A stretch of DNA of 64,000 nt from Alphaproteobacteria bacterium (lineage in GTDB: Bacteria; Pseudomonadota; Alphaproteobacteria; JANQMY01), in assembly GCA_028289425.1 (NCBI GenBank), contig JANQPL010000003.1, positions 186,001-250,000 of the forward strand. Direction: 5' to 3'. The first letter of the stretch is position 1, and every line of letters starts with the position of its first letter. Under the pieces are notes generated by a model, which worked only from the letters and a program-made list of their open reading frames with translations, made no database searches and had not been told where the DNA came from. This document shows positions 1 through 64,000 of this stretch, one piece after another. The position numbers and the translations under genes are program-made.

Positions 1-1
1 G

Positions 2-1954
2 ATCGAGCACAACCGCTCCTGCGATTTGCTGCCCGCCGCAGCGTTGCGCCAAAGCAGCAATCAAGGCCCCGCCACCACGGCCGATAATGAGATAGTTCGC
101 CTGGTCGCAGGCGACAAATCCCGCGCGCAGCACAATGCGATCGGGACGATGTTCCGACTCGTCCATTAGGAGTTCATCCGCAAGCAGTGGAACAATACGG
201 CTAAGACGCACATCGCTGGCGATTATTCGAGTATCGCGCAGAACGGTGTAGCCTTGAGCCCCTTTCACGATGGAAATCTTTTGCACGTCCTCCGCCAAGG
301 AATTAGGTGTAGCATCTGCCAGAAGTTCCAACCGACGGCCTATCGGGTCATGCGTGTACTGAATTAGATAGGCGGCGGCCTGGGTTTGCACATGCGTCTC
401 ACCGACCCATTGGTCCCCATTGTCCTCCGATTTCCGAGATTTCTGAGGCTGCTGGTCGGACAGCCGCACCAATCCCTTTTGCCCCCAATCGGCGAGCGTA
501 TTCCATACATCGCGCGCGATTTGGTGTTTAGGAACCGGTGCCTGAGCCGCCAATTGATCGATGATCTGGCTGGGCTTCAAGCCTTCGGCGAGCTGAAGCC
601 AAATGAACGTGGCGGTTTCATTCGGCACAAAGAACTGGCGGACCGTCCGCGCATAAAGCGCCAGCGCGTCGCCGGAAACGAACTCCTCCACCTCATTGGG
701 CACGAGCTCGATCTCCGGCATGGGCGAGCAGCCTACGTGTTCGGCCAACACCAAATCACTGTAGCGGGGCACCGGAAACGATGTGAGATACCGGGACGGG
801 TCTTCCCCAGGGAACACGCATCGATAATCGCCAATACGTGACTGTTCCCAATCCCACTCGGCCTCGATCCGCTCGTCGAAGGTCAACGCCGACCAATCGG
901 GCCTTTCTTCGTTTGCACCGATCATGGACACCAAGTCGACAACCAACTGCCGTTTGATGCGCGCTTCATCAATGCCGCCATCCTCCGGTCCGGAACAGAC
1001 ATCCAAAGACGGGCTCAAGTTACACTCAAGGATCCATGGTTTCAGGTCCGCGTCCACCATGCAGTCCAAGCCGAACAATTCGTAACACCCGTCGCTATCG
1101 ACGCCGGTCGTCTCGATTCGTTGCCGCATGCGTTCGCGGGCCGACATCATGGTCAGTACAATGAGGTCTTCGAGATCCTGAAAGATGCGTTTGTCGTCAT
1201 GCCCTTGATCGCGCAGCCATTGCCGGTACTTGGAAAACGGGATGAAAACCACCGACGCCGGCGCATCTTCGTTTTCTTCGTTCACGTCCGGATTTGTCAG
1301 ATGCACGAACAGGTTTTTGAGGCTGGTCGGGTCGGTCGAATAGGGTTCGGAGGCGAGTTTCGCGAAACCTTCCTTGTACCAATAAACCCGCAAGGGGTCG
1401 ACGGACTGGATGACCACATAGCACCGCAGGACATATTTGTGTCCATTGTAAAGGTGCGGCCTGTGCAGATACTCCTGCACCATCCAATCTTCCCCTTTGG
1501 GCGCCAAGGCCGCATCCTCAAGAACTTGAATGCCCCGCCCCCGTGACAGGCCTTTCGGCTTTTGAATCCAGAGCTTGTTCGGATTCTTGTCCGCCGCTTC
1601 CTGCAGGTCAAAATAGTCCTCGGGCATCGAGTAAACGCGTGGGAAGAAATCGAAACGTTCGGCGAGCTTATGACCGTCGAGCCTTTTACGCGCCTTCAAC
1701 AGCGACTGATACAACAGGCTTTTGACCGTAAGCCCATTATTGCCTGGAATGTGATTGACCGTTTTTCCCGGTTCCAGCGCCTTGAACACCCGCGTCTCGG
1801 GCATACCCGTGAACCAATAGGCATCCCAATCGTCGGCCGTTCCCAGTTCCCACTGCGCCGAATCCAAGGCCGCTTCGAATGCGGCATCCTGGCCTTCGGA
1901 CCATTTTCCGCCAAACCAATATTTTCGGCGGCGCTTGTTGGATGTTTTGTCCAT
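2..1954 (-). CDS. Tubulin-tyrosine-ligase-like ATP-grasp protein fused to PqqD-like and degenerate HprK-like domains (partial, C-terminus off left edge)
   Basis: Starting at the ATG at 1954, the minus strand has no stop for 651 codons and runs off the window. Residues about 45-320 are a TTL/TTLL domain: VNHIPGNNGL near 67, WIQKPKGLSRGRGI at 129-142 (ATP-binding K and glycine loop), VQEYLHRPHLYNG near 159, HLTN at 218-221, and ELFGLDCMVD followed by WILECNLSPSL (E310 and N312 as the Mg-binding pair). Residues about 415-498 resemble PqqD (TATFIWLQLAEG, then a helical stretch ending in KGLV). Residues about 535 to the edge resemble HPr-kinase-related proteins, but the P-loop position reads IIGRGGGALIAAL and lacks the GK[ST] core. 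TTL enzymes ligate amino acids to proteins with ATP; bacterial substrates are unknown. PqqD domains bind peptides in RiPP pathways, so a peptide-modifying ligase is my inference. TTL call firm, PqqD fair, HprK tentative. Confidence 0.85.
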   Translation of the reverse strand, partial: MDKTSNKRRRKYWFGGKWSEGQDAAFEAALDSAQWELGTADDWDAYWFTGMPETRVFKALEPGKTVNHIPGNNGLTVKSLLYQSLLKARKRLDGHKLAERFDFFPRVYSMPEDYFDLQEAADKNPNKLWIQKPKGLSRGRGIQVLEDAALAPKGEDWMVQEYLHRPHLYNGHKYVLRCYVVIQSVDPLRVYWYKEGFAKLASEPYSTDPTSLKNLFVHLTNPDVNEENEDAPASVVFIPFSKYRQWLRDQGHDDKRIFQDLEDLIVLTMMSARERMRQRIETTGVDSDGCYELFGLDCMVDADLKPWILECNLSPSLDVCSGPEDGGIDEARIKRQLVVDLVSMIGANEERPDWSALTFDERIEAEWDWEQSRIGDYRCVFPGEDPSRYLTSFPVPRYSDLVLAEHVGCSPMPEIELVPNEVEEFVSGDALALYARTVRQFFVPNETATFIWLQLAEGLKPSQIIDQLAAQAPVPKHQIARDVWNTLADWGQKGLVRLSDQQPQKSRKSEDNGDQWVGETHVQTQAAAYLIQYTHDPIGRRLELLADATPNSLAEDVQKISIVKGAQGYTVLRDTRIIASDVRLSRIVPLLADELLMDESEHRPDRIVLRAGFVACDQANYLIIGRGGGALIAALAQRCGGQQIAGAVVLD

Positions 1955-2265
1955 GCTCAACTTTCTATGACGAAAACATGTCATGCGCGCAATTCGATTC
2001 GGCCACGCCGGAGGCCGTGGGGCGCAACGGCACGTGCCGCAAAGCCCTAATCCTAAGGTTTTATCAACTTCGCCGGAAATCGAGCGTTTTTCTTGGAAGA
2101 ATTGCGATTTGGGGTCATAATAATCGCGTGATTGGCCTGTTACAGGTTGGCGCGCGGAAAGACCTTTCAAGCTTTAGCTGATTGGTCGAACCGACGCGCT
2201 TGCGGGCTTGCTTACGCGTGGGGTGCCTGTGCAGGCTCGGAGGACATGACGGATCGGGGGGATCA
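1955..2265. other. Divergent intergenic region
   Basis: This 311-bp gap separates the minus-strand TTL-like gene from the plus-strand TPR/hydrolase operon, so it must hold two divergent promoters. It contains a small GC-rich inverted repeat (CCACG/CGTGG type, near 2007-2024). I see no convincing short ORF in it, and in particular no recognisable precursor-peptide gene. Confidence 0.5.
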
Positions 2266-3885
2266 ATGTCTTTTCTGAGAGGTTTAGTTTTTTCGCTGGC
2301 TATCGTTGTGCTGGGCACACTGGCCTTGGCCGCTGGCCGGTGGAGCGGATTCATCACGGACCCATCACCCGACCGTCCGGATAGCGAACAGGCCGGAGAA
2401 GTCGGTTGCGCGCCCGTATCGGCGCGATCAGTCTCTGCACTCAATGAAGAGGTCGTCAATCTCTATTCCCGCGGAGACGGTGACTGCGCATACGAACTGG
2501 CCGTACGCGCGCTCGACGACGCCCGCGCGAATTTAGACTCAAACGATCCTGCTCATATTGACGCGTTGAACAATCTTGCCCGTCTCGAATCGGATTCAGA
2601 TAACTGGGAACAGGCCGCAGCGTTGTACCAAGAAGTGGTCGATAACTATGTCGACAACGACATGGACTACGAAGACGCAGAGCAAGCGCGCTTCCGCCTC
2701 GCGGCCGCGCTCGGTCAATCCGGTCAGCCTCAGGAGGCCGACAGGATTTATGCGGAGATCCGGGACCGGCGGGCCGAAACGGAAGCCCCCGCCGCGCCTC
2801 AGCCCGAATCAAGCGAACCGCCGATTTCGGCACAAAAAAGGACCACCCGCGGCGCCGGCCAGGCCGGGGACAGCGGGCACAGTGAAATCGATGTGTTTTA
2901 CGGCACCGACCGGGCCCCCAGCGTGGACGATGGAATCGTTCAGTATACGTCTGATCAAGATGGTGAATTGCACCTTGGCGTCGCCACGGTCACGATTCCG
3001 GCGTCACACACCTATGGGGGCTTGGAAAGCCCAAGTATTTGGCGGCTTGAATTCCGGCCAAATCCGGATCGCCACGTTATTCTGAAAAGTGTGGATCCGC
3101 TGGATGAAAACACCTTCCAGAGCGCTCTTGAACGCTACATGGACCGGGCGGACTCACGGGAAGCCTTCGTGTTTGTCCACGGCTACAATGTGACGTTCGA
3201 GGACGCGGCCCGCCGCACGGCCCAAATGGCCTACGACATGCAATTTCCGGGGGCCCCGATCTTCTATAGCTGGCCATCGCGGGGACAATTGCTGTCCTAT
3301 GCGCGCGATGAAACCATGGTTCAGCGCACGGTGCCTTATCTGTCAGAGTTTCTGACCATGATCGCCCGCGAGACGGGCGCGGAAACCGTGCACCTCATCG
3401 CCCACAGTATGGGCAACCGTGCCATGACAAACGCCCTCAAAATCCTGCACCAGGAATCGGATGAAATTGATGGGCCGCTGTTCAATGAGATCCTATTGGC
3501 GGCCCCCGACATTGACGTGGAAGTGTTCCGCCAGATTTCTGACGCGGTGATCGGCATGGGCGCCGGAACGACGTTGTATGCATCCGCGAATGACAAAGCA
3601 CTGGGCGCCTCGCGGCGACTCCGCAAGGATCTGACGCGGCTTGGCGACACGCGCGATGGCGTGACGGTCATCCGCAATATGGAATCGGTGGATGCGTCTT
3701 TGGTTTCTTCCGACTTCTTAGGTCACGGTTACTTCGCCGACAGCCGCACCGTGTTGGGCGATATTGATCTTCTCATCGACACCGGCTTGCGCGCCGAGGA
3801 ACGGGGGCTGCGGCCCCAGCAAAACTCAGCCGGGCAAACCTATTGGCGTGTCCAGCCCTGTGGTGAAACGGCGCTTGTCTGCTGA
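2266..3885 (+). CDS. Exported TPR-like / DUF900-type alpha/beta hydrolase
   Basis: The frame is open upstream, but the ATG at 2266 follows a purine-rich GGGGGG box and begins a membrane anchor or signal sequence (FLRGLVFSLAIVVLGTLALA). The product is 539 aa. Residues about 50-180 are helical and TPR-like (LNNLARLE, AAALYQEVV). From about 210 comes an alpha/beta hydrolase of the DUF900/COG4782 type: it opens with DVFYGTDRAP and contains FVHGYNVTFEDAARR, FYSWPSRG and the nucleophile elbow LIAHSMGNRAM. Family members are serine esterase/lipase-like enzymes of mostly unknown substrate. It heads a three-gene operon of exported proteins (24 bp to the next gene). The anchor implies action in the periplasm or at the envelope. 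The fold is confident; the substrate is unknown. Confidence 0.85.
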   Translation: MSFLRGLVFSLAIVVLGTLALAAGRWSGFITDPSPDRPDSEQAGEVGCAPVSARSVSALNEEVVNLYSRGDGDCAYELAVRALDDARANLDSNDPAHIDALNNLARLESDSDNWEQAAALYQEVVDNYVDNDMDYEDAEQARFRLAAALGQSGQPQEADRIYAEIRDRRAETEAPAAPQPESSEPPISAQKRTTRGAGQAGDSGHSEIDVFYGTDRAPSVDDGIVQYTSDQDGELHLGVATVTIPASHTYGGLESPSIWRLEFRPNPDRHVILKSVDPLDENTFQSALERYMDRADSREAFVFVHGYNVTFEDAARRTAQMAYDMQFPGAPIFYSWPSRGQLLSYARDETMVQRTVPYLSEFLTMIARETGAETVHLIAHSMGNRAMTNALKILHQESDEIDGPLFNEILLAAPDIDVEVFRQISDAVIGMGAGTTLYASANDKALGASRRLRKDLTRLGDTRDGVTVIRNMESVDASLVSSDFLGHGYFADSRTVLGDIDLLIDTGLRAEERGLRPQQNSAGQTYWRVQPCGETALVC

Positions 3886-3909
3886 TACCGCAAGCAGAAC
3901 GGAGACCAA

Positions 3910-4518
3910 ATGAAACCAAAACGACCCTGGGGCGGATTGTTTTCCGTTTTGGTGGGCCTAATCGTCGCCGTTTCACTGGCGCATCCGGTTCAGGCTCAAA
4001 GCAACGTGCCGAAACGGATCGAGCTTACGCCCGACTTGGGTCCGCGGGCGCTTGAAGATTTTGCCCAACCGCCTGAGGAATTTTTCGCGGAGGTCGGGCT
4101 GACCTTCGATGTGGAGAAGACAAACTATAAGGAGATCGAAGATCTCACATTTCCCGTTTTGGTGCCCAAGAGCCGGCCCTTCTTGGAAAACGTGGTTTTC
4201 TACAAAGTCAGTGACTTTCAATACTCCGCCAGCTCGACGACGGACGGCATCGCAGTGGAAATTGTCGGCACGACTGTCGCCTATGAAGTGCCCGTGACCA
4301 CCTCCAAAGACTTTGAAGCGGTTTTAAAGTCATTGTCCCTCGATTTTTCCTATGACCCGGAGATGCAGTTGGCGGAGTCGACGGTGACGATTTATGGCAT
4401 TCCCTACATCATCACGGTCGAATGCATGCTGCCCGGCGATCAACGTTGTGCTAATCCGGGTTTCACCGACAACAATATCAAGAACAAACTCCAACCCATT
4501 GGGAAGCCCAAGTCATGA
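3910..4518 (+). CDS. Secreted protein of unknown function
   Basis: Product of 202 aa. The ATG at 3910 has a GGAGA ribosome-binding site and is followed by a classic signal peptide ending around AHPVQAQ, so the protein is exported. The mature part is rich in charged and beta-forming residues and has one Cys pair near the C-terminus (ECMLPGDQRC) that could form a disulfide. No catalytic motif or known domain is recognised. It is the middle gene of the operon with the DUF900-type hydrolase upstream and the M23-like lipoprotein downstream, and it overlaps the latter by 4 bp (ATGA), so the two are probably translated together. Confidence 0.75.
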   Translation: MKPKRPWGGLFSVLVGLIVAVSLAHPVQAQSNVPKRIELTPDLGPRALEDFAQPPEEFFAEVGLTFDVEKTNYKEIEDLTFPVLVPKSRPFLENVVFYKVSDFQYSASSTTDGIAVEIVGTTVAYEVPVTTSKDFEAVLKSLSLDFSYDPEMQLAESTVTIYGIPYIITVECMLPGDQRCANPGFTDNNIKNKLQPIGKPKS

Positions 4519-5279
4519 GACGGAAGCTTTCTCTTTTTTTGTCATCGCTGCTTCTATTAGGGCTCACCATGTGCGGTCCGTCGCCTGACACCGACGCGCC
4601 ATCCGATCCTGACACGGCGGAGCCAACTCCGACGCCGTCACTCGACCACACCCCGGCGGGCATTTTGGTGCCGGCTACCAGCGGTCCCGGCAATCGTGAC
4701 GAAACGGTCTATGCACCGGACATGAGATTCCCCTTGGAAGAGGGTCCCGCCTTCCTTAACTCCCAGATCTATGGCGTGGGCGGTTCGTTCGGCGCAAACG
4801 ATTGCACCACGGCCATATGCGAGTGCGATCCGCGAAATTATAGTCTTCCGTGGCATGACAATTTTTGCGAGTCGCGCAGCCGCATCGTTCGGGGATGCCC
4901 CACGGGCGGTGGTCACCAGGGCCAAGACATTCGCCCCGCAACTTGCGAGGACAAGACCCATTGGGCGGTCGCCGCTGAGGCCGGGCGCATCACCAATATC
5001 GGCAAATACTCCGTCTATCTCTTGGGCGAAAACACCGGCATTCGTTACCGCTACCTCCATTTGGAAATGGCGGGACTGGCTGTCGAGAAAGGCGACAGAG
5101 TTGAATCGGGGGACCGCATCGGCATGGTTTCCCGGGATTTCGGCACGGCGCTCACCACCTTGCATCTTCATTTCGATATGAATGCACCGATCAAAGACGC
5201 CGAAGGGCGGCCCCGAAACACCTACATTTCGCCGTATCAGTCCCTGGTGGAAGCCTATCAACGGCTAGACGAGCAATAA
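4515..5279 (+). CDS. M23-family peptidase-like lipoprotein
   Basis: Product of 254 aa. The N-terminus is a lipoprotein-type signal (LLLLGLTMC, Cys20; the lipobox is imperfect) followed by a Pro/Asp/Thr-rich linker. Residues about 125-235 carry the LytM/M23 pattern: GGGHQGQDI (H and D zinc ligands), RYLHLEMAGL, GDRIGMVS and LHLHFDMN (active-site and ligand histidines). M23 enzymes cleave peptide cross-links of peptidoglycan, or act as inactive amidase activators when zinc ligands are missing; here the ligands look intact. Four cysteines between about 97 and 133 suggest disulfides in the periplasm. The start codon overlaps the preceding stop (ATGA). Confidence 0.8.
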   Translation: MRRKLSLFLSSLLLLGLTMCGPSPDTDAPSDPDTAEPTPTPSLDHTPAGILVPATSGPGNRDETVYAPDMRFPLEEGPAFLNSQIYGVGGSFGANDCTTAICECDPRNYSLPWHDNFCESRSRIVRGCPTGGGHQGQDIRPATCEDKTHWAVAAEAGRITNIGKYSVYLLGENTGIRYRYLHLEMAGLAVEKGDRVESGDRIGMVSRDFGTALTTLHLHFDMNAPIKDAEGRPRNTYISPYQSLVEAYQRLDEQ

Positions 5280-5296
5280 GCGCCGCAAGTCAATCC

Positions 5297-7336
5297 TCAA
5301 TTTGTGGAGCTGACGACTTTTAGCGGGACGGTCGACATGGTCCAGGCGCTGTCCTCAACATATCCGCCGCGGGATTTCTCCAACGCCAGATAATCGTCAA
5401 GCGCCATAAACAGCGCACTTTGAGAACTGCCGCGCGAGGCGCTGCGGGTCGCCGCCGTTTCCGTTAGCAAATCCCAACGCACCTTGTTGTCTTCTTGCGT
5501 GCCAAAAATCAGGATGTGATCAACCACATTCAGTGGCGGCTGCGCAATAAAAGTCGATGCAAATGTGTGGGACTGCCCCACACCCACCAGCGGCCCGATA
5601 CCGTCCTGCGGGAAGCCGAACATGCTTCCGTCAGTCGACAGAATGATCCCACCGACATGCAACGGTACCGGCGCATCCTCATCCAGCTCAACGCGAATCC
5701 GAAAGCCGTCGCACTTGGGAACAATGTATTGCTTGTTAGGCCCGGAGCTTGTCCAACCGGCATCCGTCGCCACCTTGGCGGGACATTCGCCCCGATCGCG
5801 ATCGAGCGGCGCCGGCACCAACGTCACCCGGAGCGTTTGGTCGTCGGAGAACGAGCCGCCGCCCTCGCCGCGCAGGCTGATGAGAGCTTTCTGGCGTGCG
5901 TGCAGCCATAGCAAGCTGGCTATTGTCGATGCTTCACCGGATGACCCAGCCGAGATTTCATTGCGCACTGCGCCATTGCTGTCGATGATGATCGCATCGC
6001 CATCGGCGTTCTGAGCGACTTCAAACTCGGCGGCACCATCTTCCACATCAATAAGACGGTTTGCTTCGTCGTCGCGGTCAATTGCCTGTCGGAAAGCCGC
6101 GACGCGGTCCGACGACAGGCCGCTTGCGGCATCTTCACTCTCCAAGCGAAACCTGACGGTCAGCTTCCGAAACGTTGTGCTGACCCGCGCCAGAAAAGCA
6201 AAATCGCCCACTTCAATTTCCGCGTCATCACCACCAGCGACAATGGTTCCCGTGCCCTGAGACACGCTGCCCCGCGAAATCTCGATGGTTGCCTTCGCCT
6301 TACCTGGGTCTTGTGTATCGGATACGGACGCGTCTTTGTCATAGATTCTGAACTGGGCGCCGATGCCAGCGCCTGCCAAGAAGGGGCCGGAAACCTCCAC
6401 CACCGCGATGTTGGCGCCCGTGACGAACCACGCGTCCGTCCGCCCGGTTTTCCGTGCATCGAACACCTGCCGCTCAAGGCTTCCTTGGAAATAGGGAACT
6501 TGAGATGTGCGCGACTTCAACGACCGGCGCACAAGGGGTTCGGCTTGATCGTATGTGATCGATTCCGATTTGCTGAGCACTTCAATGAGCGCGTCCGTGA
6601 ATATTCCGTAGCCATTCGTTTCGAGGGCGGCCGTGGAATCGCCGGCCGCAGACAGAACAACAATCCCCGGCAGGCTTTCCGGCACATAGTTTTCGTAGAC
6701 CGCCAAATCGCCGACCGGCTCGTCATCTTCGAACTCTCTCGTCCATAGGCGGGCACGCGCCGTATTGTTTGCCCCCCGCGTTGCCGTCGCTGAATTGCAG
6801 CTATCCAGAATAACGGTGATATTCTGAGATTTGTTGTGAACCTGTTTCAGAAGGGCGTTGAACTTGTCATCCGTCAGCTGACGGTTATCCCGCGTTGAAT
6901 CGTACAGAACCAAGGTTTCATCAAGTCCGTCGGGTTCATCGGAGTCCGCACGCTCCCGCAACTGGCTGCCATGCCCCGCAAAGTAGATGACCACTTCGTC
7001 ACCTGCCGACACACGCGGCACCAGCCAATCGCTCACAGCCGCCACCACATTGGCGTAAGACGCGTTTTCGTCAGTCAACCGGCAGACATTTTGCTTCGGG
7101 AAATTGTAGCCACGGCTGCTCGTTAGCAGGTCGTACATACGCTCGCTATCGCGCACGGCCCCGCCAAGATCGGGAATCTCGTCCAAATTGTAGTCGTCGA
7201 TCCCGATGAGAAGCGCGTGCTGAGCGACCCCATTAGCGCGCACCACAGACCCGCTTGGGCATTCTCCGTTCGCATATGCGAAACTTGGGACCAACAGCCC
7301 GAAAACAGCCAAAAAACTCGAAATACGCAACAACAT
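5297..7336 (-). CDS. Exported caspase-like (peptidase C14) protein
   Basis: The frame is open further upstream, but the ATG at 7336 begins a signal peptide (LLRISSFLAVFGLLVPSFAYA) and follows a GGTGGGG box. The product is 679 aa. Residues about 38-290 are a caspase/metacaspase p20-type domain: ALLIGIDDYN, then VVIYFAGHGSQLRE (catalytic H122) and ITVILDSCNSA (catalytic C180). The remaining 390 residues are beta-rich with no domain I recognise. C14 proteases cut after basic or acidic residues and in bacteria are tied to stress responses, defence or cell death; a signal peptide points here to the periplasm or surface. It is divergent from a second exported caspase 256 bp away and convergent with the M23-like operon. 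Confidence 0.88.
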   Translation of the reverse strand: MLLRISSFLAVFGLLVPSFAYANGECPSGSVVRANGVAQHALLIGIDDYNLDEIPDLGGAVRDSERMYDLLTSSRGYNFPKQNVCRLTDENASYANVVAAVSDWLVPRVSAGDEVVIYFAGHGSQLRERADSDEPDGLDETLVLYDSTRDNRQLTDDKFNALLKQVHNKSQNITVILDSCNSATATRGANNTARARLWTREFEDDEPVGDLAVYENYVPESLPGIVVLSAAGDSTAALETNGYGIFTDALIEVLSKSESITYDQAEPLVRRSLKSRTSQVPYFQGSLERQVFDARKTGRTDAWFVTGANIAVVEVSGPFLAGAGIGAQFRIYDKDASVSDTQDPGKAKATIEISRGSVSQGTGTIVAGGDDAEIEVGDFAFLARVSTTFRKLTVRFRLESEDAASGLSSDRVAAFRQAIDRDDEANRLIDVEDGAAEFEVAQNADGDAIIIDSNGAVRNEISAGSSGEASTIASLLWLHARQKALISLRGEGGGSFSDDQTLRVTLVPAPLDRDRGECPAKVATDAGWTSSGPNKQYIVPKCDGFRIRVELDEDAPVPLHVGGIILSTDGSMFGFPQDGIGPLVGVGQSHTFASTFIAQPPLNVVDHILIFGTQEDNKVRWDLLTETAATRSASRGSSQSALFMALDDYLALEKSRGGYVEDSAWTMSTVPLKVVSSTN

Positions 7337-7509
7337 CCCCACCGAAAGTCCCCCTCTTTGGCTTGATACGCATTCTACTCCGCCCACAGCCGGTGGCAAA
7401 TGGTGATCTGACGACCCCGGAAAAATCCGCTGGATCCCGCAGCGCCCCGCTGTTTTGCAGTTTTCTATGACAGGGCGATGACGAACCCAATTGGCCGTGT
7501 CGCTTGTGC

Positions 7510-7538
7510 TTAACCCCAGCCGCAGGGCTTGCTATACT
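7510..7538 (+). promoter_or_regulatory. Probable sigma70-type promoter of the second caspase gene
   Basis: TTAACC (7510-7515), a 17-bp spacer and TATACT (7533-7538) fit a housekeeping promoter. Transcription would start near 7545, about 48 bp before the ATG at 7593. The site lies in the 256-bp intergenic region between the two divergent caspase genes. Confidence 0.45.
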
Positions 7539-7592
7539 TTCGCGACATCGATCAGTTCTTGTTTGGGCGTCGATATTCAATGGGGGAGATTC

Positions 7593-9911
7593 ATGGGACG
7601 TTTGTCTGCAGCGTTTGCAGGGCTGGTATTGGCCTTGATGCCAGCGGTTGCTCAGGCGGAAGGGGTAGTCCTTACCAAATCCGACCGGCTTGTGGTCACG
7701 GCAGAAATTGTTGGCGACAACGCGGTTATCGTTCTGGAGTCAATCTCCGACACGACGAATAATCTTTCGGGGAAGTTTCCGGCGGTCGACTTCTCAGGCA
7801 TTCGGGTTGATGTCAATCAAAACGGCAGAGTGGATGAACGTGTCGATGTAGCCTACGGCATTGTGGGCGGATCCGCCGACCGCATCTGCACACAATATCT
7901 GCTTACGGAAAACTCCTCGACCGGGTGCGGTGGATTTAGGTCGAACGCCACTGTTAAGTCGGAGTTCAAAAATACCGCCCACGGACCCGCGCCCCATCCG
8001 GTTTGGACCTACACCATCCCCAAGGATGAAATTTCACAAAACGGCTCGTTCGCCCACCTCACATTCAAGATCTACGAAGCGGGACGCGGTTATACCCAAA
8101 TGCCGAAGCCGACGCGGACAAATCTGTCGTTCTCCAAAGTTACCACGCTCAACTTCAACCGCGTCGTCACGTTCCTTAAATCCAGAAGAGATCGGATCAT
8201 ACAGCCGAAAGTCATCAAAGACCCAAGCGAGCCGAACCCAACTGGCGTTACGGGAGAATTGGTCCGTACGGAAGACCACATTGTGTCCGTTCGGAAGAGT
8301 GAAACGCGCGTTCAATTCATCTTGGAAGCGATCGGCGACGACACCGACAACCTCAAGGGCGGATGGCCGGCCGTTGATTTCGTCAGCATCGGCAGCGATG
8401 TGGACCAGAACGGCACGGTGACGCGGAACGTTGATGTGGAATACGGCATCTCCGGCGGCGCCTATGACAAAATCTGTACCCAATATCTGCTCACGGAAAG
8501 TTCCTCGACGGGGTGTAACGGCTTCTCGTCCGCGGCGACCATGTCGGCACGATTCGTGCCCACACCCAATCAACCGCGGCCTCATCCCATATGGGTTTTC
8601 ACCATCCCGAAAAGTGAGCTAGGTCCGGATGGAAAGACGGCACATCTGTTCTTCCGTTTTCACAATGCGGGGAAGGGCTACAAGCGCTTTCCCACACCGC
8701 GCGACTCGAAGAAGTTTTCAAGCTCCATCGCACTAGACCTAGGAACCCTCGAAGCACGTTTCCTTCCGGAGGAAACGATCGAAGAAGCGTTACCACCGGA
8801 CGTGGCCGAGGCGGATGCGGATACAGGCGTAGAAACCGTTGCGAACGACACATCGCCGCCGCTCATCGCTCTTACGTCGCCGGCCGTGGAACCGGGCGCG
8901 CGCGTTTCCCATCCCAACAAAGAGATCGATATTGAAGGCATCGCCGAAGACGATAGCGGGATTTACGAGATCCTTGTGAATGGCGAAGAGGCGGCCGTAA
9001 CCGCCGGTGGCGACTTCAGCAAGGAAGTGCGCCTTGCGTTCGGCGACAATCCAATCACCGTGACCGCCACTGACTTGAAAGATAATAAGGCGGAATTTGT
9101 CATCACGGTCGTGCGGGAAACCGCCACCGAAGAAGACATTTCATCCGACGACGCGTCGCGCGGCGTTGGTTCCGTGGATGAGGACACGGCGGCGGAGATT
9201 CGCGAAGGGGATTCCTTCGCCCTGCTGATCGCCATCCAGGACTATGATGATCCCAACATTGTCGATTTGGACAATCCGGTCAGTGATGCGCGGAAGCTGA
9301 AAGACGTCTTGCTCGCCAGTTACGACTTCGAGCCTGAAAACGTCACGCTGCTGGAAAACCCGGACGAAGACGGCGTCTATTCTGCGATGCAGTCCATGGC
9401 ATCTCAAGTAACCGAAGCCGACAGTGTCATCATCTTCTATGCGGGCCACGGCCAATGGGATGAACAGATTTCACAAGGCTATTGGTTGCCCAGCGACGCG
9501 GCGGCGGACCGCACGTCCAACTGGATCAGCAATGGCGACATTCGCGACGAGATCAAACGCCTACAGAGCAAACATACGCTGGTAATTTCGGATGCTTGCT
9601 TCAGCGGCGGCATCTTCAAAACACGTGCCGGCATTGCAGATGCAAGCCGTGCGGTTCAAGAACTTTATGGACTGCCCAGCCGAAAGGCGATGACCAGCGG
9701 CACGCTAACGGAAGTTCCCGATAAAAGCGTGTTCCTGGAGTATTTCGTCAAACGCCTCGAAGACAACACCAATCCGTTCTTGTCGGCGGATCAGCTGTTT
9801 GCAAGCTTCCGGGCGGCTGTCATGAACAACAGCCCGAACACACCGCAATATGGCGTGATCTTTGAAGCCGGCGACGAAGGTGGCGAATTCATCTTTGTAC
9901 GGAAAGAATAA
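7593..9911 (+). CDS. Exported caspase-like protein with duplicated N-terminal module and Ig-like domain
   Basis: The ATG at 7593 has a GGGGGAG ribosome-binding site and starts a signal peptide (LSAAFAGLVLALMPAVAQA). The product is 772 aa. Two copies of a module of about 160 residues follow (about 28-190 and 228-380). Shared signatures are FPAVDF/WPAVDF, DVxQNG, ICTQYLLTE, SSTGC and HPVWTYTIPK/HPIWVFTIPK. Next, about 425-520, is a bacterial Ig-like domain (IALTSPAVEPGARV to NPITVTATDLKDN). The C-terminal 220 residues are a caspase domain: FALLIAIQDYDDP, IIFYAGHGQWDE (H619) and VISDACFSGGIF (C669). It is probably an extracytoplasmic protease whose N-terminal modules bind a ligand or substrate; that role is inferred. 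Convergent with the carboxylase gene, 2 bp apart. Confidence 0.88.
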   Translation: MGRLSAAFAGLVLALMPAVAQAEGVVLTKSDRLVVTAEIVGDNAVIVLESISDTTNNLSGKFPAVDFSGIRVDVNQNGRVDERVDVAYGIVGGSADRICTQYLLTENSSTGCGGFRSNATVKSEFKNTAHGPAPHPVWTYTIPKDEISQNGSFAHLTFKIYEAGRGYTQMPKPTRTNLSFSKVTTLNFNRVVTFLKSRRDRIIQPKVIKDPSEPNPTGVTGELVRTEDHIVSVRKSETRVQFILEAIGDDTDNLKGGWPAVDFVSIGSDVDQNGTVTRNVDVEYGISGGAYDKICTQYLLTESSSTGCNGFSSAATMSARFVPTPNQPRPHPIWVFTIPKSELGPDGKTAHLFFRFHNAGKGYKRFPTPRDSKKFSSSIALDLGTLEARFLPEETIEEALPPDVAEADADTGVETVANDTSPPLIALTSPAVEPGARVSHPNKEIDIEGIAEDDSGIYEILVNGEEAAVTAGGDFSKEVRLAFGDNPITVTATDLKDNKAEFVITVVRETATEEDISSDDASRGVGSVDEDTAAEIREGDSFALLIAIQDYDDPNIVDLDNPVSDARKLKDVLLASYDFEPENVTLLENPDEDGVYSAMQSMASQVTEADSVIIFYAGHGQWDEQISQGYWLPSDAAADRTSNWISNGDIRDEIKRLQSKHTLVISDACFSGGIFKTRAGIADASRAVQELYGLPSRKAMTSGTLTEVPDKSVFLEYFVKRLEDNTNPFLSADQLFASFRAAVMNNSPNTPQYGVIFEAGDEGGEFIFVRKE

Positions 9912-9913
9912 CC

Positions 9914-12900
9914 TTACCACGTATCGACGCAGGGGCGCTTTTTACCTCTGCGGGGCGCGGGCGGCGGTGCACTGCGTAACGCCCCCATGATCCATTTTCG
10001 CGAGTCCGCCGGATCGATCACATCATCGATCTCGAAAAGCGACGCCGTATTGACCGCCTTGCCGTGCGCATACATCCGCGCCACCATCTTGTCGAACAGC
10101 TCCTTGCGCTCTTGTGGATCTTCCAGCGCCTCAAGTTCTTTCCGGTAGCCGAGTTTCACGGCCCCTTCCAGCCCCATGCCGCCGAACTCGCCCGTTGGCC
10201 AGGCTACCGTAAACATGTTTGCTTTGAAGCCGCCGCCCGCCATGGCTTGCGCACCCAGGCCATAGCCCTTGCGCAACACGATCGTAAAGTACGGAACGGA
10301 GACGCTCGCGCTTGTGACGAACATGCGCGCCGCATGGCGCACCAGGGCAGTTTTTTCAACCTCCGGGCCTACCATAATGCCGGGCGTGTCCGCCAGGAAC
10401 AGCAGCGGAATGTCGTGGGCATCGCACAATTGTATAAAGCGCGTTGCCTTGTCCGCACCGTCACTGTCGATGGCGCCGGCCAGATGGTTCGGGTTGTTGG
10501 CCACAATGCCAATCGGCCGGCCTTCGATACGGGCCAGTACCGTGACCATGCCAATACCAAATCCTTTTCGGATTTCGAGGACCGAACCCGTATCCGCCAA
10601 GGTTTCGATCACTTTGCGCACATCGTAAATGCGCAGCCGATTTTCCGGGATGATGGACCGAAGCAATCGCTGGTCTGCGTGCCCGGGATCGGGCAGCGTT
10701 CCTTGGAAATAAGATAGATATTTCTTGGCCGTCGCCACGGCTTCGATTTCATCCGCCACCGGAATATCAATGACGCCGTTCGGCACTTGCACATCCACCG
10801 GCCCAACTTCCTCGGGTCGGTAGATCCCCAGGCCACCCCCTTCGATCATGGCGGGGCCACCCATACCGATATTGGAGTTCTCTGTTGCAATGATCACATC
10901 GCAGCAGCCCAACAGAGCCGCATTACCTGCAAAACAACGGCCGGAATTGATGCCGACCACAGGAACGAGACCGCTTAGTTCCGCAAAGTATTGGAAAGCC
11001 AGACAATCCAGCCCCGCGGCCCCAATGCCGTCCGTGTCGCCGGGCCGACCGCCCCCGCCTTCCGTGAAGAACACGGTCGGCAGCTCCGATTTCCGCGCAA
11101 GCTCGAACATGCGGTCTTTCTTGCGGTGGTTTTGCATGCCTTGCGTACCGGCGAGCACCGTATAGTCGTACGACATGATTGCGCAGCGGCTGTCTTTGTC
11201 ATCGAACAGATCGCCATTGACCGTGCCGACGCCCGCGATCAACCCATCCGCCGGCGTATTGTCGATCAAATCGTCCATTTCACGGCGGCGGCGTTGGGCC
11301 GCAATCACGATCGGCGCATACTCCACAAAGCTACCGGGGTCACACAGATCCTCTACATTCTCGCGCGCCGTCCGCTGATTGGTCTTGCGGCGCCGGGCAA
11401 CCGCCGTCGGCCTGTTTTCGTCGTAGCCCTTGGCATGACGGTCCAACACCTCCTGAAGGTCAGGCCGGATGTAATCCAAATCAATCTCGGTCTCAGAGTC
11501 CGCGCCCGCCGCGGACACTTCCGCTTCCTCCACGAACACCAGCGGGTGATCTTCGAAAACCGTATCGCCGGCCCCAACGGTGATCTCGCGCACAATGCCG
11601 CTTTGATTTGCGCTGACGACGTGTTCCATCTTCATGGCTTCCATCACCAAAAGTTGTTGGCCGGCATGGACTTCTTGACCGGCTGTCACGTCGATCGCAA
11701 CGATCGTTCCCTGTATCGGCGCCCGCACAGCATTTGTGTTGTCGGGCCCGACAACGTCCGAATTCGAAATGATGGTCTGTTCGGGCGCGACCGGGGCTGC
11801 CGATGCGCCCGTACCATTCTTGCCGTGCGCCAATACGGCAAGCGGATCCGAACTGTCGATCGCCGCGCCCGCCCGTCTTGGCGCCGCCGTCGCATCGTTC
11901 GCGGCCCGCTGTCCGAAATGCAGCGGCACGTGTTCCGCGCCATCCGCGGCCACGAATGTCTCGGACCGGTCGTCCACAAACCGTGTATAGATTTTTCCGG
12001 CCCGAAAATCCGCATCCCGCAGCACATTCATTAAGAACGGAATGTTGGTGGCCACGCCGTCCACACGGGTTTCCTGAAGCGCTCGGTACGCTTTGGCGAC
12101 GGCGGGCGCAAAGTCATTGCGCGAGGTGTGGGTGATGACTTTTGCGATTAAAGAATCGAAACGCGGATTGCTCGCATATCCCGTATAGCCGTAGCTATCC
12201 ACCCGCACGCCACGGCCCGACGGCATATCAAAAGCCGTAAGCGTGCCGCCGGCGGGACGTGCCGTACCGTCAGCGGCCATGCGTTCCATGTTGACCCGCG
12301 TTTGAATGGCGAATCCGTTTTTGGGCACCACATCGTTCTGCATCAAATTGAGGTCGGAGAACGATTGTCCGCCCGCAATCTCGAGCTGAAGGCTCACAAG
12401 ATCCACATCGGCGATTTCTTCGGAAATCGTGTGCTCCACTTGCAGCCGGGCATTGGCTTCGATGAAGGCAAATGCGCCGTCGTTATCGCCGGCCACGTCC
12501 ACCAGGAACTCGAACGTGCCGAGATTTTTGTAGTTGACGCTTTCCGCCATTTGGTAGGCCGCTTGAATGATCCGTTGTCGGAGGGCCGAATCAAAATTGG
12601 GCGCCGGTGCAATCTCAATGATCTTTTGCTGCTGGCGCTGAATGCTGCAATCCCGCTCCCCAAAATGAAGAACGCGTCCCGTCCCGTCCCCGGCGATTTG
12701 AACTTCAATGTGGCGCGCCTTGGGAATAAATTCTTCCACATAGACATCGCCATTGCCGAAAGCTGACTTCGCTTCCGACTGGCATCGCTCATAAGCTTGA
12801 TCGATGTCCGCCTCATCGGACACGGCGCGCATGCCCCGCCCGCCGCCGCCGGCTAGGGCTTTGATCATTATCCCCCGGCCACCGCCGAGCTTCTTGAAAA

Positions 12901-13336
12901 ACGCTTTCACGTCGGTAAGGGAAGTTGCACCGTCCGTCCCCTGAAGAACCGGAATGCCCACCTGTTGCGCAAGGGCGCGGGCGGCGGCCTTGTCGCCGAA
13001 CAGCGCCAGCGTCTCCGGCGACGGGCCCACGAAGATGAGTCCCGCTTCTTGGCACGCGCTCGCGAATTCGGCGCTTTCACTTAAGAAGCCGTAGCCGGGG
13101 TGAACGGCATCGCAGCCACTTTTCTTGGCCGTTGCGACGAGCTGCCCGATATCCAGATAGGCTGCCACGCCCTGACCATTGAGTGCCACGGCGCTGTCCG
13201 TTTTGCGCACATGCAGCGACGCCGCGTCATCTTCCGAATGCACTGCAAACGTTTCGATACACAAATCGGCGGCCGCCCGTGCGACCCGGATCGCAATTTC
13301 CCCCCGATTGGCAATAAGCAATTTCTTGATTGTCAT
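9914..13336 (-). CDS. Single-chain multidomain biotin-dependent acyl-CoA carboxylase
   Basis: Product of 1140 aa combining a whole carboxylase in one chain. Residues 1-450 are biotin carboxylase (KKLLIANRGEIAIRVARAA at the N-terminus, KALAGGGGRGM ATP-grasp loop, EANARLQVEHTISE). Residues about 530-605 are the biotinyl domain, with the acceptor lysine K569 in EAMKMEH. Residues about 640-1125 are the carboxyltransferase (YDYTVLAGTQGMQNHRK, VGINSGRCFAGNA, PGHADQRLL, LADTPGIMVGPEVE, RKGYGLGAQAM). This layout matches the single-polypeptide long-chain acyl-CoA carboxylase (LCC) type rather than the split AccABCD or PCC. The substrate (acetyl-, propionyl- or longer acyl-CoA) cannot be read from the sequence. 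Biotin synthesis genes lie about 2.5 kb away. Confidence 0.92.
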   Translation of the reverse strand: MTIKKLLIANRGEIAIRVARAAADLCIETFAVHSEDDAASLHVRKTDSAVALNGQGVAAYLDIGQLVATAKKSGCDAVHPGYGFLSESAEFASACQEAGLIFVGPSPETLALFGDKAAARALAQQVGIPVLQGTDGATSLTDVKAFFKKLGGGRGIMIKALAGGGGRGMRAVSDEADIDQAYERCQSEAKSAFGNGDVYVEEFIPKARHIEVQIAGDGTGRVLHFGERDCSIQRQQQKIIEIAPAPNFDSALRQRIIQAAYQMAESVNYKNLGTFEFLVDVAGDNDGAFAFIEANARLQVEHTISEEIADVDLVSLQLEIAGGQSFSDLNLMQNDVVPKNGFAIQTRVNMERMAADGTARPAGGTLTAFDMPSGRGVRVDSYGYTGYASNPRFDSLIAKVITHTSRNDFAPAVAKAYRALQETRVDGVATNIPFLMNVLRDADFRAGKIYTRFVDDRSETFVAADGAEHVPLHFGQRAANDATAAPRRAGAAIDSSDPLAVLAHGKNGTGASAAPVAPEQTIISNSDVVGPDNTNAVRAPIQGTIVAIDVTAGQEVHAGQQLLVMEAMKMEHVVSANQSGIVREITVGAGDTVFEDHPLVFVEEAEVSAAGADSETEIDLDYIRPDLQEVLDRHAKGYDENRPTAVARRRKTNQRTARENVEDLCDPGSFVEYAPIVIAAQRRRREMDDLIDNTPADGLIAGVGTVNGDLFDDKDSRCAIMSYDYTVLAGTQGMQNHRKKDRMFELARKSELPTVFFTEGGGGRPGDTDGIGAAGLDCLAFQYFAELSGLVPVVGINSGRCFAGNAALLGCCDVIIATENSNIGMGGPAMIEGGGLGIYRPEEVGPVDVQVPNGVIDIPVADEIEAVATAKKYLSYFQGTLPDPGHADQRLLRSIIPENRLRIYDVRKVIETLADTGSVLEIRKGFGIGMVTVLARIEGRPIGIVANNPNHLAGAIDSDGADKATRFIQLCDAHDIPLLFLADTPGIMVGPEVEKTALVRHAARMFVTSASVSVPYFTIVLRKGYGLGAQAMAGGGFKANMFTVAWPTGEFGGMGLEGAVKLGYRKELEALEDPQERKELFDKMVARMYAHGKAVNTASLFEIDDVIDPADSRKWIMGALRSAPPPAPRRGKKRPCVDTW

Positions 13337-13366
13337 GATGATCTTTTACGTTTTTGTTTTCGGCCG

Positions 13367-14227
13367 CTACGTTGATGCGTGCACCAACCAAATGGCCCCG
13401 CTCAAACTCACCTTACCGTTCTTTACATGTTTCGCGAGGGCGTCGGCAACCTTGGCCCGAACTTGCGCCACGTCAGATTCGTCGGCCTCGTCGAGAAGCC
13501 GCTTAAGCGGCCCGAAGGACACATAAAAGTCTGCAGCTTGCTCAACACCGAAATCATCCGACATCGCCATTTCCGCTTCGCGTCCCACAATCTCGATATT
13601 GCGATAGCCTGCTTTGCTCATTATGTCGTGCACATAGTCTTTTTCCCCGAACGCAAACGGACCGGGGGCGCGAGGCGGCAGCGGCTCGGGCGGTGGCAAC
13701 ACTTCTAGAGCGGCCATAATCGGCACAAGGAAGAATGTGTTCTTGGGCATTTCCTGCCAGCACGCAAACACCATGCGGCCGTCCGATTTCATTGCCCCTC
13801 GCATGTTCTCGAAAGCGACATACGGTTCGCCGAAAAACATCACCCCAAAACGCGAAAAGATGAGGTCTGCCGAGTTGGACGCAAACCCGTAGGCCCCCGC
13901 ATCGGCCACCTCGAAGGACACGTTCGTCACGCCCGCCGCATCGGAACGCTTACGCGCCTCTTCGATGAGGGGCACGGAAATATCCACACCCAACACCTGC
14001 CCGTCAGGTGCCGCCTGTTCTGCTAAAGCCACAGCCGTGCCGCCCGTTCCGCAGCCGATATCGATGATGGTTTCGCCTTTTTGAGCGGCGGCGGCTTCCA
14101 ACGCTATCGACTGCAATGGAACGAGAAACCGGTCGATGGTATCGAAATTTTCAAGCCAGGTTTCGCCGCCCTCGCCGTTCCAATATTCGTCTTGTTCCTG
14201 CTGGAATCGTTTCGCCGTCTCGTCCAT
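13367..14227 (-). CDS. Class I SAM-dependent methyltransferase
   Basis: Product of 286 aa with the SAM-binding motif I IIDIGCGTGGTAVAL at about 54-68, an acidic loop-2 VLGVDIS and a VADAGAYGF stretch. It resembles UbiE/Methyltransf_11-type enzymes acting on small molecules or lipids. The substrate is unknown. It sits 30 bp upstream of the carboxylase in the same orientation, so co-transcription is possible. It is not convincingly BioC, although biotin genes lie nearby. Confidence 0.85.
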   Translation of the reverse strand: MDETAKRFQQEQDEYWNGEGGETWLENFDTIDRFLVPLQSIALEAAAAQKGETIIDIGCGTGGTAVALAEQAAPDGQVLGVDISVPLIEEARKRSDAAGVTNVSFEVADAGAYGFASNSADLIFSRFGVMFFGEPYVAFENMRGAMKSDGRMVFACWQEMPKNTFFLVPIMAALEVLPPPEPLPPRAPGPFAFGEKDYVHDIMSKAGYRNIEIVGREAEMAMSDDFGVEQAADFYVSFGPLKRLLDEADESDVAQVRAKVADALAKHVKNGKVSLSGAIWLVHAST

Positions 14228-14364
14228 CGATATAGTTACCTTCTCGATTGTGTAGGCCTATCTGCTCTTGCGTTGTGCCGGGACTATACACGGCCTATAG
14301 TCATGTAAAAACAAGGGCCCGTCACCGCAGCTTCGTCAGCGGTTTGGGCACTCAGAAAGTTCAT

Positions 14365-15447
14365 ATGACGACAATTCCCCTTATCGACAATCCAGATGAC
14401 GTCACGGCAGACTGGCTGACGAACGTGCTTGCACATGCCGGCTACAGTGGCACCGTCGCAGATTTCACCAAGAAAAATGTGGGCACCGGCCAGGTAGGCC
14501 AAAATGTGCGCTTCTCGCTGCAATTTGAGGCCGGTCACAACGCGCCCGACACCGTTGTCGGCAAATTCGCTTCGTCCGATCCCACAAGCCGCGAAGCCGG
14601 TGTACAACAACTCACCTATTTGCGAGAAGCGAATTTCTACAAGCACATCTTGCCAACGGTTCAGATCCAGACACCCACACCGCTTTTTCTTGAAATCGAC
14701 TATGAGACCCACCGTTTCGTGCTCATGATGGAAGATCTGGCACCCGCCGTTCAGGGGGATCAGATCGAAGGGTGCACCGTCCAACAGGCCCAACTCGCCA
14801 TGGATCAAATCGCCAAGCTGCACGGTCCCAGATGGGGAGATGTCAGCCTGGATGACATCGACTGGCTGTCCGGCACCAAGAAAGCAAAATCGCCCCTCGA
14901 TCAGGAACTCTATCTTCATTTCTGGAATGGCTTCACAGATCGCTACGCTGAACGTCTCACCAAAGATGAACTCGATCTCGGTACGGAGTTTTCGCGCCAT
15001 TTCGAACGCTACACGGGCGACTATGAGGGCCCCCGGTGTGTCACCCACGGCGATTACCGCCTGGACAATATGCTGTTCGGCACGTCCGAAGGGGGATACC
15101 CCCTCGCGGTCGTCGATTGGCAGACCGTGGGCTATGGGCCCGGCGCGCTAGATGTTTCCTATTTCATCGGCGCCGGTCTATTGCCGGAGGACCGCCGGGG
15201 CCATGAGCGTGCGCTGGTCGAACAATATCATCAGGCGCTTGGTAGGTTCGGCGTAAAAGTCTATGCCTTTGACGATTTGTGGCGCGACTACAAGCGGTTC
15301 AGCTTCTCCGGCTATGTGATGGCGGTCGTTGCGTCTATGCTGGTGGGCCGCACAGACCGCGGTGACGACATGTTCATGGCCATGGCCAAACGCCACGCGC
15401 AACAGGCCATCGACCACGATGCCCTGTCGCTCATCACATCATCCTAA
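14365..15447 (+). CDS. APH-like phosphotransferase (ecdysteroid/aminoglycoside kinase fold)
   Basis: Product of 360 aa, starting at the ATG at 14365; the open frame upstream lacks a better start. The protein-kinase-like fold of the APH family is shown by CVTHGDYRLDNMLF (catalytic loop with the base Asp) and AVVDWQTVGYGPGALDVSYF (Mg-binding DxW motif). The N-terminal lobe has VVGKFASSD (probable ATP-binding Lys). Relatives often sit next to acyl-CoA dehydrogenases and are probably kinases of small hydroxylated compounds or lipids rather than resistance genes. Divergent from the methyltransferase. A hairpin follows at 15465-15499. Confidence 0.85.
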   Translation: MTTIPLIDNPDDVTADWLTNVLAHAGYSGTVADFTKKNVGTGQVGQNVRFSLQFEAGHNAPDTVVGKFASSDPTSREAGVQQLTYLREANFYKHILPTVQIQTPTPLFLEIDYETHRFVLMMEDLAPAVQGDQIEGCTVQQAQLAMDQIAKLHGPRWGDVSLDDIDWLSGTKKAKSPLDQELYLHFWNGFTDRYAERLTKDELDLGTEFSRHFERYTGDYEGPRCVTHGDYRLDNMLFGTSEGGYPLAVVDWQTVGYGPGALDVSYFIGAGLLPEDRRGHERALVEQYHQALGRFGVKVYAFDDLWRDYKRFSFSGYVMAVVASMLVGRTDRGDDMFMAMAKRHAQQAIDHDALSLITSS

Positions 15448-15464
15448 CACTGTCAAAGAGCGCG

Positions 15465-15499
15465 CCTGAGGACCGGTGCTTGGGCACACGATCCTCAGG
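15465..15499 (+). terminator. Inverted repeat after the APH-like gene
   Basis: Perfect 8-bp arms CCTGAGGA (15465-15472) and TCCTCAGG (15492-15499) flank a 19-bp loop 17 bp after the stop, followed by CTTTG rather than a full T-run. It is a plausible but non-canonical terminator. Confidence 0.4.
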
Positions 15500-15510
15500 C
15501 TTTGCCCCCG

Positions 15511-15669
15511 CTATTTGCTGACGCGGAAGGAAACAAACGATCTCTTCCGCAATTTTCCGAGACGCCGGTTAAAGCTCTCGGTTTCTTCCTGAGTGTGGTC
15601 GTAGTCGCGACGATCACTGATTTGCTGGCGAGCCATCGCGCCTTGGAAGTAAACGAAAAAGTTCAACAC
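15511..15669 (-). CDS. Possible small protein (52 aa)
   Basis: A GTG at 15669 lies 7 bp after a good AGGAG box and opens a 52-codon frame. The product begins hydrophobic (LNFFVYFQGA) and then becomes very polar and basic (DRRDYDHTQEETESFNRRLGKLRKRS). No homology is recognised. It is supported only by the ribosome-binding site and composition, and it lies alone in the 384-bp gap between the APH-like gene and bioA. The rest of that gap (15670-15831) shows nothing else I can identify. Confidence 0.35.
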   Translation of the reverse strand: MLNFFVYFQGAMARQQISDRRDYDHTQEETESFNRRLGKLRKRSFVSFRVSK

Positions 15670-15831
15670 GATAATTCTCCTCAATCTCTCCATCGCCCGT
15701 CGCGAGGATCAAGAGATAGGCGCGTCCTGAACGTTTTCGTGTGACCGCAGCTACACACAGGAAGCTGCCTCCGCCTTTCATGTCCGATTTGTGACGCCGC
15801 GCACACGCACGCACGCCGGGGTCGCCAGCCC

Positions 15832-17133
15832 CTATATCCGGCGCAAAACCGACACCATTGCTTTTGTCAACGCCGCTACATCCTCTTCGTCGGTGATGTA
15901 AGGTGGCATCAGGTAGACCAGCTTGCCGAAAGGGCGGACCCAGACGCCCCGCTTAACGAATTCCCGCTGAAGCCCGGCCACGTTAACCGGGTCTTTCATT
16001 TCGACCACGCCGATGGCACCCAACACGCGCACATCTTCCACGGCCGCAAATTCGTTACAAGGCGCAAGCCCCACGGCAAGCCCATGTTGAATGTCGAGCA
16101 CCCGCTCTTCCCAATCGCCGCTCAGCAGCAAATCGATACTGGCATTGGCGGCCGCACAGGCCAGGGGATTGGCCATGAAGGTGGGCCCATGCATGAAGAG
16201 GCCGCCATTGGCTTCGCCTTCCGAAATACCCATGGCCACTTTGCCCGTGGCAAGGGTTGCGGCCATTGTCATGGTGCCGCCGGTGAGTGCTTTGCCCAGG
16301 CACATAATGTCCGGCACGATGCCCGCGTGATTGCAGGCGAACATCTGGCCCGACCGTCCGAAGCCGGTGGCGATTTCGTCGGCGATCAAAAGCACATCAT
16401 GGGCATCGCACAATTTTCGCACGCCCCGCAGATAAGCCGGGTGATAGAAGCGCATGCCGCCCGCACCCTGGACGATGGGTTCCAGAATGACGGCGGCGAT
16501 ATTCTCATGATGTGCTGAAATCAATTCTTCGAACGATGTCAAATCCGCCGCATCCCAGGGCTGATGGAATTTCACCTGGGGCATGTCTGCGAAATAATGC
16601 GTGGGCAGAACGCCCCGAAACAATTCGTGCATACCGGTCACCGGATCGCACACAGACATGGCTTGGAACGTGTCCCCGTGATAACCCGAGCGGATGGTCA
16701 ACAGCTTGGTTTTGTCGGGCACGCCTTTCGCTTGCCAATATTGCGCCGCCATTTTGATGGCCACTTCCACCGACACGGACCCGGAATCGCAAAAGAACAC
16801 ATGATCAAGCCCTTCCGGCGTCAGCTCCACCAATTTACGCCCCAACTGAATGGCCGGCTTGTGGGTGATGCCGCCAAACATCACGTGCGACATGTCCTTG
16901 AGTTGATCTTCAATGGCGGCGTTGAGGCGCGGGTGGTTATACCCGTGGATCGCCGCCCACCAGGAAGACATGCCGTCGATCAGCTCTTCACCGGACGACA
17001 GTCTAATGCGCACGCCCCGCGCACTTTCGACCGGATAAACCGGCAAGGGTGCGCTCATGGACGTGTAGGGATGCCACAAATGCTCCCGGTCGAAGCGCAA
17101 ATCCTCTTCGGTGATATGCCGGCTACCGGTCAC
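15832..17133 (-). CDS. bioA: Adenosylmethionine-8-amino-7-oxononanoate aminotransferase (DAPA synthase)
   Basis: PLP enzyme that converts 8-amino-7-oxononanoate to 7,8-diaminononanoate in biotin synthesis, with SAM as amino donor. The product is 433 aa. Motifs seen: HLWHPYTSM near the N-terminus (typical of BioA), a PLP-phosphate loop GSVSVEVAIKMA, LIADEIATGFGRSG, and the PLP lysine in CLGKALTGG. The frame is open upstream to 17259, but the GTG at 17133 fits best. It lies inside the end of bioD (11-bp overlap), 7-8 bp after AAGGAG, and gives the N-terminus expected for BioA. Last gene of the bioF-bioD-bioA operon. Confidence 0.93.
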   Translation of the reverse strand: MTGSRHITEEDLRFDREHLWHPYTSMSAPLPVYPVESARGVRIRLSSGEELIDGMSSWWAAIHGYNHPRLNAAIEDQLKDMSHVMFGGITHKPAIQLGRKLVELTPEGLDHVFFCDSGSVSVEVAIKMAAQYWQAKGVPDKTKLLTIRSGYHGDTFQAMSVCDPVTGMHELFRGVLPTHYFADMPQVKFHQPWDAADLTSFEELISAHHENIAAVILEPIVQGAGGMRFYHPAYLRGVRKLCDAHDVLLIADEIATGFGRSGQMFACNHAGIVPDIMCLGKALTGGTMTMAATLATGKVAMGISEGEANGGLFMHGPTFMANPLACAAANASIDLLLSGDWEERVLDIQHGLAVGLAPCNEFAAVEDVRVLGAIGVVEMKDPVNVAGLQREFVKRGVWVRPFGKLVYLMPPYITDEEDVAALTKAMVSVLRRI

Positions 17134-17737
17134 GGAACATCTCCTTTGCGCACGCTGAGACAAATTGTTGATCCACATGTTCCGCCCACGGCACATCCAG
17201 CAGACAATCGAGACCGGACCGGGAAAGGATGACGGATCGGCTTGCCGAAACCGGCTCACCGTTAAAAATGATACCGGAGATGTCGATGTGGCGGTTTCGC
17301 AATGCCTCGATGCTGAGCAGCGTGTGATTGATGCTGCCCAAATAGTAAGAGGAGACCAACACCACCGGCAGTCCCCAATCTTGTACCATGTCGATATTCA
17401 GCAAGTCGTCGTTCAGCGGAACCATGAGGCCGCCGGCCAATTCAACGACCAAAAAGCGGTCCGTGTCCGGAAGGGACAGCATCTCTTTTTCGATGGTCAC
17501 GCCCTCGGCGGCTGCCGACGCGTGGGGCGATGCGGGCAGATTGAGCCGGTAGCCTTCCGGATGAAACGTGCGCACATGATCCGACACAAGCGACCGCACT
17601 TCGTCCGTATCCGTATGGTCGAGACCGCCCGATTGCACCGGCTTCCAATAATCCGCTGCGAACGCCTCCACCAAAATGGCGGACACCACCGTCTTACCGA
17701 TTTCCGTGCCGATGCCGGCGACCACGCACCCGTTCAT
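17123..17737 (-). CDS. bioD: Dethiobiotin synthetase
   Basis: ATP-dependent carboxylation and ring closure of 7,8-diaminononanoate to dethiobiotin. The product is 204 aa, the usual BioD size. The P-loop GIGTEIGKTVVSA lies at 9-21 with the GT(x)2GKT signature, the substrate-contact KPVQSG follows near 32, and ELAGGLMVPLN matches the second nucleotide/substrate loop. The start codon overlaps the bioF stop (ATGA) and the gene's end contains the bioA start, so the three genes are tightly coupled. Confidence 0.94.
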   Translation of the reverse strand: MNGCVVAGIGTEIGKTVVSAILVEAFAADYWKPVQSGGLDHTDTDEVRSLVSDHVRTFHPEGYRLNLPASPHASAAAEGVTIEKEMLSLPDTDRFLVVELAGGLMVPLNDDLLNIDMVQDWGLPVVLVSSYYLGSINHTLLSIEALRNRHIDISGIIFNGEPVSASRSVILSRSGLDCLLDVPWAEHVDQQFVSACAKEMFRDR

Positions 17738-18885
17738 GGGACTTGCCTTAAATCTTCCGACATCAGGATTTCGTCCAAGGACGCAAACAGACGGTGGATT
17801 TCTTCGACCGTATTAAAGGCATGAAGACAGATGCGGATGCGTTCCTTGCCCGCGGGCACGGTCGGGCTCACAATCGGCACGGTCCAGAACCCCCGGTTCC
17901 TGAGTTGCTGGGCGGCAGCCCGTACCTTTTCATTGCCGGGGACAATCAATGCCTGAACCCAAGTGCGGCTATCGATCCAGCGCTGCTCTTGTCCGCGTGT
18001 TCTTTCGCGGAAGGCGTCGATCAAACGAAACAGGTTCTGCCGCGCGTCCTCGATCTCCGGCAACAGATCGTATGCGGCCGCGATGCTGGCCACCGTGTGG
18101 GGCGTTGGCGCGGTCGCAAAGATGAAGGGCCTGGCAAAATTGATGAGGTAGTCGCGCAAGGTCTTGGATCCGACAACCGCTGCCCCATGAAGCCCAAGGC
18201 CCTTGCCGAAAGTGTGGACACGGGCGAACACCCGATCCTCCAGGCCTTCACCAACCACAAGCCCCCGCCCCTGCGGCCCCATAATGCCGGTGCTGTGGGC
18301 CTCGTCGATCACGATGGCCGCATCGAATTCTTCCGCGAGGGCGGCAATCTCTTTTAGCGGCGCCACATCGCCATCCATGGAATAGACGGACTCGATGCCG
18401 ATCACTTTGTTGCCCTGCGCTTGCTGCAGCGCTTGTTTGAGCGACCCCAAATCATTGTGCTTGAAGACGATGCGGTCGGCTTTGGACAGGCGCGCACCGT
18501 CGATCATGCTGGCGTGGATGAGTTCATCCATGACCAGCGTATCGCCCGCCCCCAGCAGGCATGAGAAGACTCCGGTATTGGCCGCATAGCCCGAACCGAA
18601 CAGCAGTGCTGCGTCGGCGCGATGAAAGGCGGCAATCTGCGACTCCAGTGTTTCCACCGCGGCACTATTCCCTGAGATCAGCCGCGATCCGGTACTGCCC
18701 AGCGGCGTTCCCAGCGCCTCCGACCGCGCGTCGATGCGCCGGCGCAGCTCTTCAGAGCGGCTGAGGCCCAGATAATCGTTGGAGGAAAAATCGACCCCGT
18801 CGGCATCTTGCCGCAATTGGCGCAGCAATCCCGCCGATTTTCGTGCCGCCAACGCCTTGTTCAGCTTGTCGTTGAGTTTTTTCAT
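17734..18885 (-). CDS. bioF: 8-amino-7-oxononanoate synthase
   Basis: PLP-dependent decarboxylative condensation of L-alanine with pimeloyl-ACP/CoA, the first ring-forming step of biotin synthesis. The product is 383 aa, the normal BioF length. Motifs: DFSSNDYLGLSRS at the N-terminus, GSTGSRLISGN, DEAHSTGIMGPQGRG and the PLP lysine in HTFGKGLGLHGA. The same frame stays open for another 189 codons upstream, but that stretch is translated repeat DNA. The ATG at 18885 gives the conserved BioF start (MKKLNDKLNKAL). The ribosome-binding site is weak, and I found no clear BioR or BirA operator upstream. Confidence 0.94.
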   Translation of the reverse strand: MKKLNDKLNKALAARKSAGLLRQLRQDADGVDFSSNDYLGLSRSEELRRRIDARSEALGTPLGSTGSRLISGNSAAVETLESQIAAFHRADAALLFGSGYAANTGVFSCLLGAGDTLVMDELIHASMIDGARLSKADRIVFKHNDLGSLKQALQQAQGNKVIGIESVYSMDGDVAPLKEIAALAEEFDAAIVIDEAHSTGIMGPQGRGLVVGEGLEDRVFARVHTFGKGLGLHGAAVVGSKTLRDYLINFARPFIFATAPTPHTVASIAAAYDLLPEIEDARQNLFRLIDAFRERTRGQEQRWIDSRTWVQALIVPGNEKVRAAAQQLRNRGFWTVPIVSPTVPAGKERIRICLHAFNTVEEIHRLFASLDEILMSEDLRQVP

Positions 18886-18989
18886 GGGCCTGGTGATAGC
18901 AGGGCCGGCACCTTCGTCAAAGACCCCTTGCCGCCTCATGAAGTTTCGGATTTTCCGATCTATTTCCGCCCCGGGCCCTGACCCGCGAG

Positions 18990-19010
18990 ATGGGTGCATG
19001 GGGTTCATGC
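18990..19010. repeat. 21-bp direct repeat, copy 1
   Basis: First of three near-identical 21-bp units (ATGGGTGCATGGGGTTCAT plus two bases). The others are at 19191-19211 and 19320-19340. In the minus-strand frame each reads MNPMHP or MNPMRP, but it lies upstream of bioF and is not coding in my view. Confidence 0.8.
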
Positions 19011-19049
19011 TGTTTTCTAGAAGGAATCCGCGCTGTTGATCCGCCTCCA

Positions 19050-19140
19050 TCGTCGCCCCTGCGAATGCAGGGGCCCATAACCACCGAATTTTCGGCTCAA
19101 ACTCTGGCGGGTATGGTTCCCAGCCTTCGCTGGGATGACG
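19050..19140. repeat. Dispersed palindromic (REP-type) element
   Basis: About 90 bp with two hairpins facing each other: CCCCTGCGAATGCAGGGG (19056-19073) and CCCAGCCTTCGCTGGG (19119-19134), flanked by CGTCG and GATGACG. On the minus strand it reads GTCATCCCAGCGAAGGCTGG at its start, the common intergenic repeat of alphaproteobacteria. It lies between copies 1 and 2 of the 21-bp repeat. Confidence 0.75.
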
Positions 19141-19190
19141 GCTTTGGTGTGTGGGATCGGCGTTAATCTCATTCACACCCATCATTAAAG

Positions 19191-19211
19191 ATGGGCGCAT
19201 GGGGTTCATCC
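19191..19211. repeat. 21-bp direct repeat, copy 2
   Basis: Same unit as at 18990 with one T-to-C change (GGGCGCATGG). It is immediately preceded by a small hairpin CCCATCATTAAAGATGGG that shares the first bases of the repeat. Confidence 0.8.
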
Positions 19212-19233
19212 ATTTTTTCGAATGACTCCGCCG

Positions 19234-19300
19234 TCCCGCTCCCCCGGCCCAACCACCCCCAGGGTACCCTCGCACGGGGGGTTGGGCCGGGGGAGCGGGA
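19234..19300. repeat. 67-bp perfect palindrome with KpnI-type core (family copy A)
   Basis: Perfect 21-bp inverted arms (19234-19254 and 19280-19300; TCCCGCTCCCCCGGCCCAA... mirrored by ...TTGGGCCGGGGGAGCGGGA) flank a 25-bp centre containing AGGGTACCCT. It would form a very stable cruciform or RNA hairpin. Its left half matches another element at 35655-35738 almost exactly. It is placed between 21-bp repeat copies 2 and 3. Confidence 0.85.
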
Positions 19301-19319
19301 AGGTCCAAGCCGATAAACA

Positions 19320-19340
19320 ATGGGTGCATGGGGTTCATCC
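19320..19340. repeat. 21-bp direct repeat, copy 3
   Basis: Same unit as at 18990, differing only in the last two bases (CC for GC). Together the three copies, the REP element and the palindrome make a mosaic spanning 18990-19340. The rest of the bioF-amidase gap (18886-18989 and 19341-19636) shows no further feature I can name, though it must hold the bioF and amidase promoters. Confidence 0.8.
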
Positions 19341-19636
19341 CAATTTGTGCGTAGTGACCCCTCTTGTCCCGATTCAGCACAGCACATGCCCACTCGGCTT
19401 GAAGGGAATACAAGTCGGATTCATTCTGGAGGGTGCGGGGTAAGCGGGCCATTCGAACAAACCTTCGCCCCCGAAGGTACCTTATCCGGCATTCGCCGCC
19501 GTCCTCGCAAGCGGCAGCATAGCATGAAACGAGGTCAAACGTCGTGCCCGCGCGGCACGCCGTTACTCTACTGACACCAGGCTGTCAGCACGCTATGCTT
19601 ATGTGTCAACACCCCAAAAAAGACAGGAAGGCCGCC

Positions 19637-21085
19637 ATGGATCTCGCTTTCGAAAGCGCCATCACCCTTGCCCAAAAAATAAAGAACAAAGAGATCAGCT
19701 CCCGGGAGCTTACCGATTACTATATCGACCGCATCGAAACCATTGATCAGAAGATCAACGCCATTCCGGTGCACAACTTCACGGAAGCGCGCGCTCAGGC
19801 GGACGCCGCCGATGCGGCGCTGGCAAAGGGCGAGGATTTGGGGCTGCTGCATGGCATCCCGATGACCATCAAAGAGGCCTATAACGTTAAAGGGCTGCCC
19901 ACCACCTGGGGGCACTCGGTGTTTAGCGACAATGTGGCCACGCAAGATGCAGAGGTGGTCAAGCGGTTGAAGAGCGCTGGGGCGCATTTTCTGGGTCTGT
20001 CGAACGTGCCGGTCAATTTGGCAGATTTCCAAAGCTACAATGACGTCTACGGCACCACGAACAATCCGTGGGATGTGACCCGCACGCCGGGTGGATCGTC
20101 GGGCGGGTCCGCGGCAGCGCTTGCGGCGGGGCTGACCGCCCTTGAAAGCGGATCGGATATCGGCGGATCGATCCGCAACCCGGCCCATTATTGCGGCGTA
20201 TACGGACATAAGCCAAGTTGGGGCGTGGTCCCCGGCCAAGGCCATGGACTGCCCGGCATGCTGGCACCGCCCGACATCGCCGTTGTTGGGCCGATGGCCC
20301 GCAGCGCCGAAGACCTGGCCTTGTCCATGGATATCGTCGCCGGCGCCGACCCCATGCAATCACCAGGCTGGACGCTCACCCTGCCGAAACCCAAGAAGCA
20401 AAAACTCTCCGACTACAAGGTGGCTATCTGGCCCACGTCGGAAGCAGCGCCGGTGAGCCACGACATGGCCGACCGCGTCCAGGAAGTGGCCGACACGCTG
20501 AGCAAAGCGGGCGCGACCGTTTCCGACACGGCGCGGCCGGACATCGATCTGGCGGATGCCTACCGGGTCTATCTCTATATGCTGAACGGCGTCGTGACGG
20601 CGGCCTGGCCCACGGAAGAAATCGAGAAGCGCCGGCAGATTGTGGCCGGGCTCGACCCCAATGACCTCAGCAATTCGGCAACCCTTGCCCGGGCCACCAT
20701 TCAAGAGCACCGGGATTGGCTGCGCGAAGCCAACAAGCGGGAGTATTTGCGGCTGGCCTGGCGCGCCTTCTTCGACGAATGGGACATTCTGATTTGCCCG
20801 CAGGTCGCGACGACGGCCTTCCCGCACGATCATAAACCCTTCGATCAGCGCAGCCTGACCGTGGACAACACGGAACAGCCCTACTTCCAGCAATTGTTCT
20901 GGGCAGGGATCATCACCGGCAGCTATTTGCCCAGCACCTGTTTCCCCACGGGACCGGCACGCGACGGCTTGCCCATCGGCTTGCAGGCGGTGAGCGCGGA
21001 ATTCAATGACTACATCACCATCGATTTCGCGCGCCTGGTGACCCAAGAGATCGGCGGTTTTACCCCACCACCAGGATATGCTTAG
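19637..21085 (+). CDS. Amidase (amidase signature family)
   Basis: Hydrolyses a carboxylic amide with a Ser-cisSer-Lys triad; substrate unknown. The product is 482 aa from the ATG at 19637, which has an AGGAAGG ribosome-binding site. Motifs in order: [16 protein letters not shown] (catalytic Lys), [16 protein letters not shown] (signature, cis-Ser) and [18 protein letters not shown] (nucleophile Ser). There is no signal peptide, so it is cytoplasmic. It is the first of three plus-strand genes with a beta-lactamase-fold hydrolase and a GMC oxidoreductase; the run suggests catabolism of an ester/amide and an alcohol, which is only an inference. Confidence 0.9.
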
Positions 21086-21147
21086 GCTTCAAAATCCCAT
21101 CGAAGTGCTTTAGGACTGTCGGTTTCTCAAATTGGCCGATTGACAAG

Positions 21148-22383
21148 ATGGAAGACATAACGCGCCGAAATGTGCTTTTGGGGCTGTCCGCAGCCGGAGG
21201 AGTAGGTCTTGCGGGCTGCTCGGACGGCGAGCCACCCATTGTCCCCGAGATTGAAGGGACTGTTGCCTCCAAATTTGAGGGCGTGCGCGACGCCTTCCTT
21301 GGTAACTTCAAAAAAGGCTATGACGTGGGCGCTGCTGTGTGTGTTGCCTACAAGGACGAAATCGTGGCCGATTTGTGGGCCGGCTGGATGGATGGCGCCC
21401 GCACGAGGTCCTGGCAAAAGAACACAATCGTCAACGTCTTCTCATCGACCAAAACCATGACGGCGTTGTGCGCCTTGCTGCTGGCAGACAAAGGTGAAAT
21501 CTCTTTCGATGACCCGGTCGCAAAATACTGGCCGGAGTTTGCCGCGAACGGAAAGTCAGACGTAAAGGTGTCTCACCTGATGGCGCATACGGCGGGTCTG
21601 CCCACATGGGAAAACCAAATCGATCTGTCCGTCCTTTACGATTGGGACAAGGCGACCAGCTTGCTCGCCGCCCAACCGCTGATGTGGGAGCCGGGCATCC
21701 AGTCCGGCTACCACGCCTTCACACAAGGCTATCTCATCGGCGAGGTTGTGAGGCGCGTGACGGGCCAGACGTTGGGCACGTTTTTCGCCCGCGAATTGGC
21801 CCAACCGATGGGCGCAGATTTTTACATCGGCACCCCCGCCGAACTTGAGGACCGGATCGCCGAAATGCTGCCGCCGGAACCTCAGCCCATCATGGACTTC
21901 TTCTTTTCGTTCTTCATCTCCGACATGACAAAACGCGTGTTAGGCAATCCCGTATTCGATGTGGCAACGGATGTGAATGCTGATAGCTGGCGCCAGGCGG
22001 AAGTCCCCGCGGGCAATGGTCATGGCAGCGCACGCGGCGCGGCCCTTGTGCAATCGCTGCTCTCTCACGGCGGCGCGTTTCAGGGCAAACGGATCATGTC
22101 CGAAGAGGGAACCCGCGTTGCGCTCGAGGAACAAATTAACGGCACAGATCTCGTGATCGGCCTGGATTTGAGCCACGGCATGGGCTACGGCCTTGGCTTC
22201 GAAATAGCGCCGCCCAGAAGCGACAAAGTAGCGTTCTGGTATGGTGCCGGCGGGTCAATGGTGCACAACGATCTGGAACACAATTTGACCGTCACCTTTG
22301 TCATGAACCAAATGCTTCCGGGTCTGACGATGACCGAGCGCACAAACGCGATTTTGGACGCCGTCTATCAATCACTGGCCTGA
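21148..22383 (+). CDS. Exported serine hydrolase of the class C beta-lactamase / EstB family
   Basis: Product of 411 aa. The N-terminus has a Tat-type signal (TRRNVLLGLSAAGG) ending in a lipobox (GLAGC), so it is probably a membrane-anchored periplasmic protein. The SxxK nucleophile motif is SSTK (S99, K102), and a Tyr-containing motif follows (SGYHAFTQGYLIGEVVRR). A family-typical HGSARGAA and a C-terminal YGAGGSMVHNDL are also present. Relatives are esterases, D-aminopeptidases or penicillin-binding-protein-like hydrolases rather than true beta-lactamases. It lies 62 bp after the amidase and 15 bp before the GMC oxidoreductase. Confidence 0.85.
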   Translation: MEDITRRNVLLGLSAAGGVGLAGCSDGEPPIVPEIEGTVASKFEGVRDAFLGNFKKGYDVGAAVCVAYKDEIVADLWAGWMDGARTRSWQKNTIVNVFSSTKTMTALCALLLADKGEISFDDPVAKYWPEFAANGKSDVKVSHLMAHTAGLPTWENQIDLSVLYDWDKATSLLAAQPLMWEPGIQSGYHAFTQGYLIGEVVRRVTGQTLGTFFARELAQPMGADFYIGTPAELEDRIAEMLPPEPQPIMDFFFSFFISDMTKRVLGNPVFDVATDVNADSWRQAEVPAGNGHGSARGAALVQSLLSHGGAFQGKRIMSEEGTRVALEEQINGTDLVIGLDLSHGMGYGLGFEIAPPRSDKVAFWYGAGGSMVHNDLEHNLTVTFVMNQMLPGLTMTERTNAILDAVYQSLA

Positions 22384-22398
22384 AGACCGCACCCACCC

Positions 22399-24096
22399 AT
22401 GACTGAACAGACATTTGACTACATCATTGTCGGTGCAGGATCGGCCGGCTGCGTTCTTGCCAATCGATTGACCGAAAGTGGTCAGCACAAGGTGTTGTTG
22501 TTGGAAGCGGGCGGCAGCGATCGGCACATATTGGTGCAGATGCCCACGGCATTCACTTACCCCATGGCCATGCCGCGCTTTAATTGGGGATATGAATCGG
22601 ATCCGGAGCCGCATTTGGACGGACGGCGCATCGATATGCCGCGCGGAAAGGGATTGGGCGGCACCTCATCCATTAACGGTATGGTCTATGTGCGCGGACA
22701 CGCGTGCGATTTCGATGAATGGGAAGCGCTGGGTGCCGCCGGCTGGAGCTACCGCGACTGCCTGCCCTATTTCAAACGGGCGGAAAACTGGCAAGGGGGC
22801 GAGAACCAATACCGCGGCGGCAGCGGCCCCTTGGGCGTGACCGGCGGCAACAACATGGCGCTCAATCCGCTGTACAGGGCTTTCATAGATGCCGGGCACG
22901 AGGCCGGTTATCCGACGACGGAGGATTATAACGGATCCGCGCAAGAAGGCTTTGGCCCCATGCACATGACGGTGCGGGGTGGCGTGCGCGAGTCCACATC
23001 GCGGGCATTTTTGGACCCGGTCAAGTCGCGCCCGAACCTGTCCATTACCGGCCAAGCATTGGTGGACACGCTACTGCTCGAGAACGGCCGCGCTGTCGGC
23101 CTCACCTACCGCCGCGGCGGCACACAGCATAAGGTGCGTGCATCGGCGGAAGTCATTCTGACAGCGGGCGCTTTTGGTTCGCCTGCGTTGCTGCAACGGT
23201 CAGGAATCGGCCCGGATGCCGTCCTACAAGAGGCCGGTGTGGAGACGCGTGTGGACCGCCCTGGCGTTGGTGAGAACTTGCAAGATCATCTGGAGGTCTA
23301 TTTTCAGTTCTATTGCAAGCAGCCCATCACGCTGAACAGCCGGTTGGGCCTGTTGAGCAAAGGCCTGATCGGCGCAAGTTGGCTACTGTTCAAAGACGGG
23401 CTGGGCGCCACCAATCATTTTGAATCTTGCGCGTTCATTCGGTCCGCTGCCGGACAAAAATGGCCGGACATCCAATATCATTTCCTGCCCGCCGCCATGC
23501 GCTATGACGGCACATCGGCGGTGAAGGGGCATGGGTTTCAAGTGCATGTGGGCCCCAACAAGCCCAAAAGCCGGGGACACATGCGCATTTTGAACGACGA
23601 CCCGGCATCAGCACCCAGCATTCTTTTCAATTATCTGTCGCATACGGACGATGTAGAGAAGTGGCGCTGTTGCATCCGTCTCACGCGCGAAATCATGGCA
23701 CAGCCGGCCATGGATCCTTACCGTGGCGATGAAATTCAACCGGGACCGCATGTGAACAGCGACAAAGAAATAGATGCTTGGGTGAAAGAAAATGTGGAAA
23801 GCGCCTATCACCCAACAGGCACCTGCAGGATGGGCCAGCCGGATGAGCCCTTGGCGGTGGTCGACCCCAACTGCCGCGTCATCGGCGTGGACGGACTGCG
23901 CGTGGCCGACTCGTCGATCTTTCCCACCGTGCCGAACGGCAACATCAATGCACCGACCATTATGGTGGCGGAGAAAGCAGCGGACATGATCTTGGGAACG
24001 CCGCCCCTGCCCCCCGCTGACGTGGACACATGGATCGATCCCCATTGGCAAACCCGTCAGCGGGAACGGGAACCCGTGCGCTTTGTCAGGACTTAG
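22399..24096 (+). CDS. GMC-family FAD oxidoreductase (choline dehydrogenase-like)
   Basis: Flavoprotein that oxidises an alcohol. The product is 565 aa. The N-terminal FAD Rossmann motif is [17 protein letters not shown], with the acidic residue [12 protein letters not shown] signature 1 is [19 protein letters not shown] and signature 2 is [16 protein letters not shown]. The C-terminal catalytic His lies in [12 protein letters not shown], followed by [18 protein letters not shown]. BetA and alkanol dehydrogenases share this layout and no betaine genes are adjacent, so the substrate is open. The end overlaps the convergent phosphatase stop by 3 bp. Confidence 0.92.
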
Positions 24097-24569
24097 TCCG
24101 TTTGCAATTGACCCAGAACAGTGACAGCAAGGTCATACCACCCATCGGCGGTCAGCGCGTTGGGCCGAAGATCCCTAAGCTGCGAGATCGCTGCCTCGGG
24201 ATCAAGCTCGTGCTGTTTCATCAAGAAATAAGCGAGGAACATCCCCGTCCGGTCCTTGCCGTGACGGCAATGCACCAGCACCGGGTTTTGTTCGGCCATA
24301 TGTGCAGAGACAAAGGCGTATTGTTCGGCCAATCGAACTCGGCAAATTTCGTCATCGCCGGGCACGGGCGGAGCGTTCGCGCTGAGCGGTAGACACCTAT
24401 AGTCAATGCCGACTGCTTGAAGCCTTGAGGTGTACACATCATCACCACTATTGACCGACAACACAGCGCGGATGCCGCCGTCGAACAATTCTCGTTCATC
24501 CCATGGCTCGAAATTCGGTCCGGGACGGCCCGCCAGCACATTCGGCACGATCCAAAACACGTGCTTCAT
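24093..24569 (-). CDS. Dual-specificity / tyrosine phosphatase-like protein
   Basis: Product of 158 aa with the phosphatase P-loop [11 protein letters not shown] (nucleophile C101, R107) and an upstream region with a conserved Asp (SGDDVY or PGDDE as candidate general acid). Small bacterial DSP-like enzymes remove phosphate from proteins, lipids or nucleotides. Its ATG overlaps the stop of the preceding gene (ATGA), making it the last gene of a three-gene operon with the CHAP-like protein and the OsmC protein. Confidence 0.85.
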
Positions 24570-25504
24570 GGGGCCTGCCGCGCCGCGCGGATTTGTTCGC
24601 AGCCCTGCGCCCAGCTGGAAGATTGGGGCACATCAGCGCACGCCGTTTCGATTGGCAGATCAGTAAGGTCGGCTTCCATCGCGTCACGGGCCACAATCAC
24701 GGGGTTGGTCCAGGACACCACCGGCATGGGCGGTGTGTGGATGGAGCCATCGGGCTTGGGCGTCCACCACCAGCCGGTCCAGCGGCCGCCCTCATCCTGC
24801 CTGAATCGAATGCGGCCTTTGGCAATGGGCGCGTCGCGGTGGCGCTCGCGTGCCGAATACATGCGGCCGTGCTGAGCGAACAACTCACCCTCCAATTGGC
24901 CGTCGGCGCGTTCGGTCAAACTGCGAATGACCGCCACATGTCCGGCCCCTTTTGAAGGGTCATAGGCTTTTGCCTTTGTGTATCCCTTGCAGATCCCGCC
25001 CGCACCGGTGTCCACATCGCACGGCACTTCGCCGAATCTGATTTCCAAGGACACCACCGCTCCCGCGACCGGCCGGCACGCCGATTCCCCGTTGAAGTAA
25101 TTTTCAAGGCGTACCTTGTAAGGTGCGATGCGCGCGGTCGATCGCACTTGATCGCCCAACAGGCGATCCAGATTGCGCGCCACATAGCGAGCATTGCCCA
25201 TCACCGGCCGGCCGCAATAGTAACTCGCCACCCCATACATGTAGCGTACGAAGCGGTGCACCGCCTCCGTACACTGATAACAGGCCGCACGGACATTGGT
25301 GCCGTTGGAATAAGCCGGCACATTCCAAAGCCGGTCGAATTCTTGGCCGTAGCCCGCCCAAACAATGTCGCTGCCCGGCTGGTTTTCGAGTTCAAGAAAA
25401 ATGCGCCCACAGCTTTCAACTTCGCTCAAGCCCGGCGCTGCTTCTTCGGCGGCGGCAAACGCGAGCGACGCTAATAGAAACGCTGCGATATAACCGCACT
25501 TCAT
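24566..25504 (-). CDS. Exported CHAP / NlpC-P60-like protein (putative)
   Basis: Product of 312 aa from the ATG at 25504, which overlaps the OsmC stop (ATGA). The signal peptide is CGYIAAFLLASLAFAAAEE. A Cys in ACYQCTEAVHRFVRYMYG (C78) and a His in GAGHVAVIRSL (H189) are placed as in CHAP/NlpC-P60 cysteine amidases, which cut peptidoglycan cross-links. Spacing is long and extra cysteines occur (C76, C97, C143, C162, C172), so disulfides or a divergent fold are possible. The C-terminus (GWWWTPKPDG) is unusual. I hold the family call as tentative; export is firm. Confidence 0.6.
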   Translation of the reverse strand: MKCGYIAAFLLASLAFAAAEEAAPGLSEVESCGRIFLELENQPGSDIVWAGYGQEFDRLWNVPAYSNGTNVRAACYQCTEAVHRFVRYMYGVASYYCGRPVMGNARYVARNLDRLLGDQVRSTARIAPYKVRLENYFNGESACRPVAGAVVSLEIRFGEVPCDVDTGAGGICKGYTKAKAYDPSKGAGHVAVIRSLTERADGQLEGELFAQHGRMYSARERHRDAPIAKGRIRFRQDEGGRWTGWWWTPKPDGSIHTPPMPVVSWTNPVIVARDAMEADLTDLPIETACADVPQSSSWAQGCEQIRAARQAP

Positions 25505-25956
25505 TCGTTCACAACCACCTCTGACTTGACCGAGTTGGCGATGAAACACAACCGGTGAGCTTCTTCGTGCAACTCATGAATTTGGGCGGCGGTCGGCGCG
25601 GTGCCGCTCCAGCGGATCTTGGGGTTGAGCTCCACCTTGTCGATCCAAAAGGTGCGGTCTTCCCGGCGCGCCATATGGCCCACGGCTTCATCCACATAGG
25701 AGTCGACCACATGGCCCCCGCGCCGCGCAAGATCGAGAAACCACAACATGTGGCATGACGATAGCGCCGCCACAAAGCCTTCTTCCGGATCGACGGCCGC
25801 TTCGTCGGACAAGGGTGGCGGCACAACTGACGGGGACGGTGAGCCCGGCACGGTCACGCCGCCATCGAAGGACCAGGTGTGCGCCCGCTTGTACTTATTG
25901 TCCGTGAACGGCTGATCGCCGCGCTCCCATGTGATGGTGGCTATGTAAGTGGACAT
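25501..25956 (-). CDS. OsmC-family protein
   Basis: Product of 151 aa with the two redox cysteines of the OsmC/Ohr fold: C68 in ALSSCHMLWFLDLARR and C137 in AHRLCFIANSVKSEV. OsmC-like proteins reduce organic or lipid hydroperoxides with dithiols. The N-terminal half has the usual beta-strand stretch and a Pro/Ser-rich insertion (GSPSPSVVPPPLSDE). First gene of the ATGA-linked operon with the CHAP-like protein and the phosphatase. Confidence 0.9.
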   Translation of the reverse strand: MSTYIATITWERGDQPFTDNKYKRAHTWSFDGGVTVPGSPSPSVVPPPLSDEAAVDPEEGFVAALSSCHMLWFLDLARRGGHVVDSYVDEAVGHMARREDRTFWIDKVELNPKIRWSGTAPTAAQIHELHEEAHRLCFIANSVKSEVVVNE

Positions 25957-25974
25957 AAAACGCTCCTTCGATAT

Positions 25975-26496
25975 TCAGGTCATTCTTGTTTTGACCAAAT
26001 ACAAAATCAGATCGTCATCTAGAGCGACACCTTCATTTTCGCCGACGGGCTTACCCTTCCAATGAACGCCGTTGCCGTCCGGAATGTAGCCACGCAGCCC
26101 ATAGAGGCGCTGCGCCGCATTGTAACCGCTGTGCAAGCCCACCCCAATGCCGACGCGCGGCGATCTTTCGAATGCGACTTTTTCAACAACATCAAGCAGC
26201 GCCGTAGCGACCCCACTCCGCCGATGAGTTAGCAGCACATTGAGATCCTGTATTTCAGGAATCCGCTTGTCGGCGAAGTATCGATATGAAGGTTTCCAAT
26301 TGATAGTCACATATCCCGCAATCCGGCCGGCCCGCTCTGCCACATAGGCGCTACGCAACTTGGTTTGTTGTTCTGCGATGTAGTTTTCGAACCGCGCGGC
26401 CGGTTTGTTCCAACCCTGGGACGCGAAGGCTTCCGAAACAACGCCGCAGTCACGATCATTCAACTCTCTTATCTGAGATCTACCGACTGACATCAT
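25975..26496 (-). CDS. GNAT-family N-acetyltransferase
   Basis: Product of about 173 aa. The acetyl-CoA site is the RRSGVATALLDVVEKVAF segment (Q/RxxGxG/A type), preceded by a beta-hairpin AGYVTINW and LNVLLTHR. The start is uncertain: in-frame ATGs occur at 26496 and 26493, and the frame is open further upstream; GGAAATGGAG lies before the pair. Substrate unknown. It stands 18 bp upstream of the OsmC gene on the same strand and could be part of that operon. Confidence 0.8.
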   Translation of the reverse strand: MMSVGRSQIRELNDRDCGVVSEAFASQGWNKPAARFENYIAEQQTKLRSAYVAERAGRIAGYVTINWKPSYRYFADKRIPEIQDLNVLLTHRRSGVATALLDVVEKVAFERSPRVGIGVGLHSGYNAAQRLYGLRGYIPDGNGVHWKGKPVGENEGVALDDDLILYLVKTRMT

Positions 26497-26612
26497 CTCC
26501 ATTTCCAGGAACCAACACCCCGCCACCACATGGCTTGGACCAAATTACCTGCAAGGACCCAATGGCCACAATTGCACCCAATGCAACCCTGCCCGTTCAT
26601 GAAAGTGTATGC

Positions 26613-26642
26613 TTGTACATTCTTTCCCTTGCACTCTATACT
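26613..26642 (+). promoter_or_regulatory. Probable sigma70-type promoter
   Basis: TTGTAC (26613-26618), an 18-bp spacer and TATACT (26637-26642) lie about 62 bp before the ATG at 26705. This is the best-matching housekeeping promoter I found in the window. Confidence 0.5.
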
Positions 26643-26704
26643 CGCAGAAGGCGCGTTTGGCCTAGCCGACGGGGATTATTGGGGCGCGCAGAGGGGGGAT
26701 TCCA

Positions 26705-27550
26705 ATGTTTCGTTTCGGTCAGCTTCTTGTTGTTGCCTTTGTAGCCGCGCTTGCGCTTGCCCCTGCGGTGCAAGCGGCACCGCCGGAAATCGAACAGGCT
26801 GTCGACGACATGCTGTCCCAGTCGATTTGGGAAGCGGTAACGGAGGGAGACCCCGCAAAGAAGGACGCGTTACGCAAACGCTTGTTGGACGCCTATGATC
26901 GGGGTGGAGAAAATGCATTCCTCGCCGAAGTCAGGAAGGTCGGGGAGGAGTACGGGCAATCCGCTGTTTTTGCCAAAGTGCCCGGTGCCCGTGACAACGA
27001 TATCATTCGCTTCTTCGAAGTCAGTGTGGCCGTTTCGCGGAAGCTTGAGTTTGAGGATCCTGTGCTTTGTTACAAATGGAGCTTCGGCCCCCAATACAAT
27101 GAAAGCTACGACCCTCGTATTCTTGTACAAACAGTAGGATGGGACTTAGATCGGCAAATGTCTGAGGCGATCGTATCCCTCATCCGAAATGCGTCTGCCA
27201 CACCCGTCGTCTATGACCGGGCGGGTGCAAGACAGAGTATCCAATCCGCCGCGGTTGCTGTCTTTAGCAACATGGATCAAGGACCTTTGCAAGTTATCGC
27301 CGGCGCGCGCCCGGCCAGCTCCCTTGATGAAATGAAGGCGACTTGCAAAGCGTCTGCCGACTTCTATGATTTCCTGCTGGGCACCTATAACGCCGCGGAT
27401 GCGCTAAGAGAGTTGTTCAACGCACAGCCGACGCAGGTTTCTCACCTTGGTGTGGCTGGAAGAGAGTCGATCCGCATGGTGTTTGAGGCCGGCGATCCCA
27501 ATAATGCTTTCGCCGGCATGGACATCAATCTGCGGAACAGCTTCCGTTAA
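26705..27550 (+). CDS. Secreted protein of unknown function
   Basis: Product of 281 aa. It begins with a signal peptide (FGQLLVVAFVAALALAPAVQAA). The mature part is mainly alpha-helical, contains two Cys (LCYKW and ATCKAS) that could pair, and has no catalytic motif I recognise. It stands alone between the divergent GNAT gene and a convergent SDR gene and has its own promoter. Confidence 0.8.
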   Translation: MFRFGQLLVVAFVAALALAPAVQAAPPEIEQAVDDMLSQSIWEAVTEGDPAKKDALRKRLLDAYDRGGENAFLAEVRKVGEEYGQSAVFAKVPGARDNDIIRFFEVSVAVSRKLEFEDPVLCYKWSFGPQYNESYDPRILVQTVGWDLDRQMSEAIVSLIRNASATPVVYDRAGARQSIQSAAVAVFSNMDQGPLQVIAGARPASSLDEMKATCKASADFYDFLLGTYNAADALRELFNAQPTQVSHLGVAGRESIRMVFEAGDPNNAFAGMDINLRNSFR

Positions 27551-27555
27551 AGCAA

Positions 27556-28329
27556 TTACGTGGTGTTGCCGCCATCGGCCATGTAGACGGAGCCTGTGAC
27601 CCAAGACGCATCGTCGCTAGCGAGAAACAGCATTACCTGAGCGATTTCTGCCGGGCGGGCATAGCGCTGCATCGGAATGCCCGCTTCGGATGCGGCTTTC
27701 AGTTCCGACGCATCGACGCCCATCAGTGTACCCATGCCTGCGTTCAGGCTACTGATCATCCGGCCTTCCACCGGCGAGGGATTGACCGTGTTGACGCGCA
27801 CATTGTACGCCGCCCCTTCTTTCGCGGCAGAGCGCATCAGCCCGATCACCGCATGCTTGCTGGTCACGTATGGGGAAATGTTGCCATAGCCTTCGACACC
27901 GGCAACCGATGAGGTGATAACGATGCTGCCGCCGCCGCGCTTTTGCATGGCGGGCAAGGTGGCCTGCAGGCCGAAAAACACGCCCTTCACATTCACGTTC
28001 ATCACGTGATCGAATTCCGCCTCATCCACGTCCGGAATGGGCTTGACCTTGCCTTCCACACCCGCATTGGCCAACAGCACATCGACGCCGCCATAGCGTT
28101 CCTCCGCGCAGGCGACCATGGCCGCGTTGTCGTCGGCGCGGGTTACATCAGCCACGCAGTAACTGACGCTGTTGCCGCCGATGGCTGCGACGGATTTTTG
28201 CAGCCGGTCTTCATTGAGATCGGCGAGCAGCACCCGTGCCCCTTCCTTTGCGAACAGGGCGCCCGCCGCTTGGCCGATTTCGCCCGCCCCGCCTGTGATA
28301 ATCGCCACCCTGTTGTCAAGCCGTCCCAT
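27556..28329 (-). CDS. Short-chain dehydrogenase/reductase (SDR)
   Basis: Classical SDR of 257 aa: cofactor motif AIITGGAGEIGQAAG at 9-23, an acidic residue after strand 2 (LLADLNED) favouring NAD, LLANAGVEG, a Ser in ITSSVAGVEG and YVTSKHAV (YxxxK). C-terminal WVTGSVYMADGG is typical. Substrate unknown. It is followed upstream on the same strand by the 2OG-oxygenase-like gene with a 19-bp gap, so co-transcription is likely. Confidence 0.92.
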   Translation of the reverse strand: MGRLDNRVAIITGGAGEIGQAAGALFAKEGARVLLADLNEDRLQKSVAAIGGNSVSYCVADVTRADDNAAMVACAEERYGGVDVLLANAGVEGKVKPIPDVDEAEFDHVMNVNVKGVFFGLQATLPAMQKRGGGSIVITSSVAGVEGYGNISPYVTSKHAVIGLMRSAAKEGAAYNVRVNTVNPSPVEGRMISSLNAGMGTLMGVDASELKAASEAGIPMQRYARPAEIAQVMLFLASDDASWVTGSVYMADGGNTT

Positions 28330-28348
28330 ACTTCCTCGCCTTTCTGTT

Positions 28349-28957
28349 TTATTTGCTGTCCAAATTGAACGACACGCTGATGCGTTCGTTATCTGCCTTC
28401 TGCTGTTCCACCCGATGGGACAGCCATGACGGCCACATCAGCAACGTATCCGCTACCGGTTTGCAGTACCAATTGTTGTAATTGTAATAGGGGGGCTCGC
28501 CCGTTTGTTTCTTGTGCGCATCGATCGGCACTTCATACATTTTACGGTGAAATGCCGGGTCTTCGAAAACAATTGCAGATGTGTCAGGCGCTGTCTGCAC
28601 ATAATATGTTCCGGAGACGGACGACATGGCATGCATGTGCAGCTCATGGGCGTCGTGTTGCTTCATCACATTCGCCCAAATGTTAATCTGCCAATCTTCC
28701 GGATTGCGTCCCCGGTCGAGGTTGATTTTCTTTGCGTAGACCGTGGCGATCTGTTTAAGCCCCGCGACCAGCTCCTTCGTTATCGGCAAATCGAGGAACC
28801 GGCGGTTGACCCCTTCGTCGTGATAGGTGGTGTAATTCCCATCGCCGATCACGTCTTTGATCTGTGCCGCATAGGCCGCCGCATCGAGGCCCAGCTTCAT
28901 TTCAAGGACGACCACCGGAAAAAGCAGATGGAATTGAGATTCAATGGAGTCTGACAT
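28349..28957 (-). CDS. 2OG-Fe(II) oxygenase-like protein (TIGR02466 type)
   Basis: Product of 202 aa from the ATG at 28957. The double-stranded beta-helix core shows HELHMHAMSSVSGTYYV (iron-ligand His region, 104-120), MWPSWLSHRV (distal His181) and NERISVSFNLDS (2-oxoglutarate-binding Arg). This pattern matches the TIGR02466 family of putative 2-oxoglutarate dioxygenases; the usual Asp ligand is not obvious. Function unknown. It precedes the SDR gene in a likely two-gene operon. Confidence 0.7.
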   Translation of the reverse strand: MSDSIESQFHLLFPVVVLEMKLGLDAAAYAAQIKDVIGDGNYTTYHDEGVNRRFLDLPITKELVAGLKQIATVYAKKINLDRGRNPEDWQINIWANVMKQHDAHELHMHAMSSVSGTYYVQTAPDTSAIVFEDPAFHRKMYEVPIDAHKKQTGEPPYYNYNNWYCKPVADTLLMWPSWLSHRVEQQKADNERISVSFNLDSK

Positions 28958-29061
28958 CACGCAAAAGCTCACTTGAACTGCCGCCGATGTCACGGCGGCC
29001 GCTCTTTGCTACCATAGGCGGCCGATGACACCAATGAAACGCGATTGGAAAGGCTGTGCCA

Positions 29062-29667
29062 ATGTTGAAACTCTATTTCGCGCCGCGGACACGCGCCGTG
29101 CGGGTGGCCTGGCTGCTCGAAGAACTGGCTTTGCCTTACGCGCTCGAGCGCGTGGAGTTTCTGCCCAACGACACCAAATTCTATCAACAAAAAACGCCGT
29201 TCGGAAAACTGCCGGTGCTGGAGGACGGTCCGGTGGTGATGTTCGAATCCGGCGCCATCATCGAATATGTGCTGGAGACATACGGCGATGGCCGGTTGGC
29301 GCCACCCCCCAGTACGCCGGAACGGGCGCGCTACCTTCAATGGTTCCATTTCGCGGAGAGTTCCGCTTTTCCGCCTGTCGGCATTCTCGCGCGCTGGACC
29401 ATCTACCGGGACGAAGGCGACCGCTTCAAAGACGTGGTGGACGATGCCCGAAACCGGGCCACCACGGGCTTCGACCTGCTTGAGCGAGAACTGGCGGGAA
29501 ACGCCTATCTTACGGGGGACGACTTCACCGCCGCCGACATTATGATGGGCTTCACCTTGGCGGCCGCCAACATATTTGGGCTGATCACCGACCGCCACCC
29601 GAATCTTAACGGATACTTCGCCCGCCTTACCGCCCGCCCGGCCTTCCAAAAAGTGGGGGAACTCTAG
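29062..29667 (+). CDS. Glutathione S-transferase
   Basis: Product of 201 aa. The thioredoxin-like N-terminal domain has KLYFAPRTRAVRVAWLLEE, TPFGKLPVLED (cis-Pro) and FESGAIIEYVLE (glutathione-binding E-S). The helical C-terminal domain has NAYLTGDDFTAADIMMGF. I chose ATG 29062 over the in-frame GTG at 29056 because GGAAAGG lies 8 bp before it. Substrate unknown. Confidence 0.9.
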   Translation: MLKLYFAPRTRAVRVAWLLEELALPYALERVEFLPNDTKFYQQKTPFGKLPVLEDGPVVMFESGAIIEYVLETYGDGRLAPPPSTPERARYLQWFHFAESSAFPPVGILARWTIYRDEGDRFKDVVDDARNRATTGFDLLERELAGNAYLTGDDFTAADIMMGFTLAAANIFGLITDRHPNLNGYFARLTARPAFQKVGEL

Positions 29668-29903
29668 GTTTTTGGCGTTTTTCCCTCATTGTCCAATTTT
29701 CGCCACGGTTGAGCGGTTTGTAGCGCGCCGGCGGCTGGGGCCGATGGATTTCCGCCAAAAAGTTAACGGCCATGGCCCGCGTACGGCCCCAGAATTTGTT
29801 TATCAGTTTGGTATATTCAAACGGCAGGCGTTGCCCTATTTTAGCGCGCCTTGGTCTTGATTCACCCAGTTTTGGATTAACATCAGTCGGAGTGAGCAGT
29901 TTT

Positions 29904-30437
29904 ATGCCTACCCGTTCTCTTCTTTGCGGCCTTTTGATCTCTTTCTCCCTGTGGTCGACCCACGCCGGCGCCTCAGAAGCCGTGGCAGCCCCCGGACCGA
30001 CGCCCATGGCCTTCGGCTGGGTGGAAAACGTGCTGATCGGCAAACTAGGACTTAGAATGAAGGGCAAGTTGGACACGGGCGCCGACAGCAGCTCGGTTCA
30101 TGCCTATGACGTGGAACTTTACAAAAAGGGCGAGCGGGACACCTGGGTTAAATTCAAACTGGTCGGCAAAGACGGCCGCACCATTCGCTACGATCAAAAT
30201 GTGGTGCGTTTTGCGTATATTAAAAAGAAGGAAGGCGGCCTGTTGAGGCGGCCGGTGATTCGTATGCCGATCTGTTTGGGTGACATCTACGCCCATGCGG
30301 AAGTCAATTTGGCCGATCGAGGCCATTTTAACTATGACATTCTGGTGGGGCGCGAATTCTTGGCATCGCGGGTTCTTGTGGACCCGAGCCGCACTTTTGT
30401 CAGCCAGCCAAATTGCGAGGCGTTGAGTGGGGAGTAG
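29904..30437 (+). CDS. Retropepsin-like aspartic protease (PF05618 'ATP-dependent zinc protease' type; RloA-like)
   Basis: Product of 177 aa from the ATG at 29904, with a signal peptide (SLLCGLLISFSLWSTHAGAS). The pepsin-like core is LGLRMKGKLDTGADSSSVHA, whose DTGADSS is the aspartic protease flap-side motif, followed by VNLADRGHFNYDILVGREFL. It is the first gene of a three-gene operon with an inactive-transglutaminase membrane protein and a RimK-like ligase. This arrangement was described computationally as an amidoligase/peptide-tagging system and is linked to osmotic-stress tolerance in Pseudomonas (Rlo proteins, from memory). It probably trims or regulates the ligase product in the periplasm; that is inference. 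Confidence 0.82.
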   Translation: MPTRSLLCGLLISFSLWSTHAGASEAVAAPGPTPMAFGWVENVLIGKLGLRMKGKLDTGADSSSVHAYDVELYKKGERDTWVKFKLVGKDGRTIRYDQNVVRFAYIKKKEGGLLRRPVIRMPICLGDIYAHAEVNLADRGHFNYDILVGREFLASRVLVDPSRTFVSQPNCEALSGE

Positions 30438-31974
30438 TCTGCGGCAAAGTTTGTTGTTCGCATGGGTGTTGGCGGCCTCCGGCCTGCTCATCATTTACAC
30501 TAAGATTGTCCAACTGGATTATCCCGTTTTTCCGGATACGGAACGTACGATCTGGGATTTCGAAACCTATCTGGAATTCGATGCCAACAACGAGCCGGCG
30601 CGGCTCGAAGTCTTCATCCCCACCGCCAAGAACGAGCGGAACATTCTCGAGGAAGAGTTTTACAACGGGGCCTTCGGCCTAAGTTTGACGACCGAAGAAG
30701 GATTGGCCAATCGCAAGGCTGTTTGGACACACCGCTTTCCCGACAACAAGAAGGTCCTGCGGTACCGCGCGCAAATTGTCGGCGAAAACAGACGGTCCGA
30801 TTTCGGTGAGAACGCCCGATTTGAACGCAGGGGGCCAATCGGACCCATTGCAGACCCGGTCAAACGCCAAGCGCTGCAGGTTTGGCAAGGCAGACTAAAT
30901 CGCTTAACGGCCGACGACCGTTCCTATGCCCTGATGGCGCTCAGCGATCTCTTTGCCGGGCAGCTTTCGGACGAGGTGCAATCCCTACTGCCCGACTTGC
31001 CGGAACCGGTTAACCGGCTCGCCCTTGCAGCGGAGGTGCTGAGCAGCCAGGGGATTCAGGCGCGCGTTGCCAACGGCGTCTATCTGACGGAAGCGCGCCG
31101 CCGCGCGGAAATTCAACATTGGCTTGAATACCGTGCCGATGGCCGGGACTTTCGATACTTCGTCGACGACGAACCGCCCAGCTTCTTTCCCATTTGGTAT
31201 GGCACGGACCGGCTGGTGGATGCGCGCGGCGTGCGTGGGCTCGATGCGCAAATCGCGTTGCGGTCCGGGTCGCGCCTGGCGCAGGAATTGGCGCAGCAAA
31301 CCGGCGGCAGCGGACAGCCATCGCCCCTGGTCAATTTCGGTTTCCAGGAACTGCCGCTTACGACCCAGTTGGTTTACAAAGTGCTGGTGACCATCCCAAT
31401 TGGCATTACGCTGCTTGTCTTCTTACGCCAATTCGTAGGCATTTCGACACTGGGAACGTTCATGCCGGTGCTGATCGGCATTTCCTTTCGCGAAACCGCC
31501 CTGCTGAATGGAATTATTCTGTTTACCGTGCTGGTGGGCCTGGGCCTGATGATGCGGGTCTATCTGGAAAAACTGCAATTGCTGCTGGTGCCGCGACTGG
31601 CGGTGGTGTTGATCTTCATCGTGATCTGTATGTCCGCCATCACCTTGCTCATGAACGAGTCTAACCGGTCGATCGGCTTATCGGTTTCCCTGTTCCCCAT
31701 GGTTATTCTGACCATGACCATCGAACGCATGTCGATCGTGTGGGAAGAGTATTCGGGCACGGAAGCCTTGAAACAAGGGGCCGGCAGCCTGGTCGTGGCC
31801 AGCATTTGCTATCTTGTCATGACCAACAATCTGGTAGAACACATTATGTTCACGTTCCCGGAGACCCTTTTCATTCTCATGGCAATCTGTCTGCTGATGG
31901 GCCGGTATACTGGATTGCGGTTGAGTGAAATCTGGCGTTTCCGCCATATGGCGCAGCAAAAACAAAGTGCTTAA
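30427..31974 (+). CDS. Inactive transglutaminase-7TM membrane protein (UUP1/RloB-like)
   Basis: Product of 515 aa with a GTG start overlapping the protease gene by 11 bp. An N-terminal anchor (LLFAWVLAASGLLIIY) is followed by a periplasmic region of about 280 residues with a transglutaminase-like fold but no obvious Cys-His-Asp triad (a helical ALMALSDLFAG segment and WLEYRADG). Roughly seven membrane segments follow (LVYKVLVTIPIGITLLVFL through TLFILMAICLLMG). This matches the Transglut_i_TM/7TM_transglut pair found between a retropepsin and a RimK-like ligase. It probably senses or presents substrate at the membrane. Confidence 0.85.
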   Translation: MGSSLRQSLLFAWVLAASGLLIIYTKIVQLDYPVFPDTERTIWDFETYLEFDANNEPARLEVFIPTAKNERNILEEEFYNGAFGLSLTTEEGLANRKAVWTHRFPDNKKVLRYRAQIVGENRRSDFGENARFERRGPIGPIADPVKRQALQVWQGRLNRLTADDRSYALMALSDLFAGQLSDEVQSLLPDLPEPVNRLALAAEVLSSQGIQARVANGVYLTEARRRAEIQHWLEYRADGRDFRYFVDDEPPSFFPIWYGTDRLVDARGVRGLDAQIALRSGSRLAQELAQQTGGSGQPSPLVNFGFQELPLTTQLVYKVLVTIPIGITLLVFLRQFVGISTLGTFMPVLIGISFRETALLNGIILFTVLVGLGLMMRVYLEKLQLLLVPRLAVVLIFIVICMSAITLLMNESNRSIGLSVSLFPMVILTMTIERMSIVWEEYSGTEALKQGAGSLVVASICYLVMTNNLVEHIMFTFPETLFILMAICLLMGRYTGLRLSEIWRFRHMAQQKQSA

Positions 31975-33094
31975 GACGTTCCAGTTCCTTCGTAAGACCG
32001 GCATTATTGGGCTCAACGAGCGCAACGTTAAATATGTGAGTGAGTTCAATCCGCGGCGCTTGCATCGGCTAGTCAATAACAAGATCGAAACAAAGGCGCT
32101 GGCCCTGCGCGCCCATATCCCCGTCCCTGCCTTGTTGGGCACCATTGAATCAGGCCGCGATATTGGCAACTTGGCGAAGATCGTGGAAGGCGCGACGGGC
32201 TTTGTCATCAAACCGGCGCAGGGCGCGCAGGGCAATGGCATTCTGGTAATTGATGGTCCTGTCGCCGGGGGCTGGCGGCTTGCCAATGGCCGGCGCATCA
32301 CCAAAGACCGTATTCGCTTCCACGTGAACAACATCATGTCGGGCATGTACAGTCTGGGCGGTCAGCCGGACATCGCCATGGTCGAATACAGAGTGAATTT
32401 CGATCCGCTGTTTGACGATGTGTCGTTCAAGGGTGTGCCGGACATTCGCATCATTGTGCTGAAAGGTTTTGCCGTTGCGGCGATGGTTCGTCTGCCCACA
32501 GCCGATTCCGACGGCAAAGCAAATTTGCACAAAGGCGGTGTCGGCGTTGGTGTGGATCTGCCCACCGGCATTACGACGACGGCCATGCAATATGACCGGC
32601 CGATCGACTTGCATCCGGATACCGGACAATCGCTATCGGGCATTCAAATTCCCAACTGGGACGATGTGCTGTTGATGGCCGCGCGGGCCTATGATGTGAC
32701 CGGCCTTGGGTATTTGGGCGTGGATGTGGTGCTGGACCGGGACAAGGGTCCTTTGCTGTTGGAGCTCAATGCGCGACCCGGCATCTCGATTCAGATCGCA
32801 AACGGCGCCGGGCTGCGCACCAATTTGGAAGCCATCGCCAAACGTCAGGACGACAAAGTGCTGACGGCCGAGAAAAGGATCGCCCTGTCCAAGGAAATGT
32901 TTTCGGAAGCGCAGCCTTCGGACAGCCGGGACGGCGACGCCGCGCCCGTGGAAGCGGACCCCGAGGACTCCCCGCCCGTGGCAGGTGAGCCCGAGCCGCC
33001 TGAGCCGCAAGAATTGGAGCCAAATGAACCTGACTCCACTCAAGTTGAGTCTGGCCCCAATCAAGACACCGGAAAGATCGCCCTCAAGGGTTGA
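31967..33094 (+). CDS. RimK-like ATP-grasp amino-acid/peptide ligase (alpha-L-glutamate ligase-like; RloC-like)
   Basis: Product of 375 aa. The GTG at 31967 (8-bp overlap with the previous gene) gives the expected N-terminus about 12 residues before IIGLNERNVKYV; an in-frame GTG at 31925 would add 14 residues. ATP-grasp motifs: FVIKPAQGAQGNGILVI, PDIRIIVLKG, GYLGVDVVLDRDKGPLLLE and ELNARPGIS (metal-binding E and N). The family (TIGR02291) is thought to add glutamate or similar residues to a peptide or protein. The last 75 residues are a Pro/Glu/Asp-rich tail that ends the chain and is probably disordered. Third gene of the triad. Confidence 0.88.
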   Translation: MLKTFQFLRKTGIIGLNERNVKYVSEFNPRRLHRLVNNKIETKALALRAHIPVPALLGTIESGRDIGNLAKIVEGATGFVIKPAQGAQGNGILVIDGPVAGGWRLANGRRITKDRIRFHVNNIMSGMYSLGGQPDIAMVEYRVNFDPLFDDVSFKGVPDIRIIVLKGFAVAAMVRLPTADSDGKANLHKGGVGVGVDLPTGITTTAMQYDRPIDLHPDTGQSLSGIQIPNWDDVLLMAARAYDVTGLGYLGVDVVLDRDKGPLLLELNARPGISIQIANGAGLRTNLEAIAKRQDDKVLTAEKRIALSKEMFSEAQPSDSRDGDAAPVEADPEDSPPVAGEPEPPEPQELEPNEPDSTQVESGPNQDTGKIALKG

Positions 33095-33174
33095 TCTGAC
33101 CCCTGCTTTCTTCCCCAAATAAATTGTCTATACTCGTGCCAATTGTTTGTAATGAGTCATAAGAAGGTGTGGGG

Positions 33175-34251
33175 ATGTTGAGAAACGTTGCGATCGGCTT
33201 GGTGGGGCTGGTCTTGGTTGCTGTCGTTGTCTCGCAAGTTTTCAAAGCTCAAATCGGCGAGCGGCTGTTCACCCGGGTGATTGAACAAAACATCGGGACC
33301 AGCGCGCTGGACGAGCTTCCCGATGGGCTGCATGTGGGGCTATGCGGTGCGGGCTCTCCGCTTCCCGACCCGGCACGCAGTGGTCCGTGTACGACCGTTA
33401 TCGCCGGCGGCAAACTGTTCGTGGTCGACATCGGCAGTGGTGCTGCGCGCAGTTTGGGCACGATGCGGCTTCCCATGGGACAGGTCACGGCGGTTTTGAT
33501 CACCCATTACCACTCTGACCATATTGACGGCTTGGGCGAACTCATGACGTTGCGCTGGGCCCAAGGCAATCACAGCTCCCCCATACCGGTTTACGGCCCA
33601 ACCGGTGTGACCCAAGTCGTTGAAGGCTTCAATGCAGCCTACGCATTGGACAAAACCTATCGCGTGGCCCATCACGGCGCAGACATTGTGCCGCCGTCGG
33701 GCGCGGGCGGCACGCCCATGCCGTTTCAGGCTTCCGGTCTCAATAGCGTGGTCAATGTCTATGATGAAGATGGGGTGACAATCACCGCCTTCGGCGTCGA
33801 CCATTCGCCTATTCATCCAGCGGTCGGCTATCGCTTCGATTATAAAGGCCGGTCCGTGGTCATCGGTGGCGATACGGTCAAACACCAAAATCTCATCGAC
33901 CAATCCAAAGGTATCGACCTCCTGGTCCACGAATCTCTTAACGCGGAATGGGTGGGCAAAATGAAAGACGTTGCGGACAGCCGGGGTCTGACCAGGCTTG
34001 CCAAAATCATGCACGACATTTTGGACTACCACACAACGCCCATCGAAGCCGCTGAGATTGCGGCGGAGGCCGATGTCGGTCACTTGGTTCTAAGCCATGT
34101 GGTGCCGCCGGTGCCCATTCGCTATTTGGAAGCCTATTACCTCAACGGCACGCGCGACGCATTCGATGGCCCCATCACTTTGGGCCGGGACGGTATGCTC
34201 TTTGTGCTGCCGGCCGGGTCGGACGACATCGAAATGCGCTCGATGTTCTAG
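33175..34251 (+). CDS. MBL-fold metallohydrolase, membrane-anchored (RNase Z / arylsulfatase-like)
   Basis: Product of 358 aa from the ATG at 33175, which has AGAAGG upstream (the GTG at 33169 sits too close to it). An N-terminal helix (NVAIGLVGLVLVAVVVSQVF) anchors the protein with the catalytic part outside the cytoplasm. Metal motif: LITHYHSDHIDGLGEL, with further ligands in GVDHSPIHP, VIGGDTV and LVLSHVVPP. The early GLCGAGSPLPDP stretch is typical of RNase Z-like hydrolases acting on small esters. It follows the ATP-grasp ligase by 80 bp on the same strand. Confidence 0.88.
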   Translation: MLRNVAIGLVGLVLVAVVVSQVFKAQIGERLFTRVIEQNIGTSALDELPDGLHVGLCGAGSPLPDPARSGPCTTVIAGGKLFVVDIGSGAARSLGTMRLPMGQVTAVLITHYHSDHIDGLGELMTLRWAQGNHSSPIPVYGPTGVTQVVEGFNAAYALDKTYRVAHHGADIVPPSGAGGTPMPFQASGLNSVVNVYDEDGVTITAFGVDHSPIHPAVGYRFDYKGRSVVIGGDTVKHQNLIDQSKGIDLLVHESLNAEWVGKMKDVADSRGLTRLAKIMHDILDYHTTPIEAAEIAAEADVGHLVLSHVVPPVPIRYLEAYYLNGTRDAFDGPITLGRDGMLFVLPAGSDDIEMRSMF

Positions 34252-34389
34252 CAAACGCGGCCAAGAAATAACTGATCACCCCTAAATTGTTTTCGTCGCT
34301 CGCTTAACCCTATGGTGACAACCTTCCTCTTATGGTTGCGCCGCAATCACAATCTCTGTTTGCAGCGCAAATTCGACTAGAGGGGAATT

Positions 34390-35067
34390 ATGAAGAAGTT
34401 TGGGTTGGCGGTTTGCTTGCTGCCGTTTTTCGCGCCTGCCGCCATGGCGGACATTTTCAGCGACCGCCAGAAGATCCAGGAAAATCCCTGGACGATCGGT
34501 GTGGATGTGGGCGTCTCGATACCACGGGACGGCGACTTTGACGGCGCGCTTGGGTCCACCGGCACGGCCGAGTACGACAAGTTTGTCTCCGTCCGCGGTG
34601 CTCTTGGCCGCAATATTGGACAATATTTCCGTGTGGAAGCCGATGTGGGTTGGCGCAAGCACGACATCAAAGCCATGGCGTTCAATGTGCCGCCTGTGGT
34701 CACCGTGACCACCGCCGTCGATGTGAACGTCATCTCCTCTTTCGTGAATGGTTATGTTGAGCATGATGTGGGTCCGATCCGGCCGTCTGTGGGCGGCGGT
34801 GTTGGGGTTGCCGGGTTCATCACCGACAGTCCCTCGACCGCGCTTCTGCAGTCCGACGACAGCGATGTGGCATTTGGCTGGAACGGAACGGTCGGCTTTG
34901 CCTTCTTTCCTATCGTGAATTCGGAGTTTCAGATCTTCTATCGGTATACGTCCTACTTCGAAGACCCGTCGCTGAATTTCACCATCCCCATTGCCCCCGC
35001 AGCGGAAGATCTCGAACTGGATTACGCCAGCCACGAGGTGTTCTTCGGCTGGAAAGGGCGTTTCTAG
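34390..35067 (+). CDS. Outer-membrane beta-barrel protein
   Basis: Product of 225 aa with a signal peptide (KKFGLAVCLLPFFAPAAMA). The mature protein has alternating amphipathic strands (WTIGVDVGVSIP, FRVEADVGWRKHD, VNGYVEHDVGPIRPSVGGGVGVAG) and ends in an aromatic residue (GWKGRF, terminal Phe), the signal for outer-membrane insertion. It is probably an OmpA/porin-like eight-strand barrel. Its role is not visible from the neighbourhood. Confidence 0.82.
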   Translation: MKKFGLAVCLLPFFAPAAMADIFSDRQKIQENPWTIGVDVGVSIPRDGDFDGALGSTGTAEYDKFVSVRGALGRNIGQYFRVEADVGWRKHDIKAMAFNVPPVVTVTTAVDVNVISSFVNGYVEHDVGPIRPSVGGGVGVAGFITDSPSTALLQSDDSDVAFGWNGTVGFAFFPIVNSEFQIFYRYTSYFEDPSLNFTIPIAPAAEDLELDYASHEVFFGWKGRF

Positions 35068-35240
35068 AACGCAAAGCGCGCGGGGACCCGTTCTCCCCCC
35101 CGACGAACGTGCGACCGTGTCGCCGGGCATATTCGCCCGTTGACACGGACGGGTTCGCCTGGTCATGGTGGCGCTACCATCGCTAACGGCGGCTGGCGTT
35201 TCAGGACGCCGCAAGCGCCCACCATAAACAGGACAAGAAA

Positions 35241-35609
35241 ATGATCGGCTATACCACGCTTGGCACCAATAATCTGGACAAAGCTCTCGGCTTTTACGAC
35301 GCGCTGCTTGGCGAAATCGGCGCAAAGCAAATCATGAATGACGGCCGCATGGTGATCTACGCCAAAGAAATGGGCCAACCCATGCTTGGCGTTTGTACGC
35401 CCTATGACGGCAAGTCCGCAACGGCGGGCAACGGCACCATGGTCGCGCTCAATGTTGATTCCAAAGAGACCGCCGAGAAGGTTTACAAGAAAGCGCTTGA
35501 GCTGGGCGGGACCGATGAAGGAGAACCCGGTTCCCGTGGCGCGGTTTGGGGTGGTTATTTCCGCGACCTGGACGGCAACAAGCTCTTCGCGTTCGTGATG
35601 GAAGGGTAA
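35241..35609 (+). CDS. VOC-family protein (glyoxalase/bleomycin-resistance fold)
   Basis: Product of 122 aa with the paired beta-alpha-beta-beta-beta modules of the vicinal-oxygen-chelate fold: YTTLGTNNLDKALGFYDALL at the N-terminus and VWGGYFRDLDGNKLFAFVME at the C-terminus (metal-ligand Glu side). Members are lyases, dioxygenases or binding proteins. No partner is evident; a repeat element follows about 45 bp after the stop. Confidence 0.85.
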   Translation: MIGYTTLGTNNLDKALGFYDALLGEIGAKQIMNDGRMVIYAKEMGQPMLGVCTPYDGKSATAGNGTMVALNVDSKETAEKVYKKALELGGTDEGEPGSRGAVWGGYFRDLDGNKLFAFVMEG

Positions 35610-35654
35610 AAGTATTTTGTTGCGGCTCCACCAGTGGAAGCCGCAATAAGCCTG

Positions 35655-35738
35655 GCCACCCACTCCCCCGGCCCAACCACCCCAAGGGTACCCTGGTTCG
35701 GGTGGTTGGCCAAAGCCGACTTTGGGGGAGTGGGTGGC
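35655..35738. repeat. Palindromic element, second copy (family copy B)
   Basis: Perfect 15-bp outer arms GCCACCCACTCCCCC (35655-35669) and GGGGGAGTGGGTGGC (35724-35738) enclose an inner stem (GGCCCAACCACCC against GGGTGGTTGGCC) and the AGGGTACCCT core. The left half is almost identical to the element at 19234, while the right half differs and still pairs. It ends 16 bp before the start chosen for the EamA transporter. Confidence 0.82.
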
Positions 35739-35754
35739 ACGGCGTGTCAACACC

Positions 35755-36657
35755 GTGGAACTCTGGATCCCCATAACCGTTGCCGCAGCGTTCGGACAAA
35801 ACCTGCGGTCGGCGCTGCAAAAGTACCTGGTCGGACGATTGTCCACCTGGGGCGCCACCTATTCCCGTTTCGTTTTCGGCGTCCCCTTCGCCGCACTCTA
35901 TTTGATCTTCATTCTGTGGGTCACGGGGGAACCGGGCCCGAGTGTAACATGGGCGTTATTGCTTTACGGCGCCATTGGCGGCCTTGCCCAAATTGCCGGA
36001 ACCCAGTTTCTCATCAGTGCTTTTCAGTACAGAAACTTTGCGGTCGCAACCACCTATTCCAAGACCGAGGCATTGCAAACGGCCATTGTCGGCTTTTTAT
36101 TACTGGGCGATGTGCTGAGCCCCCTGGCCACGGTCGCCATTATTCTGGGGGCGGTCGGCGTGATGACCATGTCCGCCGCCCATACGGACGCAACGTTGCG
36201 CAGCATCGTGACAAGCTTGGGCGAAACACCCGCCCTGTTGGGTCTCGCAAGTGGTGCTGCCTTCGGCATCGCGGCTGTCTGCTACCGTGCCGCCTCCTTA
36301 TCACTAGAGGGCGGCTTTCTCCTGACTTCTGCCGTCACGCTGTTTTACGTGCTGAGTTTTCAGACCCTTGCCATGGGGGCTTACTTGGCTGTGACGGACC
36401 GCGAAGAAATACAGAAAGTCTTTTCGGCCTGGCGCATCGCGGGATTGGTGGGCCTGGTGGGCATGCTGTCGTCTGCGGGCTGGTTCGCCGCCATGACCCT
36501 TCAGAACGCGGCTTATGTTCGCGCACTCGGACAAGTCGAGCTGTTGTTCACCTTTGCTGCCTCGATCTTTATCTTCCGTGAGCAGATCAAACGACTTGAG
36601 CTGGCGGGCACGGTCCTTGTTATCGGAAGCGTGATCCTCCTCATTCTCGCAACATAG
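35755..36657 (+). CDS. EamA/DMT-family transporter
   Basis: Product of 300 aa with about ten membrane helices in two EamA halves (VELWIPITVAAAFGQNLRSA through LAGTVLVIGSVILLILA). The GTG at 35755 gives the family N-terminus (V/M-ELWIPIT); earlier in-frame TTG (35722) and GTG (35734) codons lie within the repeat element and would add repeat-coded residues. Members export amino acids or other small metabolites. No substrate is indicated. Confidence 0.85.
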   Translation: MELWIPITVAAAFGQNLRSALQKYLVGRLSTWGATYSRFVFGVPFAALYLIFILWVTGEPGPSVTWALLLYGAIGGLAQIAGTQFLISAFQYRNFAVATTYSKTEALQTAIVGFLLLGDVLSPLATVAIILGAVGVMTMSAAHTDATLRSIVTSLGETPALLGLASGAAFGIAAVCYRAASLSLEGGFLLTSAVTLFYVLSFQTLAMGAYLAVTDREEIQKVFSAWRIAGLVGLVGMLSSAGWFAAMTLQNAAYVRALGQVELLFTFAASIFIFREQIKRLELAGTVLVIGSVILLILAT

Positions 36658-36685
36658 AAAAAGCCGCCAGGGGTTAGCTGGCGGC
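36658..36685 (-). terminator. Rho-independent terminator of the TauD-like gene
   Basis: A perfect 8-bp stem GCCGCCAG/CTGGCGGC (36663-36670 and 36678-36685) with a 7-nt loop is followed, on the minus strand, by five Ts (36658-36662). It lies between the convergent EamA and TauD-like genes. Confidence 0.8.
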
Positions 36686-36709
36686 CATGAGTTAAGAGGA
36701 GAGAATTAA

Positions 36710-37549
36710 TTAGTGCAGCGCACACCCTTCAAGCGTAATGCGATGCATCAGCCGGCGCTGGCCCTGATAATCGTTGATGGCGTAGTGCCACGTTGCGCGG
36801 TTATCCCAAAAGGCGATAGATCCGTTCTTCCATTTGAACGTTGTGGTGAACTGGGGCTGACAGGCGTGGGTGTACAGATAATCCATCAAAGGCTTGCTTT
36901 CTTCGGCTGTCCAGCCGTCAAACCGCAAGGTGAAGCCCATATTGACATAGAGAGCCTTCTTGCCGCTCAGGGGATGGGTGATGACCACCGGATGCACCGA
37001 ATCTTGGGTCGCTGCCTTTGAATTGCCCAGGCGGTCGCCAATGTCGGTCCCGCGATAGGCCTGAGACTCGTCGCCGAACACGTGCCGGCTGGAGTGCACG
37101 GCCTTCAGACCAAGCAGCGTTTCTTTCAAGCCGTCCGATAGCGCTTCATAAGCCGCATACATATTGGCGAACATGGTATCGCCACCGGTCGCCGGCAATT
37201 CGCGGGCAACCAGGATCGAGCCCATGGCAGGTTCGACGTCGTAGGAATGATCCGTATGCCAACCACCGCCGATATTGACCGTTTGATCCGGCTCTTTCCG
37301 CACCTCTGCGATTTGCGGGTAGCCGTCCACCGGTTTGAAAAAACGATTCACATTGATGTCACCCCAGCGTTTGGCAAAGGCGATGTGCTGTTCCGGAGAT
37401 ATATTCTGATCACGGAAGAAAATCAGACCGTGCTCGACAAAAGCATCGCGCACGGTGGCAAATTCCGAGTTGGTGAGATCCGCCGCCAAATCCACACCCA
37501 AAACTTCGGCACCGACGCCCCCGCAGGGCTTTACTTCAATCGCGCTCAT
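36710..37549 (-). CDS. TauD/TfdA-family 2-oxoglutarate dioxygenase
   Basis: Product of 279 aa from the ATG at 37549, which has a perfect AGGAGG 8 bp upstream. Iron ligands are H98 and D100 (GGGWHTDHSYD) with distal H255 (NRATWHYAINDYQG), and the 2-oxoglutarate Arg is R270 (MHRITLEG). The N-terminal GVGAEVLGVDLAADL is typical. Members release sulfite from taurine, hydroxylate alkyl sulfates (AtsK) or degrade 2,4-D ethers. An alkylsulfatase lies 0.9 kb away beyond a divergent regulator, which favours organosulfur metabolism; that is inference. Confidence 0.9.
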   Translation of the reverse strand: MSAIEVKPCGGVGAEVLGVDLAADLTNSEFATVRDAFVEHGLIFFRDQNISPEQHIAFAKRWGDINVNRFFKPVDGYPQIAEVRKEPDQTVNIGGGWHTDHSYDVEPAMGSILVARELPATGGDTMFANMYAAYEALSDGLKETLLGLKAVHSSRHVFGDESQAYRGTDIGDRLGNSKAATQDSVHPVVITHPLSGKKALYVNMGFTLRFDGWTAEESKPLMDYLYTHACQPQFTTTFKWKNGSIAFWDNRATWHYAINDYQGQRRLMHRITLEGCALH

Positions 37550-37637
37550 TCCCGGGTCCTCCTGACAATTCCTTGGCATTTCCTCAGTTTGTGGCCTTGT
37601 TTTAGCGTCCACAAGCGCCTTAGAATGCTAAGAAATT

Positions 37638-37659
37638 GTCATTTGGACAAAAAAATGAC
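37638..37659. promoter_or_regulatory. Inverted repeat overlapping the Crp/Fnr start (candidate autoregulatory site)
   Basis: GTCATTT (37638-37644) and AAATGAC (37653-37659) form a perfect 7-bp inverted repeat with an 8-bp spacer in the divergent TauD/regulator region, and the right arm includes the regulator's ATG. A second small repeat, CTTAG-AATG-CTAAG, lies at 37619-37632. Confidence 0.4.
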
Positions 37660-38362
37660 GAAAAAAGCGGCCACCTTCGATTTCGGCACCTCCGGGCTGA
37701 TCGACGCCCTGCCCGACACGCTGCGCCAGGCCCTGCAATCGGCGGGTGTCCCCATGCGCTACACTGACGGCCAACTCATTCACGAGCGCGGCGATGCCAA
37801 ACCGGGCCTGTCCATTGTGCGCTCCGGCGCCGTGCGCATGGGCAATGTGGGCCGCGATGGCAGCTATATGGCCACCGTTCTCTTGGGCCCCGGTCAGACT
37901 TTCGGAGAATTCACACTCTTTGCAGATCTGCCGCGCACCCATGATGCCGAGGCCGTCGGCGACACGGTGGTGGATCAAGTGTCCCGCCGCCGATTTGAAC
38001 GCGTTATGGACGATCACCCCGAATTGCGGCGACGCCTTTTGTCGTCGCTCGCTTCGCGCCTTCACCAGGCTCTCGAATTCATCGACGATGTGCGCCGGTT
38101 GCCCTTGAACGTACGCGTCGCAAAAATGCTGGCGGTGATGGGCCGCACCGAACAGGAGCCCGTCAAACTCATCGTCAAGCAAAGTCAATTGGCCGAAACC
38201 ATGGGCGTCTCGCGCGTATCCATGGGCAAAGTGCTGGAAGAACTGGAAACACAATCGCTCATCAAACGCGGCTACGGATCAATTGATATTCCCGATCGGC
38301 AGCGATTGCGGGACTGGATTGCCGATCGCGCGCAGATTTCACCGCTGGATGTGACCGCGTGA
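37655..38362 (+). CDS. Crp/Fnr-family transcriptional regulator
   Basis: Product of 235 aa from the ATG at 37655; the open frame continues 136 codons upstream but there it is antisense to the TauD-like gene. The N-terminal cyclic-nucleotide-like barrel is GLSIVRSGAVRMGNV and GPGQTFGEFTLFADL. The C-terminal helix-turn-helix is QSQLAETMGVSRVSMGKVLEEL. No FNR-type Cys cluster is present, so it is not an oxygen-sensing FNR; it resembles small-molecule-binding Crp types. Placed between a TauD-like oxygenase and an alkylsulfatase gene, it may control both. Confidence 0.9.
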   Translation: MTKKAATFDFGTSGLIDALPDTLRQALQSAGVPMRYTDGQLIHERGDAKPGLSIVRSGAVRMGNVGRDGSYMATVLLGPGQTFGEFTLFADLPRTHDAEAVGDTVVDQVSRRRFERVMDDHPELRRRLLSSLASRLHQALEFIDDVRRLPLNVRVAKMLAVMGRTEQEPVKLIVKQSQLAETMGVSRVSMGKVLEELETQSLIKRGYGSIDIPDRQRLRDWIADRAQISPLDVTA

Positions 38363-38380
38363 CGACCGCTTTGTTGTATC

Positions 38381-38404
38381 CAAATGCAAAGAAACTGGCA
38401 TTTG
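38381..38404. promoter_or_regulatory. Inverted repeat upstream of the alkylsulfatase gene
   Basis: CAAATGC and GCATTTG form perfect 7-bp arms with a 10-bp spacer, 54 bp before the ATG at 38458. The arms share the AAATG/CATTT theme of the repeat at 37638-37659, so one regulator, possibly the adjacent Crp/Fnr protein, could bind both. Confidence 0.4.
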
Positions 38405-38457
38405 CACCTTGGCCGATGTGATACACGGTCATCGGAACCGTATGGGGAGACGCCACC

Positions 38458-40473
38458 ATGATAAAAAAGATCACAATCGCCGCTTTGCTGGCATGTCTGT
38501 TGCCGGCTTGTACGGAAGAGGTGAGCACGCCCACGGAACCTGAGCCGGTTGCGGAACCGACACAGCAGGCGTTACGCGACACCGAGCCGCCGGTAGGGAT
38601 TGCGACCGAGGCGACAATCGTCGCCAATGCCGCCCTGGCGGAACGCCTTCCTCTCGAGTCGCAAACGGATTTCGAAAACGCCAATCGCGGCTTCCTTGCG
38701 AAACTCGATGCCCCCATCTTGAATGAGGATGGCACGATCTCTTGGGACGTGAACCGGTTCGATTTCATCGAAGGCGATGCGCCGGACACGGTGAACCCGT
38801 CCCTGTGGCGGCAAGGCAAACTCAACCGCATTCACGGTCTGTTCGAAGTGGTCGACGGGATCTACCAGATCCGCGGCTATGACCTGGCCGTCATGACACT
38901 GATCAAAGGCGACACCGGCTGGATCATTGTGGATCCGCTGACCACCCCGGCTCCCGCCAAAGCAGGCTTGGCGCTGGCCAACAAAACGCTGGGCGAACGT
39001 CCGGTAACGGCGGTGATCTTCACCCACAGCCACGCCGACCATTTTGGTGGCGTGCGCGGCATTATTTCGGAAGAGGATCTGGAAGACGGTGCCGTACAAG
39101 TGATCGCCCCCGCCGGCTTTACGGAAGAATCCGTGAGCGAGAATGTGCTTGCCGGGAATTACATGGCACGGCGCGCGGCCTTTCAATTCGGCGGCATGCT
39201 GCCCGCCGGTAAAACCGGTCAGGTGGGTACGGGCCTTGGCCAAATGTTGTCGGTGGGCAATGTGGGGCTTATCGAGCCCACATATGAGATCGGCGAGGAC
39301 GGCGAAACCATGACCGTCGACGGCATGATCATCGAATTTCTCGATGCGGGCGGCACGGAAGCCCCCGCCGAGCTTGTCTTTTACTTGCCCAAATTCCGGG
39401 CTCTGTGTGGGGCGGAGGTGATCTCACGCAACTTCCACAATGTGCTGACACCGCGCGGCGCACAAATCCGCGACACGCTCACCTGGAGCAAAGTGATCGA
39501 CCGTATGTCGAGGAAGTTCGGCGACAAATCCGATGTTCTATTTGCCTCTCATCACTGGCCGATTTGGGGGCAAGAGAACATTGCCGCCGCGTTGCGCAAC
39601 CAGCGGGACAATTACCGCTATGTGCACGACCAGACCCTGCGACTCGCGAACCAAGGCGGCACCATGGTGGAGATTGCCGAACAATTGCCCGAGCCGCATT
39701 TTGCCGCGACGGATTTCGGCGTGCGCGGCTATTACGGCACGCTCAATCACAACTCCAAAGCGGTCTATCAATTTTACTTCGGTTGGTGGGACGGCGTGCC
39801 TGCCAACTACCATCGGCTGCCGCCTGCCGAAGAAGCTGCAAAGTATGTGGCGTTTATGGGGGGTGCGGACGAAGTGCTGGAGAAAAGCATCGCATCGTTC
39901 AACGCGGGGAAGTATCGCTGGGCGGCAACCGCACTCAACCATCTTGTGTTCGCGGAGCCTGAAAACGAAAAAGCGAAAGCCTGGCTGGCGGCTGCTTATG
40001 AACAAATGGGGTTCCAGGCGGAATCCGGCGCTTGGCGGAACTACTATTTGGCGGGCGCCGCCGAATTGCGTAATGGCGTTCCCGACGATGGCGAAATCCG
40101 GACCGCCAATCCGGAGCTCCTAAAAGCCGTGCCCACGGAAAAACTGTTCGAAGCCATGGCCGTGCGGTTTAATCCGGAGAAAATGGAGAGGGATCCGTAT
40201 ACGGTACAATTCGAGTTTCCCGATACGAATGAAGTGATCGCCATTGAAGTCAATCAGTCGGTGGCGTTTCCAAGACCGGTGGCGGCGGCAGAGCCGAACG
40301 CCACGGTCACCATGGATCGCGCCACCTTCGATCTCATCTTGGCCGGCGAAGCGAATTTCCTGGCCCAAGTGGCCACAGGCAATGCGAGTGTCGCAGGCAA
40401 TCCGCTGGTGGCCCGGTCATTTATGAACTCGCTCGATCAGTTCGCGTTTTGGTTCAACGTGGTCACACCTTGA
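38458..40473 (+). CDS. Alkyl sulfatase (SdsA1/BDS1-type MBL-fold), lipoprotein
   Basis: Hydrolyses primary alkyl sulfates such as dodecyl sulfate to alcohol plus sulfate. The product is 671 aa. A lipoprotein signal ends in LLPAC (Cys18), so it is membrane-anchored in the periplasm. The MBL zinc motif is VIFTHSHADHFGGVRG. The middle dimerisation region has AALNHLVFAEPENEKAKAWLAAAY. The C-terminal 110 residues are the SCP2-like hydrophobic-binding domain (ATVTMDRATFDLILAGEANF). Length and three-part layout match SdsA1-type enzymes. It follows the Crp/Fnr regulator by 95 bp. Confidence 0.92.
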   Translation: MIKKITIAALLACLLPACTEEVSTPTEPEPVAEPTQQALRDTEPPVGIATEATIVANAALAERLPLESQTDFENANRGFLAKLDAPILNEDGTISWDVNRFDFIEGDAPDTVNPSLWRQGKLNRIHGLFEVVDGIYQIRGYDLAVMTLIKGDTGWIIVDPLTTPAPAKAGLALANKTLGERPVTAVIFTHSHADHFGGVRGIISEEDLEDGAVQVIAPAGFTEESVSENVLAGNYMARRAAFQFGGMLPAGKTGQVGTGLGQMLSVGNVGLIEPTYEIGEDGETMTVDGMIIEFLDAGGTEAPAELVFYLPKFRALCGAEVISRNFHNVLTPRGAQIRDTLTWSKVIDRMSRKFGDKSDVLFASHHWPIWGQENIAAALRNQRDNYRYVHDQTLRLANQGGTMVEIAEQLPEPHFAATDFGVRGYYGTLNHNSKAVYQFYFGWWDGVPANYHRLPPAEEAAKYVAFMGGADEVLEKSIASFNAGKYRWAATALNHLVFAEPENEKAKAWLAAAYEQMGFQAESGAWRNYYLAGAAELRNGVPDDGEIRTANPELLKAVPTEKLFEAMAVRFNPEKMERDPYTVQFEFPDTNEVIAIEVNQSVAFPRPVAAAEPNATVTMDRATFDLILAGEANFLAQVATGNASVAGNPLVARSFMNSLDQFAFWFNVVTP

Positions 40474-40510
40474 TCACTCCTGACCACTAGTGTGAGCGTA
40501 CTAAAATTGC

Positions 40511-40622
40511 CGTCATTGCGAAGGCGCCCGTTAGAGGCGCCTGAAGCAATCCAGAAGCCACTTGTTCGGCAAATGCCGCTCTGGATCGCCGCGCCGCCGT
40601 TCCGGCGGCTCGCGACGACGAG
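40511..40622. repeat. Degenerate REP-type element
   Basis: CGTCATTGCGAAGGCGCC at the left, GAAGCAATCCAGA in the middle and TCTGGATCGCCGCGCC followed by CGGCTCGCGACGACG at the right form an imperfect palindrome of about 110 bp. This is the widespread alphaproteobacterial intergenic repeat type, with a decayed right arm. Confidence 0.7.
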
Positions 40623-40658
40623 CTGTCTTTGAGTGCGCCCTCATCCCGAACTCAATTG

Positions 40659-40684
40659 AAAAGGCGGCGCCTCGCGGCACCGCC
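40659..40684 (-). terminator. Rho-independent terminator with GCGA tetraloop
   Basis: On the minus strand GGCGGTGCC-GCGA-GGCGCCGCC forms a 9-bp stem (one G-U pair) closed by a GNRA-type loop and followed by TTTT. It ends the small secreted-protein gene (stop at 40711). Confidence 0.75.
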
Positions 40685-40710
40685 TCCCGTTAATTTAATC
40701 AGTGGTAAGA

Positions 40711-41016
40711 CTATTCCGCTGCCCCGTCTGCCGGTTGCTCGGGAAGGCACGGGCCGATCGCCGCGCTCATTTCTTCCGACGTGTTTTCCGTACGCTCAGC
40801 CTGAGTCATGGCCGCCAGCTTCACGGCTTCTTCCTGCAACGCGGCATTGTCGCCGACACCATCGGTAATGCATTTGCAAAGCGTTTCTTGCTCGGCGCCG
40901 GTTGCCGTCGGCTCGTTAGCGTTCATGCAGGCATCGTAAACATCAGCGGCGGAGGCCGAGTGGGCCCAACCGAAAACGGCCATGGTCGCCGCAGCTGCGA
41001 TGATTTTTGCTTTCAT
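40711..41016 (-). CDS. Small secreted cysteine-containing protein
   Basis: Product of 101 aa with a signal peptide (KIIAAAATMAVFGWAHSASA) and four cysteines in the mature part (YDACMN, TLCKCITDG, IGPCLPE), suggesting two disulfides in the periplasm. The mature part is acidic and Ala-rich. No domain is recognised. It has its own strong terminator, which supports an independent transcript. Confidence 0.75.
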   Translation of the reverse strand: MKAKIIAAAATMAVFGWAHSASAADVYDACMNANEPTATGAEQETLCKCITDGVGDNAALQEEAVKLAAMTQAERTENTSEEMSAAIGPCLPEQPADGAAE

Positions 41017-41247
41017 TTGTTTGTCTCCCCTAACCTTGGTTGAGAGTTGTTTTTAAAGGTCTCCATACCCAACCGCGCAGGTAGACCACAGATTTGTGAC
41101 GCCTGCAAACGGAATTGGGCCTCCGTACATCGCCCACGTGTTGCTGCGGTGCGCAAACAGCCATACGACGCAAATGGGGAGCACGACTGGTTGTTGTCAT
41201 AAAAACCTGATTGAATGCGCCCACAATAAAAAAGTGAGAGGGTCGTA

Positions 41248-41733
41248 ATGCGTATTCTGCGTGGGTTGCTTTATCTGATTATCCTGATTGCCGTCGTCAT
41301 TGGGGGGCTCTTCGTCGGGGCACGGTACAATGACGGCCCCATTGCCATCTTCCCCGGAGGCCCGCTGCAAGCAGGCGAATGGGTGAAGGCGCCGGTCGAA
41401 GACTGGTCATTTGCCGCCGGCGTCCAAGAAATCCAGATGCAACTGATCTACCAAGAAACATCGCGCACCACTTGGTTCGTGGTGCATGAGACGAAGGCCT
41501 ATATTCCCGTCAGCTTAGGCTTTCCCCCCGGCAAGACCTGGCACACAGCCGCCGATCAGGATGGCGACGCGATCCTGAGGATTGACGGCAAGCTCTATCC
41601 GGTGAATCTGTCTCGCGTTATGGATGAAGGCCTCGCGAGCGAGATCGACGTTTCGAATCGCGCGAAGTATCCGCCACCGCCGGGCGGGGGAAGTGGCGGC
41701 CGTTGGTATTTTAACGTCGAGTCCCGGTCCTAA
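41248..41733 (+). CDS. Membrane-anchored protein of unknown function (split-barrel-like)
   Basis: Product of 161 aa. An N-terminal membrane helix (GLLYLIILIAVVIGGLFVG) precedes a soluble part (NDGPIAIFPGGPLQ, TSRTTWFVVHETKAYIPVS, DGDAILRIDGKLYPVN). The beta-rich pattern recalls flavin-type split barrels, but no cofactor motif is firm. Its size and layout resemble two tandem genes at 44443 and 44869. It ends exactly where the convergent phosphatidyltransferase-like gene ends. Confidence 0.7.
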   Translation: MRILRGLLYLIILIAVVIGGLFVGARYNDGPIAIFPGGPLQAGEWVKAPVEDWSFAAGVQEIQMQLIYQETSRTTWFVVHETKAYIPVSLGFPPGKTWHTAADQDGDAILRIDGKLYPVNLSRVMDEGLASEIDVSNRAKYPPPPGGGSGGRWYFNVESRS

Positions 41734-42291
41734 TCAGCAGGTCTGAGAGTCTTGAACCGGCGGCGATCGCAGGGGCGCGATCGCCCGGTCGACGATGGAC
41801 GCTATGGTGCTGATCACGAGCGCATACGTCAGATAGAGCGCGGCATCTGCGAGCAATGGAGCAAGGCCCCCCAATAGGTCAAACCGCGACAAAGAAATCA
41901 TGACCAAGGGCACGAAATAGAAAATGCCGTTCCAGCGCCCAAGGAAGCTCATGCGAAGCTTTTTGTCCCGGTACAGAAAATAGGAATCGAGAACGTATTG
42001 GGCAAATGCGACCGCGATCAAAACCGGAAGGAGTGCGGTTGCCTGGTTCGCATAGGCCGCTCCGGCCAAGCTCAAGGTGACGAACAGAAAATCGGTCGTA
42101 TGGTCGAAGAGTTGTCCGGTGGCGGAGGCGGCGTTCGTTCGGCGCGCAACAATCCCGTCGAAATAGTCGCTAAAAATGGCGATCAGTATCAATACAAACA
42201 GCAATACCGGTGCGATCAGCTCCGGCCAAGCAAATGCGAACGCCACCGGCACGGTGATCAGCAATCGAATGGCGGTCAAAAGATTGGCCAT
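41734..42291 (-). CDS. CDP-alcohol phosphatidyltransferase family protein
   Basis: Product of 185 aa, an integral membrane enzyme with the family motif D-x2-DG-x2-AR-x8-G-x3-D-x3-D seen as DYFDGIVARRTN followed by GQLFDHTTD. Family members transfer phosphatidyl from CDP-diacylglycerol to glycerol phosphate, inositol phosphate, serine or choline. The alcohol acceptor cannot be read here. It is 2 bp downstream of the flippase-like gene in a three-gene operon. Confidence 0.88.
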   Translation of the reverse strand: MANLLTAIRLLITVPVAFAFAWPELIAPVLLFVLILIAIFSDYFDGIVARRTNAASATGQLFDHTTDFLFVTLSLAGAAYANQATALLPVLIAVAFAQYVLDSYFLYRDKKLRMSFLGRWNGIFYFVPLVMISLSRFDLLGGLAPLLADAALYLTYALVISTIASIVDRAIAPLRSPPVQDSQTC

Positions 42292-42293
42292 GG

Positions 42294-43274
42294 TTACCCG
42301 AACAAATCGCGCTGCGCCCGGCGCCAGAACAACAGGCCGATCGCGGCGTTGAACAGAATGAAGAAGTTATGCTGCACGAAGCCGAAGGCGGCCATTTGGC
42401 CTTCGTTCTCCGGAAACAGCACCACCCACAAGGTAATCGCGGCGGCCCGCATCGGGGTCGGAACGGCGGCCGCGAAGAACACCACCGGCAACACACCCAG
42501 CATCGCCACATAAGACGCATCAACGCCGAACAAGATGAGCGCTGTGGTGTAAACGAACACGGCAGCCAAAATGGCCGGCGAGCGCAGGACAAAGAACGCG
42601 CCATAATGCCAAAGCTTCGCCAGCCTAAACGCGTGCAATATGCGCGCCTCCCGCAACTTGTTGTTGGGCAGGATGGTGCCATTGAAATAGAGAATCCAAA
42701 CGGTGAAAAAGCACAAGCCCGCCAACGCCAAATAGGGTATGAGGCCGAACACTTCCGGCAAGGCGCCGCCGCTGAGGAAGTATCCCAGCGTCGCCCAGGC
42801 GAGCAGATAAAACACCTCGCAGAACATGATGAAGATCATCACCGAGCCCACTTCCCATGCGGGTACATTGTGGCGCCGGTTGAGGTAAACGGCCATGGCG
42901 CCCTTTCCCACCTGTTCGTTGAAGATGGAAATGATGTAAGCGCTGGCCCGTACGGGCATGATGTCTGTGTACTTGATCGGACTAATGAACCACGACAGCG
43001 CACGGGTCACCACCAGCGTGTCGATTAAGAAATAGAGAAGCGAATAGCCCACCATCAGGGCCGCCCAGGTCACCCAATCCACATTCGCAAACACTTGGGT
43101 CATGTACTCGATCAGCGACAGGCCTTCACGGGCGGCGGCGCCATTCAATCGATAATAAAGGTAGGCAAAGCAGAGTGCGGTGATAATGAGGAAGATAATG
43201 CGGCCCACATTGCTTTTGCGCGCCGGCGCGCCGGTGTCCTCTTGCTCCGTACGGGACGTTTCAGCGTCGGTCAT
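42294..43274 (-). CDS. Polytopic membrane protein, possibly flippase-like (LPG_synthase_TM-like)
   Basis: Product of 326 aa with a polar N-terminus of about 22 residues and seven to eight membrane segments (RIIFLIITALCFAYLYYRL through FILFNAAIGLLFW). The central EQVGKGAMAVYLNRRHNVP loop, with a charged-Gly-Lys pattern, is reminiscent of the lysylphosphatidylglycerol-synthase TM/flippase family; similarity is weak. Its start overlaps the SDR stop by 4 bp (ATGA) and it is followed at once by a CDP-alcohol phosphatidyltransferase gene, consistent with a lipid role. Confidence 0.6.
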   Translation of the reverse strand: MTDAETSRTEQEDTGAPARKSNVGRIIFLIITALCFAYLYYRLNGAAAREGLSLIEYMTQVFANVDWVTWAALMVGYSLLYFLIDTLVVTRALSWFISPIKYTDIMPVRASAYIISIFNEQVGKGAMAVYLNRRHNVPAWEVGSVMIFIMFCEVFYLLAWATLGYFLSGGALPEVFGLIPYLALAGLCFFTVWILYFNGTILPNNKLREARILHAFRLAKLWHYGAFFVLRSPAILAAVFVYTTALILFGVDASYVAMLGVLPVVFFAAAVPTPMRAAAITLWVVLFPENEGQMAAFGFVQHNFFILFNAAIGLLFWRRAQRDLFG

Positions 43275-44173
43275 ATCCCCACCTTCTCCGAATCAATGAT
43301 TTTCTGAAGCGTTTGTTCCAAGGGCGTCAATGTGATGCCCAAATCAACATTTGCATTCTTGGCAATGTCTTCATTTGCCGTAATGACATCGATCACCTCC
43401 GGTGAAATGCCGCCACCGGTCAAGCGCCTTGTCACGCCCGCACCCAGCTTCGCAAGCCAAATGGGGATGGACCCGATGGTCACGTCCTGGCCCATCATCT
43501 GGGCAAACCGTTCAATCAGATCCCGATAGGGCATGGGCGATGGCCCGCCCAGTTCATGGGTAAAGTGTCCCGACGGATTTGTGCGCACCGTATTCAAAAT
43601 GGTATTGGACAAATCGTCTACGTCCAGAGGGCGCATCACATAGCGCCCGCCCCCCAACAACCGTGCCTTACCCGACGAAACGGTTCTCAACAAAGCGTCC
43701 GCGCCGGCAGTGCCCGGCCCGAAGAGAATGGGTGTACGGATTATTGTGGATGAAATGCCGGCGGCACCGACAATGCGCTCGGCTTCGCCCTTGGACCGCA
43801 AATAGCTGTTGTGGGAAGACGGATCGGCACCCAGCACGCTGACGAAGACGATATGGTCCATGCCCACTTGTTTGGCTGCATCGACCACCGATTGGGTCGC
43901 ATCCACATTGGCACTTTGGTAGCTGGTGCCCTTGGCCTCGATCAAGATGCCGGCCAGATGAACGACACATTGACACCCGGCCAAAGCCACGGCGAGTTTG
44001 TTTGGATTGTCGTAGGAAATAAGGGTGGGCGCGATATTGGGGGCGGACGGCAGGCTGCCCGCCGCTTTTTCCGAGCGCACGCCCGCGACCGCCGTCACGT
44101 CGCCCAGCGCGCCGATATGCGTCAATAGATTCTGTCCAACGGCACTGTTCGCGCCGGTGATTGCGATTTTCAT
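43271..44173 (-). CDS. Extended SDR / NDUFA9-like NAD(P)-binding protein
   Basis: Product of 300 aa with an N-terminal Rossmann motif KIAITGANSAVGQNLL (GxxGxxG type), VVHLAGIL, VFVSVLGADPSSHNSYLRSKGEAE (active-site-like S and YxxxK as YLRSK) and RTPILFGPG. NDUFA9-like proteins bind NADPH and often modify or bind lipids and quinones. It heads the operon with the flippase-like protein and the phosphatidyltransferase. Confidence 0.85.
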   Translation of the reverse strand: MKIAITGANSAVGQNLLTHIGALGDVTAVAGVRSEKAAGSLPSAPNIAPTLISYDNPNKLAVALAGCQCVVHLAGILIEAKGTSYQSANVDATQSVVDAAKQVGMDHIVFVSVLGADPSSHNSYLRSKGEAERIVGAAGISSTIIRTPILFGPGTAGADALLRTVSSGKARLLGGGRYVMRPLDVDDLSNTILNTVRTNPSGHFTHELGGPSPMPYRDLIERFAQMMGQDVTIGSIPIWLAKLGAGVTRRLTGGGISPEVIDVITANEDIAKNANVDLGITLTPLEQTLQKIIDSEKVGI

Positions 44174-44442
44174 CGCCCAATCGGCCCTTTTTGTCTCTGT
44201 TGCGACGCAGCACCCCCGCCGGCGCCTCGCCTATCCCTACTATGTAGCAAGCAAGAGCCATTTGGCACCCCCAAAAGCGTGCGTGAAACATTCCTGAAAC
44301 AAAAAAGCCGCACAGTCACGGTTGCGTGAACGGAGGCGGCCCCCAACATTGGAGGATATTCCGTTACCTGATAGTGTCTCGCGGGGAGTCGCCGGTTGAG
44401 GGTATCTGCGAATATGAGGGCGATTGGAGAGGGACAAGTTTC

Positions 44443-44853
44443 ATGAGATGGATCTTACGCGCGTTTGGGTTGCTGCTGGTTGCACTGCTGCTGGTTGGTG
44501 GAGTTTACCAATATGCTGCGGAAAGCAGAGAGGTCGTCGTCCTCACGACTTACGGCGAGGAAGGGTCGCCGCAAGAAACGCGACTCTGGATTGTCGATCT
44601 GGAGGCGTATCAGTATTTACGCGCCGGATTTGACGGCGCCGGATGGTATCAACGCCTTATCGCTGATCCGGAAGTTGAAGTCGTTCGCAATGGAGACGGC
44701 GCCATTTACACCGCCGTGCCGGACCCATCGAAAACCGCCCAGGTGAATGATCTGATGGCGGACAAATATGGTTGGGCAGATGCTTACATCGGCATGCTGT
44801 TTGGCCGGGGCGGTGCCATTGCGGTTCGTCTGGAACCGGTTGAAGCGGAATAG
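44443..44853 (+). CDS. Membrane-anchored split-barrel-like protein (tandem paralogue 1)
   Basis: Product of 136 aa from the ATG at 44443, with GGAGAGGGA upstream. An N-terminal helix (AFGLLLVALLLVGGVYQYA) is followed by a domain with VVVLTTYGEEGSPQETRLWIV, GWYQRLIADPEVEVV and KYGWADAYIGMLFGR. The layout matches nitroreductase/deazaflavin-type split barrels (TTxG...T.LW, WY.NL.ADP.V). Cofactor use is not proven. It shares about half its residues with the next gene, 15 bp downstream, and both are 136 aa. Confidence 0.75.
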   Translation: MRWILRAFGLLLVALLLVGGVYQYAAESREVVVLTTYGEEGSPQETRLWIVDLEAYQYLRAGFDGAGWYQRLIADPEVEVVRNGDGAIYTAVPDPSKTAQVNDLMADKYGWADAYIGMLFGRGGAIAVRLEPVEAE

Positions 44854-44868
44854 TCATACGGTCTTGCC

Positions 44869-45279
44869 ATGAAGTGGGTCTTGCGCATTGCTGTGTTGCT
44901 TGTCCTTGCACCGGTTGCTCTGTTCGGCAGTTTGCAGCTTGCATCGGAAAGCGGCGAGGTGGTCGTGGTAACGACCACCAACAGCGACGGTGCGCCCGTC
45001 GTAACGCGCTTATGGGTCATTGATTATGAAGGGCATCAATATCTGCGCTCGCTAAGCCCGACCGCTGGATGGTACCTACGTCTCTTGGCGGCGCCCCAGG
45101 TGAACGTTGTGCGCGCCGGCATGGGGGCGGATTACAACGCGGTTCCCGCTCCCGATAAAGTAGAGGCCATAAATCGCCTAACCGCAGAAAAATATGGCTG
45201 GGCGGATGCATATATCGGCACCATCTTAGGCAGAGACGAGGCTGTCGCCGTCCGGCTGGAGCCGGTAGCAAGTGAATAA
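44869..45279 (+). CDS. Membrane-anchored split-barrel-like protein (tandem paralogue 2)
   Basis: Product of 136 aa and a clear tandem duplicate of the previous gene: VVVVTTTNSDGAPVVTRLWVI, GWYLRLLAAPQVNVV, KYGWADAYIGTILGRDEAVAVRLEPV. It also has an N-terminal membrane helix (IAVLLVLAPVALFGSLQLA). The pair probably forms an envelope-associated complex, perhaps redox-active; that is inference. Confidence 0.75.
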   Translation: MKWVLRIAVLLVLAPVALFGSLQLASESGEVVVVTTTNSDGAPVVTRLWVIDYEGHQYLRSLSPTAGWYLRLLAAPQVNVVRAGMGADYNAVPAPDKVEAINRLTAEKYGWADAYIGTILGRDEAVAVRLEPVASE

Positions 45280-45347
45280 GGGTCGGGAGCGACATACTCC
45301 TGAAGAACACGCCCCCCTTTTATCAGCGCACCTCATCGATCTATCGA

Positions 45348-45959
45348 TCAGGGATAGATCATCCGGATATTGCAGTCCCCAGTGATGGAACGGTTCGGGT
45401 TGATGTCATAGCTGCTGATCGCTTGCAGCAAAACAGCTCCGTTATCATTGGCCCATGTGCACGTGACCAGAAGGCTCTGAACGTTTGGGCGGATCGAGGG
45501 GCGCTCGGTTTCCGTGCAGGTGCCATCAGGTGCTTCGATTTGTGCGCTGATAATATTGTTGCATTGTTCGGGAGGCATTCTCGGAAACTGCCAAGTTACC
45601 ATGCCGGTATCGCCACTGCAGTGCATGTTCCCAAGTCGGATCGTTGGTTCGCCCTGTTTGCGGTATCCGGCCCTCGTATGTTTCCGATAGCCGAGAGCCG
45701 TGAGCGACTGCTCCACCTGTTCACAAGACATGAAGGGGCGAACGCCGTTCAGTTCAAAATGCGAAAAAGAACCGGCGTCTTTTGATTTGGAAGTGTCGGG
45801 TCGTTGCGCATCCGCTTGGTTGCTTTCAGCGCCCCCTGCATCCGACGTCATATTGGCGGCAGGGTCGGCCTCAAGGCCAGGTCCAAACTCCGCTGACGCA
45901 GGCGCAAGAAGGCCCAGGCTTAAGAGGACAAAAAAGGGCACGGTTCTGTGAAATGACAT
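45348..45959 (-). CDS. Secreted protein of unknown function
   Basis: Product of 203 aa from the ATG at 45959, with GGAAGG 6 bp upstream; the longer open frame has no such support. A signal peptide (FHRTVPFFVLLSLGLLAPASA) is followed by a low-complexity Asp/Ala/Gln-rich linker and a C-terminal domain of about 120 residues with five cysteines (SCEQVEQSLTALGYRK, MHCSGDTG, QCNNII, GTCTETE, DCNIRMIYP). The Cys content and export suggest a disulfide-stabilised periplasmic domain. No family recognised. Confidence 0.75.
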   Translation of the reverse strand: MSFHRTVPFFVLLSLGLLAPASAEFGPGLEADPAANMTSDAGGAESNQADAQRPDTSKSKDAGSFSHFELNGVRPFMSCEQVEQSLTALGYRKHTRAGYRKQGEPTIRLGNMHCSGDTGMVTWQFPRMPPEQCNNIISAQIEAPDGTCTETERPSIRPNVQSLLVTCTWANDNGAVLLQAISSYDINPNRSITGDCNIRMIYP

Positions 45960-46059
45960 GAAGCGCCTTCCCTGTGGAAACAGGCGGATAACCAAAACAG
46001 CACACGCCCAGGGAGAATACGTGCATCTACGGTCACAGGAAAGGGCTAAACCGCCGTGA

Positions 46060-47661
46060 CTAAATCCGCCGGCCGGCATCCTTCCAATACTGATCGCGCA
46101 CATCGCGCTTGAGGATTTTGCCGTTGGCGCTGCGGGGAAAATCGTCCACAAAGTCGACGGACTTGGGCGCTTTCACACCGCCCAGTTTTTCCTTTGATTT
46201 GGACAAGATGGTTTTCGCATCCAGTTTGGCACCGTCATCCAATTGCACGACGGCTTTGACCGCCTCGCCCCATTTGTCGTCCGGCACGCCGATCACGACC
46301 ACCGCTTTGATGCCCGGCAGCGTGGACACGACGTTTTCCACTTCCGCCGAATACACGTTGAAGCCGCCGGTGATGATCATGTCTTTCTTGCGGTCCACAA
46401 TATAGAGATAGCCGTCGTCATCGATACGTCCGATGTCGCCGGTTTTGTGCCACTCGCCCACGCGGGTTTCCGCGGTGGCTTCCGGGTTCTCGAAATACCC
46501 TTCCATGACCATCGGCCCCTGTACGACAATCTCGCCGATTTCGCCGGGCGGAAGCAGTGTGCCGTTTTCGTCCAAGATGCCCAGTTTCGAAAAGGGCGTG
46601 GCCCGCCCAACGGAGCTCAGCCGTTCGTCCGAGGCAATCTTGCCATCGACAAAGTGTTCCTCTGCCGGCAGGTGCGCGATCAACATGGGACATTCGGTCT
46701 GGCCAAAGCCGCCCACCATGACGGGCCCCAGCAGTTTGAGGGCTTCCTTGAGTTTTTCGATCGAGATCGGTGCTGATCCGTACGCAAATCGTTTAATCGA
46801 CGACAAATCCCTTTGCTTGACATCCGGCTGGTCGAGAAGCGCGTAGACGGCCGTCGGCGGCAGAAACAGGTTGGTGACTTTGTACTTTTCGACGGCATCC
46901 AGCACCGCCGGAATGTCGATCTGCGGCAGGATGACGGACAGCCCGCCCTGATACATGATGGTGAAGATGATGCGCCCGCCCACATGAGTCATGGGGGCTG
47001 CAGCAAGATTAACCGGCGGCGGATCGCCTTCTTTCAATTGTATTGACGCAACGCCCTTAAGAATCGCGTCGAAATTACGGTTGCTGAGTGCCACCGCCTT
47101 CGGCAGGCCGGTGGTGCCGCCGGTCATGGGAATGGACACTATATCCGTAGGCAGATAATCGATGTCAGGCGGTGTTGCCGGAAACCCATCCGCCCACGCT
47201 TTCAATTCGGGCCCATGGGCGCCTTCCCGATCGATGCAAACGATTTGTTTGATGTTGGGGGCGACCTTCTTGATGGTCGGCACGGCTGCTTCAAACGCGC
47301 TGTGATAGAACAACACATCGCAGCCGAATTTTTCGAGCAAGGCGGCATTGTCGTCGAGTGAGTTGCGCGGGTTGATCGGCACCCAAATGGCGCCGGCGCG
47401 AATGATGCCCATGGTGGCCGCAAACCCCCAGGGATCATTGGGACTGAAAACGGCCCCCCGCATGCCTTTCTCAATGCCGGCCTCCACAAGGCCGTTTGCC
47501 ACCCGGCAGGAGAGGTCATGAATGGCCCCATAGGTGATGGGCGCTTCTTCGAAAATGAAGCAATCGCGCTCGCGATACTTGGCACAGGCCTCATCGACCA
47601 ATTCGATTAAGCTTTGCGTTTTTGGGGATGATGCGGTGGACTGAGCTGCGGCGTTCGACAT
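46060..47661 (-). CDS. AMP-forming acyl-CoA synthetase (FadD-like)
   Basis: Activates a carboxylic acid to its CoA thioester with ATP. The product is 533 aa from the ATG at 47661, with AAGGTGAGG upstream. ANL motifs: P-loop IPMTGGTTGLPKAVALS, GGFGQTECPM (A5), YLYIVDRKKDMIITGGFNVYSAEVE (hinge) and the A10 lysine in FPRSANGKILKRDVRDQY. Acyl chain unknown. It is divergent from the MaoC operon across a perfect palindrome, so it probably makes the CoA ester on which the island acts. Confidence 0.92.
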   Translation of the reverse strand: MSNAAAQSTASSPKTQSLIELVDEACAKYRERDCFIFEEAPITYGAIHDLSCRVANGLVEAGIEKGMRGAVFSPNDPWGFAATMGIIRAGAIWVPINPRNSLDDNAALLEKFGCDVLFYHSAFEAAVPTIKKVAPNIKQIVCIDREGAHGPELKAWADGFPATPPDIDYLPTDIVSIPMTGGTTGLPKAVALSNRNFDAILKGVASIQLKEGDPPPVNLAAAPMTHVGGRIIFTIMYQGGLSVILPQIDIPAVLDAVEKYKVTNLFLPPTAVYALLDQPDVKQRDLSSIKRFAYGSAPISIEKLKEALKLLGPVMVGGFGQTECPMLIAHLPAEEHFVDGKIASDERLSSVGRATPFSKLGILDENGTLLPPGEIGEIVVQGPMVMEGYFENPEATAETRVGEWHKTGDIGRIDDDGYLYIVDRKKDMIITGGFNVYSAEVENVVSTLPGIKAVVVIGVPDDKWGEAVKAVVQLDDGAKLDAKTILSKSKEKLGGVKAPKSVDFVDDFPRSANGKILKRDVRDQYWKDAGRRI

Positions 47662-47732
47662 GACCCTCACCTTTCGTTTGACGCGCCGACCATAGTCCCC
47701 ACCCGAAACCGATCCCATCGAAACTTGGGCTT

Positions 47733-47753
47733 CATATCTGTATATCAGATATG
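47733..47753. promoter_or_regulatory. Perfect 21-bp palindromic operator candidate
   Basis: Arms CATATCTG (47733-47740) and CAGATATG (47746-47753) around TATAT. It sits in the 176-bp gap between the acyl-CoA synthetase and the MaoC operon, 85 bp from the plus-strand start and 72 bp from the minus-strand start, a good place for one dimeric repressor to control both. Confidence 0.6.
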
Positions 47754-47837
47754 TGATTTACCAGCAGAATTGTGATTTACTTATTGCGGGCCGATTTGGC
47801 TTGTGGGCACATAGGTCTCAACAAGATCAACAATCAC

Positions 47838-48362
47838 ATGGGTGAAGCGATGGGCGTCGAACCAGCCGAAGATTTCCGATCACAAGCCAAACTGCGCGCC
47901 CGTGGGCATCTGTTCGAGGATTTTACGGAAGGCGAAGTCTTCCATCACCATTGGGGCCGCACCATCACCGAAACGGACAACACACTGTTTTCCACGCTGA
48001 CGCTCAGCTTCAATCCCCAATACTACAATCGCGAATATGCCAAGGCCCACGGCCATAAAGACACAGTGGTCAACCCGCTGTTTGTCTTCAATGTGGTACT
48101 GGGCCTGAGTGTGGAAGATCTGAGCGAAATCGGCGGCCCATTCCTGGGCGTGTTCGATCTCACCTATCACCAGCCCGTTTATCCGGGCGATACGATCACC
48201 GCCCGCAGCACTACGCTCGAGAAGCGCGTGTCCAACAGCAACCCCAATAACGGCATCGTCACCTGGCATACCGAAGGGTTTAATCAGAACGGTGAGCGCG
48301 TCATCGACTACAAGCGCACCAATCTGTGCCGCAAGCGTAATTCGGAGAAATTGGTTCCATGA
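47838..48362 (+). CDS. MaoC-like protein, N-terminal half of mesaconyl-CoA hydratase type
   Basis: Product of about 174 aa (ATG 47838; ATG 47850 is also possible and has GGGTGA before it). Hot-dog fold: FEDFTEGEVFHHHWGRTITETDN, FNPQYYNREYAKAHGHKD, VFDLTYHQPVYPGDTITARS and TWHTEGFNQNGERVIDY. The order of motifs matches the N-terminal half of mesaconyl-CoA hydratase (about 340 aa in Rhodobacter-type Mch). Its stop overlaps the next MaoC gene (ATGA), which matches the other half. It is probably an obligate heteromer that hydrates mesaconyl-CoA or a related enoyl-CoA. Confidence 0.8.
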   Translation: MGEAMGVEPAEDFRSQAKLRARGHLFEDFTEGEVFHHHWGRTITETDNTLFSTLTLSFNPQYYNREYAKAHGHKDTVVNPLFVFNVVLGLSVEDLSEIGGPFLGVFDLTYHQPVYPGDTITARSTTLEKRVSNSNPNNGIVTWHTEGFNQNGERVIDYKRTNLCRKRNSEKLVP

Positions 48363-48850
48363 CACTTCCCCCCGACATGCAAAAGCTTACCGGCAACGAC
48401 TCCTATTTCGAGGATTTCGAGGAAGGTCAGGTGATCCGCCACGCGCGCGGCAAAACCATTGAGAATTTGGAGAACGTGTTGTTCACCAATCTCACCATGA
48501 ACACCGCCCAAGGCCACTTCAACGAACATGCCATGGCGGGAACACCCTTCGGCCAACGCTTGTCCTATGGCGGCTGCAATTTCTCCGTGGTGATGGGTCT
48601 TGCGTCTCAAGACACATGCGAAAACGCCATTGCGGAATTGGGCATGGACAAAATTCGCCTCAAGAATCCCGTCTTCCACGGCGACACGGTCTATGCCTAT
48701 AGCCAGGTGCTGGAGAAGAAAGACGCCGCCCGCGACGACGCGGGCGAGGTGCGCTTTAAGCATTGGGGCGTCAACCAAGACGATAAAGTGGTGTTCGAAG
48801 GGGAACGCCGTGTGCTGATCAAACGCAAAAGCCATTGGCTCGAAGGGTGA
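48359..48850 (+). CDS. MaoC-like protein, C-terminal half of mesaconyl-CoA hydratase type
   Basis: Product of 163 aa. Motifs such as NTAQGHFNEHAM, FGQRLSYGGCNFSVVMGL, NPVFHGDTVYAYSQVLEKK and DDAGEVRFKHWGVNQ correspond to the C-terminal half of mesaconyl-CoA hydratase. The start overlaps the previous stop (ATGA), so both hot-dog halves are made together. The CoA-transferase gene starts 4 bp after its stop. Confidence 0.82.
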   Translation: MTLPPDMQKLTGNDSYFEDFEEGQVIRHARGKTIENLENVLFTNLTMNTAQGHFNEHAMAGTPFGQRLSYGGCNFSVVMGLASQDTCENAIAELGMDKIRLKNPVFHGDTVYAYSQVLEKKDAARDDAGEVRFKHWGVNQDDKVVFEGERRVLIKRKSHWLEG

Positions 48851-48854
48851 TTGC

Positions 48855-50096
48855 ATGAGCGCTTTTCGCAATACAGGCTTCGGTGCCTTACAAGGCCTCA
48901 AAGTCCTCGACTTCACACAAGCCCTCGCCGGCCCTTATTGCACCAGCATGTTGGCCGACCATGGCGCCGACGTGGTTAAGATTGAGTCGCTGATGGGCGA
49001 CGGCAGCCGGTTTGCCGGCCCCTACCGCGACGATGATGAAGAAAAATCTCTCTGCGGCTATTTCCAAAGCGTCAACCGCAATAAGCGCGGCGTGTCCGTC
49101 GACCTCAAAAGTAAAGACGGCCAGCAAGCCATGCGCAAACTCGCCAAAGAAGCCGATGTGGTGGTGGAAAACTTCCGCAGCGGCGTGATGGACCGGCTCG
49201 GACTGTCTTACGAAACCCTGTCCGAACAAAATCCCAAACTTGTGTACGCCGCCATCCGCGGGTTTGGAGACCCGCGCACGGGCACAAGCCCCTATGCGAA
49301 TTGGCCGGCCTTTGATGTGGTGTCCCAAGCCATGGGCAGCCTTATCACCACGACGGGTCCCGATCCGGAAACTCTGGCCAAGGTAGGCCCAGGCGCCGGC
49401 GACATCGTGCCGGCCATGCAAGCGGCTTTCGCCATCATGGCAGCCGTCTACCGCGCCCGCGAAACGGGCCAAGGCCAATTCGTTGACGTGGGCATGGTCG
49501 ATGCGGTTTTGTCCTTATGCGAACGAAACGTCTATCAATATTCGTACAAAGGCCTGCCGGGCCGGCCCGAAGGCAATCGCCATCCGTTGATCTGCCCCTT
49601 TGCGATGTTCGAAGCCAAAGACGGCTGGATTGCCATTGCCGCTGCGCGGGACGGCATGTGGAAGATCCTGTGCAAAGAGCTGGGCATGCCGGAATACGCC
49701 ACGGACGAACGATTTGCGACGGGTCAGGCACGCATTGCCAATCGTGTCGACTGCGAAGCGGTCATCACCGAACGCACAAGTAAGCTGACCAAAGCCGAAC
49801 TTACGGAAATTCTCGGCGGCAAGATCCCCTTCGGTCCGGTGATGGACATGGTGGACATTTCCGGAGACGAACACTTTGCCGCCCGCGAGATGATTGTGGA
49901 TGTGGAACAGCCCGGTTGCGACACGCCGTCGAAGATTGCCGGCGTTCCCGCCAAAATGACGGAAACACCCGGCCGCGTGGCCGCGCGCAGCCCGCTGCTG
50001 GGCGAACATACAAACGAAATCCTGCGGGCCATCGGCTATTCCGCGGACGAAATTAACAAACTTATCGAGACGGACGTATTCAAAGCGACCGCTTGA
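48855..50096 (+). CDS. Family III CoA-transferase (CaiB/BaiF/Mct-like)
   Basis: Product of 413 aa. The family III pattern is ALQGLKVLDFTQALAGPYCT, VVVENFRSGVMDRLGL and the catalytic-Asp region WPAFDVVSQAMGSL. Such enzymes move CoA between carboxylates, sometimes within one molecule, as mesaconyl-CoA C1-C4 transferase does. Lying between the mesaconyl-CoA-hydratase-like pair and a malyl-CoA-lyase family gene, a mesaconyl- or itaconyl-type substrate is likely (inference from context). Confidence 0.88.
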   Translation: MSAFRNTGFGALQGLKVLDFTQALAGPYCTSMLADHGADVVKIESLMGDGSRFAGPYRDDDEEKSLCGYFQSVNRNKRGVSVDLKSKDGQQAMRKLAKEADVVVENFRSGVMDRLGLSYETLSEQNPKLVYAAIRGFGDPRTGTSPYANWPAFDVVSQAMGSLITTTGPDPETLAKVGPGAGDIVPAMQAAFAIMAAVYRARETGQGQFVDVGMVDAVLSLCERNVYQYSYKGLPGRPEGNRHPLICPFAMFEAKDGWIAIAAARDGMWKILCKELGMPEYATDERFATGQARIANRVDCEAVITERTSKLTKAELTEILGGKIPFGPVMDMVDISGDEHFAAREMIVDVEQPGCDTPSKIAGVPAKMTETPGRVAARSPLLGEHTNEILRAIGYSADEINKLIETDVFKATA

Positions 50097-50116
50097 GACT
50101 TTCGAAGGAGATCCTC

Positions 50117-51031
50117 ATGTACCAACGCCCCTTACGCCTCCGCCGGTCCCAGCTCGCGGTGCCCGGCTCGAGCGAAAAAATGCTCGGCAAAGCCGCCGCC
50201 AGCGCCGCCGACCACGTGTTCTGCGATTTGGAAGATGCCGTCGCCCCCAACGCAAAGCCGGCCGCGCGTCATCAGATTGTTGATGCGCTCAACAATCTCG
50301 ACTGGGGCAAGAAAACCCGTTGCGTGCGCGTGAACGATACATCGACCGAGTGGTGCTACGAAGACATCATCACCGTTATCGAAGGCGCCGGGGAAAATCT
50401 CGATACCATCATGGTGCCCAAAGTAATGAACGGAGCCGACGTTCTGTTTGCGGACAAGCTGATCTCGCAGCTTGAACAGAAACTCAAACTGAAAAAGCAA
50501 ATCGGCATTGAAGTGCTGATCGAAGAAGTGGAGGCCCTGCAGAATGTGGAGGAGATCTCCACCGCAAGCCCGCGCCTTGAAGCCATGATCTTCGGCATGG
50601 GCGATTACTCAGCGTCCATGGGCGTCGATATTCGCGAGATCGGCGGCGACAACTCCAGCTATCCCGGTGACATTTGGCACTTTGCCCGCTTCAAGATCAC
50701 CGTGGCGGCGCGGTCTGCCGGGATCGACGCGGTCGATGGTCCGTATGCCAATTTCAAGGACGAAGACGGCTTTCGCGTGGAATGTAAGCGGGCCAATACG
50801 CTGGGCATGGTGGGCAAATGGGCCATTCACCCGGCGCAGATCGAGCCCGCGCTTGACGTCTTCTCTCCGCGTGAAAAAGACGTGGCCTGGGCGCGCGACA
50901 TGGCGGCAGCCTATCAAAAGGCGGAAGCCGAAGGACTGGGGTCGGTCAACCACAAGGGTGTAATGGTCGATGCCGCGTCCATGCGCATTTTCAACAACAT
51001 TCTGAAGAAGGCCGATTTGATCGGCATGTAA
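50117..51031 (+). CDS. L-malyl-CoA / beta-methylmalyl-CoA lyase family protein (CitE-like)
   Basis: Cleaves malyl-, methylmalyl- or citramalyl-CoA to glyoxylate or pyruvate and an acyl-CoA. The product is 304 aa from the ATG at 50117, with GAAGGAGA upstream. Motifs match Rhodobacter-type Mcl1: ASAADHVFCDLEDAVAPN (metal site), NLDWGKKTRCVRVN, PRLEAMIFGMGDYSASMG, DAVDGPYANFKDEDGF and LGMVGKWAIHPAQIEPA. Which substrate is used (malyl-, beta-methylmalyl- or citramalyl-CoA) is not decidable here, so no gene symbol is given. Confidence 0.9.
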   Translation: MYQRPLRLRRSQLAVPGSSEKMLGKAAASAADHVFCDLEDAVAPNAKPAARHQIVDALNNLDWGKKTRCVRVNDTSTEWCYEDIITVIEGAGENLDTIMVPKVMNGADVLFADKLISQLEQKLKLKKQIGIEVLIEEVEALQNVEEISTASPRLEAMIFGMGDYSASMGVDIREIGGDNSSYPGDIWHFARFKITVAARSAGIDAVDGPYANFKDEDGFRVECKRANTLGMVGKWAIHPAQIEPALDVFSPREKDVAWARDMAAAYQKAEAEGLGSVNHKGVMVDAASMRIFNNILKKADLIGM

Positions 51032-51052
51032 CCACAACAATCGTGTGAGCCC

Positions 51053-51823
51053 ATGAGTGACACCGTCATAAAATCAGCCGCCCGCGTTTTGGAGATCTTC
51101 GAATATTTCTCGGAGCGTCAGGAACCTGCTTCGGTTGGCGATATTGCCCGCAGTCTGGGCTTTCCCCAATCGAGTACGTCGGTCCTGCTCAAGAGCCTGC
51201 TGTCGCTGGGCTATCTGGATTACGATCCGCGTGCCCGGGTCTATTCGCCCACCATGCGCATCGCCTTTTTGGGCGCATGGGTGCAGCAGCGCGCTTTGGG
51301 CGACAACAATCTCGTGAAGATCCTGGAGCAAATCCACGAAGAAACCGGCGAGACCGTGTTTCTCGGCATGCAAAACGGAGTCACTGTTCAGTATGCACAC
51401 ATTATCGAGGCGAAATATCCCGTACGCCTCCATATGAAAGTGGGCACGCGCCGCCCCATCACAAGGGCGGCCGTGGGCAGGCTGCTCCTCAGCCTGCACC
51501 CGGACACGGAGATCAAAAAAATCCTGCGCCGGGTGAACGCGGAAGAACCATCGCCCGAACATCGCATCAAAGAGAGCGACTTGATGAAGGAAATGGAACG
51601 CATCCGCGCCTTCGGGTTCGCTGAAACCAGGGGCAGCATGACCCCCGGCGGCGGTGTGATCGCGCGCCTGCTCGACCTGCCGGACAGCCCCCCTATGGGC
51701 GTGGGCATCGGTGCGCCCATCGAGCGGCTCGACGAAAACCGGGATCACTTCCTGTCGGTGCTCGACAAATATTGCTCACAACTCGCCAGACCCACCGCGT
51801 CATTGCACGTGCTGGCAAGCTAA
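51053..51823 (+). CDS. IclR-family transcriptional regulator
   Basis: Product of 256 aa. The N-terminal winged helix is SVGDIARSLGFPQSSTSVLLKS followed by LGYLDYDPRARVYSPT. The effector domain has EETGETVFLGMQNG and ITRAAVGRLLLSL (IclR signature region). IclR proteins often repress or activate adjoining catabolic operons in response to a pathway acid. It lies within the island and is the natural candidate to bind the 47733 palindrome. Confidence 0.92.
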   Translation: MSDTVIKSAARVLEIFEYFSERQEPASVGDIARSLGFPQSSTSVLLKSLLSLGYLDYDPRARVYSPTMRIAFLGAWVQQRALGDNNLVKILEQIHEETGETVFLGMQNGVTVQYAHIIEAKYPVRLHMKVGTRRPITRAAVGRLLLSLHPDTEIKKILRRVNAEEPSPEHRIKESDLMKEMERIRAFGFAETRGSMTPGGGVIARLLDLPDSPPMGVGIGAPIERLDENRDHFLSVLDKYCSQLARPTASLHVLAS

Positions 51824-51835
51824 AGGGAAACAAAC

Positions 51836-53083
51836 GTGTTTGAGAACATTCAACAGGCGATTGCTACAAACCCTATGATCGGTGTGCGCAGCGAGTTCGT
51901 CGACCTGCTTGCCGAAATCAAGATCGGGGACGAGACTGAATATCTTCAAATCGAAAAAGGTGAAATCACTACGCTGAAGAAGAACGGCCGCGAACCGGAC
52001 TTCACCTTGGCGGCAAGCGCCGACGCCTGGGCCGAACTGATCAAACAAGATCCGGACATCGGGTTTCAGTCGCTGTTCGGTATGATGGAAACGGGGCATC
52101 TCAAGATCAGCGGCGAAACACTCAAGTTTTCGCGCTACATGATGATCCTCGAAAACATCTTCGATGCGCTGCGTCCCCCGAAGGACTCAAAAGTCGCCCC
52201 GCTGTCCGCACCAGAATTCGACGACATTGTGGGCCGCTATGTGCGCTTCAATGTGGCCGGCAAGCCCTGCCGCGTTTACTTCGAAGAAGCGGGTCAAGGT
52301 ACGCCGCTGCTTTGCTTGCACACCGCGGGCTCCGACGGGCGGCAATACCGCGAAGTCTTACGCGACCCCCGCATTACCAAGGATCACCGAGTGATTGTGT
52401 TTGATCTGCCTTGGCATGGAAAGTCTTCACCGCCCGCCGGGTTCGAAAAAACACCGTATGCGCTCACCACTGACCTTTACGTGGAAACGGTGATGGCCTT
52501 CAAAGATGCGATCGGGCTTGAAAACCCCATCGTGATGGGCTGTTCCATCGGCGGCCGCGCCGTGCTCCACTTGGCGCTGCGCCACGGCGATGCGTTTAAG
52601 GCCGCCATTGGCTTGCAGTCTGCGCTTTACGCAGAAAACGCAGGCAATGAGTGGGCGGCTGAAGACAACGCCATGTACCGACCAGACGTTCATGGTTCGG
52701 AATTGGCCGGTGCCGCCATGATCTCTTTGATCGCGCCGCAAAGTCCGCAACCGGATAAGTGGGAAACCCTGTGGCATTATATGCAGGGCGGACCCGGCAT
52801 CTTTATGGGCGATCTCATCTACTACTTCCTCGATGGGGACCTGCGGAACGGTCTCGCTAAAGATCTCGATACGGATAAATGCCCGCTCTACCTGTTGACG
52901 GGCGAATATGATCTGTCGGCCACACCCGAAATGACGGAAGAACTTGCGAAGGAAGTGGGCGCCACTTATTGCAAGATCATGAAAAACATGGGGCACTTCC
53001 CCATGTCGGAAAATCCGGAAGAATTCAAATCCTACCTGCTTCCGGTTCTGGAACAAATCCAACAGCAGAAAGAGGCAGCGTGA
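51836..53083 (+). CDS. SCP2-like domain fused to alpha/beta hydrolase
   Basis: Product of 415 aa with a GTG start after AAAGGGAAA. Residues about 1-112 look like a sterol-carrier-protein-2 domain (LQIEKGEITTLKKN, PDFTLAASADAWAELI, MMETGHLKISGE). Residues about 140-410 are an alpha/beta hydrolase: LLCLHTAGSDGRQYRE (oxyanion side), VFDLPWHGKS, the nucleophile elbow MGCSIGGRA (S237), TGEYDLSATPEM (acid) and MGHFPMSENP (His). Binding of a hydrophobic or CoA-linked substrate by the SCP2 part is inferred. The reaction could be ester, thioester or C-C hydrolysis. Its stop overlaps the next ATG by 1 bp. Confidence 0.82.
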   Translation: MFENIQQAIATNPMIGVRSEFVDLLAEIKIGDETEYLQIEKGEITTLKKNGREPDFTLAASADAWAELIKQDPDIGFQSLFGMMETGHLKISGETLKFSRYMMILENIFDALRPPKDSKVAPLSAPEFDDIVGRYVRFNVAGKPCRVYFEEAGQGTPLLCLHTAGSDGRQYREVLRDPRITKDHRVIVFDLPWHGKSSPPAGFEKTPYALTTDLYVETVMAFKDAIGLENPIVMGCSIGGRAVLHLALRHGDAFKAAIGLQSALYAENAGNEWAAEDNAMYRPDVHGSELAGAAMISLIAPQSPQPDKWETLWHYMQGGPGIFMGDLIYYFLDGDLRNGLAKDLDTDKCPLYLLTGEYDLSATPEMTEELAKEVGATYCKIMKNMGHFPMSENPEEFKSYLLPVLEQIQQQKEAA

Positions 53084-54309
53084 TGGTGGAAGCGGCAACA
53101 GTCGGCTCCTACGAACTGGACAACACCCCGGGCCACGGTTACCTGACCGAAGAGCGCCGGATGATGAAAGAGCTTGCGCGGGACTTCACCCATAATGAGG
53201 TGATCCCCGTCGCCAATAAGCTGGACCCGGAAAAAGGCGATATTCCGCGGGAACTCATTGACAAGATGGGCGAGCTTGGCTTCTTCGGCATCACCATTCC
53301 GGAGAAATATGGCGGGTTGGGCCTGGGCACGTTCGAATATTGTCTGGTGGCGGAAGAATTGGCCCGCGGCTGGATGAGCGTCGCCAGCATCATCGCGCGC
53401 GGCAATAGTTTCTATCGGTCCATCCCCGGAACTGGTGATGAGCGCCTTGAAAAAATCGAACGCATGGCGCGCGGCGACTATCTGGGCGCGTTTTCCATGT
53501 CGGAGCCCAATGCGGGATCGGACGTGGCGGCCATTAGCTGCCGCGCAAAACGCGACGGCGATGAATGGATCATCAATGGCAGCAAATATTGGTGCACCTT
53601 TGCCGACGGGGCGGATTTCATCAATGTCATTGCCCGCACGGATACCGATCAGCAAGGCGGCAAACGCCATTTGGGACTCACGTCGATTGCCGTTGAAAAA
53701 CCGCGCGGCGAATTGCCGAAAGGCGTGACGGGCAGCGCCATTCCGAAGATCGGTTATTTCGGCTGGAAAACCTATGAGCTGCATTTCGATAATGTGCGGG
53801 TGCCGGCTTACGACAAACCGGGCGACGACAGCGAGGGCAAGGCGTTTTATTCCGTCGCTTCCGGACTTGAAGTGGCGCGGGCACACACCGCCGCACGCTC
53901 AATCGGTCTTGCCCAAGGCGCGCTGGAAGACGCCATCGCTTATGCGCATGAGCGGGAACAATTCGGCCAGCCCATCGGCAATTTCCAAGCCATCCGCTTC
54001 AAGATCGCAACCATGGCAACGGAAATCGAAGCCGCGCGCCAATTGATGTACCACGTGGCAAATGAGATCGACTCCGGCCGGCGCTGCGACAAGGAAGCGT
54101 CCATGGTGAAGTACTTCGCCGCCGAAATGGCGGAACGCGTGACCAGTGAAGGCCTACAGATTTTGGGCGGCGCGGGCTATACCACGCTTCACGCGATGGA
54201 ACGGTATTGGCGCGACGCGCGTTTGACCAAGATTTTCGAAGGCAGTTCGGAGATCCAACAGCGCATCATCTCCGACAATCTTCTCGGCAAAGTGAAACGG
54301 TCGAAATAA
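53083..54309 (+). CDS. Acyl-CoA dehydrogenase
   Basis: FAD-dependent alpha,beta-dehydrogenation of an acyl-CoA. The product is 408 aa from the ATG at 53083 (TGATG overlap with the hydrolase). Motifs: FFGITIPEKYGGLGLGTFEY, GAFSMSEPNAGSDVAAISCRA (FAD/substrate loop), REQFGQPIGNFQAIRF, LQILGGAGYT and IFEGSSEIQQRIISD. Substrate unknown, but context suggests a short or branched acyl-CoA. Confidence 0.93.
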   Translation: MVEAATVGSYELDNTPGHGYLTEERRMMKELARDFTHNEVIPVANKLDPEKGDIPRELIDKMGELGFFGITIPEKYGGLGLGTFEYCLVAEELARGWMSVASIIARGNSFYRSIPGTGDERLEKIERMARGDYLGAFSMSEPNAGSDVAAISCRAKRDGDEWIINGSKYWCTFADGADFINVIARTDTDQQGGKRHLGLTSIAVEKPRGELPKGVTGSAIPKIGYFGWKTYELHFDNVRVPAYDKPGDDSEGKAFYSVASGLEVARAHTAARSIGLAQGALEDAIAYAHEREQFGQPIGNFQAIRFKIATMATEIEAARQLMYHVANEIDSGRRCDKEASMVKYFAAEMAERVTSEGLQILGGAGYTTLHAMERYWRDARLTKIFEGSSEIQQRIISDNLLGKVKRSK

Positions 54310-54321
54310 GGGACACGCACA

Positions 54322-55677
54322 ATGGCTATTGCTGAATCGATCGATCAAGACATCCTGTCCGGCGCCACCCACGCAATTGCGGCCGATCTAGACAAGTACG
54401 ACTACGACAAGCTGTCCGCAGACACGGTCACCTGTGCCAAGCAGGCGATCTTGGATTGGTTTGCGGTTACCCTGGCGGGCGCTTCGGAACCCCTCACCGA
54501 CATTTTGTGCAGTGAGCTCGCAGGCAAAGGCACAAACCGCCTCATTGGCCGTTCGGAAAAGGCAAGCCTGATCGACAGTGCCCTGATAAACGGGGCCGCG
54601 TCGCATGCGCTCGACTATGACGATGTCAATCATTACACCGGCGGTCACCCCACCGTTGCCATTTTTCCTGCCGTGCTATCCCTTGCCGAGGCAAACCGTG
54701 CCAGCGGCAAAGACGTTCTCAATGCATTTGTGGCGGGATATGAAGTCGCCGCCCGCGTAGGACAGTTGGTGTTGCCGTCCCACTACACAATTGGCTTTCA
54801 CGCGACCGGAACGGTGGGAGCCTTTGGCGCGGCCGCGGCGGCAGCCAAGCTGATGGGCTTGGATGCAGACAAAACTGCCATGGCGTTGGGCATAGCGGGC
54901 GCGCAAGCCGCCGGCCTCAAATCCATGTTCGGCACCATGACCAAACCTCTGCACGCCGGGAAGGCGGCGGCGAATGGCTTGTTCGCGGCCCGCTTAGCGG
55001 CGCAAGGGTTCACCGCAAATGACGAAGTGCTGGAGACCGAACAGGGGTTCGTTGCAACCCAATCCCATGAATCACCGAAAGAGTTGCGCCCCATCGAGCC
55101 GGGACAATATGTGCGCAGCAACCTCTATAAGTACCACGCAGCCTGTTACCTCACCCATTCGGGAATTGAGGTGACCAAACAGCTTGTCGCGCAGTACGGC
55201 ATCACACCGGACAGCGTGGATAAGATCGAGATCCATGTGCCCGAAGGGCATCTCAAAGTGTGCAACATCCCCGCTCCCGAAACGGGGCTGGAAACGAAGT
55301 TTAGTCTTCGGCACACCCAAGCGTTCGCCTTGCACGGCGTCGATACCGCACTGTTGGACACTTATAGCGATCACAACGCTCAAGATGCCGGTCTGCGGGC
55401 AACGCGCGAGAAGGTGAAAGTGATCGGCGATCTTCAGCCGAGCACCATGGCCCGCGTATCTATCACCACCAACTCCGGTGACACCTTTACCGACGAAACG
55501 GATGTGGGCATACCGGCAGAAGACCTTACTGATCAACAGGCCAAGCTGGATGAAAAGTTTGTCTCGCTCGCGACTGCCGCTATCGGTGGTGACAAAGCCC
55601 AAAAACTGATGGATCAAATTCACGGGCTCGACAAGGCGCCCTCCATCAACAGCATTCTTGATCTCGCGACGGGGTGA
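54322..55677 (+). CDS. MmgE/PrpD-family protein
   Basis: Product of 451 aa. The family pattern is AILDWFAVTLAGA, INGAASHALDYDDVNHY (active-site Asp/His region), HPTVAIFPAVL, GFHATGTVGAFGAAAAAA and KPLHAGKAAANGLFAARLA. The family includes 2-methylcitrate dehydratase and cis-aconitate decarboxylase (itaconate formation). It starts 12 bp after the acyl-CoA dehydrogenase. A dehydratase or decarboxylase acting on a C5-C7 tricarboxylate would agree with a mesaconyl/itaconyl-type end; exact activity unknown. Confidence 0.9.
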   Translation: MAIAESIDQDILSGATHAIAADLDKYDYDKLSADTVTCAKQAILDWFAVTLAGASEPLTDILCSELAGKGTNRLIGRSEKASLIDSALINGAASHALDYDDVNHYTGGHPTVAIFPAVLSLAEANRASGKDVLNAFVAGYEVAARVGQLVLPSHYTIGFHATGTVGAFGAAAAAAKLMGLDADKTAMALGIAGAQAAGLKSMFGTMTKPLHAGKAAANGLFAARLAAQGFTANDEVLETEQGFVATQSHESPKELRPIEPGQYVRSNLYKYHAACYLTHSGIEVTKQLVAQYGITPDSVDKIEIHVPEGHLKVCNIPAPETGLETKFSLRHTQAFALHGVDTALLDTYSDHNAQDAGLRATREKVKVIGDLQPSTMARVSITTNSGDTFTDETDVGIPAEDLTDQQAKLDEKFVSLATAAIGGDKAQKLMDQIHGLDKAPSINSILDLATG

Positions 55678-55722
55678 CCACAAACTGAATCCCCCCGCAA
55701 CCTATTACTCTGAGGCAGTATT

Positions 55723-58035
55723 ATGGGTCAGTTCGGCATCGGCCAGTCCGTGCGAAGGACAGAAGACGACCGGTTCATCGTTGGTGAGGGACTTTACACC
55801 GACGACTTTCATTTGGACGGTGAGGTCTATGCGGCCTTCGTCCGATCACCCTTTCCGCATGCACTTGTGAAGTCGATTGACATAGACGACGCGAGAGCGT
55901 TGGACGGTGTGCTGGACATCATCACGGCCGCCGATCTGCAGGAGGCCGGCGTCGGGCCCCTGCCCTGCATCGCGCCGCCCATCACAAACAAAGACGGCAC
56001 CGACTCGCCGAGACCACCTCGTTTTACGCTGGCGACCGACAAAGTCCGATATGTGGGCGAACCTGTCGCCTGCGTGATCGCCACCAGCATGAACGCCGCC
56101 CGCGATGCGGCAGAGCAGGTGTTCGTCGACTATGAAGATCTGCCCTGCGTTGTGGACACGGAAGGGGCTTTAGCCGACGGCGCACCGGTGATCTACGACA
56201 GCAATCCAGGCAATTTGGCGTTCGACTATTTCTATGGCGACGAAGACAAGACGAACGCAAATTTCGACAAGGCAGCCCATGTCACAAAACTGCGCCTGAT
56301 CAACAATCGCCTGGCCGTTGTGCCCATGGAACCTCGCGCTCTGATTGCGGAACCACATGATGATGGTGAAAAGCTAACGCTTCACACCGCCACCCAAGGC
56401 TCGCAGATGTGGCAGTTTCTGGTAAGCCAGCTTGTCCTGCAAATGCCTGCGGAGAACATGCGGGTCGTCGCCAACGATGTGGGCGGCAGCTTTGGCATGA
56501 AGGCGTTTCTCTACCCAGAGCAAATTACCTTGGCGATCGCGGCGAAACGCGTGGGCAAACCGGTGCGCTGGACGAGCGACCGTTCCGAAGCGTTTCTGAC
56601 CGATAATCAGGGTCGGGATAATGTTTCTTATGCAGAACTCGCGCTTGATGCGGACGGAAAATTCCTCGGCGTGAGGGTCAACACCCTCGCGGCCATGGGC
56701 GGCGCTCTGTCGGCGTTTGCACCCAACGTGCCTTCCGTCGGACCGGAGGGATTGCAGGTGGGCGTCTATGATGTGCCGGCCATGTCCGTCCGCGTGAAAG
56801 GCGTTTTCACGAATACGACGCCTGTTGATGCCTATCGCGGCGCCGGCCGGCCCGAAGCGGCCTATCTCATCGAGCGGTTGGTCGACCAGGCCGCACATGA
56901 ATTGAAGGTTTCGCCGGCCGAACTGCGCCGCAAGAATTTCGTGCACGCAAGCCAAATGCCCTACACGGGCGTAGCCGGCTTCACCATGGACAGCGGCGAT
57001 TTCGACAAAGGTCTCGAAAAAACGTTGGGGGCATCGGACTGGGAAGGCTACGGCGCGCGCGTTGAAGCATCCAAAGCGCAAGGCAAAATCCGCGGACGTG
57101 GCCTGTGCTACTACATGGAAAAGACGGGGGGCGCACCGCAGGAAGTGGGCCGCGTGCACATCACGCCCGATGAAAAGGTCATCCTTACCTTAGGGAACAA
57201 GGGGTCGGGTCAAGGCCACGCCACCACATTCGGTCAAGTGGTCGCCGACAAGCTCGGCGTGCCGTTCGAAAACATAGAGCTCCGGGCCGGTGACACCGGT
57301 GAAATGGAAGGCGGCGGATTTACCGGCGGCTCAAGCGGCGCCTATATGGCCGGCGGTGCGGTCACGGTGGCATCCGCAGATCTGGTTGAGAAGGGGAAAG
57401 AGCTTGCCGCGAAAGAACTGGGAGTCGATGCCGACGAGCTGAGCTTCGATGCGGATCAGAGTATTTTTGAAGTTCCGGGAACGAACCAACGCTTGCCCTT
57501 GATGTCTGTCGCCAAGCTTGCCGGTGATGGTCAAGGGTTGATCGGCAATGGCGTTTATGAGGGCAAGGGACCAACCTTCCCCAATGGCGGCCATGTATGT
57601 GAAGTGGAAGTGGACCCGGAGACTGGTGTTGTGAAAATCGATCGGTATACGATCGTCGACGATTTCGGTGTGGTCATTAATCCGATGATTGTGAATGGCC
57701 AAGTACATGGCGGCGTCGCGCAAGGGATCGGACAGGCTGCCGGCGAATGGGTCCAATACGACACCGACTCCGGACAAACCCTAACGGGATCGCTGCAAGA
57801 CTATTGGCTGCCGCGCGCGGACGACATGCCCCACATCCATATCGAACATTTCACCGTGCCCAGCACAAACAATGAATTGGGCGTGAAAGGATGTGGTGAA
57901 GCGGGTGCCACGGCAGCGCCGCCGGCCTTCGTTTGCGCCGTTCTGGACGCCGTGCGGCCGCTGGGCGTAGAGCATTTGGACATGCCCATTACGCCCAGCA
58001 GATTGTGGCAAGCCTTGCAAGACGCCGGAAGCTGA
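55723..58035 (+). CDS. Molybdenum hydroxylase large (Mo-binding) subunit, no partner subunits
   Basis: Product of 770 aa, the length of a CoxL/XdhB-type large subunit. Motifs: GQSVRRTEDDRFIVGEGLYTD at the start, VGEPVACVIA, NDVGGSFGMKAFLYPEQ (cofactor contact), VDAYRGAGRPEAAY, GSGQGHATTFGQV and catalytic Glu726 in GVKGCGEAGA. These enzymes hydroxylate aldehydes, N-heterocycles or other C-H substrates with water. The active loop reads AYRGAGR, not the AYxCSFR of CO dehydrogenase. The usual [2Fe-2S] and FAD subunits are absent on both sides. Confidence 0.9.
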   Translation: MGQFGIGQSVRRTEDDRFIVGEGLYTDDFHLDGEVYAAFVRSPFPHALVKSIDIDDARALDGVLDIITAADLQEAGVGPLPCIAPPITNKDGTDSPRPPRFTLATDKVRYVGEPVACVIATSMNAARDAAEQVFVDYEDLPCVVDTEGALADGAPVIYDSNPGNLAFDYFYGDEDKTNANFDKAAHVTKLRLINNRLAVVPMEPRALIAEPHDDGEKLTLHTATQGSQMWQFLVSQLVLQMPAENMRVVANDVGGSFGMKAFLYPEQITLAIAAKRVGKPVRWTSDRSEAFLTDNQGRDNVSYAELALDADGKFLGVRVNTLAAMGGALSAFAPNVPSVGPEGLQVGVYDVPAMSVRVKGVFTNTTPVDAYRGAGRPEAAYLIERLVDQAAHELKVSPAELRRKNFVHASQMPYTGVAGFTMDSGDFDKGLEKTLGASDWEGYGARVEASKAQGKIRGRGLCYYMEKTGGAPQEVGRVHITPDEKVILTLGNKGSGQGHATTFGQVVADKLGVPFENIELRAGDTGEMEGGGFTGGSSGAYMAGGAVTVASADLVEKGKELAAKELGVDADELSFDADQSIFEVPGTNQRLPLMSVAKLAGDGQGLIGNGVYEGKGPTFPNGGHVCEVEVDPETGVVKIDRYTIVDDFGVVINPMIVNGQVHGGVAQGIGQAAGEWVQYDTDSGQTLTGSLQDYWLPRADDMPHIHIEHFTVPSTNNELGVKGCGEAGATAAPPAFVCAVLDAVRPLGVEHLDMPITPSRLWQALQDAGS

Positions 58036-58037
58036 CG

Positions 58038-60263
58038 ATGGACTTTCTCAACCACATCAAAGTGTGTGAGGCACTCACATCCCGCGCGCCCAATGTTTCC
58101 CATATCGCAGCGGCGTTTTGCGGCCGTATGCTGAGGGATTTGGGCGCTCAAGTGACGCGCATCGCCCCTAGTGGCATCGATCCGATTACACCGCTCAAGA
58201 CAATCGCGACCGAACATGTAGGGCAAGGCGGCGGTATGCTGGATGTGTTCCTGAACAACGGCAAGAACCGGGTCGCCCTTCCGCTCGACAAACTCGAAAG
58301 TGCCGACGAAGTGCCGCCGGAACTCGCCTCGGCCAATCTTATTCTCACGGATTCGGAAACCCTTGCCGAACGTTTCGAACAAGCGGCCGATGCAGCGCGC
58401 CAGACGGTCATGGTGCTGACACCGTTTCCCGCCGGCGCGGCGGAAAACGATCTGCCCGTGGAAGATATTTCTCTGCAGGGGCTTTCCGCCTTAGCCGATT
58501 TGATGGGCGATCCTGACCGGGAACCGCTGAAACTCGGTGGCAACCAGGCGGCCTACATTGGCGGCTACGCTGCGTTTTCCGGCGCCATGGGCGCTCTTGC
58601 CGGCCAGCAGTCGGGCCACCCCACGGGCCGCGTAACGCTCGATCTGTTCAGCGCCAATTGTTGGGTGAACTGGAAAGCGGTGGCCGGCGGGGCCATGGGC
58701 ATCCACATGACCCGCGAGGGCAAGAAAGCCGAATGGCCCATCCTTCCGTGTAAAGACGGCTACATCGCCCTGATCTATACGGAACGGGACTGGGCCCCTT
58801 TGGTGGAAATGATCGGCGATTCCCGCTTGGAAGATCCGAAATTCGCCACTTTCAAGCAACGCGCCGAAAACCGCGATGGCTACATGCCTATCATCGAAGG
58901 CTGGTGCGCGCAGCGCACCATGGCCGATCTGTACGAGAGTTTTCAAAAGTCTGGCGTTCCCGGCGGACCGGTCCTTTCACCCAAGGACTTGCTGAAAGAC
59001 CCTCTGTTTGAGGCGACTAACTATTTGCGCGAGTTGCATGGGGACCAAAACCTGTCCATCCAAGTACCCTCTGTGCCGGTGAAATCGGTCGCACAATCTG
59101 ACGAGAACGGAACAGCCCGAATGCAGATCGCCTCAATGTCGAAAGCGCCCGGCTCCCTTCCCTTGTCGGGTGTGCGCGTCCTCGATTTGGGCATCATTAC
59201 GGCGGGTGCGGGAACATCCGCGTTGCTGGGCGACATGGGCGCAGACGTAATCAAAGTCGAATCCTCAAATTATCCCGATCCGTTTCGCGCATGGGCTGGT
59301 GCCTCCGGCGGTGACTCACCCCTCTTCAAGTTCAACAATCGGAATAAGCGCGGCGTGGACATCGACCTCAAGACCGAAGATGGCCGAAACGCGTTGCTTG
59401 AGTTGGTCAAGACTGCCGACATTGTCGTTGAAAACTTCCGCCGTGGCGTTTTGGAACGGCTGGGCATTGGCTTCGCCACTCTCCAAGCCGCCAATCCGCG
59501 CATTGTTCTTGGGTCGATCTCCGGTCAAGGCGAAACGGGACCTGGCGCGGGACACACCACATTCGGCTCGACCCTAGAAGCATTGTCGGGGATCAGCGCG
59601 CTCACGGGCCATCCCGGTGACAAGCCGGTGATCAGTGGCCGGAACTTAAACTACCCGGACCAAATCGTCTGTTTGTTCGCCGCCGGCGCCCTGGTGGCCG
59701 GCTACATCAAGTCCCGACGCAACGGCTGCGGCTTGCACCTGGCTATTCCCCAGCGCGAGATTTCCACTTACGCCATCGGTGAATTCATTGCAGCGGCAAG
59801 CCAAAAGATCTTGCCCGACGATGCGTTGTTGATCGGCAATGCGGATGCGAATGCACCATTGCAAGGGATCTACGCCTCGTCCGACGATCAATGGATTTCG
59901 GTTTCGGCCGCATCGCCCGAATCGGTAGCGGGAATCAAAAAGTTCATCAGCGAAAACGCGTCGCAGAGGCACGAGTCGCTGGACGAGGCGCTGCGCGACA
60001 TCATCGCAACGCAGCCGGCGGATACCACAATCGCCAAACTGCGCGGACATGGGGTTGCCGCCTATCCGGCCTTTGGCGGCAAGGAAGCGTTTGACGAAGC
60101 TGCCCGACTGCATACGACCGCGCTCGCCAAGAGCGAGGCAGGCACCTTGGTGAAAGGCTTTCCCTGCCAGTTCGCCGCGAGCCCCATGCAGATCTATTGC
60201 GACTCCCCCACCGTTGGGGCGGACACAGAAGAAGTGATCGCGGAACTCAAAACCGCGGGCTAA
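58038..60263 (+). CDS. Double-domain family III CoA-transferase
   Basis: Product of 741 aa from the ATG at 58038, 2 bp after the molybdenum-hydroxylase gene. Two CaiB/BaiF units in tandem: the first, about 1-370, has ALTSRAPNVSHIAAAFCGRM and GGNQAAYIGGYAAFSGAMGA. The second, about 375-741, is canonical (GVRVLDLGIITAGAGTSALL, VVENFRRGVLERLGIG, FGSTLEALSGISALTG). In the second unit the usual catalytic-Asp position appears as Gly with an adjacent Glu (STLEAL). Fused family III enzymes act on acids or lactones of unknown type; here the acid is likely the hydroxylase product (inference). Confidence 0.85.
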   Translation: MDFLNHIKVCEALTSRAPNVSHIAAAFCGRMLRDLGAQVTRIAPSGIDPITPLKTIATEHVGQGGGMLDVFLNNGKNRVALPLDKLESADEVPPELASANLILTDSETLAERFEQAADAARQTVMVLTPFPAGAAENDLPVEDISLQGLSALADLMGDPDREPLKLGGNQAAYIGGYAAFSGAMGALAGQQSGHPTGRVTLDLFSANCWVNWKAVAGGAMGIHMTREGKKAEWPILPCKDGYIALIYTERDWAPLVEMIGDSRLEDPKFATFKQRAENRDGYMPIIEGWCAQRTMADLYESFQKSGVPGGPVLSPKDLLKDPLFEATNYLRELHGDQNLSIQVPSVPVKSVAQSDENGTARMQIASMSKAPGSLPLSGVRVLDLGIITAGAGTSALLGDMGADVIKVESSNYPDPFRAWAGASGGDSPLFKFNNRNKRGVDIDLKTEDGRNALLELVKTADIVVENFRRGVLERLGIGFATLQAANPRIVLGSISGQGETGPGAGHTTFGSTLEALSGISALTGHPGDKPVISGRNLNYPDQIVCLFAAGALVAGYIKSRRNGCGLHLAIPQREISTYAIGEFIAAASQKILPDDALLIGNADANAPLQGIYASSDDQWISVSAASPESVAGIKKFISENASQRHESLDEALRDIIATQPADTTIAKLRGHGVAAYPAFGGKEAFDEAARLHTTALAKSEAGTLVKGFPCQFAASPMQIYCDSPTVGADTEEVIAELKTAG

Positions 60264-60273
60264 GAGGTAAGAG

Positions 60274-61233
60274 ATGAAATCGTTCGAAAAACTCAGAGAC
60301 AGACTGGCCATTCCGCTGATCGCGGCACCAATGTTCTTGGTGTCGAACCCCAAAATGGCCATGGCGGCCTGCCGCGAAGGAATCTTGGGAACGTTTCCGG
60401 CTCACTGCACCCGCACGCGCGACGTCTTTGAAGATTGGCTCAAGGAAATGGAGGAAGGGTTCAAGGAGGACGGTGCGTCTTCTTATGCGCCCTATGGAGT
60501 CAATCTGGTTGTGCATCCAACCAATCAGCGTTGCGAGGGCGACCTTGAACTCTGCATCAAGTACAAAGTGCCGGTGATCCTCACTTCCAAAGGCGCGCCC
60601 GGAGATATCTTTAAGCAGATCCATGATTATGGTGGTTACATTCTGCACGATGTGGCCTCTAAGCGGCATGCGGAAAAAGCCTTAGAAGGCGGTGCAGATG
60701 GGCTGATCGCCGTGTGCGGCGGGGCCGGCGGCCACACCGGCACCATCAACCCGTTTTCGCTCGTGAACGAGATCCGTCAGCTTACCGACAAACCCATCGT
60801 GCTTGCCGGCGGCATGACGACCGGGCGCGACATACTCGCGGCGCAAGTCATGGGCGCAGACCTCGTTTATATGGGCACGCGATTCATTGCGACCCATGAA
60901 GCGAACGTGACGGACGAATACCGTCAAATGTTGTGCGACACCAACGCAAATGATGTCTTTTTTACTGCGGCATTGGACGGGGCCCCTGCCAATTGGCTCA
61001 AGCCGAGCCTGCTTGCGGCGGGCATCGATCTGGACGAACTGGTGCGCACGCCCGCTACCGAAGTAATGTCTGCAGACAAGGTGAAGGGCCGCTATAAGAA
61101 CATCTATTCGGCAGGCCACGGCGTCGGCAACATTCACAAAGTCGATTCGGTAGCCCATGTGTGTCAGCGACTAAAGTCCGAATACGGAGAAGCGATCTCC
61201 ACGCTTAATGGGTTGCAGAGACTGGCGTCCTAG
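60274..61233 (+). CDS. Nitronate monooxygenase / 2-nitropropane dioxygenase-like flavoprotein
   Basis: Product of 319 aa with the FMN TIM-barrel of the NPD family: PLIAAPMFLVSNPKMAMAAC, VILTSKGAPGD, GLIAVCGGAGGHTGTINPFS (FMN-binding Gly-rich loop and active-site His) and IVLAGGMTTGRDILAAQVMG. Family members oxidise nitronates or act as enoyl reductase-like flavoproteins. It ends the island operon, starting 10 bp after the double CoA-transferase, so a role in the same route is likely. A nitro compound as substrate is not implied. Confidence 0.87.
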   Translation: MKSFEKLRDRLAIPLIAAPMFLVSNPKMAMAACREGILGTFPAHCTRTRDVFEDWLKEMEEGFKEDGASSYAPYGVNLVVHPTNQRCEGDLELCIKYKVPVILTSKGAPGDIFKQIHDYGGYILHDVASKRHAEKALEGGADGLIAVCGGAGGHTGTINPFSLVNEIRQLTDKPIVLAGGMTTGRDILAAQVMGADLVYMGTRFIATHEANVTDEYRQMLCDTNANDVFFTAALDGAPANWLKPSLLAAGIDLDELVRTPATEVMSADKVKGRYKNIYSAGHGVGNIHKVDSVAHVCQRLKSEYGEAISTLNGLQRLAS

Positions 61234-61730
61234 AAATTGGTGCCCGGCGTATAGTAGCGATCGTGCCAAATACCCATGGCGGGTTCGCCCTCCACCGGCA
61301 TGCGCCAACTTCTCACTTTTGAGGCATTGGCGAGCACAACGCGGTAGAGCCCCCGGGGTTGCTCGATCGTATTGTCCACATAGGCATTGGCTTGTTCTTC
61401 CGGCACATAACGGCAGGCAATCTCCCGATAAAGAGCGCGCCATTGATCGTCATTACCGATGTCGTGCACCAGCTCGGCCTCTCCTTCGATGAGCACTTTG
61501 CGATAGGGGTGGGGCTGTTCGTCGATGCACAGCGCCACGCGCGGATCGCGTCGCAGACAGTCGAACCATTCGGACTTTTCCCGGGGGGTGAAATAGATGG
61601 CCCCATCGCGGTGGATGAACCAAATAGGCGTTACGAGGGGTGAGCCGTCTTCCCGCACCACGGCCACGCGCATCAGCACACTTGGTTCCGCAAGGAACGC
61701 GTCGCGTTCGGCATCGGATAATGTCGGCAT
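61230..61730 (-). CDS. PPOX-class (pyridoxamine 5'-phosphate oxidase-like) flavin/F420 protein
   Basis: Product of 166 aa from the ATG at 61730, with GGAGGA upstream. Split-barrel motifs: MRVAVVREDGSPLVTPIWFI, AIYFTPREKSEWFDCLRRDP, VALCIDEQPHPYRKVLIEGE. Members reduce small substrates with F420H2 or flavin. The stop overlaps the convergent nitronate monooxygenase stop. It is separated by 53 bp from the MFS gene upstream on the same strand and may be co-transcribed with it. Confidence 0.85.
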   Translation of the reverse strand: MPTLSDAERDAFLAEPSVLMRVAVVREDGSPLVTPIWFIHRDGAIYFTPREKSEWFDCLRRDPRVALCIDEQPHPYRKVLIEGEAELVHDIGNDDQWRALYREIACRYVPEEQANAYVDNTIEQPRGLYRVVLANASKVRSWRMPVEGEPAMGIWHDRYYTPGTNF

Positions 61731-61783
61731 GAAATCCTCCCAAGTTTTCCATATGAGAGGACAAATCGCGAGAGCTGACAAGC

Positions 61784-63214
61784 CTAGGACTTTTCGTCTT
61801 TATTCTCTGGAGCGGTTGCAGGCTGTTGCTGTCCTTCAGCGTTAGGTGTTCCTGCCGCCAATGTGGCCGGCGCAGCGGCTGCTTTGGTGCCAGCCGTCGC
61901 CGACGAATTGAATTGGGACGTGCGGTCGAGTTCGCCCGGAAGATGGCGTGCACCGATTACATAGTGAATGGCTGCCCACAAATTGATGGTGATCAGCCAC
62001 AACATGGCCATGCGCAGGCCCTCACCGGAATCACCTTGATTAAATGTCTCACTCAAGAAACCGATGATGAACGGCCCCAAGCCCAAGCCGATAAGGTTCA
62101 AAATCAGTGTTTTGGTGGCAGCCGCCAGCGCCCTCATGCGCACCGGCGCCAGTCCCTGCACGACCGCGCCCGTCACACCGATGAAGGTGTTGCCGAGAAT
62201 CATGGGAATGAAGTAAAGCGCAAAGGCCAGCGCCGACGACCCAGCGACAAGAGCGGCCGCCGTGAAGGGCGTGGCGATCGCCATGGACCAAGCGCACATC
62301 CATAAATACCAGCGCCTGTCCCGGCGGGCGAGACGGTCGGCCAGCAGACCGCTGCCCACGGTGCCGATCAATCCGGCCAGCCCAAGCAATGGCCCCATGA
62401 CCAGACCCACATCTTGGACGGAATAGTCATGTACACGGACAAAGAAGGACGGGAACCATTGAAGCGTGCCATAGGCCACCATGGCTTGCAGTCCGGCGCC
62501 CACCGCCAAATGGCGGAACGATTTGAGGGTCCAGAGATAGGCGAAAGTCTCGCCGAGCTTTGGCGGCTCGCCGCTCTGGTCCATGTTTTCCGAAAGCCCG
62601 CGTGGCGGTTCCTTAACCGTGAAATAGATCACCAAGGCGAGCAGAAGACCCGGCAGCCCCACCACCAAAAAGGCAGCGCGCCAACCAAGGTTCTCTGCGA
62701 CAACCCCGCCAATCACCAGCCCTAGCATGACGCCCACCGGCACACCCATGGCGTAGACGGAAAGCGCCGTGGCCCGGTTTTCCGGCGGAAAATAGTCGGC
62801 AATCATGGAATGGCAGATTGGCGCACCGCCGGACTCGCCTGCGCCGACACCGGCGCGCGCTGCTGCCAATTGCACAAAATTCTGCGCACCGCCACTCAAT
62901 GCCGTCATCAAGCTCCACACGCTCAAGCAGATGGCGAGCATGGTTTTCCGTACCGTTTGGTCGGCCAATCGCGCTAAGGGAAGCGCCAAGCCCACATAAA
63001 ACAGAGTAAAGACCAACGACAGCGAGCCCACCTGGGAGTCATCCAAGCCAAAATCATTCTTGATGGGTTCCTGCAGGATTGACAGGATCTGCCGGTCGAT
63101 AAAGTTAAAGACTGCCGTGACAAAAATGATGACCAGCACGTAATAACGGTACCGCACCGGGAATTCTTGGGTGTCCAATCGGGAGCCCGTGGTGGGAATG
63201 TTGGCGGTTGCCAT
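61784..63214 (-). CDS. MFS transporter (Spinster-like)
   Basis: Product of 476 aa with twelve predicted membrane helices (YVLVIIFVTAVFNFIDRQIL through ITINLWAAIHYVIGA). Motif A-like loop is LPLARLADQTVRKTMLAI, and the region PICHSMIADYFPPENRATALSVY is typical of the Spinster/sugar-acid subfamily. The C-terminus is a low-complexity Ala/Gly/Gln tail. Placed beside the CoA island and divergent from eutB; it could import the island's substrate, an inference. Confidence 0.9.
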   Translation of the reverse strand: MATANIPTTGSRLDTQEFPVRYRYYVLVIIFVTAVFNFIDRQILSILQEPIKNDFGLDDSQVGSLSLVFTLFYVGLALPLARLADQTVRKTMLAICLSVWSLMTALSGGAQNFVQLAAARAGVGAGESGGAPICHSMIADYFPPENRATALSVYAMGVPVGVMLGLVIGGVVAENLGWRAAFLVVGLPGLLLALVIYFTVKEPPRGLSENMDQSGEPPKLGETFAYLWTLKSFRHLAVGAGLQAMVAYGTLQWFPSFFVRVHDYSVQDVGLVMGPLLGLAGLIGTVGSGLLADRLARRDRRWYLWMCAWSMAIATPFTAAALVAGSSALAFALYFIPMILGNTFIGVTGAVVQGLAPVRMRALAAATKTLILNLIGLGLGPFIIGFLSETFNQGDSGEGLRMAMLWLITINLWAAIHYVIGARHLPGELDRTSQFNSSATAGTKAAAAPATLAAGTPNAEGQQQPATAPENKDEKS

Positions 63215-63346
63215 GCGGCCGCGCGACCTTTTTGATGTTTTCTTGGGTCAGGCATCTTATCCGAAGAGCGCAGACTGAATAGAATGGTCGCTGGCGAGAG
63301 CACATATGTGATGACGGGGTCAGGGCCCACGGAAAGGATGTAAGCC

Positions 63347-64000
63347 TTGAGCTTTCACGCGGACATTGGCGGCACACGGTATGTCTTTAGCGATCTGCGG
63401 GATCTACTGGCGAAAGCAAGCCCGAACCGGTCCGGAGATCGGCTGGCGGGACTTGCGGCGGAGAGCGACGAAGAACGCGTGGCCGCCCGATTTGCCTTGG
63501 CGGATCTTCCGCTTACTCACTTTCTGAACGAAACCCTCGTGCCCTATGAAGCCGACGAGGTAACACGGCTGATTACAGACACCCATGACGGGCAAGCCTT
63601 TGCACCCATCGGCACCCTCACGGTCGGGGCGTTTCGTGATTGGCTTTTGTCGGACGCAGCCGATCAGGATGCTCTCAAAGCGGTGGCGGCAGGTATCACG
63701 CCGGAAATGGCGGCCGCCGTCTCAAAGCTCATGCGCAACCAAGACCTGATCGCGGTCGCCAAGAAATGCCGGGTGGTCACCCGGTTTCGCAACACGATGG
63801 GTCTTGAAGGCCGGCTTGCCGTGCGCCTGCAGCCCAATCATCCGACGGATGATGAGAAAGGGATCGTCGCCTCCATCCTAGATGGGCTCATGTATGGCTG
63901 CGGCGATGCGGTGATCGGTATTAATCCGGCAACGGACAGCCCGGCACAAACCGCCAAGCTGCTACACATCTTGGCGGAGATCATTGAGCGGCATCACATC
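63347..64000 (+). CDS. eutB: Ethanolamine ammonia-lyase large subunit (partial, C-terminus off right edge)
   Basis: Adenosylcobalamin-dependent conversion of ethanolamine to acetaldehyde and ammonia. The first 218 codons are present and open to the edge, starting at a TTG at 63347 after GGAAAGGA. Matches to EutB: FSDLRDLLAKASPNRSGDRLAG, SDEERVAARFALADL, RLQPNHPTDDEKGI and MYGCGDAVIGINPATDS. A TTG start is inferred because no ATG or GTG lies in frame near this N-terminus. No EutC, microcompartment or eutR gene is visible inside the window, so it may belong to the minimal eutBC type found in proteobacteria. Confidence 0.9.
   Translation, partial: MSFHADIGGTRYVFSDLRDLLAKASPNRSGDRLAGLAAESDEERVAARFALADLPLTHFLNETLVPYEADEVTRLITDTHDGQAFAPIGTLTVGAFRDWLLSDAADQDALKAVAAGITPEMAAAVSKLMRNQDLIAVAKKCRVVTRFRNTMGLEGRLAVRLQPNHPTDDEKGIVASILDGLMYGCGDAVIGINPATDSPAQTAKLLHILAEIIERHHI

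Follow-up and report, generated by a model that had tools for sequence, protein, structure and literature searches.

A putative leader-guided TTLL-type ligase and its candidate exported substrates in Alpha- and Gammaproteobacteria

We describe a bacterial protein in which a tubulin-tyrosine-ligase (TTL)-type ATP-grasp domain is joined to a PqqD domain and to an HprK-like domain that has lost its P-loop, and which is encoded beside a small protein made up of a signal-peptide-like leader and a glutamate-rich EGEA-repeat tail. Comparative evidence makes it very probable that the enzyme modifies the leader-EGEA protein under the guidance of the leader. The acceptors are probably glutamate side chains, and the chances that the donor is glutamate are about even. 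The reading as a whole, in which a leader-guided peptide ligase would attach glutamate to Glu side chains within the EGEA tract prior to export through Sec, is one that sequence comparisons lead us to favor slightly.

The enzyme gene lies at the edge of the 64,000-nucleotide stretch of DNA analyzed (the window), which covers positions 186001-250000 of one contig in a 5.4-Mb genome of 20 contigs. An open frame on the minus strand reaches from 1954 to the edge of the window, and its translation agrees with the initial annotation; read in the assembly, the frame runs on past the edge and yields a 777-residue protein (Table 1). The ATG at 1954 aligns with the start codon of a relative whose enzyme is 60% identical. 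A model of the whole protein from three sequences had a pLDDT of only 36. Elsewhere in the window are two caspase-domain (PF00656) genes (5297-7399, minus strand; 7491-9911, plus strand), near genes for a DUF900 hydrolase with TPR (2182-3885) and an M23 peptidase (4515-5279).

Table 1. Features of the enzyme gene and of its proposed substrates. Coordinates are those of the window, continued past its edge with base 0 immediately preceding base 1, unless a locus handle (L) is given.
Feature	Position	Strand	Basis or remark
Enzyme gene (TTL-PqqD-HprK-like), window part	1..1954	-	777 codons + stop; gene end at -379, outside the window
TTL/TTLL-type ATP-grasp domain, residues 63-325	980..1768	-	PF03133, E 2.5e-60
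Nucleotide-binding KPKGLSRGRGI, residues 132-142	1529..1561	-	TTLL6 alignments, column counts
E310-C311-N312, ExN metal site of ATP-grasp enzymes, followed by LSPSL	1019..1027	-	Invariant in 62/62 readable sequences
GDYRCVFPGEDPSRYLTS, residues 375-392	779..832	-	Similar to GGFRLIYPG..EKY of TTLL6, which follows the catalytic domain
PqqD / RRE-type leader-binding domain, residues 439-496	467..640	-	PF05402, 39.4 bits (cut-off 23.4)
HprK-like domain without P-loop, residues 505-777, window part	1..442	-	hhalign; remainder outside the window, down to -376
Proposed substrate gene	-746 to -453 (L003:3254-3547), outside the window	+	Convergent, 73 bp from the enzyme stop
Leader-EGEA-cytochrome c fusions	L028:5595-6491, L111:7811-8617, L113:11511-12194, L110:16751-17518, L029:2487-3200		SoxA/TsdA-like where tested

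The ligase domain belongs clearly to the TTL family, scoring 204.6 bits against PF03133 where the curated cut-off is 20.1. The motifs KP...RGRGI, HLTN, and E310-C311-N312 are all present in the translation, and every ATP-grasp catalytic position that we checked (KP, the K/R pair, D, and ExN) is invariant across the 62 readable sequences. When a profile of this domain was compared with structures in the PDB, it scored 210 bits to TTLL6 (E 4e-61), 177 to TTLL7 (6e-51), 97 to TTLL11, 74 to 5vlq (9e-20), and 60 to TTL itself (1e-15); 5vlq, deposited as LOC100158544, is presumably the glycylase TTLL3. By score, the domain is nearest to the tubulin polyglutamylases TTLL6 and TTLL7, not to TTL, a nearness that may stem in part from slower evolution. 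Residues 375-392 form a second, weak segment of alignment to both TTLL6 and TTLL7.

In the nucleotide loop, TTLL6 entries mostly have C-Q, and their ExN is mostly followed by H. In the bacterial enzymes these positions hold [SA]-[RK] (residues 137-138) and L. One TTLL6 deposit, 6vzq, reads A-R and I there, and we take it to be the variant that Mahalingan and colleagues (2020) engineered from chain elongation to chain initiation. The bacterial residues therefore look more like those of initiating enzymes, a resemblance that is suggestive only. In a tree of ligase domains, long branches divide the fusion enzymes from bacterial TTL proteins that have a single domain. Some single-domain TTL genes (L018:8978-10833, L019:7864-9761 and 12520-14163, L033:7759-9804) adjoin genes for exported-looking proteins with an N-terminal motif resembling W-x-[KR]-P-[VL]-V-x-x-[VI]-x-L-P-A-H-A-Q-T-[TS], several copies of which occur in L019; it is possible that they constitute a second TTL-substrate pairing.

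The initial annotation had proposed an HMM check of the three segments. This bore out PF03133 and PF05402, but TIGR04352 (HprK-related kinase A) was not listed above its curated cut-off for the enzyme in NCBIfam, which gave a weak lasso-PqqD match alone and no HprK model; likeness to HprK appeared by profile-profile comparison only. Some homologues have a PqqD domain that scores under the Pfam cut-off. For the enzyme, hmmsearch matched the domain to TbiB1 and TfuB1. A separate model of the PqqD-HprK half was confident over the PqqD segment only, its HprK-like part being too poor to use. Absence of a PqqD fold had been named in advance as grounds for reducing the claim to a plain TTL protein; in Foldseek, the best PDB matches of the modeled segment were lasso-peptide leader-binding B1 proteins (target TM 0.86-0.92), including TbiB1-leader complexes. 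TbiB1 and TfuB1 have both been solved with leader peptide bound. This fold, together with the conserved leader encoded next door, suggests that the PqqD domain binds a leader peptide.

For the C-terminal domain, a profile of 59 homologues covering the last 270 residues was aligned by hhalign to HprK-related proteins from 289 genomes. It matched PqqD-HprK fusions with 97.9% probability (E 3.5e-13), rising to 99.2% (5e-20) when the PqqD part was included, while column-shuffled and reversed controls reached at most 0.2%. The P-loop GxxxxGK[ST] is absent from this domain in the enzyme and in the full-length homologues examined; three chance GK[ST] strings among the homologues lack the rest of the motif. 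The description of the domain as a degenerate HprK-like fold stands. An intact P-loop in close relatives, which had likewise been named in advance as counting against the claim, was not seen in any of them; the intact version occurs in separate PqqD-HprK fusions. Loss of the P-loop in the enzyme and its homologues also led us to reject a still-active kinase.

A short precursor gene had been suspected beyond position 1, and one exists there. It encodes a 97-aa protein (MSKSEERQKLLGKLSKGLVYATPLLVAGAFATDAFAESKTLVVAEAEAAAEASAEGEAEGEAKAEGEAKAEGEAEGEAAAEAEAEGEAEGEAKAEAE, read from its GTG) with a signal-peptide-like leader and an acidic EGEA-repeat tail. The relative with the 60%-identical enzyme carries this gene at the matching position, and the two leaders are nearly identical. 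Over 46 leader codons, this alphaproteobacterial pair shows 22 synonymous differences and 4 nonsynonymous ones, so the leader is very likely a genuine coding sequence under purifying selection. Its conserved pattern is roughly LLxxLS[KR]GxxYxxP. A positive N terminus, a hydrophobic stretch, and an AxA-like site, the features of a Sec-type leader, were present in all 66 precursors examined, as judged by a simple rule of thumb based on hydropathy and the AxA site rather than by SignalP. The precursor tails are 36% Glu, 27% Gly, and 22% Ala, and Ala/Glu/Gly repeats could arise on their own as low-complexity sequence. The acidic tract lies at the very C terminus of most small substrates, whose terminal residues vary; three tails end in Gly-Tyr, comparable to the alpha-tubulin C terminus (L030:6949-7254, L031:6770-7093, and L032:3427-3699). 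None of the listed short precursors contains Cys, as a bufferin-type core would, and no MNIO gene was noticed on reading the flanks.

Genome sampling found roughly 95 homologues of the enzyme in Pseudomonadota. There were matches in 29 of 163 genomes of one bacterial family and in 61 of 240 genomes of a second (a few of these enzymes being split or truncated), families that we suspect from gene content to be Marinobacter- and Halomonas-type bacteria, and the fusion also occurs in Arenicellales-order genomes and in scattered Pseudomonadota. A contig scan with a single protein gave no match and an alignment-based scan gave two loci; the plasmid, phage, and viral collections searched had none. 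Two genomes encode the ligase in one ORF and the PqqD/HprK-like or HprK-like part in another, split by frameshift or naturally (G1295:C10:506740-509134 and G1313:C55:32729-35064). In another locus (L032:3700-5547) the enzyme frame stops inside the PqqD domain and a DoxX-like frame comes next, reflecting a deletion or an assembly joint.

Pairing of the enzyme with a precursor is strongly supported by comparative genomics. Sixty loci were fetched with 1.5-kb flanks (L077 and L079 being halves of one split locus), and in 57 of them a leader-EGEA gene lay within 1.5 kb, as expected of a RiPP precursor gene, and was usually co-directional. The exceptions were an enzyme fragment (L078) and a pair of closely related loci (L083 and L084) with no short substrate gene in the 1.5-kb flanks; a wider fetch for L083 found a leader-EAEA-cytochrome gene about 5 kb off. 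A short gene follows downstream in the same direction in 51 of 64 analyzed loci. The precursor is convergent, not operonic, in the alphaproteobacterial pair (the window's genome included) and in one Arenicellales-order genome. The usual order is enzyme, short precursor, and DinB-family gene, at times followed by a cytochrome fusion. About 51 loci have this DinB-family gene following the precursor (L111:11595-12140, L113:10909-11472, and the majority of L050-L109), and an ECF sigma factor gene is nearby in L110 and L111 (of the TIGR02943 family in L111).

Leader searches of 13 whole genomes, with E below 1e-11 counted as strong, pointed the same way. Eight of the nine genomes with the fusion enzyme had matches at E 4e-12 or better, all within about 5 kb of the enzyme; elsewhere in the 13 genomes nothing was better than E 0.04, and in the four without the fusion enzyme nothing was better than 0.56. 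The ninth (G385) is a 2.0-Mb assembly whose enzyme gene is cut off by the end of a contig. A leader HMM built solely from L050-L109 picked up both alphaproteobacterial leaders (E 1e-5 to 6e-5) as well as cytochrome leaders, and matched no unrelated protein among 5059 ORFs. The leader of an Arenicellales-order locus (L017) was missed by this HMM; leader homology is therefore weak there, resting on position and layout.

A second type of proposed substrate bears on the site of modification. Near the same enzyme, the leader and an EGEA tract are also found fused to a cytochrome c domain. In these proteins the tract sits between leader and cytochrome domain, and the C terminus is that of the cytochrome domain. 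Should the fusions be substrates, the ligase would have to act on side chains of Glu, and the internal position of the tract makes side-chain modification more likely than addition to a C-terminal tail. TTLL enzymes modify side chains in the Glu-Gly repeats of RPGR and in tubulin tails (PMC13052805). The initial annotation had envisaged a ligase extending the tail of a peptide or protein with amino acids, its HprK-like module converted to binding or scaffolding. That reading is supported: the conserved precursor gene, the leader common to the cytochrome fusions, and kinship with polyglutamylases would all fit such an activity. In one refinement, side chains are likelier acceptors than a C-terminal tail.

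We propose that the PqqD domain, probably together with the catalytically dead HprK-like domain, binds the N-terminal leader of the adjacent small protein. The TTLL-like ATP-grasp domain would then use ATP to activate Glu carboxylates in the EGEA/EAEA repeat, and an isopeptide bond would join an amino acid to the repeat Glu; the likeliest such amino acid is glutamate, which eukaryotic enzymes add to tubulin and RPGR. Because the leader looks like a Sec signal peptide, the modified protein would subsequently be exported via Sec and its leader removed. Cytochromes c with a leader and an internal EGEA tract would receive the same treatment. The product may perhaps serve as a periplasmic polyanion for cations or redox partners.

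Other explanations should be weighed against this proposal. Enzymes of the TTL family are known to take Glu, Gly, or Tyr as donors, so the Glu side chains might receive something other than glutamate, such as glycine (as in tubulin glycylation), another amino acid, a polyamine, or ammonia. The departures from TTLL6 at the C-Q and H columns of the active site would fit such a donor, but the far better profile scores to the glutamylases TTLL6, TTLL7, and TTLL11 than to 5vlq make it unlikely, if not negligibly so. It is also conceivable that residues are added to the C terminus of the EGEA protein, as TTL adds tyrosine and as RimK, a bacterial ATP-grasp enzyme, adds glutamates to ribosomal protein S6. 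The terminal acidic tract of most small substrates would suit this, as would the GY tails of three genomes, which recall the EY end of alpha-tubulin. We consider it distinctly unlikely, given the internal tract of the cytochrome fusions, the varied terminal residues of the small proteins, and the greater distance of TTL itself.

Lactam or ester cross-links from Glu to Lys, Ser, or Thr within the repeat, of the graspetide kind, would agree with ATP-grasp chemistry, a Glu-rich core, and the regular GEAK repeats of some tails. They are nevertheless improbable: some tails, such as those in G1118 and G1213, have no Lys and almost no Ser or Thr to pair with Glu or Asp in the core, and the top-scoring family is TTL. 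Finally, gene neighborhood is indirect evidence, and in the window's genome the two genes are convergent; the neighbors might be functionally unrelated, the acidic protein being a mere secreted polyanion and the ligase acting on something else. This is highly improbable, as the leader is conserved beyond its hydrophobicity across alpha and gamma groups and two protein types, strong leader matches lie near the enzyme gene only, and the enzyme carries a leader-binding domain.

The proposed leader-guided glutamylation has partial counterparts among known systems. RimK shares bacterial ATP-grasp protein glutamylation, but it works on a cytoplasmic C terminus, is not of the TTL family, and uses no leader. 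TTLL6 and TTLL7 have a homologous ligase domain with the same catalytic residues, and the TTLL5-RPGR pair offers an acidic, Glu-Gly-rich acceptor tract like the one seen here. In that pair, a separate docking region holds the substrate (PMC13052805). In contrast to the tubulin polyglutamylases and TTLL5, the present system is bacterial, would dock its substrate through the PqqD and HprK-like module, has a substrate with an export signal, and involves no tubulin. Bufferins are MNIO-modified RiPPs whose precursor leader is a Sec signal peptide (PMC12452194); they resemble our system in this leader, in repeated short motifs, and in a doxX gene near some loci, but they are Cys-based and depend on an iron-dependent oxidative enzyme with a DUF2063 partner, whereas the enzyme here is a ligase and the repeat lacks Cys. 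Graspetides likewise combine an ATP-grasp ligase with a ribosomal precursor (PMC8939145), but our enzyme is of another ATP-grasp family, its repeat has no general Lys, Ser, or Thr partner, and the PqqD-type leader-binding domain is fused to it. The PqqD and HprK-like half is homologous to PqqD-HprK fusions such as a 377-aa protein in G186. Those fusions keep the P-loop, and the one in G186 sits with a nucleotidyltransferase; the present enzyme lacks the P-loop and carries an additional TTL domain. In a distant relative from the same class, the gene for a PqqD-HprK fusion whose P-loop is intact adjoins an NTP_transf_5 gene (L009:1462-2595 and 2592-3719).

The view that no system of this architecture had been described has held up so far: neither the precursor nor the fusion is covered by a model in Pfam or NCBIfam, and a search of the open-access literature, a scope that excludes most subscription papers, returned no bacterial TTL-PqqD system. 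Whether this is a new class of bacterial leader-guided modification, in which a TTLL-type glutamylase with its own leader-binding module acts on Glu-Gly/Ala repeats of exported peptides and cytochromes in Alpha- and Gammaproteobacteria, seems to us evenly balanced.

If so, bacteria would have their own equivalent of tubulin polyglutamylation, directed at exported proteins and encoded by neighboring enzyme and substrate genes, and RiPP-type biosynthesis would come to include the TTL enzyme family. The system would also show how an HprK-like module can be retained after loss of its kinase site. As the system is frequent in two bacterial families, genetics should be feasible, and it would provide a simple two-gene setting for how TTLL enzymes pick their acceptor glutamates.
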